Source of the DNA: Methanobacteriota archaeon
GTDB lineage: Archaea > Thermoplasmatota > Thermoplasmata > RBG-16-68-12
Length of the DNA: 37,368 bases
Direction of reading: 5' to 3'
NCBI GenBank assembly: GCA_005878385.1
Contig: VBMN01000075.1
Span: forward strand, 1 to 37,368
Of this stretch, positions 1 through 37,368 are shown piece by piece. Made by a program: the position numbers and the translations under genes. Each line of letters opens with the position of its first letter. Positions within the stretch are counted from its first letter, which is position 1. Below the pieces are notes generated by a model. That model made no database searches. It saw only the letters and a list, made by a program, of their open reading frames with translations, and was not told the DNA's origin.

Positions 1-592
1 AGTGGCTCTCGGCGAACCCTTCCGAACCGGGCAACATGGCGCCGGCGAGGCCGAGGAACACGATTCCTGCGGCCATGGGACCCGCGACCGCGCTCCAGAT
101 CCGGGAGCCGGCCTTATGGAGGGCCGAGCGCGCCCGGGCGACTTCGCGCAGGACGACGTCCTGGCGCAGCGCCTTCCCCTCGGTCGTCACGGAGACGAGC
201 GTGTCATGGGCTTCCCGGTCGATGGTTACGATGGGTGCGGCCGAGCCGTCAACGCCCCCGAGAATCTCGTCGAGGGTGTCCTCGATGTCCCGGTCGATGT
301 CGATGCCGCCCGTACCGGACGCGATCACGCCGCTCCCGCGGAGGATGTTCAACCGGAGGTCGAGTGCCCGGGCCTCCCGGGCCGCGGAGGCGGCCTGGCT
401 GGATGCGAGGGCCGCGAGGACGGCGACGAGGACGGTCGCTGCGACCATCGTGGTCGAGTAGACGTCCCTCGAGATGCCGGAGGAAAACCAGGGAGCACTC
501 GTTGCGATCGCGGTGTTCCAAGCGAGCTGAGCGATGACCGCGAACGCTCCGAGGAACAGGAGCGTGGCGACGATGAGGCGCTGACGGGGCAT
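1..592 (-). CDS. Multi-TM membrane protein, 3' end cut by window edge
   Basis: Reading the minus strand from the ATG at 592 gives an uninterrupted frame to base 1, so the C-terminus is missing; about 197 residues are visible. It begins MPRQRLIVATLLFLGAF. Hydrophobic segments lie at about residues 5-28, 46-66 and 170-190. Between the last two is a soluble, mostly polar stretch of about 100 residues with a GIDIDRDIEDTLDEIL segment. A TATA-like CTTATATCG on the minus strand at 627-635 is about 39 bases before the ATG, which supports this start. Plus-strand frames over the same bases have compositions typical of antisense reading in GC-rich DNA. I recognise no family; an integral membrane protein with a soluble domain is all that can be said. 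Confidence 0.65.
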   Translation of the reverse strand, partial: MPRQRLIVATLLFLGAFAVIAQLAWNTAIATSAPWFSSGISRDVYSTTMVAATVLVAVLAALASSQAASAAREARALDLRLNILRGSGVIASGTGGIDIDRDIEDTLDEILGGVDGSAAPIVTIDREAHDTLVSVTTEGKALRQDVVLREVARARSALHKAGSRIWSAVAGPMAAGIVFLGLAGAMLPGSEGFAESH

Positions 593-626
593 GGGGATCC
601 CTTCGTCGAATCCGTGTCCTCTGAAC

Positions 627-635
627 CGATATAAG
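627..635 (-). promoter_or_regulatory. TATA-like box for the edge membrane protein
   Basis: CTTATATCG on the minus strand, centred about 39 bases before the ATG at 592. This is compatible with a transcript carrying a leader of about 10 bases. Confidence 0.45.
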
Positions 636-743
636 CGTCCGTCCTCCGTTATCGCCCGTGACAATCATCCGCCTGGCGAGGTTCGACCTCCAACGGGACG
701 CCGTGTCGCGATTCGCCGCCGGTCAAGCGGACTTGTCTAGGCC

Positions 744-750
744 CTTTATC
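744..750 (+). promoter_or_regulatory. TATA box of the first roadblock gene
   Basis: CTTTATC is centred 28 bases before the ATG at 775. In archaea the start of transcription is about 25-27 bases after the box centre, so the message is probably leaderless. This spacing decides the start codon and rules out the longer frame that opens at 658. Confidence 0.55.
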
Positions 751-774
751 TCCCTGGGAAAGAACCCACTCTCA

Positions 775-1224
775 ATGATGCGGCAAGAACAGGTGGCACT
801 GAAGCGAATGGAGAGCTTCACTGTGGACGTGCCGGTCCATGCGCGCATGCGTTCCTCGGATGAGGCGCTCGTTCATGTCCTCGAATCCCTCGCAAGCGAG
901 ATCGGCGGAGTCCGCGCGTTGGTCGTCGGGGACCGGAGCGGGCTTCCGATCGTCTCGACCTTCCGGGGCCCCGCGTCAATGACGACGACCGCGATGGCGA
1001 CCCTGGCCCTGTCCGCCGCGACGAAGGTCACCTCGAGCCTGAACCTCCCCGAGCCGGAAGACATCCTGATCGAGGCGGGAGGCTGGCGGGTCCTCGTTCA
1101 ACTTCTCGGCAACGGACTCACGCTCACCTGCGTCCTGCCCGCGGACGAGAACCTCGGTCTGGTGAAGCTCGCGATGCAGGCCCGGGGCCGAGAGATCCGC
1201 GAGATCATCGACGACATCGTGTGA
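775..1224 (+). CDS. Roadblock/LC7 domain protein (MglB-like)
   Basis: A 149-residue soluble protein. From about residue 28 it has the roadblock/LC7 layout: a helix, then ALVVGDRSGLPIVSTF for the paired beta strands with the usual D-x-x-G turn, a long Ala/Thr-rich helix, another strand pair (ILIEAGGWRVLVQLL), and a final helix ending EIIDDIV. Roadblock proteins dimerise and, in characterised cases such as MglB, act on small Ras-like GTPases. No GTPase gene lies nearby, so the partner is unknown. ATG at 775 is preferred because the TATA box is 28 bases upstream; the adjacent ATG at 778 is an equal alternative. It is followed by serS after 84 bases, probably under its own promoter. A second, diverged roadblock gene lies at 29954. 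Confidence 0.8.
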   Translation: MMRQEQVALKRMESFTVDVPVHARMRSSDEALVHVLESLASEIGGVRALVVGDRSGLPIVSTFRGPASMTTTAMATLALSAATKVTSSLNLPEPEDILIEAGGWRVLVQLLGNGLTLTCVLPADENLGLVKLAMQARGREIREIIDDIV

Positions 1225-1308
1225 AGGCCACGAACGGCTCTCGCATGACGCCTTCGATTTCTCCTGTCGAATAACCTACAAATAGGCTCCCTCACATCGT
1301 GTCGCGGC

Positions 1309-2598
1309 ATGCTCGACATCCGGCTCATCCGGGAGAACCCGGAGGTCATCCGCAAGGATTTGGCCAAGCGCCACGCGCCGGACAAGGAGAAAGTCCTCGA
1401 CTCCCTGATTCAGTGGGACAAGGAGTGGCGGAAGGCTCTCGCGGAAGGGGACGCCCTGAAGCGTCGTCGGAACGAGATCACGAAGGACATTGCCGAGGCC
1501 AAGAAGGCGGGGAAGAACACCGATAAACTGCGGAAGGAAGCCACCGCCCTGCCGAAAAAGATCGCCGCCCTGGACGGCCAGATCGACGAACTCGCGGGGA
1601 AAGTCCGAGACGGACTCCTGCGGCTGCCGAATCTTCTCCACGAGAGCGTACCGGTGGGGAAGGACGACACGGAGAACGTGGAGGTCGCTCGGTGGGGGAC
1701 GCCGCGGACGGTCGACTTCGAACTTCGGCCTCACGGCGAGCTGCTCGAGGCCCTCCGGCTAGCCGACTTCGAACGAGCCCGCAAGATCGCGGGCGCCGGA
1801 TTCGTGTACTTGCTCGGAGACCTCGTCCGACTAGACCAGGCGTTGCTCTCTTTCGCCCTGGACTACATGGTGAAACAGGGCTTCACCGCGGTCTTCCCGC
1901 CGTTCCTGATGCGCCGCGCGGCGTACGAGGGCGTCGTCGACCTCACCGATTTCGAGAACGTGATGTACAAGATCGAGGGCGAGGACCTCTACCTGATCGC
2001 GACGTCGGAGCACCCGATGGGAGCGATGTTCATGGACGAGGTGATCGACGTCGGCAGGCTGCCTCTCACCCTGACGGGACTCGCGACCCAGTTCCGCCGC
2101 GAAATCGGCGCCCATGGCGTCGACACGAAAGGCCTGTTCCGGATGCACCAGTTCAACAAGGTCGAGCAGTTCGTCTTCTGCCGGCCGGAGGACAGCTGGA
2201 CCTGGCACGAGAAGCTCCGGGCCAACGGCGAGGCGATCTACCGCGCCCTCGAGATCCCGTACCGCGTCGTGAATGTCTGCACCGGCGACATCGGGACCGT
2301 CGCGGCGAAGAAGTACGACATCGAGGCCTGGTTTCCTCGCCAGGGGGCGTATCGCGAGGTGATTAGCTGCAGCAACTGCACGGACTACCAGGCCCGCCGC
2401 CTGAATACGCGCGCGGGGAAAGTCGGCGGCGACAAGTTCTTCCCGCACACGTTGAACTCGTCTGCCATCGCGACGTCGCGCGGCCTCGTCGCGGTCCTCG
2501 AGAACTACCAGACGGCGGATGGGAGCGTTTCCGTGCCGAAGGTGTTGCGGCCGTTTTTGGGCGGGCAGGATGTGATCCGCGGAACCCCGTCGCGATGA
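1309..2598 (+). CDS. serS: Seryl-tRNA synthetase
   Basis: A 429-residue class II aminoacyl-tRNA synthetase that charges tRNA-Ser, and first tRNA-Sec where present, with serine. It starts MLDIRLIRENPEVIRKDLAK, the classic SerRS opening. Residues about 25-105 form the charged antiparallel coiled-coil arm that reads the tRNA-Ser long variable arm. The class II catalytic core follows, with motif 2 around residues 262-285 (FRREIGAHG...FRMHQF) and motif 3 at about 380-399 (HTLNSSAIATSRGLVAVLEN). Length is normal for the common SerRS, and it is not the rare zinc-dependent type of some methanogens. Its stop codon overlaps the next start (ATGA, 2595-2598), so it is probably co-transcribed and translationally coupled with the histidine kinase. 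Confidence 0.97.
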   Translation: MLDIRLIRENPEVIRKDLAKRHAPDKEKVLDSLIQWDKEWRKALAEGDALKRRRNEITKDIAEAKKAGKNTDKLRKEATALPKKIAALDGQIDELAGKVRDGLLRLPNLLHESVPVGKDDTENVEVARWGTPRTVDFELRPHGELLEALRLADFERARKIAGAGFVYLLGDLVRLDQALLSFALDYMVKQGFTAVFPPFLMRRAAYEGVVDLTDFENVMYKIEGEDLYLIATSEHPMGAMFMDEVIDVGRLPLTLTGLATQFRREIGAHGVDTKGLFRMHQFNKVEQFVFCRPEDSWTWHEKLRANGEAIYRALEIPYRVVNVCTGDIGTVAAKKYDIEAWFPRQGAYREVISCSNCTDYQARRLNTRAGKVGGDKFFPHTLNSSAIATSRGLVAVLENYQTADGSVSVPKVLRPFLGGQDVIRGTPSR

Positions 2599-5249
2599 GC
2601 ATCCGGCTCCGCGTGAACGATGCCGCCGCCGAGAAGTACGGATATTCGCGGTCTGAGTTCCTCGCGATGACGCTGGAGGACATCGGGCCGCGGGAAGATG
2701 TTCCCCGCCTCCGCGAGGCCCTGCGAACCCTGACGCCCAACGACCGGATGATTGGGATCTGGCGGCACAAGAAGAAGGACGGGACGCTCTTCGACGTGGA
2801 GGTCCTCTCGACCGAGGTCACGATCCTCACCCGACGGGCCCGGCTGTCGCTCTCGAACGACGTGACGGAGCGGCTGCGTGCCGACCGGCACCGGGCCACG
2901 GAGATTGCGGTCACCCGGGTCCTGATCGATGCAAAGTCCTTTGTCGAGGCGGCGCCCCAAGCGATTGCCGCGATCTGCCAAGCGGAGGAGTGGGCCCTCG
3001 GGGAGGTCTGGCTCTACGATCCGGCCGCCTCCGTGCTGCGACTCGACGGAATGTGGCATGCACCGGGCCTACGAGATGTACACGGCCTCGAACTCGCGAC
3101 GACGGGTGTCACGATCCGGCCGGGCGTCGGCCTCGTGGGCCGCGTGTGGCAGCGCGACGCCCCGGTCTGGATCCGCGACCTTCGCGAAGAGGCCGAACAC
3201 GGGTGGTCCGAGTACTCCGAACGACTGGGCCTTCGCAGCGCCGTAGGCTTCCCGATCCGCGCCCGTTCCGGGGTCGAAGCGGTCGGCATCCTGTTCAGCC
3301 ACACGATCCGCGAACCGGACGAGCCCCTCTTGGACCTGCTGGCCGACATCGGCGGTCGGATCGGTCAGATCTTCGAACGGGACAAGGTCGAGGCTTCCCG
3401 TCGCGCCTCGGTCGAGGCGTTCCAGAAGGCCTTCCACGCGAGTCCCGTGCCGATGGCGATCAGCTCCCTCCACGACGGACGATTCGTGGAAGCGAACCTC
3501 CAATTCCTCCGGATGTTCGAGTACGATCGGGACGAGGTCGTCGGGCGGTCCTCCCTCGAGCTCGAGATGTGGGTCGATCAACAGCAACGGCGGGTGCTCG
3601 GGGAGCGCCTCAAGGAACGCGGGTCGATCCGGGACGCGGAGGTCCAAATCCGCACGAAGACAGGCCAGCTCCGACGTGCGCTCATGTCGATCGAGTACCT
3701 CGACCTCCGAGACCAGCCGACGATCATCACGACCCTCGTGGACATCACCGAGTTCGTTGGGGCACGGGAGGCGCAGTCTCGGCTCGCCGCGATCGTCCAG
3801 AGTTCCGAGGACGCGGTCTTCGCGAAGAACCTCACCGGGGAGATCATGACTTGGAACGCGGGCGCGGAACACATGTACGGATACACGGCCGCGGAGGCGA
3901 TCGGCAAACAGGTCGAGATGCTCGTGCCGGAGGATCGGCTGAAGGAGTTCGAACGGGTCATGGCACGGCTCCGGAACGGCGAGAAGCTCGAGCCATTGGA
4001 GACCGTTCGGCTGCGGAAGGACGGACACAAGATCGTCGTCTCCGTGTCGGTCTCGCCGCTCCGAGACGCCGCCGGCCGTCTGATCGGAGGATCGACAATC
4101 GCGCGGGACATCACGGAGAAGAAGAGATCGGAGCAGCTCGTCCGCCGATCGGAGGCCCGGTTCCGCCAGCTGTTCGAGGTCGGCGCGGACGCGATGTACC
4201 TGATTGACCGTCGGGGCACGATCCTCGAAGTGAACCCCGCCGGCGCCGCTCTGGTCGGCGTCAAAGATCCTGCGGCCCTGCGTGGCATCAACCTCGGCGA
4301 ACTGCTGCCCCCGCGGGAGCTCGAGAGCGCCCGCCAGTACCTCCGCGACCTGCTCCACGATCGGCCCATCGTGGAACCGTTCGAGATCCATCTGGAGCCC
4401 GCCGGCGCGGACCGGCGATTCCTCCATGTCCGGTCTCGGGTGATCCGGGAAGAAGGGACCGACCCGTACGTGCAGGTCATCGCCCGCGACGTGACCCCGG
4501 AGAAGGAAAATCAACGGCGGCTCCTCGAGAGCGAGCGCCGAGCTTCCATGGGCCAAGTCGCCGCGTTCGTCGCCCACGAGATCAACACGCCCCTCACGAA
4601 CATCTCCCTGCTGTCCGCGAACATCGCCCGCGGGATGACCGATTCGGCCGTCCTGGAGAAACTCACGAAGATCGACGCGCAACGACGGACCGCTGCGAAC
4701 ATCGTTTCGGAACTCCTCTCCCTCACCCGCTCCCAGGAGGTGACGCGGATCCCGGTCGATCTGCGCGGTGTCGTCGAGGCTGCCATCGAACAGTCGGTCG
4801 CGTTTCGAAAGCCCGACGTCCGGCTCGTGAAAGAACTCCCGCGCGGTCCACTCATCGTCTCCGTCGACCCTCTTCGGATGCAACAGGCTCTGGTGAACCT
4901 CCTCAAGAACGCTTTCCAGGCGACCGGCTCCGGGTCGGTGACGGTCCGCCTTCGATCGGAGAACAATCACATCACGATTGCGGTCCTCGACACTGGATCG
5001 GGCATCGACGCCGAGATGCGGGCCCGCCTGTTCCAGCCGTTCGTCACGACGAAGCCGCGGTCGGAAGGACTCGGCCTCGGACTCGTCTTCACGAAGCAGG
5101 TCGTCGAAGGTCATGAGGGCTCGATCCAAGTTACCTCCGAGCCGGGCCGAGGATCCACATTCACGATCATGTTGGCAAGAGCGTCGGACGCGGGCTCCAC
5201 CAAGGAAACCAAGGCCTCCACGACGGGGAGATCGCCAAAAGCTCCTTAA
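2595..5249 (+). CDS. Multi-PAS/GAF sensor histidine kinase
   Basis: An 884-residue protein without TM segments, so a cytosolic sensor. In order: a short PAS-like part (about 5-95, with RVNDAAAEKYGYSRSEFLAM), a GAF domain (about 110-260), three PAS domains (about 275-385, 395-510 and 520-635), a HisKA dimerisation helix and a HATPase domain. The predicted phospho-acceptor is His661 in VAHEINTPLTN. The N-box is LVNLLKNAFQA, G1 is DTGSG beginning at Asp799, and G2 is GLGLGL. It should autophosphorylate and pass phosphate to a response regulator; none lies in this window. The start overlaps the serS stop by 4 bases. The first PAS domain seems to lack its N-terminal strands, and no better in-frame start is visible upstream. 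Confidence 0.93.
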   Translation: MSIRLRVNDAAAEKYGYSRSEFLAMTLEDIGPREDVPRLREALRTLTPNDRMIGIWRHKKKDGTLFDVEVLSTEVTILTRRARLSLSNDVTERLRADRHRATEIAVTRVLIDAKSFVEAAPQAIAAICQAEEWALGEVWLYDPAASVLRLDGMWHAPGLRDVHGLELATTGVTIRPGVGLVGRVWQRDAPVWIRDLREEAEHGWSEYSERLGLRSAVGFPIRARSGVEAVGILFSHTIREPDEPLLDLLADIGGRIGQIFERDKVEASRRASVEAFQKAFHASPVPMAISSLHDGRFVEANLQFLRMFEYDRDEVVGRSSLELEMWVDQQQRRVLGERLKERGSIRDAEVQIRTKTGQLRRALMSIEYLDLRDQPTIITTLVDITEFVGAREAQSRLAAIVQSSEDAVFAKNLTGEIMTWNAGAEHMYGYTAAEAIGKQVEMLVPEDRLKEFERVMARLRNGEKLEPLETVRLRKDGHKIVVSVSVSPLRDAAGRLIGGSTIARDITEKKRSEQLVRRSEARFRQLFEVGADAMYLIDRRGTILEVNPAGAALVGVKDPAALRGINLGELLPPRELESARQYLRDLLHDRPIVEPFEIHLEPAGADRRFLHVRSRVIREEGTDPYVQVIARDVTPEKENQRRLLESERRASMGQVAAFVAHEINTPLTNISLLSANIARGMTDSAVLEKLTKIDAQRRTAANIVSELLSLTRSQEVTRIPVDLRGVVEAAIEQSVAFRKPDVRLVKELPRGPLIVSVDPLRMQQALVNLLKNAFQATGSGSVTVRLRSENNHITIAVLDTGSGIDAEMRARLFQPFVTTKPRSEGLGLGLVFTKQVVEGHEGSIQVTSEPGRGSTFTIMLARASDAGSTKETKASTTGRSPKAP

Positions 5250-5252
5250 TAG
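5244..5252 (+). promoter_or_regulatory. TATA-like box of purB
   Basis: CCTTAATAG is centred about 32 bases before the ATG at 5280 and overlaps the stop codon of the kinase gene. It supports the ATG over the upstream TTG at 5262 and suggests an almost leaderless message. Confidence 0.5.
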
Positions 5253-5279
5253 CCGGGGACCTTGCCGTCGCCGAGGGGC

Positions 5280-6623
5280 ATGTCTCTCCTCTGTCCGATC
5301 GACTTTCGATACGGCCGCCCGGAGATGAAAGGGATCTTCGAGGAGGAGGCCCGCCTCCAACGTCTCTTGGATGTCGAGGCCGCTCTGGCCCGTGCGGAAG
5401 CCAAGGTCGGGCTCGTCCCGCGGGAGGCCGCCGCCGAGATCACGAAGAAGGCGACGACGAAGTATGTGACCGTGAAACGGGTCGAGGAGCTCGAACGGGA
5501 GACGCGGCACGATCTGATGGCGGTCGTCCTCGCTCTCACGGAGGCGTGCACCGGAGACGCAGGCAAGTTCGTCCATCTCGGCGCGACGAGCAACGACATT
5601 CAAGACAGCGCGACCGCGCTTCAATTGAGGGAAGCGATCCAGGTCATCGACGAGGGGCTCGGCAATCTCATCGAAGCATTGTCGGAGCTCGCGGCGAAGC
5701 ACAAGAAAACGATCATGCTCGGACGGACGCACGGTCAGGCCGCCGTGCCGATCACGTTCGGACTCAAGATGGCCGTCTTCGCCTCCGATGTCGCGCGCCA
5801 ACGCGAACGGCTCCGGCAGGCCACGCCACGCATCGTGGTTGGCAAGATGTCGGGGGCCGTCGGAACGGGGGCCGCGTTCGGTCCTCGCGCTTCCGAGATC
5901 CAATCGTCGGTGATCGCCGCCCTTGGAATCGGAGTCGAGGAGGCCTCGACCCAGGTTGTCGGCCGGGACCGGCACGCGGAATTCATCGCGGTCGTCGCCA
6001 ACCTCGCCGCCTCCCTGGAAAAGTTCTGCACGGAGGTCCGGAACCTCCAGCGTACGGAGATCGGGGAGGTCGCGGAGGCCTTCGAGACAACGGCCCAAGT
6101 CGGCAGCTCGACGATGGCCAACAAGGAGAACCCGATCGCCTCGGAGAATGTCTGTTCCCTCGCGCGCATCGTCCGCTCGCTCGTGACCCCGGCCCTCGAG
6201 AACGTGCCGCTGTGGCACGAACGGGATCTGACGAACAGCGCGGCCGAACGAATTCTAATCCCACACGCGTGCGTCTTGATCGACGAGATGCTCGCACGCA
6301 CGACGGAGATCTTCCGGACCCTCCGCGTGTTTCCCGATCGGATGAAGTCGAACCTGGAGGCGACGAAGGGTCAAGTGATGGCCGAGGCAGTGATGATGTC
6401 GCTTGTCGGGAAGGGCCTTGGTCGGCAGGAAGCCCACAAGATCATGCGCGACGCGGCGCAGGCCGCCCGCGCGAGAGACGTTCATCTCCGGGACGCACTC
6501 CTGGCCGATCCGAAGGTGACGAAGATTCTGACGAAGAAAGAACTCGACGCAGCCCTCGATCCGACCGCCTATCTAGGACAAAGCACGGCGGTCGTCGATT
6601 CAATCGTGAAGCGGGTCCGCTAG
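5280..6623 (+). CDS. purB: Adenylosuccinate lyase
   Basis: A 447-residue member of the fumarase/aspartase superfamily. It cleaves SAICAR to AICAR and adenylosuccinate to AMP, each with release of fumarate, in purine synthesis. The signature loop is SSTMANKENPIASE at about residues 276-289. Other conserved pieces are HLGATSNDIQD and GRTHGQAAVPITFG, the latter carrying the catalytic His region. The ATG at 5280 (MSLLCPIDFRYG) is chosen because PurB proteins start just before this segment and a TATA-like box lies about 32 bases upstream; a TTG at 5262 is the longer alternative. The partner enzyme purA is 10 kb away. The gene ends on a CTAG shared with the stop codon of the convergent epimerase gene. 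Confidence 0.96.
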   Translation: MSLLCPIDFRYGRPEMKGIFEEEARLQRLLDVEAALARAEAKVGLVPREAAAEITKKATTKYVTVKRVEELERETRHDLMAVVLALTEACTGDAGKFVHLGATSNDIQDSATALQLREAIQVIDEGLGNLIEALSELAAKHKKTIMLGRTHGQAAVPITFGLKMAVFASDVARQRERLRQATPRIVVGKMSGAVGTGAAFGPRASEIQSSVIAALGIGVEEASTQVVGRDRHAEFIAVVANLAASLEKFCTEVRNLQRTEIGEVAEAFETTAQVGSSTMANKENPIASENVCSLARIVRSLVTPALENVPLWHERDLTNSAAERILIPHACVLIDEMLARTTEIFRTLRVFPDRMKSNLEATKGQVMAEAVMMSLVGKGLGRQEAHKIMRDAAQAARARDVHLRDALLADPKVTKILTKKELDAALDPTAYLGQSTAVVDSIVKRVR

Positions 6624-7762
6624 GCTCGCCCATCAGGGCGGTTCGGCCGCCGGTCCTTCTTTCCTTCGATTTGCGGCTGGTCTGGGATCTTCGATCCGAT
6701 ATCCGTGCCCGGTCGCGCGGATGGATTTTCGATCGGCAAGGAAAACGTCGGAGCGACCTCGGTCGGAGGTCGCGGTCCTTCGAAGAGTCCTTCTTCCCGG
6801 AACCACTCGATCGACTCGCGGATCGATTCGTCGATTGGGCGATACGTCATGCCAAGCTCTCGGATCGACTTCGCGTTGTCCATCATCGCCCCGGTGAGGA
6901 GGAAATCCGCGAGCCACGCAGGGAGTCGCGGGGGAGCCCGCGTCATACGAGACCACACTTCACCCGTTCGCGAAGCGAGCCACAGGGCTCGGCCGCCGAT
7001 ATGTCGCGAAGGCATGGGAGTCCCGGAGATTGCACTCGCCACCCGGATCAGATCGCCCCATGTCCGGTTCTCGCCGCAGATGATGTAGCGCTCGCCAATC
7101 CGTCCTCGTTCGGCCGCCAGCAGATGCGCCCGAGCGGTATCCTCCACGTCGACGACCGGAAGCATTGACTCTTCTGCGAACATGCCGGGGAACTCGCCCT
7201 TGATGAAGGCGAGGAGGAACTTTCCTGTGTTGCGCGTGTCCCCCGGTCCCAAGATGACTCCCGGAATCAGGGTGATGGCGGGCAATCCGCGTTGATCACA
7301 CGCGCTCGCGAGGTGTCGCTCCGCCTCCGCCTTCGATGCCTCGTAAGCCCCGAAGACTTTCCCGGGAGGGCTGTCCTCTCGGATCACCACGCCCGGCGTC
7401 ACGCCGATTCCCGATATACTGCTCGTGAAGACGAATCGACTCACGTTGGACCGCAGCGCCTCGTCGATCATATGGTCCGTGCCCGCGACATTCACACGAT
7501 AGAAGTCAACGGGATCGCGGACCCAGGACTCCACGAGCGCCGCCAAGTGGAACACGACATCGACGTCCGCCATCGTCCCGCGGAGGCTTTCTTCCCTCGT
7601 CACGTCGCCGATGACGGGCTCCAGATTCGGATGGTTCGGGAGACGAGGCCGTTCCGCCTCGAGGACGAGAGCCCGAACCGTCCAACCGTCGTCCAGGAGT
7701 CGACGCATGAGACGACGCCCGACGAATCCCGTGCCGCCGGTCACGAGAGCCCTGCGATCCAT
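6620..7762 (-). CDS. NAD-dependent epimerase/dehydratase (extended SDR)
   Basis: A 380-residue extended short-chain dehydrogenase. The Rossmann NAD(P) site is TGGTGFVG at residues 8-15. An active-site Ser region is FVFTSSISGIG, and the catalytic pair is Tyr140/Lys144 in GAYEASK. DVTREESL and the VFHLAALVES segment are typical of nucleotide-sugar epimerases and dihydroflavonol-reductase-like enzymes; the substrate cannot be told. The last 50 or so residues are Pro/Arg-rich, low in complexity and absent from typical relatives. A minus-strand GGATATGGC at 7784-7792, centred 26 bases before the ATG, fits a leaderless message. The TAG stop interlocks with that of purB in a shared CTAG. Confidence 0.88.
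   Translation of the reverse strand: MDRRALVTGGTGFVGRRLMRRLLDDGWTVRALVLEAERPRLPNHPNLEPVIGDVTREESLRGTMADVDVVFHLAALVESWVRDPVDFYRVNVAGTDHMIDEALRSNVSRFVFTSSISGIGVTPGVVIREDSPPGKVFGAYEASKAEAERHLASACDQRGLPAITLIPGVILGPGDTRNTGKFLLAFIKGEFPGMFAEESMLPVVDVEDTARAHLLAAERGRIGERYIICGENRTWGDLIRVASAISGTPMPSRHIGGRALWLASRTGEVWSRMTRAPPRLPAWLADFLLTGAMMDNAKSIRELGMTYRPIDESIRESIEWFREEGLFEGPRPPTEVAPTFSLPIENPSARPGTDIGSKIPDQPQIEGKKDRRPNRPDGRA
6654..6673 (+). terminator. Pyrimidine tract after purB, possible terminator
   Basis: A T/C-rich run (TCCTTCTTTCCTTCGATTTG) begins about 30 bases after the purB stop and is the most T-rich stretch nearby. Archaeal RNA polymerase terminates at T-rich non-template tracts. It lies inside the 3' end of the opposing epimerase gene, so the assignment is tentative. 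Confidence 0.25.
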
Positions 7763-7783
7763 CGGGCCCTACAGGGAGGCGTA

Positions 7784-7792
7784 GCCATATCC
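7784..7792 (-). promoter_or_regulatory. TATA-like box of the epimerase gene
   Basis: GGATATGGC on the minus strand, centred 26 bases before the ATG at 7762. It forms a divergent promoter region with the ligase box at 7833-7840. Confidence 0.4.
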
Positions 7793-7832
7793 ATGTGTCG
7801 TCGGGGCGTCGTGTTGCGCGTGTCCCGAGAAT

Positions 7833-7840
7833 CCTTAAGA
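7833..7840 (+). promoter_or_regulatory. TATA-like box of the DNA ligase gene
   Basis: CCTTAAGA is centred 29 bases before the ATG at 7866. The same CCTTAAG core precedes purA at the same distance, so it looks like a house promoter element. Confidence 0.5.
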
Positions 7841-7865
7841 GGCCTCCGCGACTTCCGACGCATTG

Positions 7866-9623
7866 ATGCAGTTCGCCCGGGTCGTCGAGGTCTACGACCG
7901 GATCGAGGCCACGACGAAACGCCTCGAGATGACGAATCTGCTCGTCGGTCTATTGCGCGCCACCCCGCCCGCCGACCTCGATGAGGTCGTGTACCTCACT
8001 CAAGGGCGCATCCACCCGGATTACATGGGCATCGAGCTCGGGCTCGCAGAGAAAATGGTGATCCGTGTACTCGCATACGCGACGGGACTTGAGGAGGAAC
8101 GGATCGAGACGATGTGGCGGGATAAAGGGGATCTCGGCCTCGTCGCGGAGGAGGCGATTGCCTCCCGGCGGCAGAAACCGCTCGAGTCGACCCCTCTCAC
8201 GGTCGCCAAGGTCTACGACAACCTCGACGCGATCGCGCGCGAGTCGGGCGAAGGAAGCCAAGACCGAAAGATCCGCCTGCTTTCGGATCTCCTCAGCAAC
8301 GCGACTCCACGGGAGGCGAAGTACATCGTTCGGATGGTGGTCGGCAAGATGCGACTCGGCGTCGCCGACATGACGATCATCGACGCGTTGGCAACGACCT
8401 TCGCCACGAAGGCCGACCGCGACCGCGTCGAGCGCGCGTACAACGTGTCGTCAGACCTCGGTGAGGTCGCCCGCGTGATCGCCGCGAAGGGGCTCAAGGG
8501 CCTGGACGAGGTCCGTCTGAAGCTCTTCCGTCCGATCCGTGCGATGCTCGCGGAGCGGCTCGAAACCCTGGAGGAAATCGTCCAGCGGATGGGCAAGGCC
8601 GCGTTGGAATACAAGTACGACGGACTGCGCGTCCAGGCGCACATCTCGCCGAGCAAGATCCAACTCTTCTCGCGTCATCTGGAGGACATCACAGGCCAGT
8701 TCCCTGAGATCCTTGAGGGCCTCCGAAAATTGTCGGTCGACCGCGAAACGATCGTCGAGGGCGAGGCCGTTCCGGTCGACGCGAACACGGGTGAGTTCCT
8801 TCCGTTCCAAGAGGTCAGCCGGCGACGCGGTCGGAAGACGGACGTGGAGCGGATGGCGAAGGAATTCCCGGTCACCCTGTTCACATTCGACTGTCTCCTG
8901 CGCGGCGAGGAGGATCTCACACCGCGTCCGTATTCGGAGCGTCGGAAGGCCCTTGAGACCGTCATCAACGTGAGCGAGGGGATTCGGCATTCGACCGTCC
9001 GCGTGACGGACGATGTGAAGGAAGCGGAGAGGTTCTTCGACGAAGCGTTACAAGCGGGCTGTGAGGGCCTCATGGCGAAGGCACTCGATTCCCCATACGA
9101 GGCCGGGGCTCGCGGATATCAGTGGATCAAGTTCAAGAAGGAGTACAGCGCCGCGCTGAGCGACACGATTGACCTCGTCGTCGTCGGGGCGTTCGCAGGG
9201 CGAGGGAAGCGCGCGGGCTCCTACGGAGCCCTCCTCATGGCGGCGTACGATGAGGCCTCGGACGTATTCCGCACGACGTGCAAACTCGGGACCGGCTTCG
9301 ACGATGAGACCTTGCGCCAGTTCCCCGAAAAACTGAAGGCGGCGCGACGCGAACGGCGGCCGGCACGGGTCGATTCCAAGATCGAGCCCGACATCTGGTT
9401 CAATCCGGAAGTCGTGCTCGAGGTCCGTGGGGCCGAACTCACCGTGAGCCCGGTGCATACCGCAGCCTGGGATGCGATTCGATCAGGCGCAGGGCTCGCG
9501 GTTCGGTTCCCGCGCTTCACGGGTCGATGGCGAGAGGACAAAGGACCCGAGGACGCCACGACCGTGAAGGAACTTCTCGAAATGTACCGCGGACAACTGA
9601 AACGGACGAAAGGGTCGCACTAG
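7866..9623 (+). CDS. lig: ATP-dependent DNA ligase
   Basis: A 585-residue archaeal replicative-type DNA ligase that seals nicks in Okazaki fragments and repair patches. The N-terminal helical DNA-binding domain occupies about residues 1-225. The nucleotidyltransferase domain follows, with adenylation motif I KYDGLR and catalytic Lys250. Motif IV is EGLMAKALDSPYEAG and motif V is WIKFKKEY. The C-terminal OB domain ends with FPRFTGRWREDK. Length matches archaeal and eukaryotic ligase I cores. The ATG at 7866 is one codon after a TTG at 7863 and lies 29 bases from the TATA box. The TAG stop interlocks through CTAG with the stop of the convergent HAD gene. Confidence 0.96.
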   Translation: MQFARVVEVYDRIEATTKRLEMTNLLVGLLRATPPADLDEVVYLTQGRIHPDYMGIELGLAEKMVIRVLAYATGLEEERIETMWRDKGDLGLVAEEAIASRRQKPLESTPLTVAKVYDNLDAIARESGEGSQDRKIRLLSDLLSNATPREAKYIVRMVVGKMRLGVADMTIIDALATTFATKADRDRVERAYNVSSDLGEVARVIAAKGLKGLDEVRLKLFRPIRAMLAERLETLEEIVQRMGKAALEYKYDGLRVQAHISPSKIQLFSRHLEDITGQFPEILEGLRKLSVDRETIVEGEAVPVDANTGEFLPFQEVSRRRGRKTDVERMAKEFPVTLFTFDCLLRGEEDLTPRPYSERRKALETVINVSEGIRHSTVRVTDDVKEAERFFDEALQAGCEGLMAKALDSPYEAGARGYQWIKFKKEYSAALSDTIDLVVVGAFAGRGKRAGSYGALLMAAYDEASDVFRTTCKLGTGFDDETLRQFPEKLKAARRERRPARVDSKIEPDIWFNPEVVLEVRGAELTVSPVHTAAWDAIRSGAGLAVRFPRFTGRWREDKGPEDATTVKELLEMYRGQLKRTKGSH

Positions 9624-10366
9624 CCCGCATCCGCGGAACGGAGTCGTCCGGTCGACGAGTATTGCCGGAGTGCCGCAGGAAACCCCCGCGGGTCTAAAAG
9701 GTGCAGACTCCCAGCCGGGAGCTCGCTCGACCGATCGATCGGTTGGGAGCCGAAGAGGCACGTCGCCATCCCGAGCGCGGCCGCCCCATGGAGGTCTTGA
9801 GCCGAATCGGAGACGAAGATGCTCCGATCGGCAGGTGCGTGGAGCGCGCGAAGGGCGGCTTCGTAGATGGACGGGTTCGGCTTGTACGCCTTCACGTCCT
9901 CGGAGGTAACGATCACGTCGAAGTAGGCGGCCAGGGGCAGATGGCGCAGGAGCCGGTTCACATTCTCCCGATCGCCGTCGGTCACGATCGCCAAGCCGGC
10001 AGAAAGGCTCCGGACCTCCTTGAGCCATTCCTCGGTCACACCCTGAACGAAGTGGACGCGCGTCTCGAAATCATTCCATCCTTCCCGCAGGATCGTCCCC
10101 GCGGCGGCGTCGCTCACACGGATTCCGCGTCCTTGCAGAATCTGCGCCATCACGGCCGACGCCACCTGGAATTCCGACACGAAACGCTGGTCCGGATCCC
10201 GCGGCATCGCGCGAGACGCATCGACGATCCACCGGCGCACGAGGTCGGCGACGTCTCCTTGGAGCGTCGGATATTTTGCGGCAAGATTGGCCGCGAGGGA
10301 GACGAGGAGCTCCCTCAAATCGACAAGGGTCTCTCCCAAATCGAAGAGGACGAACGGCTTCGGCAC
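9620..10366 (-). CDS. HAD-superfamily hydrolase
   Basis: About 248 residues from GTG at 10366 (MPKPFVLFDLGETLVD). Motif I is FDLGETL, where the usual second Asp of DxDxT is Gly, as in several YihX-like HAD phosphatases. Motif II is the TDGD region, motif III is the Lys of VKAYKPNPSIY and motif IV is FVSDSAQD. A helical cap at about residues 20-90 makes it a subfamily I HAD, probably a small-molecule phosphatase of unknown substrate. GAGGGAG five bases before GTG 10366 decides the start; longer frames from GTG 10372 or GTG 10408 are possible. The gene follows the FAD oxidoreductase after 31 bases, without a promoter of its own, so the two are probably one operon. Confidence 0.85.
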   Translation of the reverse strand: MPKPFVLFDLGETLVDLRELLVSLAANLAAKYPTLQGDVADLVRRWIVDASRAMPRDPDQRFVSEFQVASAVMAQILQGRGIRVSDAAAGTILREGWNDFETRVHFVQGVTEEWLKEVRSLSAGLAIVTDGDRENVNRLLRHLPLAAYFDVIVTSEDVKAYKPNPSIYEAALRALHAPADRSIFVSDSAQDLHGAAALGMATCLFGSQPIDRSSELPAGSLHLLDPRGFPAALRQYSSTGRLRSADAG

Positions 10367-10397
10367 CGTCACTCCCTCGTGGAATCGACCAGCGAAT

Positions 10398-11417
10398 TCA
10401 GAATCCACGCGCCTCCCGCCGCTTTATGTATTCTTGGAGGGTGATGTCGGGACCGAGGGCTCCGATCATCCTGTCGTAGTCCTCGTTCGAGGCTTTGTTC
10501 ATTTTCTCGCGCATCGCATTTGCATGCTCGAACTCCAATCCGAATGCGTCGCGCAACAGGGCGCGGTAGTCCAGGCCTTCGAGCAAGGAACGGGCGGCCA
10601 GTCCGCCCGTGATCACGGAGTAGCGAAATCCGAATCCGGCCACCGCGTCCTGGAATCCACCCGCTTCGCCCGCCAGGAGCGTGCCGTCTCGGACTGCCCT
10701 GGAAATCGGTTCCGGAGCAAAATACGCGCGGCCGAGGATTCGCCCGACCCGCTTTCCCGTGCCCACGATCTCGCGGATCCAAGGGATATCGAAGGCCTTC
10801 TCCGTCCGGGCGAGGAGTCGATCGAAATCGAGTTCGCTCCAGGAGACGCTATAGAGAGAGTGGAATCCGATCCCGGGCGTGATGGCAAAGTATCCGCCCG
10901 GCGCGACGTCGTTGTCGAACAACGCGTAGGCGGTGTCTCGACTCAGGCGACTGCCGTTCTCGCTAATCGAGTAACCCGCTCCGAGGATGTTGTATCCATC
11001 CGGCGGAGGTCCGGTGGCTGCGATGTCGACGTTCGACGCATCGATTTCTTCCTCGAAGTGAAACTGCGCCCCGGCCGCCTTCGCGCGCTCGAACAAAATC
11101 TGATCCACGGTATGCTCCTCTCGACCGCGCATGAACAGGTAGTGCGCGGGTCCGCGAATCACGTTCCTCGCGTGGGGAGAACATCGAATCGTCGCTTGTA
11201 CCGTGCTGAACGGAGGGATGTCGAATCCGAACGACCGCAACTCATCGAGGACGTCTCGCTCCCGGTAGTTCCGGATTCCCTCCGTGTGAGGTCCCGAGCT
11301 AGGGAGGAGCCGGGATTTCCGCTCGTACACGTCCACGGGTCGCCCGGCTTTCGAGAGCACATACGCGGCGGTCAATCCGGCGAGACCTGCGCCCGCAATC
11401 CGAACCGCTTCCGCCAC
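10398..11417 (-). CDS. NAD(P)/FAD-dependent oxidoreductase, geranylgeranyl-reductase-like
   Basis: A 339-residue flavoprotein. The N-terminal dinucleotide site is GAGLAGLTAAYVLSKAG, followed by the acidic strand end VDVYE that binds the FAD ribose. A C-terminal LLAGEAGGFQDAVAGFGFRYSV segment is the second FAD contact, typical of the geranylgeranyl reductase and p-hydroxybenzoate hydroxylase fold. Archaeal relatives saturate isoprenoid chains of membrane lipids, but many paralogs have unknown substrates, and this one is shorter than canonical GGR. It starts at GTG 11417. A minus-strand AACTTATTTT at 11441-11450, 29 bases upstream, indicates a leaderless message. Likely operon with the HAD gene downstream. 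Confidence 0.85.
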   Translation of the reverse strand: MAEAVRIAGAGLAGLTAAYVLSKAGRPVDVYERKSRLLPSSGPHTEGIRNYRERDVLDELRSFGFDIPPFSTVQATIRCSPHARNVIRGPAHYLFMRGREEHTVDQILFERAKAAGAQFHFEEEIDASNVDIAATGPPPDGYNILGAGYSISENGSRLSRDTAYALFDNDVAPGGYFAITPGIGFHSLYSVSWSELDFDRLLARTEKAFDIPWIREIVGTGKRVGRILGRAYFAPEPISRAVRDGTLLAGEAGGFQDAVAGFGFRYSVITGGLAARSLLEGLDYRALLRDAFGLEFEHANAMREKMNKASNEDYDRMIGALGPDITLQEYIKRREARGF

Positions 11418-11440
11418 GGCGGCGGAATCGTTCCGACGAC

Positions 11441-11450
11441 AAAATAAGTT
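11441..11450 (-). promoter_or_regulatory. TATA box of the FAD oxidoreductase gene
   Basis: AACTTATTTT on the minus strand, centred 29 bases before the GTG at 11417. This spacing supports GTG as the true start. Confidence 0.5.
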
Positions 11451-11512
11451 CTCCTATCCAGATGTTACGATTTCACCGGGGACAGGGCTTCCAATCGGAC
11501 CCGGAAACCCCC

Positions 11513-11524
11513 GTTTATATATGG
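11513..11524 (+). promoter_or_regulatory. TATA box of a multi-TM sensor-like gene
   Basis: GTTTATATATGG is the strongest TATA box in the window. The first in-frame ATG of the following gene is 11586, so its message should carry a leader of about 40 bases, unlike most neighbours. An ATG inside the box (11521) opens an unrelated frame. Confidence 0.55.
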
Positions 11525-11585
11525 CCTACCTCATATTGAAATCGCTCCCCAATGGACTCGACCCTGTTGCGGTCTACGTGAACCG

Positions 11586-12707
11586 ATGGACATCTACGAC
11601 CTGCTACGCGTCCTCCCTCTCGCGTCGGCAGCCACCTGGTTCGTCTTGGCAGCGCTCCAGGTCTACCGAGACCGAATCCACACCTGGACGGAGACGTTCT
11701 TCCTCTTCTCATGCATCTTCGCGGGACTCTACGCCGTCTGGGACTATCTGTTCTTCACCGCTGGCGATGAGAGCTTCGCCCGGTTTGCCGGCCTCGTGTC
11801 GCTCTCGACCTCCATCGTGACGGCGATGTTCTTGCTCCTGTTCACGCTCGTCTACATCGACCGCATGCGACGAGTGTACTGGTCCCTCAGTGTGGTCACA
11901 ATCGCGATCCTGGTCCTAGTCTGGAGTTTCGGGCTGGAAGGAGTCATGCGGGCCCCGGGATCGGGCCTATGGCTTCCCCTGTTCAACGAAACCGTGTTCC
12001 TGATCGTCCTCGTGTACATCGCGGGGTATAGCATCGGCGGTGTGGTGAACCTCTATCGGCTGCACCGGATCGTTCGGAAGGCATCCCCGCAGTTGGCACG
12101 GAGGACCCAGGGTTTCCTGATCGTCTTCACGCTCATCCTCGTCCTCGGACTGGGCACGAACGGAGCGCTCGGGGCCCTCCGGTCGAACATCCCGCCGCCG
12201 TTCTCGACCTTGCTCCTGATCATCGCGGGAGCGACCATTTACACCCTATACCCGGGGAGCCGTCAGCGAATTTCCGAGGCGGTCCGCCGTTTCCAGTCCC
12301 GCCGCTACTCGATCAAAGCCTCGTTCCTCACGTTTGAGGATGGAACGTTGATCGGTTCGAAGGCGCGGCCGGGCGAGACGGTCATCGACCAAGATCTCTT
12401 CGGAGCGACGCTCGATGTGATCCAGAACTTCATGCGAACTTCGTTCCCGATCCTTCGAGGGAAATCCCTCAGCTCGATCAGCCACGGCACCTACACGTTG
12501 GTCGTGGAACGGGCTCGGCACACTTACCTGACAGTCGTCCTCGAGGGCGAGGAAACGGATCAACTCCGGAGACAGATGCGGGACCTGCTCCTTGATTTCG
12601 AGACGACGAACCGAGCCGTTCTCGCGCAGTGGCGGGGCATGCCCGCGGAAGCGAAGGGGACGGACGACATGTTGTCGGCGTTCTTTGCGGAAGCCCCGCT
12701 GCTCTAG
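11586..12707 (+). CDS. Seven-TM sensor-like membrane protein with cytosolic C-terminal domain
   Basis: 373 residues. About seven hydrophobic helices fill residues 5-220, resembling the seven-TM N-terminal sensor regions of some histidine kinases. After a basic stretch (SRQRISEAVRRFQSRRYS) comes a soluble domain of about 130 residues. It begins SFLTFEDGTLIGSKARPGE and contains LFGATLDVIQNFM, ending with helices DQLRRQMRDLLLDFE. The strand/helix order and the phrase DGTLIGS recall a roadblock- or longin-like regulatory domain, but this is only a resemblance. There is no kinase or ATPase motif, so it probably signals through a partner. The gene converges on 12704-13765, and the two TAG stops share CTAG. 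Confidence 0.75.
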   Translation: MDIYDLLRVLPLASAATWFVLAALQVYRDRIHTWTETFFLFSCIFAGLYAVWDYLFFTAGDESFARFAGLVSLSTSIVTAMFLLLFTLVYIDRMRRVYWSLSVVTIAILVLVWSFGLEGVMRAPGSGLWLPLFNETVFLIVLVYIAGYSIGGVVNLYRLHRIVRKASPQLARRTQGFLIVFTLILVLGLGTNGALGALRSNIPPPFSTLLLIIAGATIYTLYPGSRQRISEAVRRFQSRRYSIKASFLTFEDGTLIGSKARPGETVIDQDLFGATLDVIQNFMRTSFPILRGKSLSSISHGTYTLVVERARHTYLTVVLEGEETDQLRRQMRDLLLDFETTNRAVLAQWRGMPAEAKGTDDMLSAFFAEAPLL

Positions 12708-13765
12708 GCGTACACCTGGATGAGACCCACGGGTGAACCGAGGACGAACAGCTTCCGCGGCTTCGGTCGGAGGCGAATAATCTTCTGCCGGAGCTTGATC
12801 TCCCGGTCTCGGTACCGGGCTTTCATTTCGTCGACCGACGCGTACGTCTTCGACAACGATTCTCCCTGATGGAGCAGCTTCGACAGATAGGACACCGCCA
12901 CCATGGCCGCATATTCCTCGAAGTTCCAGTTGCTGTGAACCGACCCATTCTGCGAATACACGTACGAGGCCCGTCGCATCCTCGTGGGGATCCAACCGCC
13001 GGCGATCCCGAGTTTCGTGTGCCGGACGACCACGTCGATCATCGGAAGGAGGTCGAGCAGTTCCCTCCCGTGCGGCGTCAGGAACCATTCCTCCTCGTAG
13101 TCCATGAGGAAATGCGCATCGAACTTCGCTTCTTCCGGCATCGGGAAGGCTCTGCGGAACGCGCCCTCCAGCTCATAGCCGGAGCCGAGTCCTTCCAGGT
13201 GAATCGCGATCCCGTGTCGACGGGCATAATGGCGGAACGGATCGATGCCTTTCGCGAGGACATCGAGGAACCGCTTCGTTTCCTCCGGGCCGCGCTCTCG
13301 GTTGTACGCGGTGTGCGTCAGGATCACGTTCGACTTCGCACCGAGGCTCGCGAGGCTGTGGACCAAGGCGAGGCAGTACAGACCCGCGTCCGCTTCCACA
13401 TCGTATTCGACCGGCACGGAAAGCGTGGATCGCGTCCCGTCCGGTATGTCGTACATGACGAGGTCCCGTACGCCGAGGAGCGCCTTGTCCGGATCCACCC
13501 CGAGGCCGAGGGAATGAGAGAGGGCCTCCCACGACTCGGCAAACGAAGCACGAATCGCCTCCGGCGTCGCGAGTTGCAGCGCCCCTCCACTCCGGGCCGG
13601 GAGTGGCGTTTGTCCGTCCACGTAGTCCGCGGATTCCACGAGGCTCTGAAAGAGGTCCTCCTGGAGGCGGTCGTCGACGGGCTCGGCGTCGATGGAATCA
13701 GGGGGTTCCAATCCTGGTTCTTCGGGGGGCGCGGGCGACGTCTTAGGCGAGCTGTTCGCGGTCAC
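12704..13765 (-). CDS. Unknown conserved protein, faint cis-prenyltransferase resemblance
   Basis: A 353-residue soluble protein starting at GTG 13765. The first 60 or so residues are acidic, Pro-rich and probably disordered. The rest looks globular. Segments such as IAIHLEGLGSGYEL, LPMIDVVVRHTKLGIAGGW and SNWNFEEYAAMVAVSYLSKL fall in the same order as the C-terminal half of undecaprenyl diphosphate synthases (D-x-x-x-R followed by an aromatic/Glu-rich segment). The canonical N-terminal D-G-N-x-R motif of that family is not visible, so I do not assign the function. The C-terminus is basic. A TATA-containing inverted repeat lies about 45 bases upstream, in the region shared with the ribbon-helix-helix gene. 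Confidence 0.7.
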   Translation of the reverse strand: MTANSSPKTSPAPPEEPGLEPPDSIDAEPVDDRLQEDLFQSLVESADYVDGQTPLPARSGGALQLATPEAIRASFAESWEALSHSLGLGVDPDKALLGVRDLVMYDIPDGTRSTLSVPVEYDVEADAGLYCLALVHSLASLGAKSNVILTHTAYNRERGPEETKRFLDVLAKGIDPFRHYARRHGIAIHLEGLGSGYELEGAFRRAFPMPEEAKFDAHFLMDYEEEWFLTPHGRELLDLLPMIDVVVRHTKLGIAGGWIPTRMRRASYVYSQNGSVHSNWNFEEYAAMVAVSYLSKLLHQGESLSKTYASVDEMKARYRDREIKLRQKIIRLRPKPRKLFVLGSPVGLIQVYA

Positions 13766-13803
13766 GGAAAGAACCCTCTCCCACTGTTCCCAGGAGTGAT
13801 TAT

Positions 13804-13817
13804 CAGTTATTTAACTG
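13804..13817 (-). promoter_or_regulatory. Inverted repeat over a TATA-like box, divergent promoter
   Basis: CAGTTA-TT-TAACTG is a perfect 6-bp inverted repeat that reads AGTTAAATAACT on the minus strand. It is centred about 45 bases before the GTG at 13765 and adjoins the three direct repeats. It could be both the promoter of the 353-residue gene and a regulator site. Confidence 0.45.
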
Positions 13818-13845
13818 CTACGAATGCTACGAATTGCTACCGAAT
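13817..13845. repeat. Three 9-10-bp tandem repeats, candidate operator
   Basis: Units GCTACGAAT (13817-13825), GCTACGAATT (13826-13835) and GCTACCGAAT (13836-13845) follow one another directly. The period is close to one helical turn, so equivalent faces align, as in operators bound cooperatively by ribbon-helix-helix dimers. The ribbon-helix-helix gene starts 48 bases downstream. Confidence 0.6.
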
Positions 13846-13866
13846 GACGGCTTCTGTAGAAACGAT

Positions 13867-13873
13867 GAAATAG
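13867..13873 (+). promoter_or_regulatory. Possible TATA-like box of the ribbon-helix-helix gene
   Basis: GAAATAG is centred about 24 bases before GTG 13894. It is weak by sequence but at the spacing expected for a leaderless message. Confidence 0.3.
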
Positions 13874-13893
13874 GCCCGGGACGATCCGGGACC

Positions 13894-14103
13894 GTGGCGC
13901 GAACCGTCACCTCGAAGCACGCGGAAAAGATCCAGTTCAACATCCGCGTGGACGAGCAGGTCCTCACGCGATTCCGAGAGTACTGCCGCCGCAACGGCCT
14001 CGATCCGCAAGGACAGATCGTACTGTTCATGCAGAGGGTTCTCGATACGGAATTCGATTTTCAGGAGCGGCTGTGGTCGGCCCTGAAGGCGGAGACCCCT
14101 TGA
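13894..14103 (+). CDS. Small ribbon-helix-helix DNA-binding protein
   Basis: A 69-residue protein from GTG 13894. KIQFNIRVDEQVLTRFREYC supplies the N-terminal beta strand and first helix, and NGLDPQGQIVLFMQRVLDTEF the turn and second helix of an Arc/CopG-type fold, which binds DNA as a dimer through the paired strands. A longer frame from TTG 13834 adds residues with no regulator-like character and would run through the direct repeats, so GTG is preferred. Its 3' end overlaps the convergent DUF835 gene by 77 bases. The three tandem repeats just upstream are a plausible autoregulatory operator. No toxin gene is adjacent, so an antitoxin role is not supported. Confidence 0.72.
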   Translation: MARTVTSKHAEKIQFNIRVDEQVLTRFREYCRRNGLDPQGQIVLFMQRVLDTEFDFQERLWSALKAETP

Positions 14104-15808
14104 GCATCGACTGCGAGACGCTAGTGTCGAACCGCCGTGCGAGCATCGCGAGCTCCTGCGGCGACAACGCCTCCGGTGCCACGGTGAGGAAGAGCCGGCA
14201 ACCATGAATGCTCGCGATGTCAAGGGCGTCCTTCACGAACGGGAGCCAGGAACGCAGGTCCACATAGAGGGCCAACTGCTCGAGGCCGACGAGCACGATG
14301 TCCATGCCCGCATGTGCGGCGGCGTAGTTCCCGATCGCCCGACGCCCTTCCGTGTCGAGGGCTTTTGGACGGACGCATGGGACCCCGGGTTCCGGCTGGT
14401 CCGTGACCCATACGATCTCGAAGCGGTCGCCATATCGCAGCCGCGCCTTCGCCGGATGCTCCGTGGTTAGGAGCAGACCGCGCCGGGCGCCGACGAGGGG
14501 CAACGCAACGGGGGCGTCCTGCGAGTTGATCGTCATCAGGACGTGTTCCGCACCCGGCGTGGAGGGTGCAATGGCCTCCTGGATCTCGAGGACCCGGTCG
14601 GTGGAACCACGGAGGAGCGCGAGCTGGTCGGGAAGGAATGTGCCGACGCCCGCCGCGACGATCACCGTGCCTTTCGAGGCGCTCGCTTGGTTCGTCACGC
14701 GTTTCAGGAATCGTGCGACCGCCTCGAAGCCCGCGAGGATGGCCAGGTAGTCGAGGTCGTCCAGGAGGACGGCGGTCCCGGGATTCTCACGAAGGAACTT
14801 CATCACGGTGTGCACGAGCTCAAAGTCGAGTGCGTTCGGTCGCACGGTGCGACCTTCGTTTGCCACGGCAGTAATCCAGAGGATCGGAGTGCGCTCAAGT
14901 CCGAAGCGAACCGCGACGCGCGAGGGGGGAAGGCCGGTGACGCACAGACCCGGCGTGGCGGACACGATGTCTCGGAACGCGCCCATGGCGGCGCTGCGGC
15001 CGTTCTCGAGGACGAGGTAGTTGAGGCCGGGCTCCAGACGATGACGCGGAGCCCGAGTGACCTGGACCTCGGTGACCGGTTCAATCACGAGATAGCGATA
15101 GCGCGCGACGGCGTACGCGATGAAGATCGACCACATCAGCGTGTACACGGATCCGAGGCCCACTCGCGTGTCGCTCGCCGTGAGCAGCGGCCAGAGGAGC
15201 TCCGTCACGGCCGCGGGCACCGTCCCCAGCAGGAGCCCTCCAAGGACCACGCCGAGCATGCGGCGGCTCGGACCTTTCCGGACCCGCCAATACGATCGGA
15301 CGAAGAGGGCCACACCGAAGAACATCCACAGGCCGAACACGGGTGCGAAGTAGGGGTACGTCGGAGCGACGTGGGCACTCGGACCGAAGGCGTTCGATGA
15401 AACCCCATCGATGATCAGCCCTGTCATCGAGATAAGATAGGCCCACGCAACGAAGGGGGCGTAGACGAGGGCCACAGCCCACGGCCGACGAATCCAGTCG
15501 CTTTTCGTCGGATAGGTCAGGGCGAGATGGTACAGTGTCGCCGGCACCAAGGCGATCGCGACCCAGGTGAAGCGCGCCCAGAACAGGAGGACGTCGGGCG
15601 AAACGCCGGTCGCGAAGGAACGTTGGACCGACTCCCCAAGGTCCCACAGGACGAAGGCGAGCATGACCAGGAGGACCGATCGGTTCGCGGAGCCGCGCGG
15701 GTTCACGCCGAACACGTAGGCTCCGAGGAAGGCGCTCACGAGCAAGGCCGCAATTGGGAGGATGGCCCCGGGGGCGAGAACGAATGCGATGGAGGGGCCC
15801 GCGGTCAT
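14027..15808 (-). CDS. Seven-TM membrane protein with two DUF835 domains
   Basis: 593 residues. Residues about 10-235 hold seven TM helices of the histidine-kinase N-terminal seven-TM type (FVLWDLGESVQRSFATG is a typical piece). Two DUF835 domains follow. The first, about 255-400, runs from GLNYLVLENGRSAAMGAFRD through TAVLLDDLDYLAILAGF to STDRVLEI. The second, about 430-575, includes DIVLVGLEQLALYVDL. DUF835 looks like a RecA/KaiC-type fold with a Walker-B-like strand but no P-loop, so probably no ATPase activity. Its start overlaps the stop of the upstream RAD55-like ATPase by 4 bases (ATGA), implying coupled synthesis and perhaps a complex. The 3' end overlaps the ribbon-helix-helix gene by 77 bases. 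Confidence 0.85.
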   Translation of the reverse strand: MTAGPSIAFVLAPGAILPIAALLVSAFLGAYVFGVNPRGSANRSVLLVMLAFVLWDLGESVQRSFATGVSPDVLLFWARFTWVAIALVPATLYHLALTYPTKSDWIRRPWAVALVYAPFVAWAYLISMTGLIIDGVSSNAFGPSAHVAPTYPYFAPVFGLWMFFGVALFVRSYWRVRKGPSRRMLGVVLGGLLLGTVPAAVTELLWPLLTASDTRVGLGSVYTLMWSIFIAYAVARYRYLVIEPVTEVQVTRAPRHRLEPGLNYLVLENGRSAAMGAFRDIVSATPGLCVTGLPPSRVAVRFGLERTPILWITAVANEGRTVRPNALDFELVHTVMKFLRENPGTAVLLDDLDYLAILAGFEAVARFLKRVTNQASASKGTVIVAAGVGTFLPDQLALLRGSTDRVLEIQEAIAPSTPGAEHVLMTINSQDAPVALPLVGARRGLLLTTEHPAKARLRYGDRFEIVWVTDQPEPGVPCVRPKALDTEGRRAIGNYAAAHAGMDIVLVGLEQLALYVDLRSWLPFVKDALDIASIHGCRLFLTVAPEALSPQELAMLARRFDTSVSQSMLKGSPPSGPTTAAPENRIPYREPSA

Positions 15809-16521
15809 TCCGACACAATCTCGAAGTTTCCGTGCTCCACAAGGAGCGGGAAGTAATCGAGGTCATGTTCGGCCCCGCGCATCTTCACCACGCCGATGTA
15901 TCGGCGCACGGACGTGCTCATGCCGACATCGACCTCGCGCAGCCGAAGGTGGATGATCGTGTCCGAGAGGAATTCTTCGACGCCGAAATGGGCGAACTTC
16001 GTCGTGTCCCGCGGCATCTCGGAGACGAGGAACGTCGTGGCGTTCAGATCGCGCAGCTCCTCGAAGAACTGGAAGATCTCGTTCCGCGGACTCTCGAACG
16101 GCGCGAGGGCGTAGAGCGCGTCGAGGCTGTCGAGGGCGATCAAGTCGCACCCCATCTCCTCCTTATATCGCGCGAGCTGACGCCGGAGTCCGAGGAGCCA
16201 TCGAGGCTGTTCGCGGACCTCCTCGATCTCCCGCCGCAACGCCCGGACGTCGATGATGTGGACGCCCTTCGCGTGCCCCGGGTCCATCCCGAGCGATGTC
16301 ATCTGTGCGACCAGGGAGGCCCGACTCTGTTCCATGGACAAGTAGAGTCCGGAGGCAGCCCGCTCCTTTGCCTCGTTGAATAGGATCCGGTACACGAAGG
16401 AGGACTTCAAGGATCCCGGCGGCCCCGCGACGAGGACGATGTGGCCTCGCGGGATGCCGCCGCTGAGGCGAGCATCCAAGCCGACCACATAGGTGGGAAT
16501 CTTGTCCGTGGCCTGAGACAA
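15805..16521 (-). CDS. RAD55/KaiC-like RecA-superfamily ATPase
   Basis: A 238-residue single-domain RecA-fold ATPase. The P-loop is GPPGSLKSS at residues 33-41 with Lys39; the Gly that normally precedes Lys is Leu, a variant I believe occurs in archaeal RAD55-like proteins. The Walker B strand is CDLIALDSLDALY. The opening VVGLDARLSGGIPRGHIVLVAG is typical of KaiC/RAD55 proteins. There is no RadA N-terminal domain, so recombinase activity is unlikely and a signalling role is more probable. The start is TTG 16521, decided by a strong Shine-Dalgarno (GGGGGAGGGG) seven bases upstream. It is the first gene of a two-gene operon with the seven-TM DUF835 protein. Confidence 0.85.
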   Translation of the reverse strand: MSQATDKIPTYVVGLDARLSGGIPRGHIVLVAGPPGSLKSSFVYRILFNEAKERAASGLYLSMEQSRASLVAQMTSLGMDPGHAKGVHIIDVRALRREIEEVREQPRWLLGLRRQLARYKEEMGCDLIALDSLDALYALAPFESPRNEIFQFFEELRDLNATTFLVSEMPRDTTKFAHFGVEEFLSDTIIHLRLREVDVGMSTSVRRYIGVVKMRGAEHDLDYFPLLVEHGNFEIVSE

Positions 16522-16578
16522 TACGGGAACCCCTCCCCCGACCCTGACGGACGGAGCGTTGCTTCCACAATGCGCTTT

Positions 16579-16589
16579 GCATTATAGAC
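16579..16589 (-). promoter_or_regulatory. TATA box of the RAD55/DUF835 operon
   Basis: GTCTATAATGC on the minus strand, centred about 64 bases before TTG 16521. This leaves a leader of about 35 bases that contains the Shine-Dalgarno GGGGGAGGGG. Confidence 0.45.
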
Positions 16590-16640
16590 GTTTTTGTCGA
16601 ACTGTTCCATCCTGTACGCCGAGAGACACTGCAAAAGAAT

Positions 16641-16648
16641 CCTTAAGC
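16641..16648 (+). promoter_or_regulatory. TATA-like box of purA
   Basis: CCTTAAGC is centred about 31 bases before the ATG at 16676, consistent with a leaderless message. It has the same core as the ligase promoter. Confidence 0.5.
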
Positions 16649-16675
16649 TGACCCGGACGTTGTTGCCGCGGTTCC

Positions 16676-17968
16676 ATGCCCGCGACCGTGGCCGTCGGCT
16701 GCCAATTCGGCGACGAGGGGAAGGGGAAGATCATCGATTTTCTCGCGGCGGATGCGGACGTCGTCGTGCGGTTCCAAGGCGGCGCGAATGCCGGGCACAC
16801 GGTCCAAGTGCTCGACGAACTGTACGCGTTCCATCTGCTCCCTTCGGGCGTGCTGCGCAAACGGACGATGAACGTGATCGGGAACGGCGTCGTGATCGAG
16901 CCCTCGCAGCTCCTGAAGGAGATCGAGGACACGAAGGCCCGCGGCCATCCCGTCACGAACTTGCGCATCAGCGACCGCGCCCATATCGTGATGCCGTACC
17001 ACAAGATCCTGGACGGCCTGGAGGAGAAGCTGAAGGGCGGCCTCGGGGCGGGCACGACTTTGCGCGGCATCGGTCCCGCGTTCGAGGACAAGGTCGGGCG
17101 GTTTGGGATCCGCATGTGCGATCTCATCGACCCGGAATCACTCCGAGAGAAACTCCAGACCATCGTGCCGATCAAGCAACGACTCATCGATGCGTATGGC
17201 GGCGGCGAGCGCCTCGATGCGGATGCCCTGTTCGCCGAACACGAGGCCTACGGTAAGCGACTCGCGCCGTTCGTCATCGACACGTCGACCTGGTTGGATG
17301 CCGCGCTGAAACGCCGCAAGCGCATCTTGTTCGAAGGGGCCCAAGGGACCCACCTCTGCATCGACCACGGCGTCTATCCGTTTGGCACCTCGAGCAACTG
17401 CGTGGCGGGGGCCGCCTCGGTCGGAGCCGGCGTGGGACCGCAACACCTCACGGACATCCTCGGGGTGGCGAAGGCATTCACCTCGCGGGTCGGATCGGGC
17501 CCTTTCCCCACCGAGTTGGAAGGTCCGATCGCGGAACATCTCCGGGAACGCGGCGGGGGAGAGTACGGGACGACGACACGCCGTCCGCGAAGGGTCGGCT
17601 GGCTCGATCTCGTCATGCTCCGCATGGCCGTCCGAGTCAACGGCCTCACGCGCCTCGCGGTGACAAAATTCGATGTGCTCGGGGGCCTCGACCGTGTCCG
17701 GGCGTGCATCGGGTACCGCCACGACGGCGGCATCCTCAAGGAGTTCCCCGCAAGCATGCGGGTCCTCTCGGAATGCGGGCCCATGTATCGCGAATTCAAG
17801 GGGTGGCCGGATCTCCCGGAAGAGGAGTGGATCCGGATCGCGAGCCGGGGAAGGCGCGCCCTTCCGGAGACCACGCAGCGGTACGTCGCCTTCATCGAAT
17901 CGCAACTCAAGGTGCCCGTGCGCATCCTATCCGTCGGCCGGTCGCGGGCGGCGACGATGGGCCGATGA
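16676..17968 (+). CDS. purA: Adenylosuccinate synthetase
   Basis: A 430-residue GTP-dependent enzyme that joins aspartate to IMP to form adenylosuccinate, the first step from IMP to AMP; PurB then releases AMP. The N-terminal GCQFGDEGKGKIIDFLA is the P-loop-like IMP/GTP site, followed by QGGANAGHTV with the catalytic His. The KRILFEGAQGTHLCIDHG segment, VGSGPFPTEL and the C-terminal TKFDVLGGLDRVRACIGY guanine-binding region are all in place. Length equals bacterial PurA and exceeds the short (about 340-residue) form of many hyperthermophilic archaea. The stop lies 8 bases from the stop of the convergent tRNA thiolase gene. Confidence 0.97.
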   Translation: MPATVAVGCQFGDEGKGKIIDFLAADADVVVRFQGGANAGHTVQVLDELYAFHLLPSGVLRKRTMNVIGNGVVIEPSQLLKEIEDTKARGHPVTNLRISDRAHIVMPYHKILDGLEEKLKGGLGAGTTLRGIGPAFEDKVGRFGIRMCDLIDPESLREKLQTIVPIKQRLIDAYGGGERLDADALFAEHEAYGKRLAPFVIDTSTWLDAALKRRKRILFEGAQGTHLCIDHGVYPFGTSSNCVAGAASVGAGVGPQHLTDILGVAKAFTSRVGSGPFPTELEGPIAEHLRERGGGEYGTTTRRPRRVGWLDLVMLRMAVRVNGLTRLAVTKFDVLGGLDRVRACIGYRHDGGILKEFPASMRVLSECGPMYREFKGWPDLPEEEWIRIASRGRRALPETTQRYVAFIESQLKVPVRILSVGRSRAATMGR

Positions 17969-17976
17969 CCGGGACT

Positions 17977-18921
17977 TCAGGGGAGCGGTTCCGCCAAATC
18001 CGCCGCCGCGATCTTGTCGATTCGCTCCCGAAGCTCGCATGCCTGGCAGACCGTGCTCGCGGTCGGAGCGCCGCATCGCGCGCATTCGTTCAGGGTCGCC
18101 GGCGGATACGCTGATTGAAGGAGCGGACGCATCTGGTCGTATCCGCTCACGATCGCGTGGCGTGTCCCCGGGCTGTCTTCCTCGAGCCGGTGCAGGATCT
18201 CGCGGAACCGTCCGCGCTGGGCCCGCTCCGCGTAGGGACATGTGGCGTCATGGAACTCGATGCCGCGCAACAAGGCGTACAGATAGACCTCTTTCTCCGG
18301 GATCATCCGAAGGGGTTGGATTCTCGGCACGAGGCCGGGCTGGCGGCTCTCGTGGGGACCGAGTCGCGCGAGCTTCTCGATGTCTCCTCGGGCGACGTTC
18401 ATGAGGATCGACTGGGCGGTGTCGTCGAGGTTCAGTCCGGTGGCGACGTAGTCCGCGTCGACCTCGCAGGCCGCCCGGTTCAATGCCTGTCGCCGAAACG
18501 GTCCGCAATAGCTGCACGGGATCGATTCGGGATCTCGCGAAACCACCTCGTCCATCGTGTGGCCCGCGGTGGTCTCGTATGCGAGCACCTGATGCTCGAT
18601 GCCAAGGTGCGCACAGAGCCTCTTTGCGAAATCGATTCCCGCGGGCCGGTACGAGGCGATGCCCTCGTCAATCGTGATGCCGACCAACTCGATCTCGCGC
18701 CGGCTCCCCAAGAACTCGACCAGGAGGGCCGCCGTCGTGCTCGAATCCTTGCCGCCGCTCATGCCGATCGCGATGCGCTCGTGGCCGCGAAGATTGACCT
18801 GGGAGCGGAGCTCACGCTTCGCTCGCCGTTCGACGAAGCCGAGGAAGTGGTCGCGACAGAGGTGTTCCCCGCTGTAACGAATCCACTCGACCGCCGCGGA
18901 CGAGCACCGGTCGCAAACCAT
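17977..18921 (-). CDS. TtuA/NcsA-family tRNA 2-thiolation enzyme
   Basis: A PP-loop ATPase of about 314 residues that adenylates a tRNA uridine for 2-thiolation. The N-terminal zinc site is CDRC...CRDH, the PP-loop is GMSGGKDSS, and the C-terminal zinc site is CARCG...CQAC. The Cys of CSYCG and of DATCPYAE match the three-Cys Fe-S site of TtuA-type enzymes. Thiolation at position 54 or 34 cannot be told apart by eye. ATG 18921 (MVCDRC) is preferred over ATG 18933 because the TATA-like CTCTTAAGT lies 26 bases before 18921 but only 14 before 18933. The sulfur-carrier protein is not in the window. Confidence 0.88.
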   Translation of the reverse strand: MVCDRCSSAAVEWIRYSGEHLCRDHFLGFVERRAKRELRSQVNLRGHERIAIGMSGGKDSSTTAALLVEFLGSRREIELVGITIDEGIASYRPAGIDFAKRLCAHLGIEHQVLAYETTAGHTMDEVVSRDPESIPCSYCGPFRRQALNRAACEVDADYVATGLNLDDTAQSILMNVARGDIEKLARLGPHESRQPGLVPRIQPLRMIPEKEVYLYALLRGIEFHDATCPYAERAQRGRFREILHRLEEDSPGTRHAIVSGYDQMRPLLQSAYPPATLNECARCGAPTASTVCQACELRERIDKIAAADLAEPLP

Positions 18922-18942
18922 GACCGGTCGCATCCGCCGTAG

Positions 18943-18951
18943 ACTTAAGAG
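18943..18951 (-). promoter_or_regulatory. TATA-like box of the tRNA thiolase gene
   Basis: CTCTTAAGT on the minus strand, centred 26 bases before ATG 18921. The palindromic CTTAAG core is the same as at the ligase and purA promoters, and the spacing chooses the shorter protein start. Confidence 0.45.
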
Positions 18952-18952
18952 C

Positions 18953-20086
18953 TCATGGGCCGGGAGGCGAGGGCGGCGTGGGCGGAGGGGGCGGAGTCTG
19001 AGCGGCTCCCGCGGGAGGAGCCATCGTCACGCCGGGATAGTACGGCGGCGGTCCGAACGAAGGCTGACGCACCAGGAGGTCATAGGCGACGGAGGCCAGA
19101 ATCACGGACCACGCGCCGACGATACCGCTCGCGAGCGCGGCGGCCAAGATGCTTGCGTAGGGATTCCGGAGGAAGGTAAGCGGAAGTCCGATCGCTGCGC
19201 TGATGATCCCGGCGAGGATCACCATGACCAGGAACGCTCCGAAGATGGACCACCAGTGGCGTTTCGTGATCCGCCAACTCCGCATCAGTCCACCGGTCGC
19301 GTTCGAGTTCTCCATCATGATCGCGGGCGAGTACAGGCTCATCGCGATGCCCACGTACAAGGCGACCAGGCCGCCGACGGCGAGGAGGACGAAGCCGCCG
19401 CAGATGGCGCCAATGGCCGTCGCCGGATTCACGGTACCACCGGCCGCGAACGGCAGGAAGATCAATAGGAGGGGCACGAACACGAGTCCGAGGATGAGGA
19501 GGGTGAGCAGGAAGTTCGCGCCAAGGATGCTGAGGAACTTATCCAGGCCTCGCCGGAGAGCCTGCTCGAGGGTGATCGACTCTCCCCGGAACCTGCGCAC
19601 CGAGTATTCGGTCATCCCGCCCGTGACGATGCTGTTGACGACCGCGCCCGCGAGGACGGAGAGTATCGCATAGAGCAGGATACTACCCAGGGCAGCGGTC
19701 GGGACGCTCGACGGTGGGCCACCCGGGAAGAAACTGATGACAGGTCCGAACGTCCCATAGATCGCGAGCCCGAGAAGTCCTCCGATGAGGCCGTTCACGA
19801 GCGCGAGGACGAAGAAGACGACGAAGAAGTTCGCGAAGTTCTTCGTCCAGACGTCGAACATCCCCGAGAGGATGGAACCGACGGTCGCACGGCGGGGAGG
19901 GGGACTCGGGAAATACGGAAACGCCGCCATCGGAGCCGGAGCGCCGGGCGGGGTCGCCGACGGATACGACGGCAGAGAAGGCGAAGCGCCCGGAGCGGCG
20001 ACCATCTGCTTCCCGCAGTGGACGCAGAAGAGATTCGTGGGACCGTTCAAGGCCCCGCAGAACGGGCAGGTAATCGAGGCAGACAG
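18953..20086 (-). CDS. Zinc-ribbon membrane protein with apparent CTG start
   Basis: About 377 residues. From CTG 20086 the frame gives a complete zinc ribbon (ITCPFCG, then LFCVHCGK). A start at the later TTG 20050 would remove the first Cys pair. AGGGGGG seven bases before the CTG supports it, and an in-frame TAG directly precedes the CTG. After a Pro-rich linker (about 40-65) come about six TM helices with glycerophosphoryl-diester-type membrane-domain character, a GGLMRSWRITKRHWW loop between the later helices, and a Pro-rich tail. Zinc ribbon plus polytopic domain is a common archaeal layout of unknown function. The stop is 31 bases from the downstream tRNA thiolase start. Confidence 0.75.
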   Translation of the reverse strand: MSASITCPFCGALNGPTNLFCVHCGKQMVAAPGASPSLPSYPSATPPGAPAPMAAFPYFPSPPPRRATVGSILSGMFDVWTKNFANFFVVFFVLALVNGLIGGLLGLAIYGTFGPVISFFPGGPPSSVPTAALGSILLYAILSVLAGAVVNSIVTGGMTEYSVRRFRGESITLEQALRRGLDKFLSILGANFLLTLLILGLVFVPLLLIFLPFAAGGTVNPATAIGAICGGFVLLAVGGLVALYVGIAMSLYSPAIMMENSNATGGLMRSWRITKRHWWSIFGAFLVMVILAGIISAAIGLPLTFLRNPYASILAAALASGIVGAWSVILASVAYDLLVRQPSFGPPPYYPGVTMAPPAGAAQTPPPPPTPPSPPGP

Positions 20087-20121
20087 CTAGGTTCCCCCCT
20101 CGCCGGGAATCGGGACGGCAG

Positions 20122-20130
20122 GTAATTGAG
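20122..20130 (-). promoter_or_regulatory. Possible TATA-like box of the zinc-ribbon membrane gene
   Basis: The minus strand carries CTCAATTAC about 40 bases before CTG 20086. It would leave a leader of about 14 bases holding the GAGGGGGG ribosome-binding site. Confidence 0.3.
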
Positions 20131-20185
20131 CCTTACGGCGGAGGTCCCGCCCTCCTAGTTATTTCGAGTGAGAACCGAGTCGGTT

Positions 20186-20194
20186 CCTTTATCC
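20186..20194 (+). promoter_or_regulatory. TATA box of the small TM protein/protease operon
   Basis: CCTTTATCC is centred 44 bases before ATG 20234. GAGGGA lies six bases before that ATG, which favours it over ATG 20207, only 17 bases from the box. Confidence 0.45.
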
Positions 20195-20233
20195 CCGCGC
20201 CTCCGAATGGCGTCCCTCTTCCGAGGGAATCCG

Positions 20234-20527
20234 ATGGACATCAACCAAGTTGGCGTCGTCCTCATGGGGAGCGTCCTCGGTTGGTTCTTGATGTTCGCCG
20301 TCCGCCGGTACAAGGTCCAATGGGGCGCATTCGCTTCGTTCATGGCAATCGTGTTCGGTGTCAGCCTGATGTCCTTCCTGTACGCGCGGGACCTCCTCGC
20401 CTACTACGGCATCGGCATCTTCCTCGGGTTCGTGGCGAACATGGTCGTCCGCGTGGCGGGCACCGCCGCGGGCGGGAAGATCGGCGAAGGCCTCCTCGAG
20501 ATCAGCGCGCTGGAACGGAAGGGATAA
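20234..20527 (+). CDS. Small three-TM membrane protein
   Basis: 97 residues starting MDINQVGVVLMGSVLGWFLM, with hydrophobic segments at about 6-22, 29-48 and 55-77 and a charged, probably cytosolic tail ending SALERKG. Two longer starts exist (GTG 20168 and ATG 20207), but the GAGGGA ribosome-binding site before ATG 20234 and the TATA spacing support this one. Its stop is only 3 bases before the start of the protease gene, so the two are almost certainly made from one message. I do not recognise the family; the context suggests a membrane partner or anchor for the protease, which is inference. Confidence 0.7.
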   Translation: MDINQVGVVLMGSVLGWFLMFAVRRYKVQWGAFASFMAIVFGVSLMSFLYARDLLAYYGIGIFLGFVANMVVRVAGTAAGGKIGEGLLEISALERKG

Positions 20528-20530
20528 GCA

Positions 20531-21529
20531 ATGCCCTTCGATGTGCGGGCCGCGAAGGTGGCCCACGAAGCCGCGATCTTCGCCCGGGCGAACGTCGTCG
20601 GTGTGGCCGTCGGGAACAAGATGATTCACGGCCAGGACACGAACGAACGATGCATCGTCGTCTTCGTCGAGCGAAAGCGGCCGGAGGAGGAGCTCCGGCA
20701 CCATGACGTGGTCCCGAAGGAAATCGACGGCGTCCTCACGGACGTCGTGGAGTCGGGCCGCTTCACGGCGATCCCGCTCGTGCAAAGCATGGACGGGAAC
20801 CGCACGCATCGGATGCGGCCGGCATTGGGTGGCGTGAGTATTGGCCACTACCGGATTACGGCGGGGACCTTGGGCGTCCTCGTGCGCCGACAAGGGCGAC
20901 CCGCGATCCTCTCAAACAACCACGTCCTCGCAAACGAGAACGCGGGGCAGATCGGAGATCCGATCCTCCAGCCGGGTCCCGTGGACGGCGGTCGGTTGCA
21001 GGACGCGATCGCGCGCCTCACCGACTTCGTGCCCATCCGCTTCAACCAACGGGCGATGGGACCGGTCGCACAATTCCTGGAACGGGCTGTGGCTCCGCTC
21101 CTCGGGGCCTTCGGCCTCAGCCTGAAGCGCCTCCCTAGCGGCCAAGACAATCTCGTTGACGCCGCGGTTGCAGAGCCCATCGACGCGAGTCTCGTCGCTT
21201 CGGACATCCTAGACATTGGTCGTGTGAGCGGAACCGCAGACGCGACGATCGGGCTCGCCGTCCGGAAGAGCGGCCGCACGACCGCGTTGACGGCGGGACA
21301 TGTGACCGCGGTCGACGCCGTGGTCGAAGTCGATTACGGCGGCGGCAGGACCGCGATTTTCCGAGGACAGATCGTAAGCGATATGTTGTCGAAGGGTGGC
21401 GACAGCGGTTCCCTCGTCGTGGACGATCGCAGCCGCGCGGTGGGCCTCCTGTTCGCCGGCGGACCGACGACGACCCTGATCAATCCGATCGGCGCTATCA
21501 TGCAGTTTCTCGACATCGTCATCGGGTAG
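20531..21529 (+). CDS. Trypsin-fold serine protease, cytosolic, NAL1-like
   Basis: A 332-residue chymotrypsin-fold protein without a signal peptide. A catalytic triad is visible: His131 in LSNNHVL, Asp210 in NLVDAAVAEP and Ser292 in GGDSGSLV. LRKSGRTT-like and TAGHVTAVDAVV strands flank the Ser half-domain. The first 85 or so residues form an N-terminal extension (VVGVAVGNKMIHG...CIVVFVERK) that resembles the N-terminal region of NAL1-type and related bacterial S1-like proteases. About 78 residues separate His and Asp, more than in minimal trypsins, and include a helical stretch. The substrate is unknown. It is translated just after the small TM protein and probably works at the inner face of the membrane. 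Confidence 0.85.
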   Translation: MPFDVRAAKVAHEAAIFARANVVGVAVGNKMIHGQDTNERCIVVFVERKRPEEELRHHDVVPKEIDGVLTDVVESGRFTAIPLVQSMDGNRTHRMRPALGGVSIGHYRITAGTLGVLVRRQGRPAILSNNHVLANENAGQIGDPILQPGPVDGGRLQDAIARLTDFVPIRFNQRAMGPVAQFLERAVAPLLGAFGLSLKRLPSGQDNLVDAAVAEPIDASLVASDILDIGRVSGTADATIGLAVRKSGRTTALTAGHVTAVDAVVEVDYGGGRTAIFRGQIVSDMLSKGGDSGSLVVDDRSRAVGLLFAGGPTTTLINPIGAIMQFLDIVIG

Positions 21530-21551
21530 GTTCTCCCACCCCGCAACAAAG

Positions 21552-21560
21552 GCTTATTAC
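21552..21560 (+). promoter_or_regulatory. TATA box of the RFC small subunit gene
   Basis: GCTTATTAC is centred 41 bases before ATG 21597, leaving a short leader of about 15 bases. The ATG at 21572 opens another frame and is probably not transcribed. Confidence 0.45.
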
Positions 21561-21596
21561 GCATCCCCCGGATGCCACGCGCGCGTTGGGGCGGCG

Positions 21597-22562
21597 ATGA
21601 AGGAAATCTGGGTCGAGAAGTATCGACCGAAGTCCCTCGACGAGGTCGTCGGCCAGGACGAAATCGTCGAGCGCCTGAAGGCCTATGCGAAGGAGGCGAA
21701 CCTGCCGCACCTCCTCTTCGCGGGTCCCGCGGGAACGGGCAAGACGACCTGTGCGATGGCCCTGGCGCGCGACATGTTCGGGGAGAACTGGCGGCAGAAC
21801 TACTACGAGCTGAATAGCAGCGACGAGCGGGGGATCGAGACCGTTCGTACGAAAGTGAAGGAGATCGCGCGGCTCGCGCCGTTCGGGGGAACGAGCTTCA
21901 AGATCATCTTCCTCGACGAGGCCGACAACCTGACCGCGGACGCCCAGGCCGCCATGCGACGGACCATGGAGACCTACTCGAAGACCTCGCGGTTCATCCT
22001 GTCCGCGAACTACTCCTCGCGTCTGATCGAGCCGATCCAATCGCGTACCGCGGTCTTCCGTTTCCGACCGCTCAAGCCCGAGGCGATCCGAGAATACGTC
22101 GCGCGGATCGCGAAGGCGGAGAAGCTCAAGATCACGGAGGACGGGATGGAGGCCCTCGTCTACGTGTCGGAAGGCGACATGCGCCGCGCGGTGAATTCCC
22201 TCCAGGTGGCGGCGTCGCTCGGTGCGACGATCGACGCGGACGTCCTGTACAAAGTCGCGAGCACCATCCGACCTGAGGAAGTGAAGAAGCTGATCGAGAA
22301 GGCCCTAGAGGGCGAGTTCCTCCGGGCTCGAGAAGTCCTCGACCGCCTCCTGATCGAGTACGGCTTGTCGGGAGAGGACATTGTTCGGCAGCTGCACCGG
22401 ACCGTCTTCGACCTGAACGTCCCGGACGAGTCCAAGGTGCGTCTCCTCGACCGGATCGGAGAGACGGACTTCCGTCTCACGGAAGGCAGCAGCGAGCGGA
22501 TCCAGATCGAGGCGCTCCTGGCTCATTTCGCGTTGATCGGCCAGGAACTGAGCAAGAAGTGA
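21597..22562 (+). CDS. rfcS: Replication factor C small subunit
   Basis: A 321-residue AAA+ clamp-loader subunit that, with RFC large subunit, opens the PCNA ring and loads it at primer ends. It opens MKEIWVEKYRPKSLDEVVGQ (RFC box II). Walker A is GPAGTGKTT at 43-51 and Walker B is FLDEAD at 105-110. Sensor 1 is FILSANYSS; the usual arginine-finger SRC motif appears as QSRTAVFRF, with the Cys replaced by Thr. The C-terminal collar helices complete a normal length. No RFC large subunit or PCNA gene is in the window. The stop is one base from the stop of the convergent gene. Confidence 0.97.
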   Translation: MKEIWVEKYRPKSLDEVVGQDEIVERLKAYAKEANLPHLLFAGPAGTGKTTCAMALARDMFGENWRQNYYELNSSDERGIETVRTKVKEIARLAPFGGTSFKIIFLDEADNLTADAQAAMRRTMETYSKTSRFILSANYSSRLIEPIQSRTAVFRFRPLKPEAIREYVARIAKAEKLKITEDGMEALVYVSEGDMRRAVNSLQVAASLGATIDADVLYKVASTIRPEEVKKLIEKALEGEFLRAREVLDRLLIEYGLSGEDIVRQLHRTVFDLNVPDESKVRLLDRIGETDFRLTEGSSERIQIEALLAHFALIGQELSKK

Positions 22563-22563
22563 T

Positions 22564-23895
22564 TCACTCGGGCAGATGCGGGGCCCAGCCGTTGTAGGCC
22601 CCTTGGTCCTTCGGAGACGCCGCAATCATCTTCGCGAGCGCCATCGGAATCTCCGGAGCTCTTGACGCAAGGAACTCCGCTACACAAGTTTCGGCGAAGA
22701 TCAGGTTGATCCCGCCGTTCGCCACGGCGGCATCACGGCATGCGTAGTTCGCCAGCACGTCAAGGAGCCGCGACGGTGAATGCCCGCGGGCCAGGTACGC
22801 CCGTGTTCGAGCCACCGCCTCCATGGTTTTGCGGGCATCGAATTCTCCCGCCAAATGGCACAACTCCTCACCTTCACCAGATGTACCGCTCGTCGAAGCC
22901 GCGAAAGGAGAAGGTTCGGGCGACCGCACGCGCAGCGCCGCCAGGAACAACGCATACAGACGCTCGCTCGTCCGACTGAAACTAAGGACGAACCGGGCCG
23001 CGTGGGTGAACATCACCCCGCGAGCCGAGTCCAAGTCGTATCCGTTCGCCGCGACGACGCGCCTCGCCGCTTCGACCGCAAGTCCTTCTGCGATCGACAC
23101 CGCTGCATATCCGTCCCGCAGGAGGGCCAGTGTCGCCGCGATGCACGAGGATGGATTCGGTGCGGCTGCGATACCTCGAACCTTCGTCCGAGCTCCCTCA
23201 TCGAGCGGCCGACCGCCGGTCGCGAGCACGTCGAGGTCCACCCACTCCTTCCCGAGGGCCGCGAGAATCGTCTCGAATGCCGCTCGGTCCCGCGGGCCGG
23301 ATACGAGATACTGCACTGCGGGCCGGAGCACCAGCCGCACTTCCTTGAAACCGAGGGAGCGGGCGAGCTGCCATGACTTCACCGCGACCATCAGTTTTCG
23401 GCCGCCTTCCCCCATGTCCTCGAGGGCGGCGCGGAACATCATGTCGCCGGCCATCTTCCGTTCCTTGCCTTCGGCCAGCATCCCGAGGAAAATCGATTCC
23501 GCCTCGGCCCGGTTTCCGTCGCGGACGGCGAAGAGGAACGACCGCCCCAGGTGCGTGATCTCGCCGGACACCACAGCCGCGGGTTTTGTGGGAGCGTTCG
23601 TCTTCTTCTCTGCCGCGACGAAGGAGACGGCCTGGAGGACGGGTAGCGCATGGAATCGTGGCTGCATCGCCGGGAGGAGATTCAACGCCGACGAGAGGGC
23701 GACGAGGGAACGGGGCGCGACCCCCCACGCGCCGTCGTAGTGAGACGCGAATGCGCGCGCGGTAGTGCGGACAACATCTGTGAGCGGGACCTTCGCACGA
23801 ATTGCATCGACGGTGGCGGCCGCGGCCCGATCCGATCGCGAATGAAGGACAGCGGACTCGAGTTCCGCGAGCGGAGATGCGCTCGGATCCGTCAT
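22564..23895 (-). CDS. Unknown, mainly helical protein
   Basis: 443 residues from ATG 23895 (MTDPSASPLAELESAVLHSR). It is rich in Ala and Leu with many predicted helices and no TM segment or signal. Recognisable landmarks are HYDGAWGVAPRSLVALSSALNLLPAMQ, with His and Asp in a hydrophobic setting, the ITHLGRSFLFAVRDGNR segment, and a C-terminal VLANYACRDAAVANGG. No catalytic motif known to me is present. The frame could extend to 24051, but a minus-strand TTTTCTAAG box lies 26 bases before 23895 and the extra N-terminal residues look non-coding. It converges on rfcS with one base between the stop codons. Confidence 0.7.
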   Translation of the reverse strand: MTDPSASPLAELESAVLHSRSDRAAAATVDAIRAKVPLTDVVRTTARAFASHYDGAWGVAPRSLVALSSALNLLPAMQPRFHALPVLQAVSFVAAEKKTNAPTKPAAVVSGEITHLGRSFLFAVRDGNRAEAESIFLGMLAEGKERKMAGDMMFRAALEDMGEGGRKLMVAVKSWQLARSLGFKEVRLVLRPAVQYLVSGPRDRAAFETILAALGKEWVDLDVLATGGRPLDEGARTKVRGIAAAPNPSSCIAATLALLRDGYAAVSIAEGLAVEAARRVVAANGYDLDSARGVMFTHAARFVLSFSRTSERLYALFLAALRVRSPEPSPFAASTSGTSGEGEELCHLAGEFDARKTMEAVARTRAYLARGHSPSRLLDVLANYACRDAAVANGGINLIFAETCVAEFLASRAPEIPMALAKMIAASPKDQGAYNGWAPHLPE

Positions 23896-23917
23896 CCGTC
23901 GCGCGGATGCGGGGGTG

Positions 23918-23926
23918 CTTAGAAAA
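23918..23926 (-). promoter_or_regulatory. TATA-like box of the helical protein gene
   Basis: TTTTCTAAG on the minus strand, centred about 26 bases before ATG 23895. It supports the shorter start. Confidence 0.4.
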
Positions 23927-24032
23927 ACCTTCGCGCGCGGCCGCGTTCTGTCGAATTCCCTCGAAGGGAGATGCGCGGCTGGAGCACAACGGTCAAATCC
24001 GAGAGCCTCATTGGGCCGAGCCGGCGCACACG

Positions 24033-24773
24033 ATGGCGACCCGTTTCGCATTCTGGCGAAAGATCGAGGAGGACGCTCTCGCGGAGAAGCACGCGCAGCC
24101 GAGTCTCCTCTCCGACTTCATCCTCGGAAGTCAGGATGGACTTGTGAATGTGCTCGGCGTCATCCTCGGCGTGGCGGTCGCGTCCCGAGATATCACGATC
24201 ATCCTCGCGGGGGGCCTTGCGGCGACCTTTGCGGAATCGATCTCCATGGGAGCGGTCGCGTACACATCGACCTTGGCGAGACGGGACCACTACCTGGCCG
24301 AAGTGGAGCGGGAGAAGGAAGAGATGCGGACCTTGCCCGATCTGGAACGACAGGAGATCCGGAACATCCTCGAGCGGTGGGACTTCCACGGGGCCGAGCG
24401 GGAAGAGATGCTCGAGAAGATCGTATCGAAGCCGAAGGCCTGGTTGGAGATGATGATGGCCCACGAGCTGAACTTGGCCCCGGTCGATCCGACCCAAGCC
24501 CAACGCAGCGCGGTCCTGGTTGGCATCGCGGCGATCCTAGGCTCGCTGATCCCCCTCATCCCGTTCATCGTGATCGGCCGGGACATCCTCCTCGGGACCG
24601 CGGTGTCTCTGATCGTCAGCACGCTCGCCTTGTTCTCGATCGGCTGGTGGAAAGCGAGGACGACGATCGGACGCCCGGGCCGCAGCGGGACGCAGATGGC
24701 GATCATCGGGATCGCTTCCGCGCTCGCGGGGTTCGGCATTGCGTATCTGGTGAGCGGCGGCCGCGGCTTGTGA
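24033..24773 (+). CDS. VIT1/CCC1-family metal transporter
   Basis: A 246-residue membrane protein that should move Fe(II) or Mn(II) out of the cytosol. The opening LSDFILGSQDGLVNVLGVILGVAVAS is the family signature TM1, followed by TM2 (LAGGLAATFAESISMGAVAY). A charged metal-binding helical domain at about 85-145 is rich in Glu and Met (EREKEEMRTLPDLERQEI and WLEMMMAHELN). Three further TM helices end the protein. Length is typical for the prokaryotic family. ATG 24033 is chosen because the longer frame from 23802 runs antisense over the neighbouring gene. No clear TATA box is visible. Confidence 0.92.
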   Translation: MATRFAFWRKIEEDALAEKHAQPSLLSDFILGSQDGLVNVLGVILGVAVASRDITIILAGGLAATFAESISMGAVAYTSTLARRDHYLAEVEREKEEMRTLPDLERQEIRNILERWDFHGAEREEMLEKIVSKPKAWLEMMMAHELNLAPVDPTQAQRSAVLVGIAAILGSLIPLIPFIVIGRDILLGTAVSLIVSTLALFSIGWWKARTTIGRPGRSGTQMAIIGIASALAGFGIAYLVSGGRGL

Positions 24774-24827
24774 GAATTCCCGCCGGACGCCCATTCGTTG
24801 TGGCGTCGCAGCCCGGTGCTCGGAAAG

Positions 24828-24834
24828 CCTTTAG
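24828..24834 (+). promoter_or_regulatory. TATA-like box of tRNA-Gly
   Basis: CCTTTAG is centred 31 bases before the first base of the tRNA, the right distance for transcription to begin at or near the mature 5' end. Confidence 0.4.
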
Positions 24835-24861
24835 TCCCCTTCAGGCTTGACGCCCAAAGGC

Positions 24862-24935
24862 GCGCGGGTAGTATAGCCTGGTAGTTACATTGGCTTGCCA
24901 AGCCAATAGCGCGGGTTCAAATCCCGCCCCGCGCA
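24862..24935 (+). tRNA. tRNA-Gly (anticodon GCC)
   Basis: All arms fold by hand. The acceptor GCGCGGG (24862-24868) pairs fully with CCCGCGC (24928-24934), followed by discriminator A. The D arm closes with GTA/TAC. The anticodon stem TTGGC/GCCAA (24890-24894 and 24902-24906) holds a seven-base loop TTGCCAA with anticodon GCC at 24897-24899. The T arm is GCGGG/CCCGC with loop TTCAAAT. It reads GGC and GGU. CCA is not encoded, as usual in archaea. There is no intron. Confidence 0.97.
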
Positions 24936-25115
24936 CTGCCCATGACGAGGACGTGTCCCCTCCCAGCGGCTCTTGGCGTCCGGACTTGCACGCGTGCATT
25001 CGACGAGGGCCGTATCAACCCTGTGAGCAGGTCTCGTGAGAACCCCGTCCAAAGTGTTCAGGTCAAGTGCACTCCCGCAAGGTTGCATCGTACCAGACAA
25101 TCTAGGACGGGCGCC

Positions 25116-25469
25116 ATGTGCGTGTCGGAACGCATGATCCCGACACGACGCGAATCCGGCCAAGTCGCGCGGACGTGTGAAACCCTCCGAGACTACTTGC
25201 TCCGCCACGGTCCGGCGACCGCCCAAGAGTTGCTCGGGATCCTCGCCCTGTCCCGAGCCGCGACGTACCAAGTGATCCGCCGCGCCGCCAGCCGCGGCCT
25301 GATCCGGGCCGTCGCCCACGTGCACTCGGATGGAAATCACGATCCGCTCGCGTGGGACATCGACTCCGAGGACGGCGAATTGCTCTGGCGGCGGAGCGAA
25401 CGACTCCAGGGACGATTCTGCACCTGTCTTCCGAAGAATCCGCGAACCCGGAGGAACTCGGTCTCATGA
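25116..25469 (+). CDS. Small winged-helix DNA-binding protein
   Basis: 117 residues from ATG 25116. The core (about 22-70) reads TCETLRDYLLRHGPATAQELLGILALSRAATYQVIRRAASRGLI, a helix-turn-helix with recognition helix SRAATYQVIRRAASRG followed by the VAHVHSDG wing. It resembles MarR/TrmB-like winged-helix domains. The tail is basic. The frame extends back to 24942, just after the tRNA, but that part lacks protein-like composition; ATG 25134 is another candidate. The stop overlaps the next start by 4 bases (ATGA), so the two genes form an operon. The 180 bases between the tRNA and this gene contain nothing recognisable. Confidence 0.62.
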   Translation: MCVSERMIPTRRESGQVARTCETLRDYLLRHGPATAQELLGILALSRAATYQVIRRAASRGLIRAVAHVHSDGNHDPLAWDIDSEDGELLWRRSERLQGRFCTCLPKNPRTRRNSVS

Positions 25470-25744
25470 AAAAGGACGCTTACCTGGTCGTGTGGTGGAT
25501 GTCGCAGGTGCCGTACGCCGCCGTGTTTGAGAACCGGGTCGCGGCGGAGGCCGCCGCGAGCGTGCGCAACGCCCTCATGGTCACCCTTTCCGGGAGTGAC
25601 GCCAAGGTCGACTCCGTCCTGGACTGGTATCGCCGAGACGACGCGGGCCAACCCATGCCCGCGGAATGGCGGAACATTCTCGGCCAAATCCAGGCCCCAT
25701 GGACGGTGAAGAAACCGCCCGCCCTGAAGGCCGCGGGAGCCTGA
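25466..25744 (+). CDS. Small conserved-looking protein of unknown function
   Basis: A 92-residue soluble protein from ATG 25466 (MKKDAYLVVWWMSQVPYAAV), with a hydrophobic strand, an Ala-rich helix (RVAAEAAASVRNALMVTL) and a DWYRRDDAGQPMPAEW segment. No known motif is seen. It is translationally coupled to the winged-helix gene through a shared ATGA, so it may be its partner or a co-regulated product. A start at 25352 would overlap the upstream gene and is unlikely. Confidence 0.55.
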   Translation: MKKDAYLVVWWMSQVPYAAVFENRVAAEAAASVRNALMVTLSGSDAKVDSVLDWYRRDDAGQPMPAEWRNILGQIQAPWTVKKPPALKAAGA

Positions 25745-25792
25745 TTCCCGCAGGAGGACGCCAACTCGGAGAACCTTATCTACTCTCATCGG

Positions 25793-26479
25793 ATGGCGCC
25801 GACCGGACCCCGAATGAACGGCGAGGCCGAGCGAGACGTCAGCTTCGACGGAGCGACGGCCCGCCTTCGAGGACGCCTGCGCCCTCCGATGGGAGACGCA
25901 TGGGGCGCCCTCGTGATGAGCCACGGCCGCAGCGAGGACATGGGGACACCGCTCCTCGCAGCCCTCGGACAGCGCGCCGCGGACCTGGGTCTCTCGGCCC
26001 TGCGCTTCAACTTCGCGTTCGCAGACGCGGGCTCGGAACCCTCGGGCGGTCACGTGGACGAGATCGCGGACCTGCGGGAGGCCATGGGCTATGTGCGGAC
26101 GACGTCCGGACTCGACACCGTCTTCGTCGCCGGACGTGGCCTCGGGGCATGGGCCGCCGTCGCCGCCGCGACGGACGAGCTGTGTGCGGGCGCCATTCTT
26201 TTGGGCCTCAGCTACACGGGACAACCGGAACGAAGTGTGGCCCTCGAGCGCCTCGAGGAATTCGAGGTCCCGACGCTGGTCCTGGTCGGTTTCGAATCGG
26301 ACCGGACTGACCTGCCTCTTTTGCGAGACCTGGTGGCATCCATGACGAGCGTGAACCTCGAGATTATCGCCGGAGCGGACCACCGACTCAAGGACGCGGC
26401 GGGTCGGACGATGACGGAGGCGGTGCTGATGCCGGTCGAGGCGTGGTTGCATCTCCGCAAGAAGGAGCGGGACGCGTAA
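25793..26479 (+). CDS. Alpha/beta-hydrolase-fold protein lacking the nucleophile Ser
   Basis: About 228 residues of the dienelactone-hydrolase/KANL3-Tex30 type. The first strand pair leads to VMSHGRSEDMG, the oxyanion region. The nucleophile elbow, normally G-x-S-x-G, reads AGRGLGAWAA, with Gly at the Ser position. The acid-loop region (LVGFESDRTD) and a C-terminal His (GADHRLKD) remain. Loss of the Ser argues against ordinary esterase or lipase chemistry and for a binding or regulatory role. TATA-like CTTATCTA (25773-25780) is about 16 bases before ATG 25793 and 37 before ATG 25814, so translation may begin at the latter (MNGEAERD). Confidence 0.78.
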   Translation: MAPTGPRMNGEAERDVSFDGATARLRGRLRPPMGDAWGALVMSHGRSEDMGTPLLAALGQRAADLGLSALRFNFAFADAGSEPSGGHVDEIADLREAMGYVRTTSGLDTVFVAGRGLGAWAAVAAATDELCAGAILLGLSYTGQPERSVALERLEEFEVPTLVLVGFESDRTDLPLLRDLVASMTSVNLEIIAGADHRLKDAAGRTMTEAVLMPVEAWLHLRKKERDA

Positions 26480-26541
26480 CAGCCGAGATCCCTCACGCGC
26501 GGAATGTCCATTCCGCGGCATCCCCATCATTCGGACCGATG

Positions 26542-26549
26542 CGTTTATC
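26542..26549 (+). promoter_or_regulatory. TATA box of the cupredoxin-like gene
   Basis: CGTTTATC is centred about 40 bases before ATG 26585, giving a leader of about 13 bases. Confidence 0.45.
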
Positions 26550-26584
26550 CGGGAAGACCTCCCGTGGCCCGTCCACAGGATGGG

Positions 26585-27148
26585 ATGCCGATGTCAACCC
26601 TCCGTCGAAGAATCCTCGTGGCGGCGAGCCTGGTCTCCTTGCTCCTTGCGACCCTCGAGATCGGGACCCCCGTCGCGGCCGCTCCCAACATCACCTACCA
26701 ATTATACGGGAACCGCAACTCCGGGTGGGGGTTCACGAACAACTCCCTGACCACTCCGGGCCCACCGATCGAAGTCGTTGTCGGGGACAACCTGACCCTG
26801 AATCTCACGTCCCTCGACGGTCGAAGCCATAACTGGTACATCGACTACAACAACAACTCGGTCGTGGACGCGAACGAGACGGGAAGCAGTTCGCCGACGT
26901 TCCGGACGGGCGCGCGGCTGTGGAACTTCACCGTGTCCAACCGCACGGGGACCTTCCCCTATCGGTCTCGGTTCAACGGCGACGGAAACATGTGGGGCAA
27001 CATTACGGTCCTGGGATCTCGGGGCGAACCCGCGCTCACCAACCTCGTGCTGATCGGTGGCGTCGCCATCGCCCTGGTCGGTGTCCTGGCGATCGCCGCG
27101 TTGGCCTATCGCAGACGGAGAGTCCCGCCGGCCCCGCCTCCCGAATGA
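26585..27148 (+). CDS. Secreted, membrane-anchored cupredoxin-like protein
   Basis: 187 residues. A signal peptide (RRRILVAASLVSLLLATLEIG) is followed by an extracellular domain rich in Asn-x-Ser/Thr sites and a C-terminal TM helix (LVLIGGVAIALVGVLAIAAL) with a basic stop-transfer RRRR. The fold resembles cupredoxins: VVVGDNLTLNLTSLDG, SHNWYID at the first His position, and a final FPYRSRFNGDGNMWGNITV. At the usual Cys-x-x-x-x-His-x-x-x-x-Met site the Cys and second His are absent, with only Met kept, so a normal type 1 copper centre is unlikely. ATG 26591 is an alternative start. The thiL gene follows after 67 bases with its own promoter. Confidence 0.75.
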   Translation: MPMSTLRRRILVAASLVSLLLATLEIGTPVAAAPNITYQLYGNRNSGWGFTNNSLTTPGPPIEVVVGDNLTLNLTSLDGRSHNWYIDYNNNSVVDANETGSSSPTFRTGARLWNFTVSNRTGTFPYRSRFNGDGNMWGNITVLGSRGEPALTNLVLIGGVAIALVGVLAIAALAYRRRRVPPAPPPE

Positions 27149-27183
27149 GCCTCCGTCCCACGGCGCGACCGCGAGCCCGGAGC

Positions 27184-27192
27184 CTTCTTACG
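27184..27192 (+). promoter_or_regulatory. TATA-like box of thiL
   Basis: CTTCTTACG is centred 28 bases before GTG 27216. It selects that GTG as the start of a leaderless message. Confidence 0.4.
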
Positions 27193-27215
27193 CCGAGGGC
27201 CCATCCACTCCGTTC

Positions 27216-28202
27216 GTGACGCGCCTCTCCGACATCGGCGAGCGCGGAGCGATCGAGATCCTCTCCCGGATCTACGACCGCGGACAGCCGGTCGGCCTCG
27301 GACAGGACTGCGGCGTCGTGGACTGGGGGGACGACTACCTGGTCGTGACGACGGACGTCGTGAATCAGAAGATGCACATCCCCGCAGGGGCGACCCCGAG
27401 CCAGATCGGATGGTATGCGACCGCCGTGAACCTGAGCGACATCGCAGCCGCCGGGGCGCGACCTCTCGGATTCGTCGCGGCGCTCTCGATGCCCGCCGAC
27501 ACCGACGTCGAGTTCCTCCGCGGCCTCGCGCAGGGAATGGAAGAGTGCGTGCGTGAGTTCGGCATCGCGGTCCTCGGGGGCGATACGAAGGAGTCGCCGC
27601 TCCTGTCGATCGCGGGGACTGCCTTCGGCCGCGTGCGGAAGGACCGGATCCTCCTGCGGACCGGCGCGAAGCCGGGAGACGCGATCGTGGTCACCGGGGA
27701 CCTCGGTCGAGCGGGGCATGCGGCGAAGGTCTTGGAGCAGCCGACCGCGCTCCGGTCGGACGCGCTGAACGACTTGCTCCGACCGTATCCGCGGATCGCG
27801 GAGGGCATGGTCCTCTCCGAGTCCGGCGCCGCCACCAGCTGCATGGACCTCTCTGATGGACTGGGCGTGAGCCTCGCGCAGCTCGCATCGATGACGCGCC
27901 TATCGTACCAGATCGAGTGGGACGCGCTCCCGCTGTACCGCGGCCTCACCGCATTGCCGCCGGCGGTCTCGAAGGAGGTCGCACTCTACTACGGAGGCGA
28001 CTACGAACTCCTGGCCACGATCCGCGCGGATGCGATCGGCGCCCTCCTGGAGCGTTGGCCCACCACGGCCCCTCGCGGGCAGCGTCTCACCGTGATCGGA
28101 AAGGTGGCCGCCTCCGGCGGGAACGTCCTGATCACGAAGACCGGGAGGGAACCTCTCCTGGGAAAGGGCTGGGAGCACTTCCGTTCTTCCGCGATTCGGT
28201 AA
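27216..28202 (+). CDS. thiL: Thiamine-monophosphate kinase
   Basis: A 328-residue member of the PurM/AIR-synthase superfamily that phosphorylates thiamine phosphate to thiamine diphosphate with ATP. The N-terminal RLSDIGERGAIEIL is characteristic. GQDCGVV takes the place of the usual G-D-D-A Mg-binding segment, followed by TTDVVNQKMHI and AVNLSDIAAAGARPLGF with the metal-binding Asp. Later signatures are VLGGDTKES, CMDLSDGLGVSLAQLA and YYGGDYELLATI. The GTG at 27216 gives the usual family length and lies 28 bases after a TATA-like box. The longer frame from 27057 runs into the preceding gene and is rejected. amrS follows after 42 bases with a separate TATA box. Confidence 0.93.
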   Translation: MTRLSDIGERGAIEILSRIYDRGQPVGLGQDCGVVDWGDDYLVVTTDVVNQKMHIPAGATPSQIGWYATAVNLSDIAAAGARPLGFVAALSMPADTDVEFLRGLAQGMEECVREFGIAVLGGDTKESPLLSIAGTAFGRVRKDRILLRTGAKPGDAIVVTGDLGRAGHAAKVLEQPTALRSDALNDLLRPYPRIAEGMVLSESGAATSCMDLSDGLGVSLAQLASMTRLSYQIEWDALPLYRGLTALPPAVSKEVALYYGGDYELLATIRADAIGALLERWPTTAPRGQRLTVIGKVAASGGNVLITKTGREPLLGKGWEHFRSSAIR

Positions 28203-28211
28203 CCTATTCCC

Positions 28212-28222
28212 AAAGTATTTTG
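28212..28222 (+). promoter_or_regulatory. TATA box of the intein-containing amrS gene
   Basis: AAAGTATTTTG is centred 28 bases before ATG 28245, consistent with a leaderless message. A second ATG two codons on (28251) is an alternative start. Confidence 0.5.
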
Positions 28223-28244
28223 CCCCGGGACGGGCAGTGTCCCG

Positions 28245-29894
28245 ATGACGATGATCACGGAGAAGGAAGTCCTCGACGTCCGCGAGCCGCCGGGCCGGGC
28301 GATGGGCAAGGTCGCGGAGCTGTGGAAGCCCGTCGAGGGGACGAACAAGATCATGTGCACCGCGTGCGCGCGGTACTGCAAGATCGGCGAAGGTCAGGTC
28401 GGCCTCTGCGGGATCCGCGGCGTGCACGAGGGCAAGCTTTGGCTCTACGTGTATGGCCGTGTCATCACGGGCCACGTTGATCCGATTGAGAAGAAACCGG
28501 TGTCGCACTATCGGCCTGGATCGAAGATCTTCAGCATCGCGACGACCGGGTGTAACTGGCTTTGCCATCCGGCGGGAACTGCAATCCTGATGGCAGATGG
28601 GGATACTCGTGCCGTGGAGGAGGTCCGTCCAGGAGACGCCCTCTGGTCCGTAAACAAAAGGCTCGATCCGATTCTCGGTATGGTAACGGGAGCAGGCAGT
28701 CGAAAAGCCGAGACGTTCAGAGTGGCGGTGGAAGGAATTTCGAATCCGCTCCTTGCGACCGGAGATCATCCCGTCCTCTCGAATTCCGGGTGGTGTAAAG
28801 TCAAAGAGCTACGGGCCGGAGTGAAGGTCCTTGCGTCCGCTGAGATAGCCGAATTTACCACGGGCCAGGACAAGCCCCCGGTCCTCGACACCCACTCGCG
28901 GCGATTTCATTCCGGCGCCACGGCGGGATACAAACGATTAATCCATACGAGAGTCGATGTCGCGCCTCAACTCACTTGGAAAGAAGTCAAGGCCATCCGT
29001 TCCGAGGGGTCGGACGAACAAGTCTACAGCTTCGAATGTATTCAATCTCACACATATATTGCTAATGGTATCACATTACATAATTGTAGGTACTGCCAAA
29101 ATGCTGACATCTCGCAGCGACGTAAGGTGGAAGGCATCGAGGTTGAACCGCAAGACGTTGTTCGCATGACCCTCGAACAAGGCTGCCAGGGCCTCGCCTA
29201 CACCTACAATCAGCCGACGATCTTCATCGAGTTCGCCCGCGATATCGGCATGCGCGCACGTAAGGCAGGCCTCATCAACATCTTCGTTTCGAACGGTTAC
29301 GACACACCGGAGACGGTCGCGGAGATGCCGAAGTTCCTCGACTGCGTCACCGTGGACTTCAAAGGCTCCGGGGAGACGAATTTCGTCCGGAAGTACATCA
29401 ACATCCCGAACGCGGAGCCGATTTTCCAGACCCTCCTCGACACCCGCGACACGAAGAAGATCCACATCGAGATCACGGACCTGATCGTCCCGCAGGTCGG
29501 CGACGACCTCGGGGCCGCGCGGAAGCTCTCAAAGTGGGTGTACGATAATCTCGGCCCCGATACGCCGATCCACTTCCTCCGGTTCCACCCCGACTACAAG
29601 ATGATGGAGTTCCCGTGGACCCCGGTCGAGACACTGGAGAAACACTGCACGGTCGCGAAGGAGGAAGGTCTGAAATACGTCTACATCGGGAACGTGTCGG
29701 GCCATCGCCTCGAGAACACGTACTGTCCTGGGTGCAACGCGATCGCGATCAAGCGGTACGGGTTCGACATCACGGGCTGGTATCTCGACAAAGACAACAA
29801 GTGCAAGAAGTGCGGGTATAAGCTCGCGATCTTCGGTCGCCTCGAGCAGACGGCAAAGGAAAACCGCTTCTACAGCGTCCTGTACCACCGTTAG
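28245..29894 (+). CDS. amrS: AmmeMemoRadiSam-system radical SAM enzyme, interrupted by an intein
   Basis: 549 residues as encoded, 375 after removal of a 174-residue intein. The host protein is AmrS, the radical SAM member of the AmmeMemoRadiSam group, related to pyruvate formate-lyase activases. The N-terminal Cys cluster is CTACARYCKIGEG...GLCG. SHYRPGSKIFSIATTGCNWL leads into the [4Fe-4S] motif, which after splicing reads GCNWLCRYCQN (CxxxCxxC). GLAYTYNQPTIF and VTVDFKGSGE are TIM-barrel landmarks. A C-terminal zinc-ribbon-like part has CPGC and CKKC. The biological reaction is not established; AmrA (AMMECR1) and AmrB (Memo) partners are not in this window. Without splicing the first and second cluster Cys are 175 residues apart, so the precursor should be inactive. 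Confidence 0.95.
   Translation: MTMITEKEVLDVREPPGRAMGKVAELWKPVEGTNKIMCTACARYCKIGEGQVGLCGIRGVHEGKLWLYVYGRVITGHVDPIEKKPVSHYRPGSKIFSIATTGCNWLCHPAGTAILMADGDTRAVEEVRPGDALWSVNKRLDPILGMVTGAGSRKAETFRVAVEGISNPLLATGDHPVLSNSGWCKVKELRAGVKVLASAEIAEFTTGQDKPPVLDTHSRRFHSGATAGYKRLIHTRVDVAPQLTWKEVKAIRSEGSDEQVYSFECIQSHTYIANGITLHNCRYCQNADISQRRKVEGIEVEPQDVVRMTLEQGCQGLAYTYNQPTIFIEFARDIGMRARKAGLINIFVSNGYDTPETVAEMPKFLDCVTVDFKGSGETNFVRKYINIPNAEPIFQTLLDTRDTKKIHIEITDLIVPQVGDDLGAARKLSKWVYDNLGPDTPIHFLRFHPDYKMMEFPWTPVETLEKHCTVAKEEGLKYVYIGNVSGHRLENTYCPGCNAIAIKRYGFDITGWYLDKDNKCKKCGYKLAIFGRLEQTAKENRFYSVLYHR
28563..29084 (+). mobile_element. Mini-intein within amrS, no homing endonuclease
   Basis: 174 codons in frame with amrS. 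It begins with Cys1 in CHPAGTAILMADGDTRAVEE (block A), has TGDH at residues 66-69 (block B Thr-x-x-His), and ends VYSFECIQSHTYIANGI then TLHN (blocks F and G) with His163, penultimate His173 and terminal Asn174. The first extein residue is Cys. All residues needed for class 1 splicing are present; the common block F Asp is Ser156. There is no LAGLIDADG or other endonuclease domain in the middle. The last part is AT-rich (12 of 40 bases G or C at 29041-29080), unlike the GC-rich host gene, which suggests a foreign origin. Confidence 0.93.
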
Positions 29895-29907
29895 TCGCGG
29901 AATAAGA

Positions 29908-29917
29908 GATAAATAAC
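29908..29917 (+). promoter_or_regulatory. TATA box of the second roadblock gene
   Basis: GATAAATAAC lies about 42 bases before TTG 29954. This leaves a short leader with GGAGGGA six bases before the TTG, so the TTG start is well supported. Confidence 0.5.
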
Positions 29918-29953
29918 CTGGGCTGCATCGCGAGGCGATTCGGAGGGAATCCT

Positions 29954-30316
29954 TTGGCCGTGGCGGTCGAAGCGCTGCGCAAATTACTACACGACTTCAA
30001 CGCCCGGACCGGCTCGAAGATGTCCGCGATCGTCTCCCGCTCCGGAGTCCCCGTCGCGTGGGTCCTGCCGGACGACGCCCAGGTCGACAACTTCGCGACG
30101 ATGGCGGCGACCTTGCTCGGCGCCCTCGAAGTGATCTATGCGACGATGAAGGCGAACCCGCCGACCCACGTGACCGTCGAATCGGAGGGTGGGATCTTGT
30201 CCGTGCGCGAGGTGACCGGAAAGATGTTTTTTGTCGCGATGGCGGAGAGGCGATCTCCGGCCCTCGTGAGGGCGATCGACGAAGTGATCGCGAAGGCGAA
30301 GGGTCTGACGAGCTAG
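29954..30316 (+). CDS. Roadblock/LC7 domain protein
   Basis: A 120-residue single roadblock domain. The first helix is VEALRKLLHDFNA, then MSAIVSRSGVPVAWVL for the paired strands with the S-x-x-G turn, a long helix (FATMAATLLGALEVIYATM), strands THVTVESEGGILSVREV and MFFVAM, and the last helix ALVRAIDEVIAKAKG. It is predicted to dimerise and to regulate a small GTPase or a motility or surface process; no GTPase is nearby. It starts at TTG 29954 with a Shine-Dalgarno GGAGGGA, and has its own TATA box after amrS. The TAG stop interlocks through CTAG with that of the convergent PAP2 gene. Its sequence is clearly diverged from the roadblock protein at 775. Confidence 0.85.
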   Translation: MAVAVEALRKLLHDFNARTGSKMSAIVSRSGVPVAWVLPDDAQVDNFATMAATLLGALEVIYATMKANPPTHVTVESEGGILSVREVTGKMFFVAMAERRSPALVRAIDEVIAKAKGLTS

Positions 30317-30930
30317 GCGCTGCGGGACCGCCGCGGGAGGTGGGGGATCGCTTCCACGATTCGCGCTCGCACGCGTTGATAAGCTCCGACGCGACGGCTC
30401 AGGATTTCGATGAGGACCGCGAAACCGATCCCGACCACCGCGCCCCCGAGCACGTCGGATGGCCAGTGGAGGCCCAGGTAGACGCGACTGATTCCCGCCA
30501 GGACCGCAAAGGCGCCCGCGGGGATGGCGAGCCGCCAACGGAATCGAATCGTCAGGAAGGCCGCGACCGCAAAGGCCCGGGATGCGTGTCCGCTCGGGAA
30601 CGCGGGGTCGAACTCCGCGGAGCATCGATACCCCCCGAGCGTATTCACATTCGCGAGCGCATCGCAGGGCCGGGGCCGATCGACGAGGTACTTGATCCCT
30701 TCCGAGACGACGATCGTGATGGCGAGAATCAGAAGGACGTCGAACGTGGCGGTCCGCAGGCCCCGCCACCACAGCGGGACGGCCACGAGGAAGATCACGT
30801 AGACGCCACTGAGAATCGTGAAGAAAATCATGATTCGGTCGAGAGTCGGATCCGCGCCGGCGAGGTTCACGGCACGGAAGATCACTTCGTCCAGACCCGG
30901 CGAGGTCGAGAGGGTGGCGAAGAGGTGCAC
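30313..30930 (-). CDS. PAP2-family membrane phosphatase
   Basis: A 205-residue polytopic membrane protein with about five or six TM helices. The three acid-phosphatase motifs are present: KYLVDRPRP (K-x6-RP), FPSGHASRA (PSGH) and SRVYLGLHWPSD (SR-x5-H-x3-D). The active site faces outward and removes phosphate from lipid phosphates such as prenyl diphosphates or phosphatidic-acid-like lipids; the exact substrate is unknown. It starts at GTG 30930, with a minus-strand CTTTAACCG centred 27 bases upstream, so probably leaderless. Between it and the next gene, 79 bases serve as a divergent promoter region. Confidence 0.9.
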   Translation of the reverse strand: MHLFATLSTSPGLDEVIFRAVNLAGADPTLDRIMIFFTILSGVYVIFLVAVPLWWRGLRTATFDVLLILAITIVVSEGIKYLVDRPRPCDALANVNTLGGYRCSAEFDPAFPSGHASRAFAVAAFLTIRFRWRLAIPAGAFAVLAGISRVYLGLHWPSDVLGGAVVGIGFAVLIEILSRRVGAYQRVRARIVEAIPHLPRRSRSA

Positions 30931-30951
30931 CTGCCTGGATAGAACGGATTC

Positions 30952-30960
30952 CGGTTAAAG
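30952..30960 (-). promoter_or_regulatory. TATA-like box of the PAP2 gene
   Basis: CTTTAACCG on the minus strand, centred about 27 bases before GTG 30930. On the plus strand the same bases (GGTTAAAG) may serve the divergent glycosylase gene, about 53 bases away. Confidence 0.4.
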
Positions 30961-31009
30961 GGCGACGCCACGGGAAGTCTCTTGGCCTCCGTCCGCATCG
31001 TCTTCCGCC

Positions 31010-31678
31010 TTGGATCGCGAACTCGAAATCTTCCGTCGCCTGCTCGACCATTACGGCCCGCAACACTGGTGGCCTGCCGCGAATGCATTCGAGGTGATCG
31101 TGGGCGCGTTGCTCATGCAGCAGACCGCATGGCGAAACGTGGCGGAGGCGATCCACAATCTCAAGCGTGCAGGTCTCCTGGAAGTCCGCGCGCTCGCGTC
31201 CGCCTCCGTGCCGGTCATCCGGAGGCACGTGAAAATTGCGGGCCTCTATCGGACGAAACCGAGACGCCTCCGGGATTTCTGCCGCCATCTGCTGGACCGA
31301 TCGGACGGCGACCTCACTCGCTACTTCGATCGACCGACCGACGTGGTGCGCGCCGACCTGCTCGCACAGGAAGGGGTGGGCGCCGAGACCGCCGATTCGA
31401 TCCTCCTCTATGCGGGCGGTAAGCCCGTCTTCCTCGTCGACGCCTACACGATTCGCATCGGCCAGCGGATCGGCCTCTTCGACACGGACGCGTACGACGC
31501 CGTCCAGAGGCACTTCGAAGGCCGCGTGCCCCGGGACCTCGCGACGTACCAGGAGTACCATGCACTCCTCGTCGCCCATGCGAAGGCTTTGTGTCGGCCG
31601 ACTCCCGCGTGCCCCCTCTGTCCGTTGCGAAATCTCTGCGATGTCGGCCTTGGCCGACGAAAACACATCGTTAAGTAA
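31010..31678 (+). CDS. HhH-GPD DNA glycosylase with Fe-S cluster, MagIII-like
   Basis: A 222-residue endonuclease III-fold protein from TTG 31010. AFEVIVGALLMQQTAWRNV opens the fold. The helix-hairpin-helix is LLAQEGVGAETADSILLYA and the catalytic Asp is in PVFLVDAYTIRI. The position of the Nth catalytic Lys is not Lys, so it is probably a monofunctional glycosylase, and GVGAETADSILLYA is typical of MagIII-type 3-methyladenine glycosylases. Four Cys at the C-terminus (CRPTPACPLCPLRNLC, C-x6-C-x2-C-x5-C) should bind a [4Fe-4S] cluster. It would remove damaged bases such as 3-methyladenine. Its last codons carry the TATA-like box of the next gene. Confidence 0.88.
   Translation: MDRELEIFRRLLDHYGPQHWWPAANAFEVIVGALLMQQTAWRNVAEAIHNLKRAGLLEVRALASASVPVIRRHVKIAGLYRTKPRRLRDFCRHLLDRSDGDLTRYFDRPTDVVRADLLAQEGVGAETADSILLYAGGKPVFLVDAYTIRIGQRIGLFDTDAYDAVQRHFEGRVPRDLATYQEYHALLVAHAKALCRPTPACPLCPLRNLCDVGLGRRKHIVK
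31667..31677 (+). promoter_or_regulatory. TATA-like box of the STAND regulator, repeated upstream of the surface protein
   Basis: ATCGTTAAGTA is centred about 42 bases before GTG 31715 and overlaps the glycosylase stop codon. The identical 11 bases occur at 34271-34281 before the large surface-protein gene. Confidence 0.45.
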
Positions 31679-31714
31679 CGTCGGGACGATACCGGCTCCG
31701 GAGGGGCGGAGGGA

Positions 31715-34183
31715 GTGACCGGCGTCACCGTCGGAGAGCGAGTCCTCGTCCACCTCTCTGGGTTTCTCCGTCACGCGGACGCCTATGAGTGTCCCGTCGA
31801 GATGACGCAGGACGGCATCGCGGCTGGGCTTGCCCTGAGCCGCGCCCATGTCGCCCTTGAGTTGAAGCGCCTGAAGACCACGGGCCGTGTCCAGGAACGG
31901 ATGGCGCACGTCGCCCATGCGCGCTCCCGGCGGAAGGTGTACGAGCTCACCCATGCGGGCCAGGAGGTCGCCCGGCGCATGCGCGAACACGCGCGCTCCC
32001 GGACCGTTCAGCTCAACGAGCCGCAGGGTATCCGGGAGGTCCTCGGCTCCGATGCGATCGAGGCGTTGCGTCGGTCGGGTCTCCGGGAGTCTGAGGCGGT
32101 CCAGATGGTCCTCGCGGCCGATGTGATCGAGCTCCCGCGGCCGGAAGCGCCGAAAGCCGCGGTCCCGAGCCGACCCTTCTTCGGTCGGACGGAAGAGCAT
32201 CGGACGCTGCGGGAGTGGCTCGCCTCCGACGCTCCTTCGTTCGCGATCCTCCTTGGCGTCGCGGGGATCGGGAAGTCCGCGCTCGTCGCACGACTCCTCT
32301 CGGACGAACCGCGTCCGACCTTCGTTCGGCGTGTCTACGCCCATGATGATGCCCATGGCCTCCTGAGTTCGTTTGCCGACTTCCTGGCACGCCAGGGTCG
32401 TCGACGTCTGAAGGCCGTCATCACGCGGCCCGCCTACGATCCGACCGAGGCGATCGCGGTAATGCGCGGCGACCTTTCCGGCTGCGTCGTGGCCCTCGAC
32501 GATCTGCACGCCTGCCCGGCGGCCGACGCCCTCCTCCGGGCTCTCTTCGAAGTTCCCGGGACGACGAAGATTCTCGTCGCCACGCGAACTCAGCCGACCT
32601 TTTACGAGCGATCCGATCTCGTCTCGGGCCGGGTGATCGAGGTGCATCTCGAAGGTCTCGACCCCCTCGCTTCGGGGGAACTCCTCCGGGCTCGCGGCGC
32701 GGCGATCGAACCGGAAGCGATTCAACACGTGATCGCCGCGACCCACGGCCATCCCCTCGCCCTCGAGTTGTTCGCCGCGAGCGGCCTCGACGCGGGCGCC
32801 GTCGAGACGGAACGATATGTCCTGGAAACGGTCCTCGACGGCCTGGACGATTCGTCGGAGGAACTGCTGCGGACGTTCGCGGTCCTGCGACGCCCAGCCC
32901 GATCCCCGGAGGCTCTCGGGGCGACCTTGTCGCAGCTGCGCCGCCTCGTGCGCCGAGCCTTGCTCCACCACCGGGAGGACGGATACCTGATCCACGACCT
33001 CGTGAAGGAGTTCTTCCTCCGACGCATGGGAGACGGGGCGCGACGGGACGCGCACACCAGGGCCGCCGGCTACTGGTTGTTCCGGGCGGACGGCCTCGAG
33101 GAGACGTACCACCGGATCGAGGCGGGCGACCTCGACGCCGCGAGGACCCGACTGCTCGAGATTGGGCCCGCCCTCGCGGAGAGTGCCCGAGCGGGAGACC
33201 TAGAGGCCGCCCTGCTCCGAGTCGCCCGATCACCGCGGCTCGATGGAATCCTCGTCGAGACGCAGGTGTTCCTCGGAAAGTTCGGAGAAGCCCGGACGGT
33301 CCTCGAGCGAATCGGCGAATCGGGTGGGCAGCTCGAACGGCTGCGGGCGCGCATCCAGCTCGGTCGGATCGAGAATCGCCTCGGGGCGTACAAGGAGGCG
33401 CGCGCCGTGTTGGAGGCGGCGGCCCACGATGCCGCGGCGAACCACTCATCGGAGATCGAGGGGGAAGCCCTGCGGGCGCTCGGTGGCGTCGAACGGAAAC
33501 TCGGGGATCTCGACATGGCGATCGCCCACCTGCGCCGGGCTGCGGATGTGCTCCCGACGGGCTCGCGCGAACGAGTCCGTGCATTGACGGATCTGGGTGT
33601 CGCCCTGATCGCCCGTAACGATATCCCGGGTGCGAAGGCTCGACTCCTCGAGGCGGCCGCGACGGTTCGCCGGGCCACACGGGAGGATGCGGCGATCCAG
33701 ATCAACCTCGGGATTGTGATGAGTCGCGAGGGAGACCCGCGAACGGCCGCGGAGACCTTCGCTCGATCCGCGGACATCGCGCTCGCCACCGGCGAAATCC
33801 GCTTCGCCGCGTATGCGCTGGCGAACGCCGTCGACAGCTTCCTCCGCATGGAGGCCGTCGAGGAAGCGGCGTCGAGCGCGGAGCGCGCCCTCGCGCTTGC
33901 CAACACGATCGGCGATCCCCTCGCCGTATCGACCGCGCGGGCGAACCTCGGCCTCGTGTTCGCGAAGCGGGGCGATTGGGCCAAGGCGGAGGAACAGCTG
34001 CTCGGCTCCGTCGAGATCATCAACCGACTCGACAACCCGTACTCCCTCGCGACGCGGTATGAGGAGCTCGCCCGCCTGTACGACGCACAAGGACGCGGGG
34101 GCGATGCGGCGTCGTGGCGGACCCGAGCGGAAGGATTGTTCGCGAGGCTCCAAGGAAGTCCGTCGCCAGCAACCGGCCCGTGA
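31715..34183 (+). CDS. STAND-type regulatory ATPase: winged helix, NTPase, TPR repeats
   Basis: An 822-residue cytosolic protein from GTG 31715. Residues about 5-95 form a winged-helix DNA-binding domain (MTQDGIAAGLALSRAHVALE is the helix-turn-helix and RRKVYELTHAGQEV the wing). The nucleotide-binding domain spans about 145-420: FFGRTEEHRTLREWL, Walker A GVAGIGKSALV with Lys187, Walker B CVVALDDLH with Asp262/Asp263, and HGHPLALELFA, the GxP-like motif of STAND ATPases. A winged-helix arm domain follows (LIHDLVKEFFLRR). From about 465 to the end are TPR-like helix pairs. It resembles MalT/AfsR-type switches in which ligand binding to the repeats drives ATP-dependent activation. The ligand and target genes are unknown. 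Confidence 0.87.
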   Translation: MTGVTVGERVLVHLSGFLRHADAYECPVEMTQDGIAAGLALSRAHVALELKRLKTTGRVQERMAHVAHARSRRKVYELTHAGQEVARRMREHARSRTVQLNEPQGIREVLGSDAIEALRRSGLRESEAVQMVLAADVIELPRPEAPKAAVPSRPFFGRTEEHRTLREWLASDAPSFAILLGVAGIGKSALVARLLSDEPRPTFVRRVYAHDDAHGLLSSFADFLARQGRRRLKAVITRPAYDPTEAIAVMRGDLSGCVVALDDLHACPAADALLRALFEVPGTTKILVATRTQPTFYERSDLVSGRVIEVHLEGLDPLASGELLRARGAAIEPEAIQHVIAATHGHPLALELFAASGLDAGAVETERYVLETVLDGLDDSSEELLRTFAVLRRPARSPEALGATLSQLRRLVRRALLHHREDGYLIHDLVKEFFLRRMGDGARRDAHTRAAGYWLFRADGLEETYHRIEAGDLDAARTRLLEIGPALAESARAGDLEAALLRVARSPRLDGILVETQVFLGKFGEARTVLERIGESGGQLERLRARIQLGRIENRLGAYKEARAVLEAAAHDAAANHSSEIEGEALRALGGVERKLGDLDMAIAHLRRAADVLPTGSRERVRALTDLGVALIARNDIPGAKARLLEAAATVRRATREDAAIQINLGIVMSREGDPRTAAETFARSADIALATGEIRFAAYALANAVDSFLRMEAVEEAASSAERALALANTIGDPLAVSTARANLGLVFAKRGDWAKAEEQLLGSVEIINRLDNPYSLATRYEELARLYDAQGRGGDAASWRTRAEGLFARLQGSPSPATGP

Positions 34184-34270
34184 ATTCCATCTAATTGTCC
34201 GCGGCCCCTCGATGGTCTGCGGTATCGTCGAGTCATCTCAACATGGGGCGTCGGACAATCGGCCGACCAA

Positions 34271-34281
34271 ATCGTTAAGTA
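34271..34281 (+). promoter_or_regulatory. TATA-like box of the surface-protein gene
   Basis: ATCGTTAAGTA is identical over 11 bases to the box before the STAND gene. It is centred about 56 bases before ATG 34333, so a leader of about 30 bases is expected, holding the hairpin at 34304-34324. Confidence 0.45.
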
Positions 34282-34303
34282 GGTCAGACATGATGCGCGT
34301 CCG

Positions 34304-34324
34304 TCCGCGGGTCCATCCCGCGGA
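34304..34324 (+). repeat. Perfect 8-bp hairpin in the 5' leader
   Basis: TCCGCGGG - tccat - CCCGCGGA forms an 8-bp GC-rich stem with a five-base loop. It should fold at the very 5' end of the surface-protein message, ending nine bases before ATG 34333. It may protect the message or control translation. Confidence 0.5.
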
Positions 34325-34332
34325 TCTACGGG

Positions 34333-35616
34333 ATGGGAATCATGTCGCCGGCTCCGCCCCGAAGGGGGTACGCCATCGGGCTCCTCGTGGCTCTTGCCCT
34401 GTTCGTCGTCACCTGCGGCGCTCCCCCCGTCCAGGCAATCCCGCCCACAATCGCCCCCAGCGCAATGATGACCGTGACCGTCGTCATGAACAAGGCCGGC
34501 TACCTGAGCGGGGATGTCGCGTCGGCGAACGCGATCGTGTATCGCACTCCAGGGCCAACGAACTACACGTATACGTGGACGGTCCGGGATGCCTTCAACC
34601 GTCTCCTGAACACCACGATCAACGGGACCGCGACGTACACGTACGCAATCCCGCTGAACTACACGGGCCTGCTGTCCTTCGCCGCAAGGGTCGATGACGG
34701 ACTAGGGCTCACGATCACCTCTCAAAAGTTGGTCCTGGTCAACATCGCAGTGATGTCCCTCCGTCTCGACCGCGGGGATTTCAGTCCGGGCGACACGATC
34801 ACCGCCTCGTACCTGGTCACGTCCCACGTGATCCTCCAGCCGACCTACGATTACGAGGTCGATGACAACACCGCGACGATCGTCCTGAGTGGCACCACGA
34901 ACAACACGACCTTCTCCTTCCGCACGCCCGCCCCCGCGGCGAGCCGCACGTACCAGTTCATCGTGACCGCGCGGCAGGGCGCGAACACGACAAGGTCGCA
35001 GGCGATCATCGCCCAGGCGAGCGGCGCGTTGCTTGGGGTGACGTTCGACCGCACGTCGTATGCCCCCGGAGAGACGATCCACGCGCACCTGACGGTGACG
35101 CCGCGGGGTACCACGCCACTCCCGCTGCAGTTCATCTGGACCCTCGGCTTCGGACTGGGGTTCGGGGGCTCGCCATCGGTCTCCGCGATCACGACCGTTC
35201 CGGAGGTGGACCTTTCCCTGCCGATTCCCCAGAGCGTGGGGACCGGTGACATCCTCGTGCTCGCGAGCGAAGCGAGTTTGGGCACGGCCACCTGGCAGAC
35301 GATGCACGTCGGGACGACGAACGCCCTCTGGGCGACGGAGATCGGCGGCATCCCCCTCTTCGCCGTCCTCCTCGGCCTCCTGTTCATCCTCTTGCTCGTG
35401 GCCGTCGTCGGGCTGTGGCGACGGATGGGCGGCGGTCATCTCATGGGACCGAGGGCCGCACCACCCCCGCCTCCCGGAGGTCCGACCCATGCCGCCGCCA
35501 CCACACCGATGTCCGTGATCTGCAAGCACTGCGGGAAGTCGATCGACCTCACGACGAGCAAGCGGCCGATCGAGGTCATGTGTCCCTCGTGCGGCGAGAC
35601 GCAACTGGTCGAGTGA
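34333..35616 (+). CDS. Surface protein with Ig-like domains, one TM and cytosolic zinc ribbon
   Basis: 427 residues. A signal peptide (GYAIGLLVALALFVVTCG) leads to an outside region of about 300 residues, beta-rich with many Asn-x-Thr sites and three repeats of Ig/PKD-like character that share phrases of the form LDRGDFSPGDTITA, DRTSYAPGETIHA and MNKAGYLSGDVAS. A TM helix (IPLFAVLLGLLFILLLVAVVG) is followed by a Pro-rich linker and a cytosolic zinc ribbon (CKHCGK...CPSCGE). It may bind ligands outside and signal or anchor inside; this is inference. ATG 34342 is an alternative start. The leader carries a strong hairpin. Confidence 0.82.
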   Translation: MGIMSPAPPRRGYAIGLLVALALFVVTCGAPPVQAIPPTIAPSAMMTVTVVMNKAGYLSGDVASANAIVYRTPGPTNYTYTWTVRDAFNRLLNTTINGTATYTYAIPLNYTGLLSFAARVDDGLGLTITSQKLVLVNIAVMSLRLDRGDFSPGDTITASYLVTSHVILQPTYDYEVDDNTATIVLSGTTNNTTFSFRTPAPAASRTYQFIVTARQGANTTRSQAIIAQASGALLGVTFDRTSYAPGETIHAHLTVTPRGTTPLPLQFIWTLGFGLGFGGSPSVSAITTVPEVDLSLPIPQSVGTGDILVLASEASLGTATWQTMHVGTTNALWATEIGGIPLFAVLLGLLFILLLVAVVGLWRRMGGGHLMGPRAAPPPPPGGPTHAAATTPMSVICKHCGKSIDLTTSKRPIEVMCPSCGETQLVE

Positions 35617-35674
35617 CAAGGACAAGGTTCTTAGTCGTCGGACCGCATCAGACCGTCAACTCGAGGCGAGACGA

Positions 35675-36346
35675 ATGACGGAGCAGGACGAACTCCTCGC
35701 GGCGGTCCAGAAGGACGACGTCGCCACGGCGCGGACGATCCTCGATCGCAACCCGCTCATCCTGCGGATGCGCACGCCGAACGGCACGCTCGTCCTCACG
35801 GCGGTCTACCACGGAGCGACAAATGCGCTCGGGCTCCTCCTGGCGCAGACCCCGGAGGACGCGTTGGGCCTCCATGAGGCCGCTGCAATCGGGAACGCCC
35901 GGCGGCTCAAGACGATCCTGGGGCAGTCCCGCTCGCGGGTGGACGCCGCGAACCCGGAAGGGTTCACGCCCCTCGGCCTGGCGGCGTTCTTCGGACATCT
36001 CGATGCCGCCAAGGTCCTCTTGGAACAGGGCGCGGACGTGAATGTGAAGGCTCCGAGCCGCTTCGCGAATACCGCGCTCGACGCCGCGGTCGCCGGAGTT
36101 CACCCCGATCTCGTGAAGGCGTTGCTGGCCGCCCGTGGCGATCCGAACGTCCGGAGTGAGGCGAATTACACCCCGCTCCACAAAGCGGCCGCGCACGGGA
36201 ATCTGGCCATCGTGCAGATGCTGCTGGACGCAGGGGCGGACCCGAAGGCAACCCGCGACGACGGATCCACGCCGCTCGATGACGCGCGCAAGGGGGGTCA
36301 CGAGGCGATCGTGAAGCTCCTCCAGGCCCGCGGCGCGACGGCCTAG
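35675..36346 (+). CDS. Ankyrin-repeat protein
   Basis: A 223-residue soluble protein built of about six ankyrin repeats. The clearest are GFTPLGLAAFFGHLDAAKVL followed by LEQGADVN, YTPLHKAAAHGNLAIVQMLL followed by DAGADP, and STPLDDARKGGHEAIVKLL. There is no signal peptide or TM segment, so it is a cytosolic protein-binding scaffold with unknown partners. GAGGCGAG shortly before ATG 35675 is a ribosome-binding site, and a possible TTCTTAG box lies about 45 bases upstream. The TAG stop interlocks through CTAG with that of the convergent VOC gene. Confidence 0.92.
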   Translation: MTEQDELLAAVQKDDVATARTILDRNPLILRMRTPNGTLVLTAVYHGATNALGLLLAQTPEDALGLHEAAAIGNARRLKTILGQSRSRVDAANPEGFTPLGLAAFFGHLDAAKVLLEQGADVNVKAPSRFANTALDAAVAGVHPDLVKALLAARGDPNVRSEANYTPLHKAAAHGNLAIVQMLLDAGADPKATRDDGSTPLDDARKGGHEAIVKLLQARGATA

Positions 36347-36780
36347 TGCTCTTCGATGAACATCCAGCGGTGGCCTTCGAGGTCTTCCGCTCGGTACAAT
36401 CGGCCGTATGGGTTATCCTGAGGCTCTGACAGAATCATGGCTCCCGCGCCTTTCGCCTGTGTGAAGTGGGCGTCCACGTTATCGACCCGGACCTGCAGGC
36501 CGTCGACGACCCAAGGAACGGCGGACCATTTCTTCGCGGCGGCACAGGTCTGTCGGTGGTGCTTCGGACTTTCGTAGTCCCTGGTCGGGGTGGCCAGGAA
36601 GACCGGGGAGCCTTCGAACTCGAGTTCCGCATGGCTGACGCGCCCGTCCGATTCCGTGTACCGCTCGCCCCGCTCGCGGAACCCGAACGCTCGGCCCAAC
36701 CAATCGATGGCGGCCGCCGCATCTTCATAGGCAATCATCGGCACGATTCGAGGTCGATCGAGACGGGTTTCTTGGACCAT
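36343..36780 (-). CDS. VOC/glyoxalase-family protein (PhnB-like)
   Basis: 145 residues from ATG 36780 (MVQETRLDRPRIVPMIAYED). Two beta-alpha-beta-beta-beta modules are visible: DAAAAIDWLGRAFGFRERGE then GRVSHAELEFEGSPVFLA, and VDNVDAHFTQAKGAGAMILS then GRLYRAEDLEGHRWMF. The His of SHAE and the Glu of AEDLEG are probable metal-ligand positions. The family covers glyoxalases, antibiotic-binding proteins and PhnB-like proteins, so the substrate cannot be named. AGGGGGA close before ATG 36780 is a good ribosome-binding site; the longer frame from 36909 is rejected. Confidence 0.88.
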   Translation of the reverse strand: MVQETRLDRPRIVPMIAYEDAAAAIDWLGRAFGFRERGERYTESDGRVSHAELEFEGSPVFLATPTRDYESPKHHRQTCAAAKKWSAVPWVVDGLQVRVDNVDAHFTQAKGAGAMILSEPQDNPYGRLYRAEDLEGHRWMFIEEH

Positions 36781-36809
36781 AGTTCCCCCTGTGCCCGCAT
36801 GGCCTGGTG

Positions 36810-36820
36810 CGTACTTAACA
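36810..36820 (-). promoter_or_regulatory. TATA-like box of the VOC gene
   Basis: TGTTAAGTACG on the minus strand, centred about 35 bases before ATG 36780, leaving a short leader with the AGGGGGA ribosome-binding site. Confidence 0.4.
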
Positions 36821-36895
36821 CGGTCGTTCCGGTGGACCCCACGGGAGCGGGATTCGTCCGGACCGCCTCCGAGGCCTCGCAGTTTCACAGATCTC

Positions 36896-36930
36896 AGATA
36901 CAAGTTCATATACTATATGAACTCATATCT
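36896..36930. promoter_or_regulatory. 35-bp palindrome over the TATA box, probable operator
   Basis: Two 17-base arms (36896-36912 and 36914-36930) around a central C pair at 15 of 17 positions. The inner 17 bases, TTCATATA-C-TATATGAA at 36905-36921, are perfect. The AT-rich centre is about 27 bases before ATG 36939 and so also serves as the TATA box. A dimeric regulator bound here would block TBP, and the winged-helix protein just downstream is an obvious candidate. Confidence 0.65.
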
Positions 36931-36938
36931 CTCTCGGA

Positions 36939-37217
36939 ATGCGAGCGCCTCCCGTCCCTCCCAAACTGATACGCAAGGGTCCGACCTTGGATACCTTGCA
37001 CATGGTGGAATCCGTCCTTCGGAAGTTTGACGAACCGCTGAGCCTGAACCGGATCAAGGCTCTCTTGCCTCGGAAGATGATGCATGCACCTCTCAGGGAG
37101 GCGATCGAACACTACAAGCGCCTCGGTTGTGCCACGGAAGGTTCGAAGGGCGTGATGTGGACGCTCAACGTCCAACCCAAGATCTGGAAGGTTGTGGAGG
37201 GCTGGGAGGCCCGTTGA
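36939..37217 (+). CDS. Small winged-helix-like protein
   Basis: A 92-residue soluble, basic protein from ATG 36939. TLDTLHMVESVLRKFDEPLS is the first helix, LNRIKALLPRKMMHAPLREAIEHYKRLG forms the helix-turn-helix part, and GVMWTLNV gives the wing strand. This matches small archaeal winged-helix domains, although no named family is certain. The start lies 26 bases after the centre of a 35-bp palindrome that includes the TATA box, which suggests autoregulation. The next gene seems to begin 25 bases beyond its stop, so the two may form an operon. Confidence 0.7.
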   Translation: MRAPPVPPKLIRKGPTLDTLHMVESVLRKFDEPLSLNRIKALLPRKMMHAPLREAIEHYKRLGCATEGSKGVMWTLNVQPKIWKVVEGWEAR

Positions 37218-37242
37218 TCTGGCTCGCCTCACGGCAAGCGAG

Positions 37243-37368
37243 GTGCGGATTGGACCGCGCGCCCAGGCCGCCGAGGCGGCCCGTCAACCGAAACCACGAA
37301 AGGGGCTGCAATGGTGGACCTTGCGCCTGAAGCAAGACGCCTTTGCCGGAGACCAGATTCCGAAGGAT
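37243..37368 (+). CDS. Edge-truncated ORF, possible RelE-like toxin
   Basis: An open frame of 42 codons reaches the window end without a stop. From GTG 37243 it reads MRIGPRAQAAEAARQ, then KPRKGLQWWTLRLKQ and DAFAGDQIPKD. The phrase RLKQDAFAGDQIPKD resembles the L-K-x-[DN]-P-F-x-G-x-x-I-P-K stretch of archaeal RelE/ParE-type toxins. No clear ribosome-binding site or promoter marks the start, and the frame is open further upstream (TTG 37192 is possible). A competing frame from ATG 37311 gives a less protein-like product. The assignment is tentative. Confidence 0.35.
   Translation, partial: MRIGPRAQAAEAARQPKPRKGLQWWTLRLKQDAFAGDQIPKD

Follow-up and report, generated by a model that had tools for sequence, protein, structure and literature searches.

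The AmrS gene of a soil archaeon is interrupted, inside the cysteine motif of its radical SAM [4Fe-4S] cluster, by a 174-residue insert. We regard it, with a probability of roughly 93%, as a mini-intein of class 1 that removes itself from the AmrS precursor by autocatalytic splicing. In the window, by which we mean the whole analysed stretch of 37,368 nucleotides, the AmrS open reading frame occupies positions 28245-29894 of the + strand (549 aa). It lies between an AIR-synthase-related gene (27057..28202, +; PF00586/PF02769), the product of which is probably a thiamine-monophosphate kinase, and a gene for a Roadblock/LC7 domain protein (29954..30316, +). The frame consists of an N-extein of 106 codons ending in GCNWL (28245..28562, +), the insert (28563..29084, +) and a C-extein that opens with CRYCQN and includes the stop codon (29085..29894, +). 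The sequence-only reading had proposed that AmrS is broken after GCNWL by 174 codons, and this turned out to be exact to the base: codon 28560-28562 encodes the Leu that ends GCNWL, 28563-28565 is TGC (Cys1), the insert closes with CAT AAT (His-Asn) at 29079-29084, and AmrS restarts with TGT at 29085-29087. Equally, the insert begins with Cys (CHPAGT), contains TGDH and ends in LHN ahead of CRYCQN, as had been read. Its length is exactly 522 nt, and the flanks, 375 residues when joined, match the AmrS profile TIGR04337 as two separate stretches (300.4 bits; cut-off 220) in what is the single AmrS copy of this 77% complete genome.

Joining the flanks yields GCNWL^CRYCQN and thus rebuilds the CX3CX2C motif (CNWLCRYC), in keeping with the original claim; the close relative G024 has the identical site without an insert. 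The N-extein contains the first cluster Cys, at -4 from the insert, and the C-extein the other two, the second as Cys+1 and the third at position +4. Because the insertion point precedes the second cluster Cys, one and the same residue serves as +1 nucleophile and as cluster ligand. With a GC content of 0.56 at third codon positions, against 0.86 and 0.84 for its two exteins, the insert has a composition of its own.

The identification as an intein draws on splicing residues, intein profiles, a predicted Hint fold and empty sites in relatives, all of which bear out the earlier proposal of a mini-intein in AmrS. The class 1 nucleophiles are present in the window (Cys at 1 and Cys at +1), block B reads TGDH, and block F, VYSFECIQSHTY, contains a His. 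T66, H69, C159, H163 and the C-terminal pair H173-N174 do not vary across 12 allelic inteins, of which all but one also have C1. The other 11 inserts are 35-66% identical to that of the window and have the same ends; since they keep both the ends and the splicing residues, an insert that is open by chance is excluded. A search with intein profiles, suggested at the outset as a check, gave 17.3-20.2 bits with TIGR01443 (intein C-terminal region), exceeding the cut-off of 15.6, and 34.4 bits (E 2.4e-8) with PF14890, the gathering score of which, 35.8, is 1.4 bits higher; on the endonuclease-bearing allele of G029, PF14890 scores 48.3, over that gathering score. The solved sequences closest to the insert are all inteins (Spl DnaX, Npu DnaB and Mtu RecA). 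AlphaFold2, run on the 12-row alignment, predicts a Hint fold for the window intein with a mean pLDDT of 90.6 and a pTM of 0.85, and the best Foldseek matches of this model in the PDB are again inteins, namely Ssp DnaB (M86, E 1.3e-8), Mtu RecA (E 2.0e-8) and Npu DnaB (TM 0.70 by query, 0.85 by target), with TM scores across the top matches of 0.64-0.70 by query and 0.76-0.85 by target. A profile search found no homing endonuclease domain in the 174 residues of the window insert, which makes it a mini-intein.

Two features of block F deserve comment. The place of its Asp, a residue that is common among inteins without being universal, is taken by Ser156 in all 12 alleles when positioned by hand against Mtu RecA; we do not regard this replacement as ruling out a class 1 intein. 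In addition, the conserved Cys of this block, together with an allele in which Cys1 has become Trp, led us to consider class 3 chemistry, which we rejected: in the same kind of hand alignment with Mtu RecA, Cys159 is off F:4, lying three residues past it, and the window copy has its Cys1.

Weak Pfam matches to PT-HINT, Hint_2 and Vint could be taken to mean that the insert is a native domain of AmrS or a non-splicing Hint domain of the hedgehog or BIL type. We give this reading practically no credence. The His-Asn pair and Cys+1 fall exactly where joining the flanks restores the motif, and the reading is already refuted by unoccupied sites within the same genus. A native AmrS domain, the alternative against which the sequence-only reading had asked to be tested, likewise fails elsewhere in the class: among the matches listed from a class-wide sample of 300 genomes, every AmrS outside two families of the order (f1 and f2) is one uninterrupted stretch of about 330 profile positions. 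No insert was seen in the weak AmrS outliers of that sample (G040, G043, G121, G154, G239, G274 and others), which seem to reflect contig ends, breaks in the frame or divergent AmrS.

That the window intein has decayed, with splicing lost and AmrS reduced to a pseudogene, is conceivable in view of the missing homing endonuclease, the replaced block F Asp and the changes seen in relatives. In the nearest of these, G016, TGG (Trp) replaces Cys1 of the intein (L002:806-1327) next to intact exteins, which can be real damage, a sequencing error or unusual chemistry. In G020 both AmrS inteins (L038:439-861 and L038:19-429) have in-frame internal deletions, which reach into the block A or block B region and leave 141 and 137 aa, reflecting either decay or an assembly fault. 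The window copy, however, has every obligatory residue, and frame and catalytic residues have been kept throughout a deeply diverged clade of ten endonuclease-free members. Moreover, between G000 (the genome of the window) and G016 the exteins differ by a dN of 0.019 and a dS of 0.691, a dN/dS of about 0.03 (intein: dN 0.215, dS 0.955). The split exteins are thus still under strong purifying selection, as would be expected if the joined product works, and we consider decay of the window copy very improbable next to a functional mini-intein.

The relatives of the window organism add a second insertion site to this picture. Our survey covered 37 genomes of its order, in which families f1 and f2 comprise 24 genomes, 22 of them with AmrS. 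Site a, the one filled in the window, precedes the second cluster Cys (GCNWL^CRYCQN), and site b precedes the third (CRY^CQN); in the window the latter would fall at 29093/29094 and is empty. Site a alone is filled in five or six of the 22 (G000, G016, G011, G013 and G029, plus G002, where a contig end cuts it), site b alone in five (G015, G017, G018, G021, G025) and neither in two (G024, G026). The remaining nine carry inteins at both sites, and in seven of these (G001, G014, G019, G020, G023, G028 and G030) both are complete, on one contig and in one frame, separated by exactly nine bases encoding CRY, so that the middle extein is three residues long. Such pairs, within CX3CX2C and with only these three codons between them, are found at L046:1296-3038, L045:1353-3095, L048:1263-2354, L031:1525-3264, L040:1582-2667 and L035:2389-3474. 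The other two doubles (G012, G027) are broken by contig ends, with the 3' end of intein a, CRY and then intein b still visible.

Records with double alleles include RBG_16_67_27, Euryarchaeota EA_2, EA_10, EA_12 and EA_27, and Thermoplasmata DBS2-1.bin2, and their origin in different data sets makes an assembly artefact unlikely. We also considered, and dismissed, the possibility that the doubles represent one long composite intein. Each boundary is set on its own by alleles with only a or only b, which argues for two inteins with a three-residue extein between them, and a single excision from one outer end to the other would take CRY with it and leave no CX3CX2C. Given that both +1 nucleophiles are cluster ligands, AmrS of these relatives would obtain its cluster only once two inteins, three residues apart, have both been spliced out, and we lean towards viewing the radical SAM motif of AmrS in this order as a two-lock site. 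With the sites so close together, their homing sites should overlap.

In the site a tree, the ten endonuclease-free members form one clade and those with a Vsr/DUF559-like endonuclease (PF18741 and PF04480), present in some relatives, another; both have 100/100 support and lie far apart. The window insert thus belongs, within a mobile intein type, to the clade without endonuclease. Distant archaea, too, have the endonuclease-bearing form at site a of their AmrS, namely Nitrososphaerales JOPF120 (L094), Maxine3 (L095) and RBG_16_50_20 (L096), and a 300-genome sample of the phylum of JOPF120 added three genomes with a 53-59% identical intein in frames of 708-751 aa, the one of these that was read (L154) being at site a of AmrS. 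A further distant archaeon, MAS3.bin69, has a site a intein (L092:3501-4079) in which the Vsr-like endonuclease is reduced to a short C-terminal piece, a stage between the endonuclease-bearing form and a mini-intein. In an even draw of 390 genomes from the window's phylum, with few members of its own order, relatives of the window intein beyond its own genome were all weak (best E 5.2e-9); viral contigs contained no close relatives, and phages and plasmids gave only single weak partial matches. At site b, long forms carry a LAGLIDADG_3 domain (PF14528) and short forms are free of endonuclease. The site b inteins tested all pass TIGR01443, two of three pass TIGR01445, and they end in Ala-Asn or Ser-Asn, not His-Asn. 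In their tree, alleles with and without intein a are interleaved (G021 stands by G019 and G023, and G018 and G025 by G020), from which it follows that intein a has been gained or lost independently of b.

The sequence-only reading knew of no described intein at this AmrS site. This stands for the open-access text, in which we found no AmrS intein and no paper combining an intein with AmmeMemoRadiSam or Rv2578c; on this open-access basis 'undescribed' is provisional. It needs qualifying in that NCBIfam already lists inteins in two radical SAM proteins, Rv2578c and Tes, so that the window copy represents a known kind of intein in a new host. The best NCBIfam match of the window intein is the mycobacterial Rv2578c entry NF038136 (36.4 bits), also with a radical SAM host. 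This match starts at position 75/76 of the profile, which falls on L^C of the window, with position 76 on Cys1; it covers the intein part only, at 36.4-37.8 bits against a cut-off of 700 bits, and the host belongs to a different radical SAM family. Judging from the profile position and the Rv2578c motif, the two insertion sites may be equivalent. In the Tes entry NF045703, the third cluster Cys is the very residue with which the C-extein resumes (CNLKCPI^CFANAN), a point placed on intact Tes genes of the window's order and corresponding to site b. Of all NCBIfam entries it is this one that the long site b inteins match best (65-81 bits), albeit with a different host; in Tes of this order we saw no intein. 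A special kinship between the site b and Tes inteins was entertained and dropped: PolB inteins of the order score at least as well with NF045703, so that a lineage of inteins specific to radical SAM proteins is unsupported.

Other archaeal genes with several inteins offer a parallel to the doubles. The haloarchaeal MCM-a/MCM-d inteins occur, like those of AmrS, as single, double and empty alleles, the double ones having been termed 'the end of the road' (PMC10643990), and CDC21 of P. abyssi and Pol of T. kodakarensis are likewise multi-intein genes, with quoted spacings of 48 and 85 residues (PMC8966425), compared with three in the AmrS doubles; in the window, site a alone is filled. The closest spacing that we found in the open-access literature was 48 residues, and none approached three, so that a middle extein this short appears to be unprecedented. 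What is surprising and new is the family with its two sites three residues apart inside a cluster motif; the copy in the window, taken alone, is an ordinary mini-intein of class 1 in a new host.

Reasoning from class 1 chemistry, we propose that Cys1 would attack the carbonyl of Leu(-1), that the N-extein would then be transferred to Cys+1, the second [4Fe-4S] ligand of AmrS, and that cyclisation of Asn174 followed by an S-to-N shift would seal the bond, restoring the CNWLCRYC cluster site. Splicing itself, and the dependence of the cluster on it, we infer. With the second cluster ligand serving as the +1 nucleophile, CX3CX2C is split in the unspliced protein, and AmrS before splicing should be incapable of binding its cluster. 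One could go further and suppose that the intein is kept as a redox gate, an overlay on the splicing explanation in which a disulfide between the N-extein cluster Cys and Cys1 would block splicing until conditions become reducing. The precedent is the intein of the radical SAM protein MoaA of Pyrococcus abyssi, which is redox-trapped through Cys-3 and Cys1 (PMC3922620, PMC10663303). AmrS resembles it in having an N-extein Cys able to pair with Cys1, at -4 in the window (CNWL^C) and at the MoaA spacing of -3 at site b of the relatives (CRY^C), and other inteins of the order also sit at Fe-S or redox cysteines, in ABCE1 (own genome and relatives) and in thioredoxin reductase (relatives). At site a, however, the spacing of -4 departs from the Cys-3 pairing of the MoaA-type trap, an intein with Cys+1 would suit any conserved Cys motif, and the patchy presence among near relatives suggests that the intein brings no fixed benefit. 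We therefore regard such a gate as unlikely, without prejudice to the mini-intein itself.

The order of the window organism is an intein-rich lineage. Its own genome, where the inteins named here are a lower bound, has one at the P-loop of elongation factor 2 (L143, G000:C70) and one at a cluster Cys of the ferredoxin-like domain of ABCE1/RLI (ISCGI^C..HN^CxxKCPF; L142, G000:C15:5000-10000), the latter also seen in L140, L141 and L144. Others in the order interrupt PolB and ribonucleotide reductase (L138, L139, L149) and, in G028 and G011, thioredoxin reductase before the second Cys of CATC (ACAT^C..HN^CDGF; L145, L146). In other families of the phylum, inteins are found in SufB and in IscU-type scaffold proteins (L118, L119, L123, L126), those of IscU lying immediately in front of a Cys in two distinct positions. 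This hints at a preference of inteins for Fe-S proteins as hosts.

Taken together, these findings add AmrS to the known intein hosts and show its radical SAM cluster motif, in which nine bases separate the two insertion sites, to be a hot spot for inteins. The double alleles, with their three-residue middle extein, offer a test of the minimal extein and of the order in which adjacent inteins splice, and small natural mini-inteins that splice between cysteines are useful as tools too. Since empty, single and double alleles coexist in near relatives, the sharing of overlapping homing sites can be studied directly in this group, and if splicing were redox-gated, it would place a control on an oxygen-sensitive enzyme.

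Follow-up and report, generated by a model that had tools for sequence, protein, structure and literature searches.

A mini-intein within the cysteine motif of an archaeal radical SAM protein, AmrS, and another intein site three residues further on in its relatives

Within the 37,368-nucleotide stretch of archaeal DNA analysed here (the window), a radical SAM gene is interrupted by an intein at the second Cys of its CxxxCxxC motif, so that the residue that would attack during splicing is also a predicted ligand of the iron-sulfur cluster. This raises the question of whether splicing is a redox- or metal-responsive switch on the enzyme, as the preliminary description of this DNA had proposed, or whether the overlap is forced by the need of an intein for Cys, Ser or Thr at +1 of a conserved site.

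The host protein is AmrS, the AmmeMemoRadiSam radical SAM enzyme; in profile searches the window extein scores 300.4 bits with TIGR04337 (AmmeMemoSam_rS), against a cut-off of 220 (Table 1). The translation reads TTG-C103-NWL-[C107 ... H279-N280]-C281-RY-C284-QN, and the mature protein regains CxxxCxxC as CNWL+CRYC, the form seen as CNWLCRYC in the empty allele L053 of a relative. The translation and this uninterrupted allele, GCNWLCRYCQN, confirm that Cys281 is both the +1 residue and the second Cys of the motif, and the range singled out earlier, 29085-29096, covers exactly C-R-Y-C, from the Cys281 codon to the Cys284 codon. Cys103 had been placed three residues before intein Cys1. It is an N-extein motif Cys near Cys1, but three residues intervene between the two, which rules out position -3 and assigns Cys103 to -4. 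Cys103 is invariant in 24 aligned AmrS sequences, mainly intein-free, because the enzyme itself needs it, and its presence therefore does not indicate that a switch has been selected. Among solved structures, no sequence relative of AmrS was found at E 1e-3. Chemistry and homology favour the earlier view that the +1 Cys would act in splicing and then bind the cluster: Cys281 would serve as acyl acceptor and subsequently become a ligand, and the enzyme would be active only afterwards. Since splicing rebuilds CxxxCxxC, no active AmrS would be expected before it; splicing is thus likely to be obligatory for AmrS activity, with one or both inteins having to exit first.

Table 1. Features of the interrupted AmrS gene, in window positions.
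Feature	Position	Strand	Evidence
AmrS precursor gene, 549 aa + stop	28245..29894	+	translation; TIGR04337 1.4e-89, PF04055 1.2e-7
N-extein, residues 1-106, GC3 0.86	28245..28562	+	
Cys103, first Cys of the motif (CxxxCxxC), extein position -4	28551..28553	+	
174-aa mini-intein, site A, GC3 0.56	28563..29084	+	PF14890, TIGR01443, HINT fold in model
Intein Cys1 (residue 107), TGC	28563..28565	+	Cys in 11/12 aligned site-A inteins
Block B T-G-D-H (intein T66, H69)	28758..28769	+	T66 and H69 invariant in 12 aligned site-A inteins, where residue present
Block F intein Cys159 (residue 265), further invariant Cys	29037..29039	+	12/12 aligned site-A inteins
Intein C-terminal His173-Asn174	29079..29084	+	invariant in 12 aligned site-A inteins
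C-extein, residues 281-549, GC3 0.84	29085..29891	+	
Cys281, +1 splicing nucleophile and second Cys of CxxxCxxC	29085..29087	+	empty allele L053, GCNWLCRYCQN
Site B junction, 5' of Cys284, empty in window	29093..29094	+	filled in 13/20 AmrS-bearing family genomes
Cys284, third Cys of CxxxCxxC; would-be +1 of a site-B intein	29094..29096	+	

The insert displays the features of a class 1-type intein, namely Cys1, TxxH, a C-terminal His-Asn followed by Cys and a HINT fold in the predicted model. In profile searches it matches TIGR01443 (intein_Cterm) above the cut-off and PF14890 (Intein_splicing) at 2.4e-8, slightly below the gathering score, and no endonuclease domain was found. In the predicted structure of the precursor (mean pLDDT 78.6), the radical SAM barrel surrounds a HINT domain. 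The HINT domain (residues 107-280) superposes on the Mtu RecA intein (2in8) with a Z of 20.2 and an rmsd of 1.4 over 134 residues, and the barrel (residues 70-481) resembles pyruvate formate-lyase activating enzyme with a Z of 20.6; pLDDT drops below 50 on both sides of the insertion, at residues 101-105 and 282-296. The solved structure closest in sequence to the intein is the Spl DnaX mini-intein (3.4e-5). GC3 of the intein is 0.56 versus 0.84-0.86 in the exteins, a foreign composition. Phage records gave no match to the intein at E 1e-3, a plasmid collection gave two remote matches (26.6% and 31% identity), and viral contigs gave no match to the AmrS pattern. Cys159 was considered as a redox partner and judged a weak candidate, since by the block F consensus its side chain probably points into the core.

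All 22 genomes of the family, the window's own included, were searched for AmrS and the loci were read. AmrS was found in 20 of these 22 genomes and not in G001 or G003, a weak match in the latter being taken for another radical SAM protein. The loci reveal two intein sites in one motif, three residues apart (GCNWL^CRY^CQN), site A at the second Cys and site B at the third. Intein A occupies the exact junction of the window in 13 of the 20 AmrS-bearing genomes, the window's own among them, which together with the uninterrupted allele shows that the site is no product of faulty annotation. Site A alone is filled in five (G000, G002, G012, G019 and G021), site B alone in another five (G004, G011, G016, G017 and G018) and both in eight (G005, G006, G008, G009, G010, G014, G015 and G020), and two, G007 (L053) and G013, are empty. 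The genomes are drafts, mostly MAGs; the double occupancy of G008 combines the contigs L037 and L036, and intein A is cut by the contig start in both L036 (G008) and L049 (G020). Tandem inteins are present in L034, L035, L038, L043 and L051 and partially in L036, L040, L044 and L049. Both inteins and both exteins share a single-contig open frame in G005, G006, G009, G014 and, in the sister family, G025; a second member of that family, G029, has intein A, inside which its contig ends. In the tandem alleles the middle extein consists of Cys-Arg-Tyr, and the +1 nucleophile of each intein is a prospective ligand of the cluster.

Outside these two families, 12 of 13 further members of the order gave an uninterrupted AmrS match and one gave none at E 1e-12. 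Site B is also occupied in L108 and L109, two seemingly near-identical AmrS of thaumarchaeal type, and in the distant AmrS L121 (G357). In the phylum sample beyond the order, 222 of 389 genomes matched at E 1e-25, among which the best matches were listed, and nine genomes (six low scorers and three middling) were re-read, yielding one interrupted copy, that of G357, a minimum for the sample as a whole. The AmrS of the window family is 59-70% identical to those of Nitrososphaerota and Marsarchaeota and 67-73% identical to those of families f4 and f6 of its own order, and only ~40% identical to the copies of f2 and f3, which may point to a transfer of the gene or to a different paralogue in these two families.

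For a tandem precursor, the predicted structure (mean pLDDT 73.4) shows two HINT domains, at residues 105-278 and 282-466, with the barrel spanning 67-664. The first HINT domain resembles the RecA intein (Z 19.8), the second archaeal inteins (Z ~19.6) and the barrel pyruvate formate-lyase activating enzyme (Z 18.7), and pLDDT lies below 50 at junction residues 99-106, 279-281 and 467-479. Two close inteins in one protein have been described before: those of the Thermococcus kodakarensis DNA polymerase (PolB) lie 85 residues apart and those of Pyrococcus abyssi CDC21 48 residues apart (PMC8966425), and four haloarchaeal MCM sites are termed close (MCM-a/d; PMC10643990). In contrast, the AmrS inteins split one ligand motif twice, and their three-residue spacing is far below the 48 and 85 residues given in the literature searched. 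No report of inteins in AmrS, or of inteins this close together, was found in that literature, which is of limited coverage.

The site-A and site-B inteins, as judged from their identity in one gene (27% over 136 columns in G005), are two distantly related lineages. The best NCBIfam match of intein A is the intein of the Rv2578c family of radical SAM proteins, NF038136 (2.7e-9 for the window, 1.1e-7 for G005), to which the window intein aligns from Cys1. In contrast, the best match of all three site-B inteins scanned is NF045703, the intein of Tes, the tetraether lipid synthase, with E-values of 2.8e-18 and 2e-19 for the large B inteins and 1e-8 for the G005 mini-intein (next TIGR01445, 7.3e-7). 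Tes belongs to a different radical SAM family, and NF045703 is absent among the matches of the window intein. The distant site-B intein of L108 is among those for which Tes is the best NCBIfam match. Intein-free Tes proteins match NF045703 from profile position 611 in 31 of 31 cases among the matches listed, and in the six Tes loci read this position is the third Cys of CDLSCWYC; by these alignments the Tes intein is placed at the site-B position of the motif. For NF038136, a search of 300 genomes, whose matches were mostly ordinary radical SAM domains, was used only for the start positions of best matches. The Rv2578c family is bacterial; in two of ten such loci read the match starts at profile position 335, corresponding to the third motif Cys, and in eight it starts elsewhere. 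The Rv2578c-family intein thus appears, on thinner evidence than that for Tes, to lie at the third Cys, unlike the second Cys occupied in the window. An intein at the second Cys was met only in AmrS. The Cys-3/Cys1 spacing of the MoaA intein implies a third-Cys position for that intein too, if its disulfide trap falls within the radical SAM motif. Inteins thus appear to recur at this motif across four radical SAM families: AmrS, Tes, Rv2578c and, presumably, MoaA.

Occupancy of both sites has changed repeatedly. On an extein DNA tree of 20 rows, in which six of the 17 inner branches have good support, at least six changes of state are required for A and at least seven for B. This tree was built without G010, G029, G357, YP1 and FK4, with the N-extein of G015 omitted (broken upstream) and with G008 and G020 represented by the C-extein alone; a protein tree included YP1 and FK4 and did not resolve the genus, and L113, with an in-frame stop, was left out of both alignments. 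The repeated changes and the two intein-free relatives fit mobile elements. Complete site-A copies measure 353 aa (G002, G019) or 172-175 aa (nine copies), and site-B copies 392-404 or 181-196 aa, the shorter inteins of G010 described below excepted. Scans of larger copies found an endonuclease domain of the REase_MTES_1575 (PF18741)/DUF559 type, not LAGLIDADG, in one site-A intein, L032:1083-2141 (-); the site-A copy of G019 has the same length as that of L032. LAGLIDADG_3 is found in B copies, over the cut-off in L035 and L108 and slightly below it in L121. In the pair G014/G017 the B intein is far more diverged than the host gene (pS 0.785 versus 0.199 in the C-extein), which speaks for exchange. 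In G005/G015 the divergence of both inteins (A: omega 0.19, dS 0.48; B: omega 0.16, dS 0.47) is close to that of the C-extein (dS 0.44), and this tandem pair was therefore probably inherited and kept together; purifying selection on both inteins suggests that both splice. Across 19 intein pairs, omega ranges from 0.14 to 0.30 in the 13 with finite dS, the other six being saturated. An uninterrupted AmrS offers 48 Cys, Ser or Thr residues as possible +1 positions, 24 of which are C/S/T in all 17 intein-free rows compared; the chance of both sites hitting the three motif Cys is p ~0.011 if these 24 positions are taken as equally likely, yet inteins favour conserved sites (PMC2814812).

Taken together, the favoured explanation, which we hold with good though not full confidence, is that the [4Fe-4S] ligand motif of AmrS is split at its second Cys by a splicing-type (Cys1, TxxH, HN, Cys+1) mini-intein and that this element is one of two that have repeatedly invaded the motif. 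A and B would be mobile elements that sometimes both enter, leaving Cys-Arg-Tyr as the middle extein, and would owe their persistence to a conserved site that supplies Cys as +1 residues and allows no imprecise removal. The thiols of the splicing active site adjoin other thiols (Cys-4/Cys-3, Cys1, Cys+1 and Cys+4), so splicing would probably be slowed by oxidation or a thiophilic metal; for splicing in vitro we consider such slowing somewhat more probable than its absence. That selection has made this sensitivity into a cellular switch is a separate claim, which is possible and disfavoured.

Such a switch would operate through a disulfide, Cys103-Cys1 or Cys1-Cys+1, formed under O2 stress and keeping AmrS as an inert, protected precursor until reduction frees splicing at the moment when a cluster could be built. 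MoaA, itself a radical SAM enzyme, is the nearest model, since its N-extein also offers a Cys able to pair with Cys1. In the intein of Pyrococcus abyssi MoaA a disulfide between Cys(-3) and Cys1 prevents splicing (Callahan et al. 2011, as reviewed in PMC10663303 and PMC3922620), and a 2023 review treats MoaA as a case of redox control. The SufB precedent invoked in the preliminary description has a basis, SufB being named as a stress sensor (PMC5874633), but MoaA is the closer parallel. An N-extein Cys at -3 is found at site B of the relatives (C-R-Y-C1), with a spacing identical to that of the MoaA trap. In the window, by contrast, the intein sits at the second Cys of AmrS, which puts the closest Cys of the N-extein at -4, and no experiment on such a spacing was found in the literature searched; moreover, relatives of this AmrS, unlike MoaA, can carry a second intein three residues away. 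The setting is also compatible with a switch: COX1, a haem-copper oxidase, is encoded in 21 of the 22 family genomes, the window's own included, from which it follows that the host is probably not an anaerobe, and an enzyme of an O2-labile class would thus probably work in O2-respiring cells. The family fits Ca. Angelarchaeales (GTDB RBG-16-68-12), known from Angelo soils and Rifle sediments, in which as many as two terminal oxidases that reduce oxygen are described (PMC9038741). Of the likely partners of AmrS, AMMECR1 is present in all 22 family genomes, including that of the window, and Memo in 19; Memo was not found in the window's own genome, which is 77% complete. The endonuclease-free mini-inteins at site A are under purifying selection, which would suit a switch, but selection on splicing alone explains these omega values. 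The motif Cys residues are required by the enzyme itself, G007 and G013 do without any intein, gain and loss recur on the gene tree, and inteins in general are known to favour conserved sites, so that selection for redox control seems to us unlikely.

A metal switch is rated lower again. Here the precursor would chelate Fe2+ or Zn2+ through Cys103, Cys1, Cys281 and Cys284 and splicing would be blocked until metal or cluster donors were right; the two termini of a HINT domain lie near each other, which suits this idea, but the junctions of the model have low pLDDT. Precedents exist in mycobacterial DnaBi1, where Zn2+ on the catalytic Cys blocks splicing (PMC7360933) and where the P-loop Ser of DnaB, a Mg2+ ligand in the mature protein, is catalytic in splicing (PMC6195587). 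The DnaBi1 intein of Mycobacterium smegmatis thus resembles the present one in that a metal ligand of the mature enzyme also serves splicing, which is redox- and Zn2+-sensitive there, and differs in its class 3 chemistry, its ATPase host and its use of Ser in place of Cys. The opposite reading, that the inteins are purely selfish, have no meaningful response to redox state or metal and overlap with the ligands only because +1 must be C/S/T at a conserved site, has about an even chance. The insertion bias, the larger copies with endonuclease domains, the divergence of the G014/G017 B inteins relative to their hosts and the existence of empty alleles all favour it; the thiol-rich junctions, however, make some sensitivity chemically likely, and divalent cations or oxidation inhibit several inteins (PMC7360933, PMC6195587). 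It is very improbable that these are broken inteins or assembly artefacts in MAGs where AmrS is a dying gene. Two family members lend some colour to that idea. In G012 (L042) Trp (TGG) replaces Cys1 of the site-A intein, the other block residues being intact, and in G010 (L040) both inteins are shortened in frame, to 141 and 137 aa, the B copy lacking the block B CTPDH stretch; these copies may be unable to splice or may reflect assembly errors. A class 3 mechanism for G012 was rejected, its conserved block F Cys159 lying three residues past the position of the class 3 nucleophile. The four closest intein pairs nevertheless have omega values of 0.16-0.24, with 0.02-0.03 in their C-exteins, and five A+B alleles, each an open frame that includes both exteins on one contig, also argue against decay.

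The tandem alleles extend the question to the order of events. If they splice, they would set a very short limit for an extein between two inteins and pose a problem of ordering: which intein leaves first, and whether a mis-spliced product without CRY may arise. It is conceivable, though quite improbable, that two inteins separating the three ligand Cys form a double lock, in which the Cys-3/Cys1 redox trap of the second intein would permit an ordered assembly of AmrS only under reducing conditions; were this so, the ligating Cys-Arg-Tyr tripeptide would undergo two successive splicing reactions. The AmrS case draws attention to the radical SAM motif as a place where inteins recur, and the empty, A, B and A+B alleles of this one gene provide a natural series in which to test whether redox-sensitive inteins are switches or parasites.
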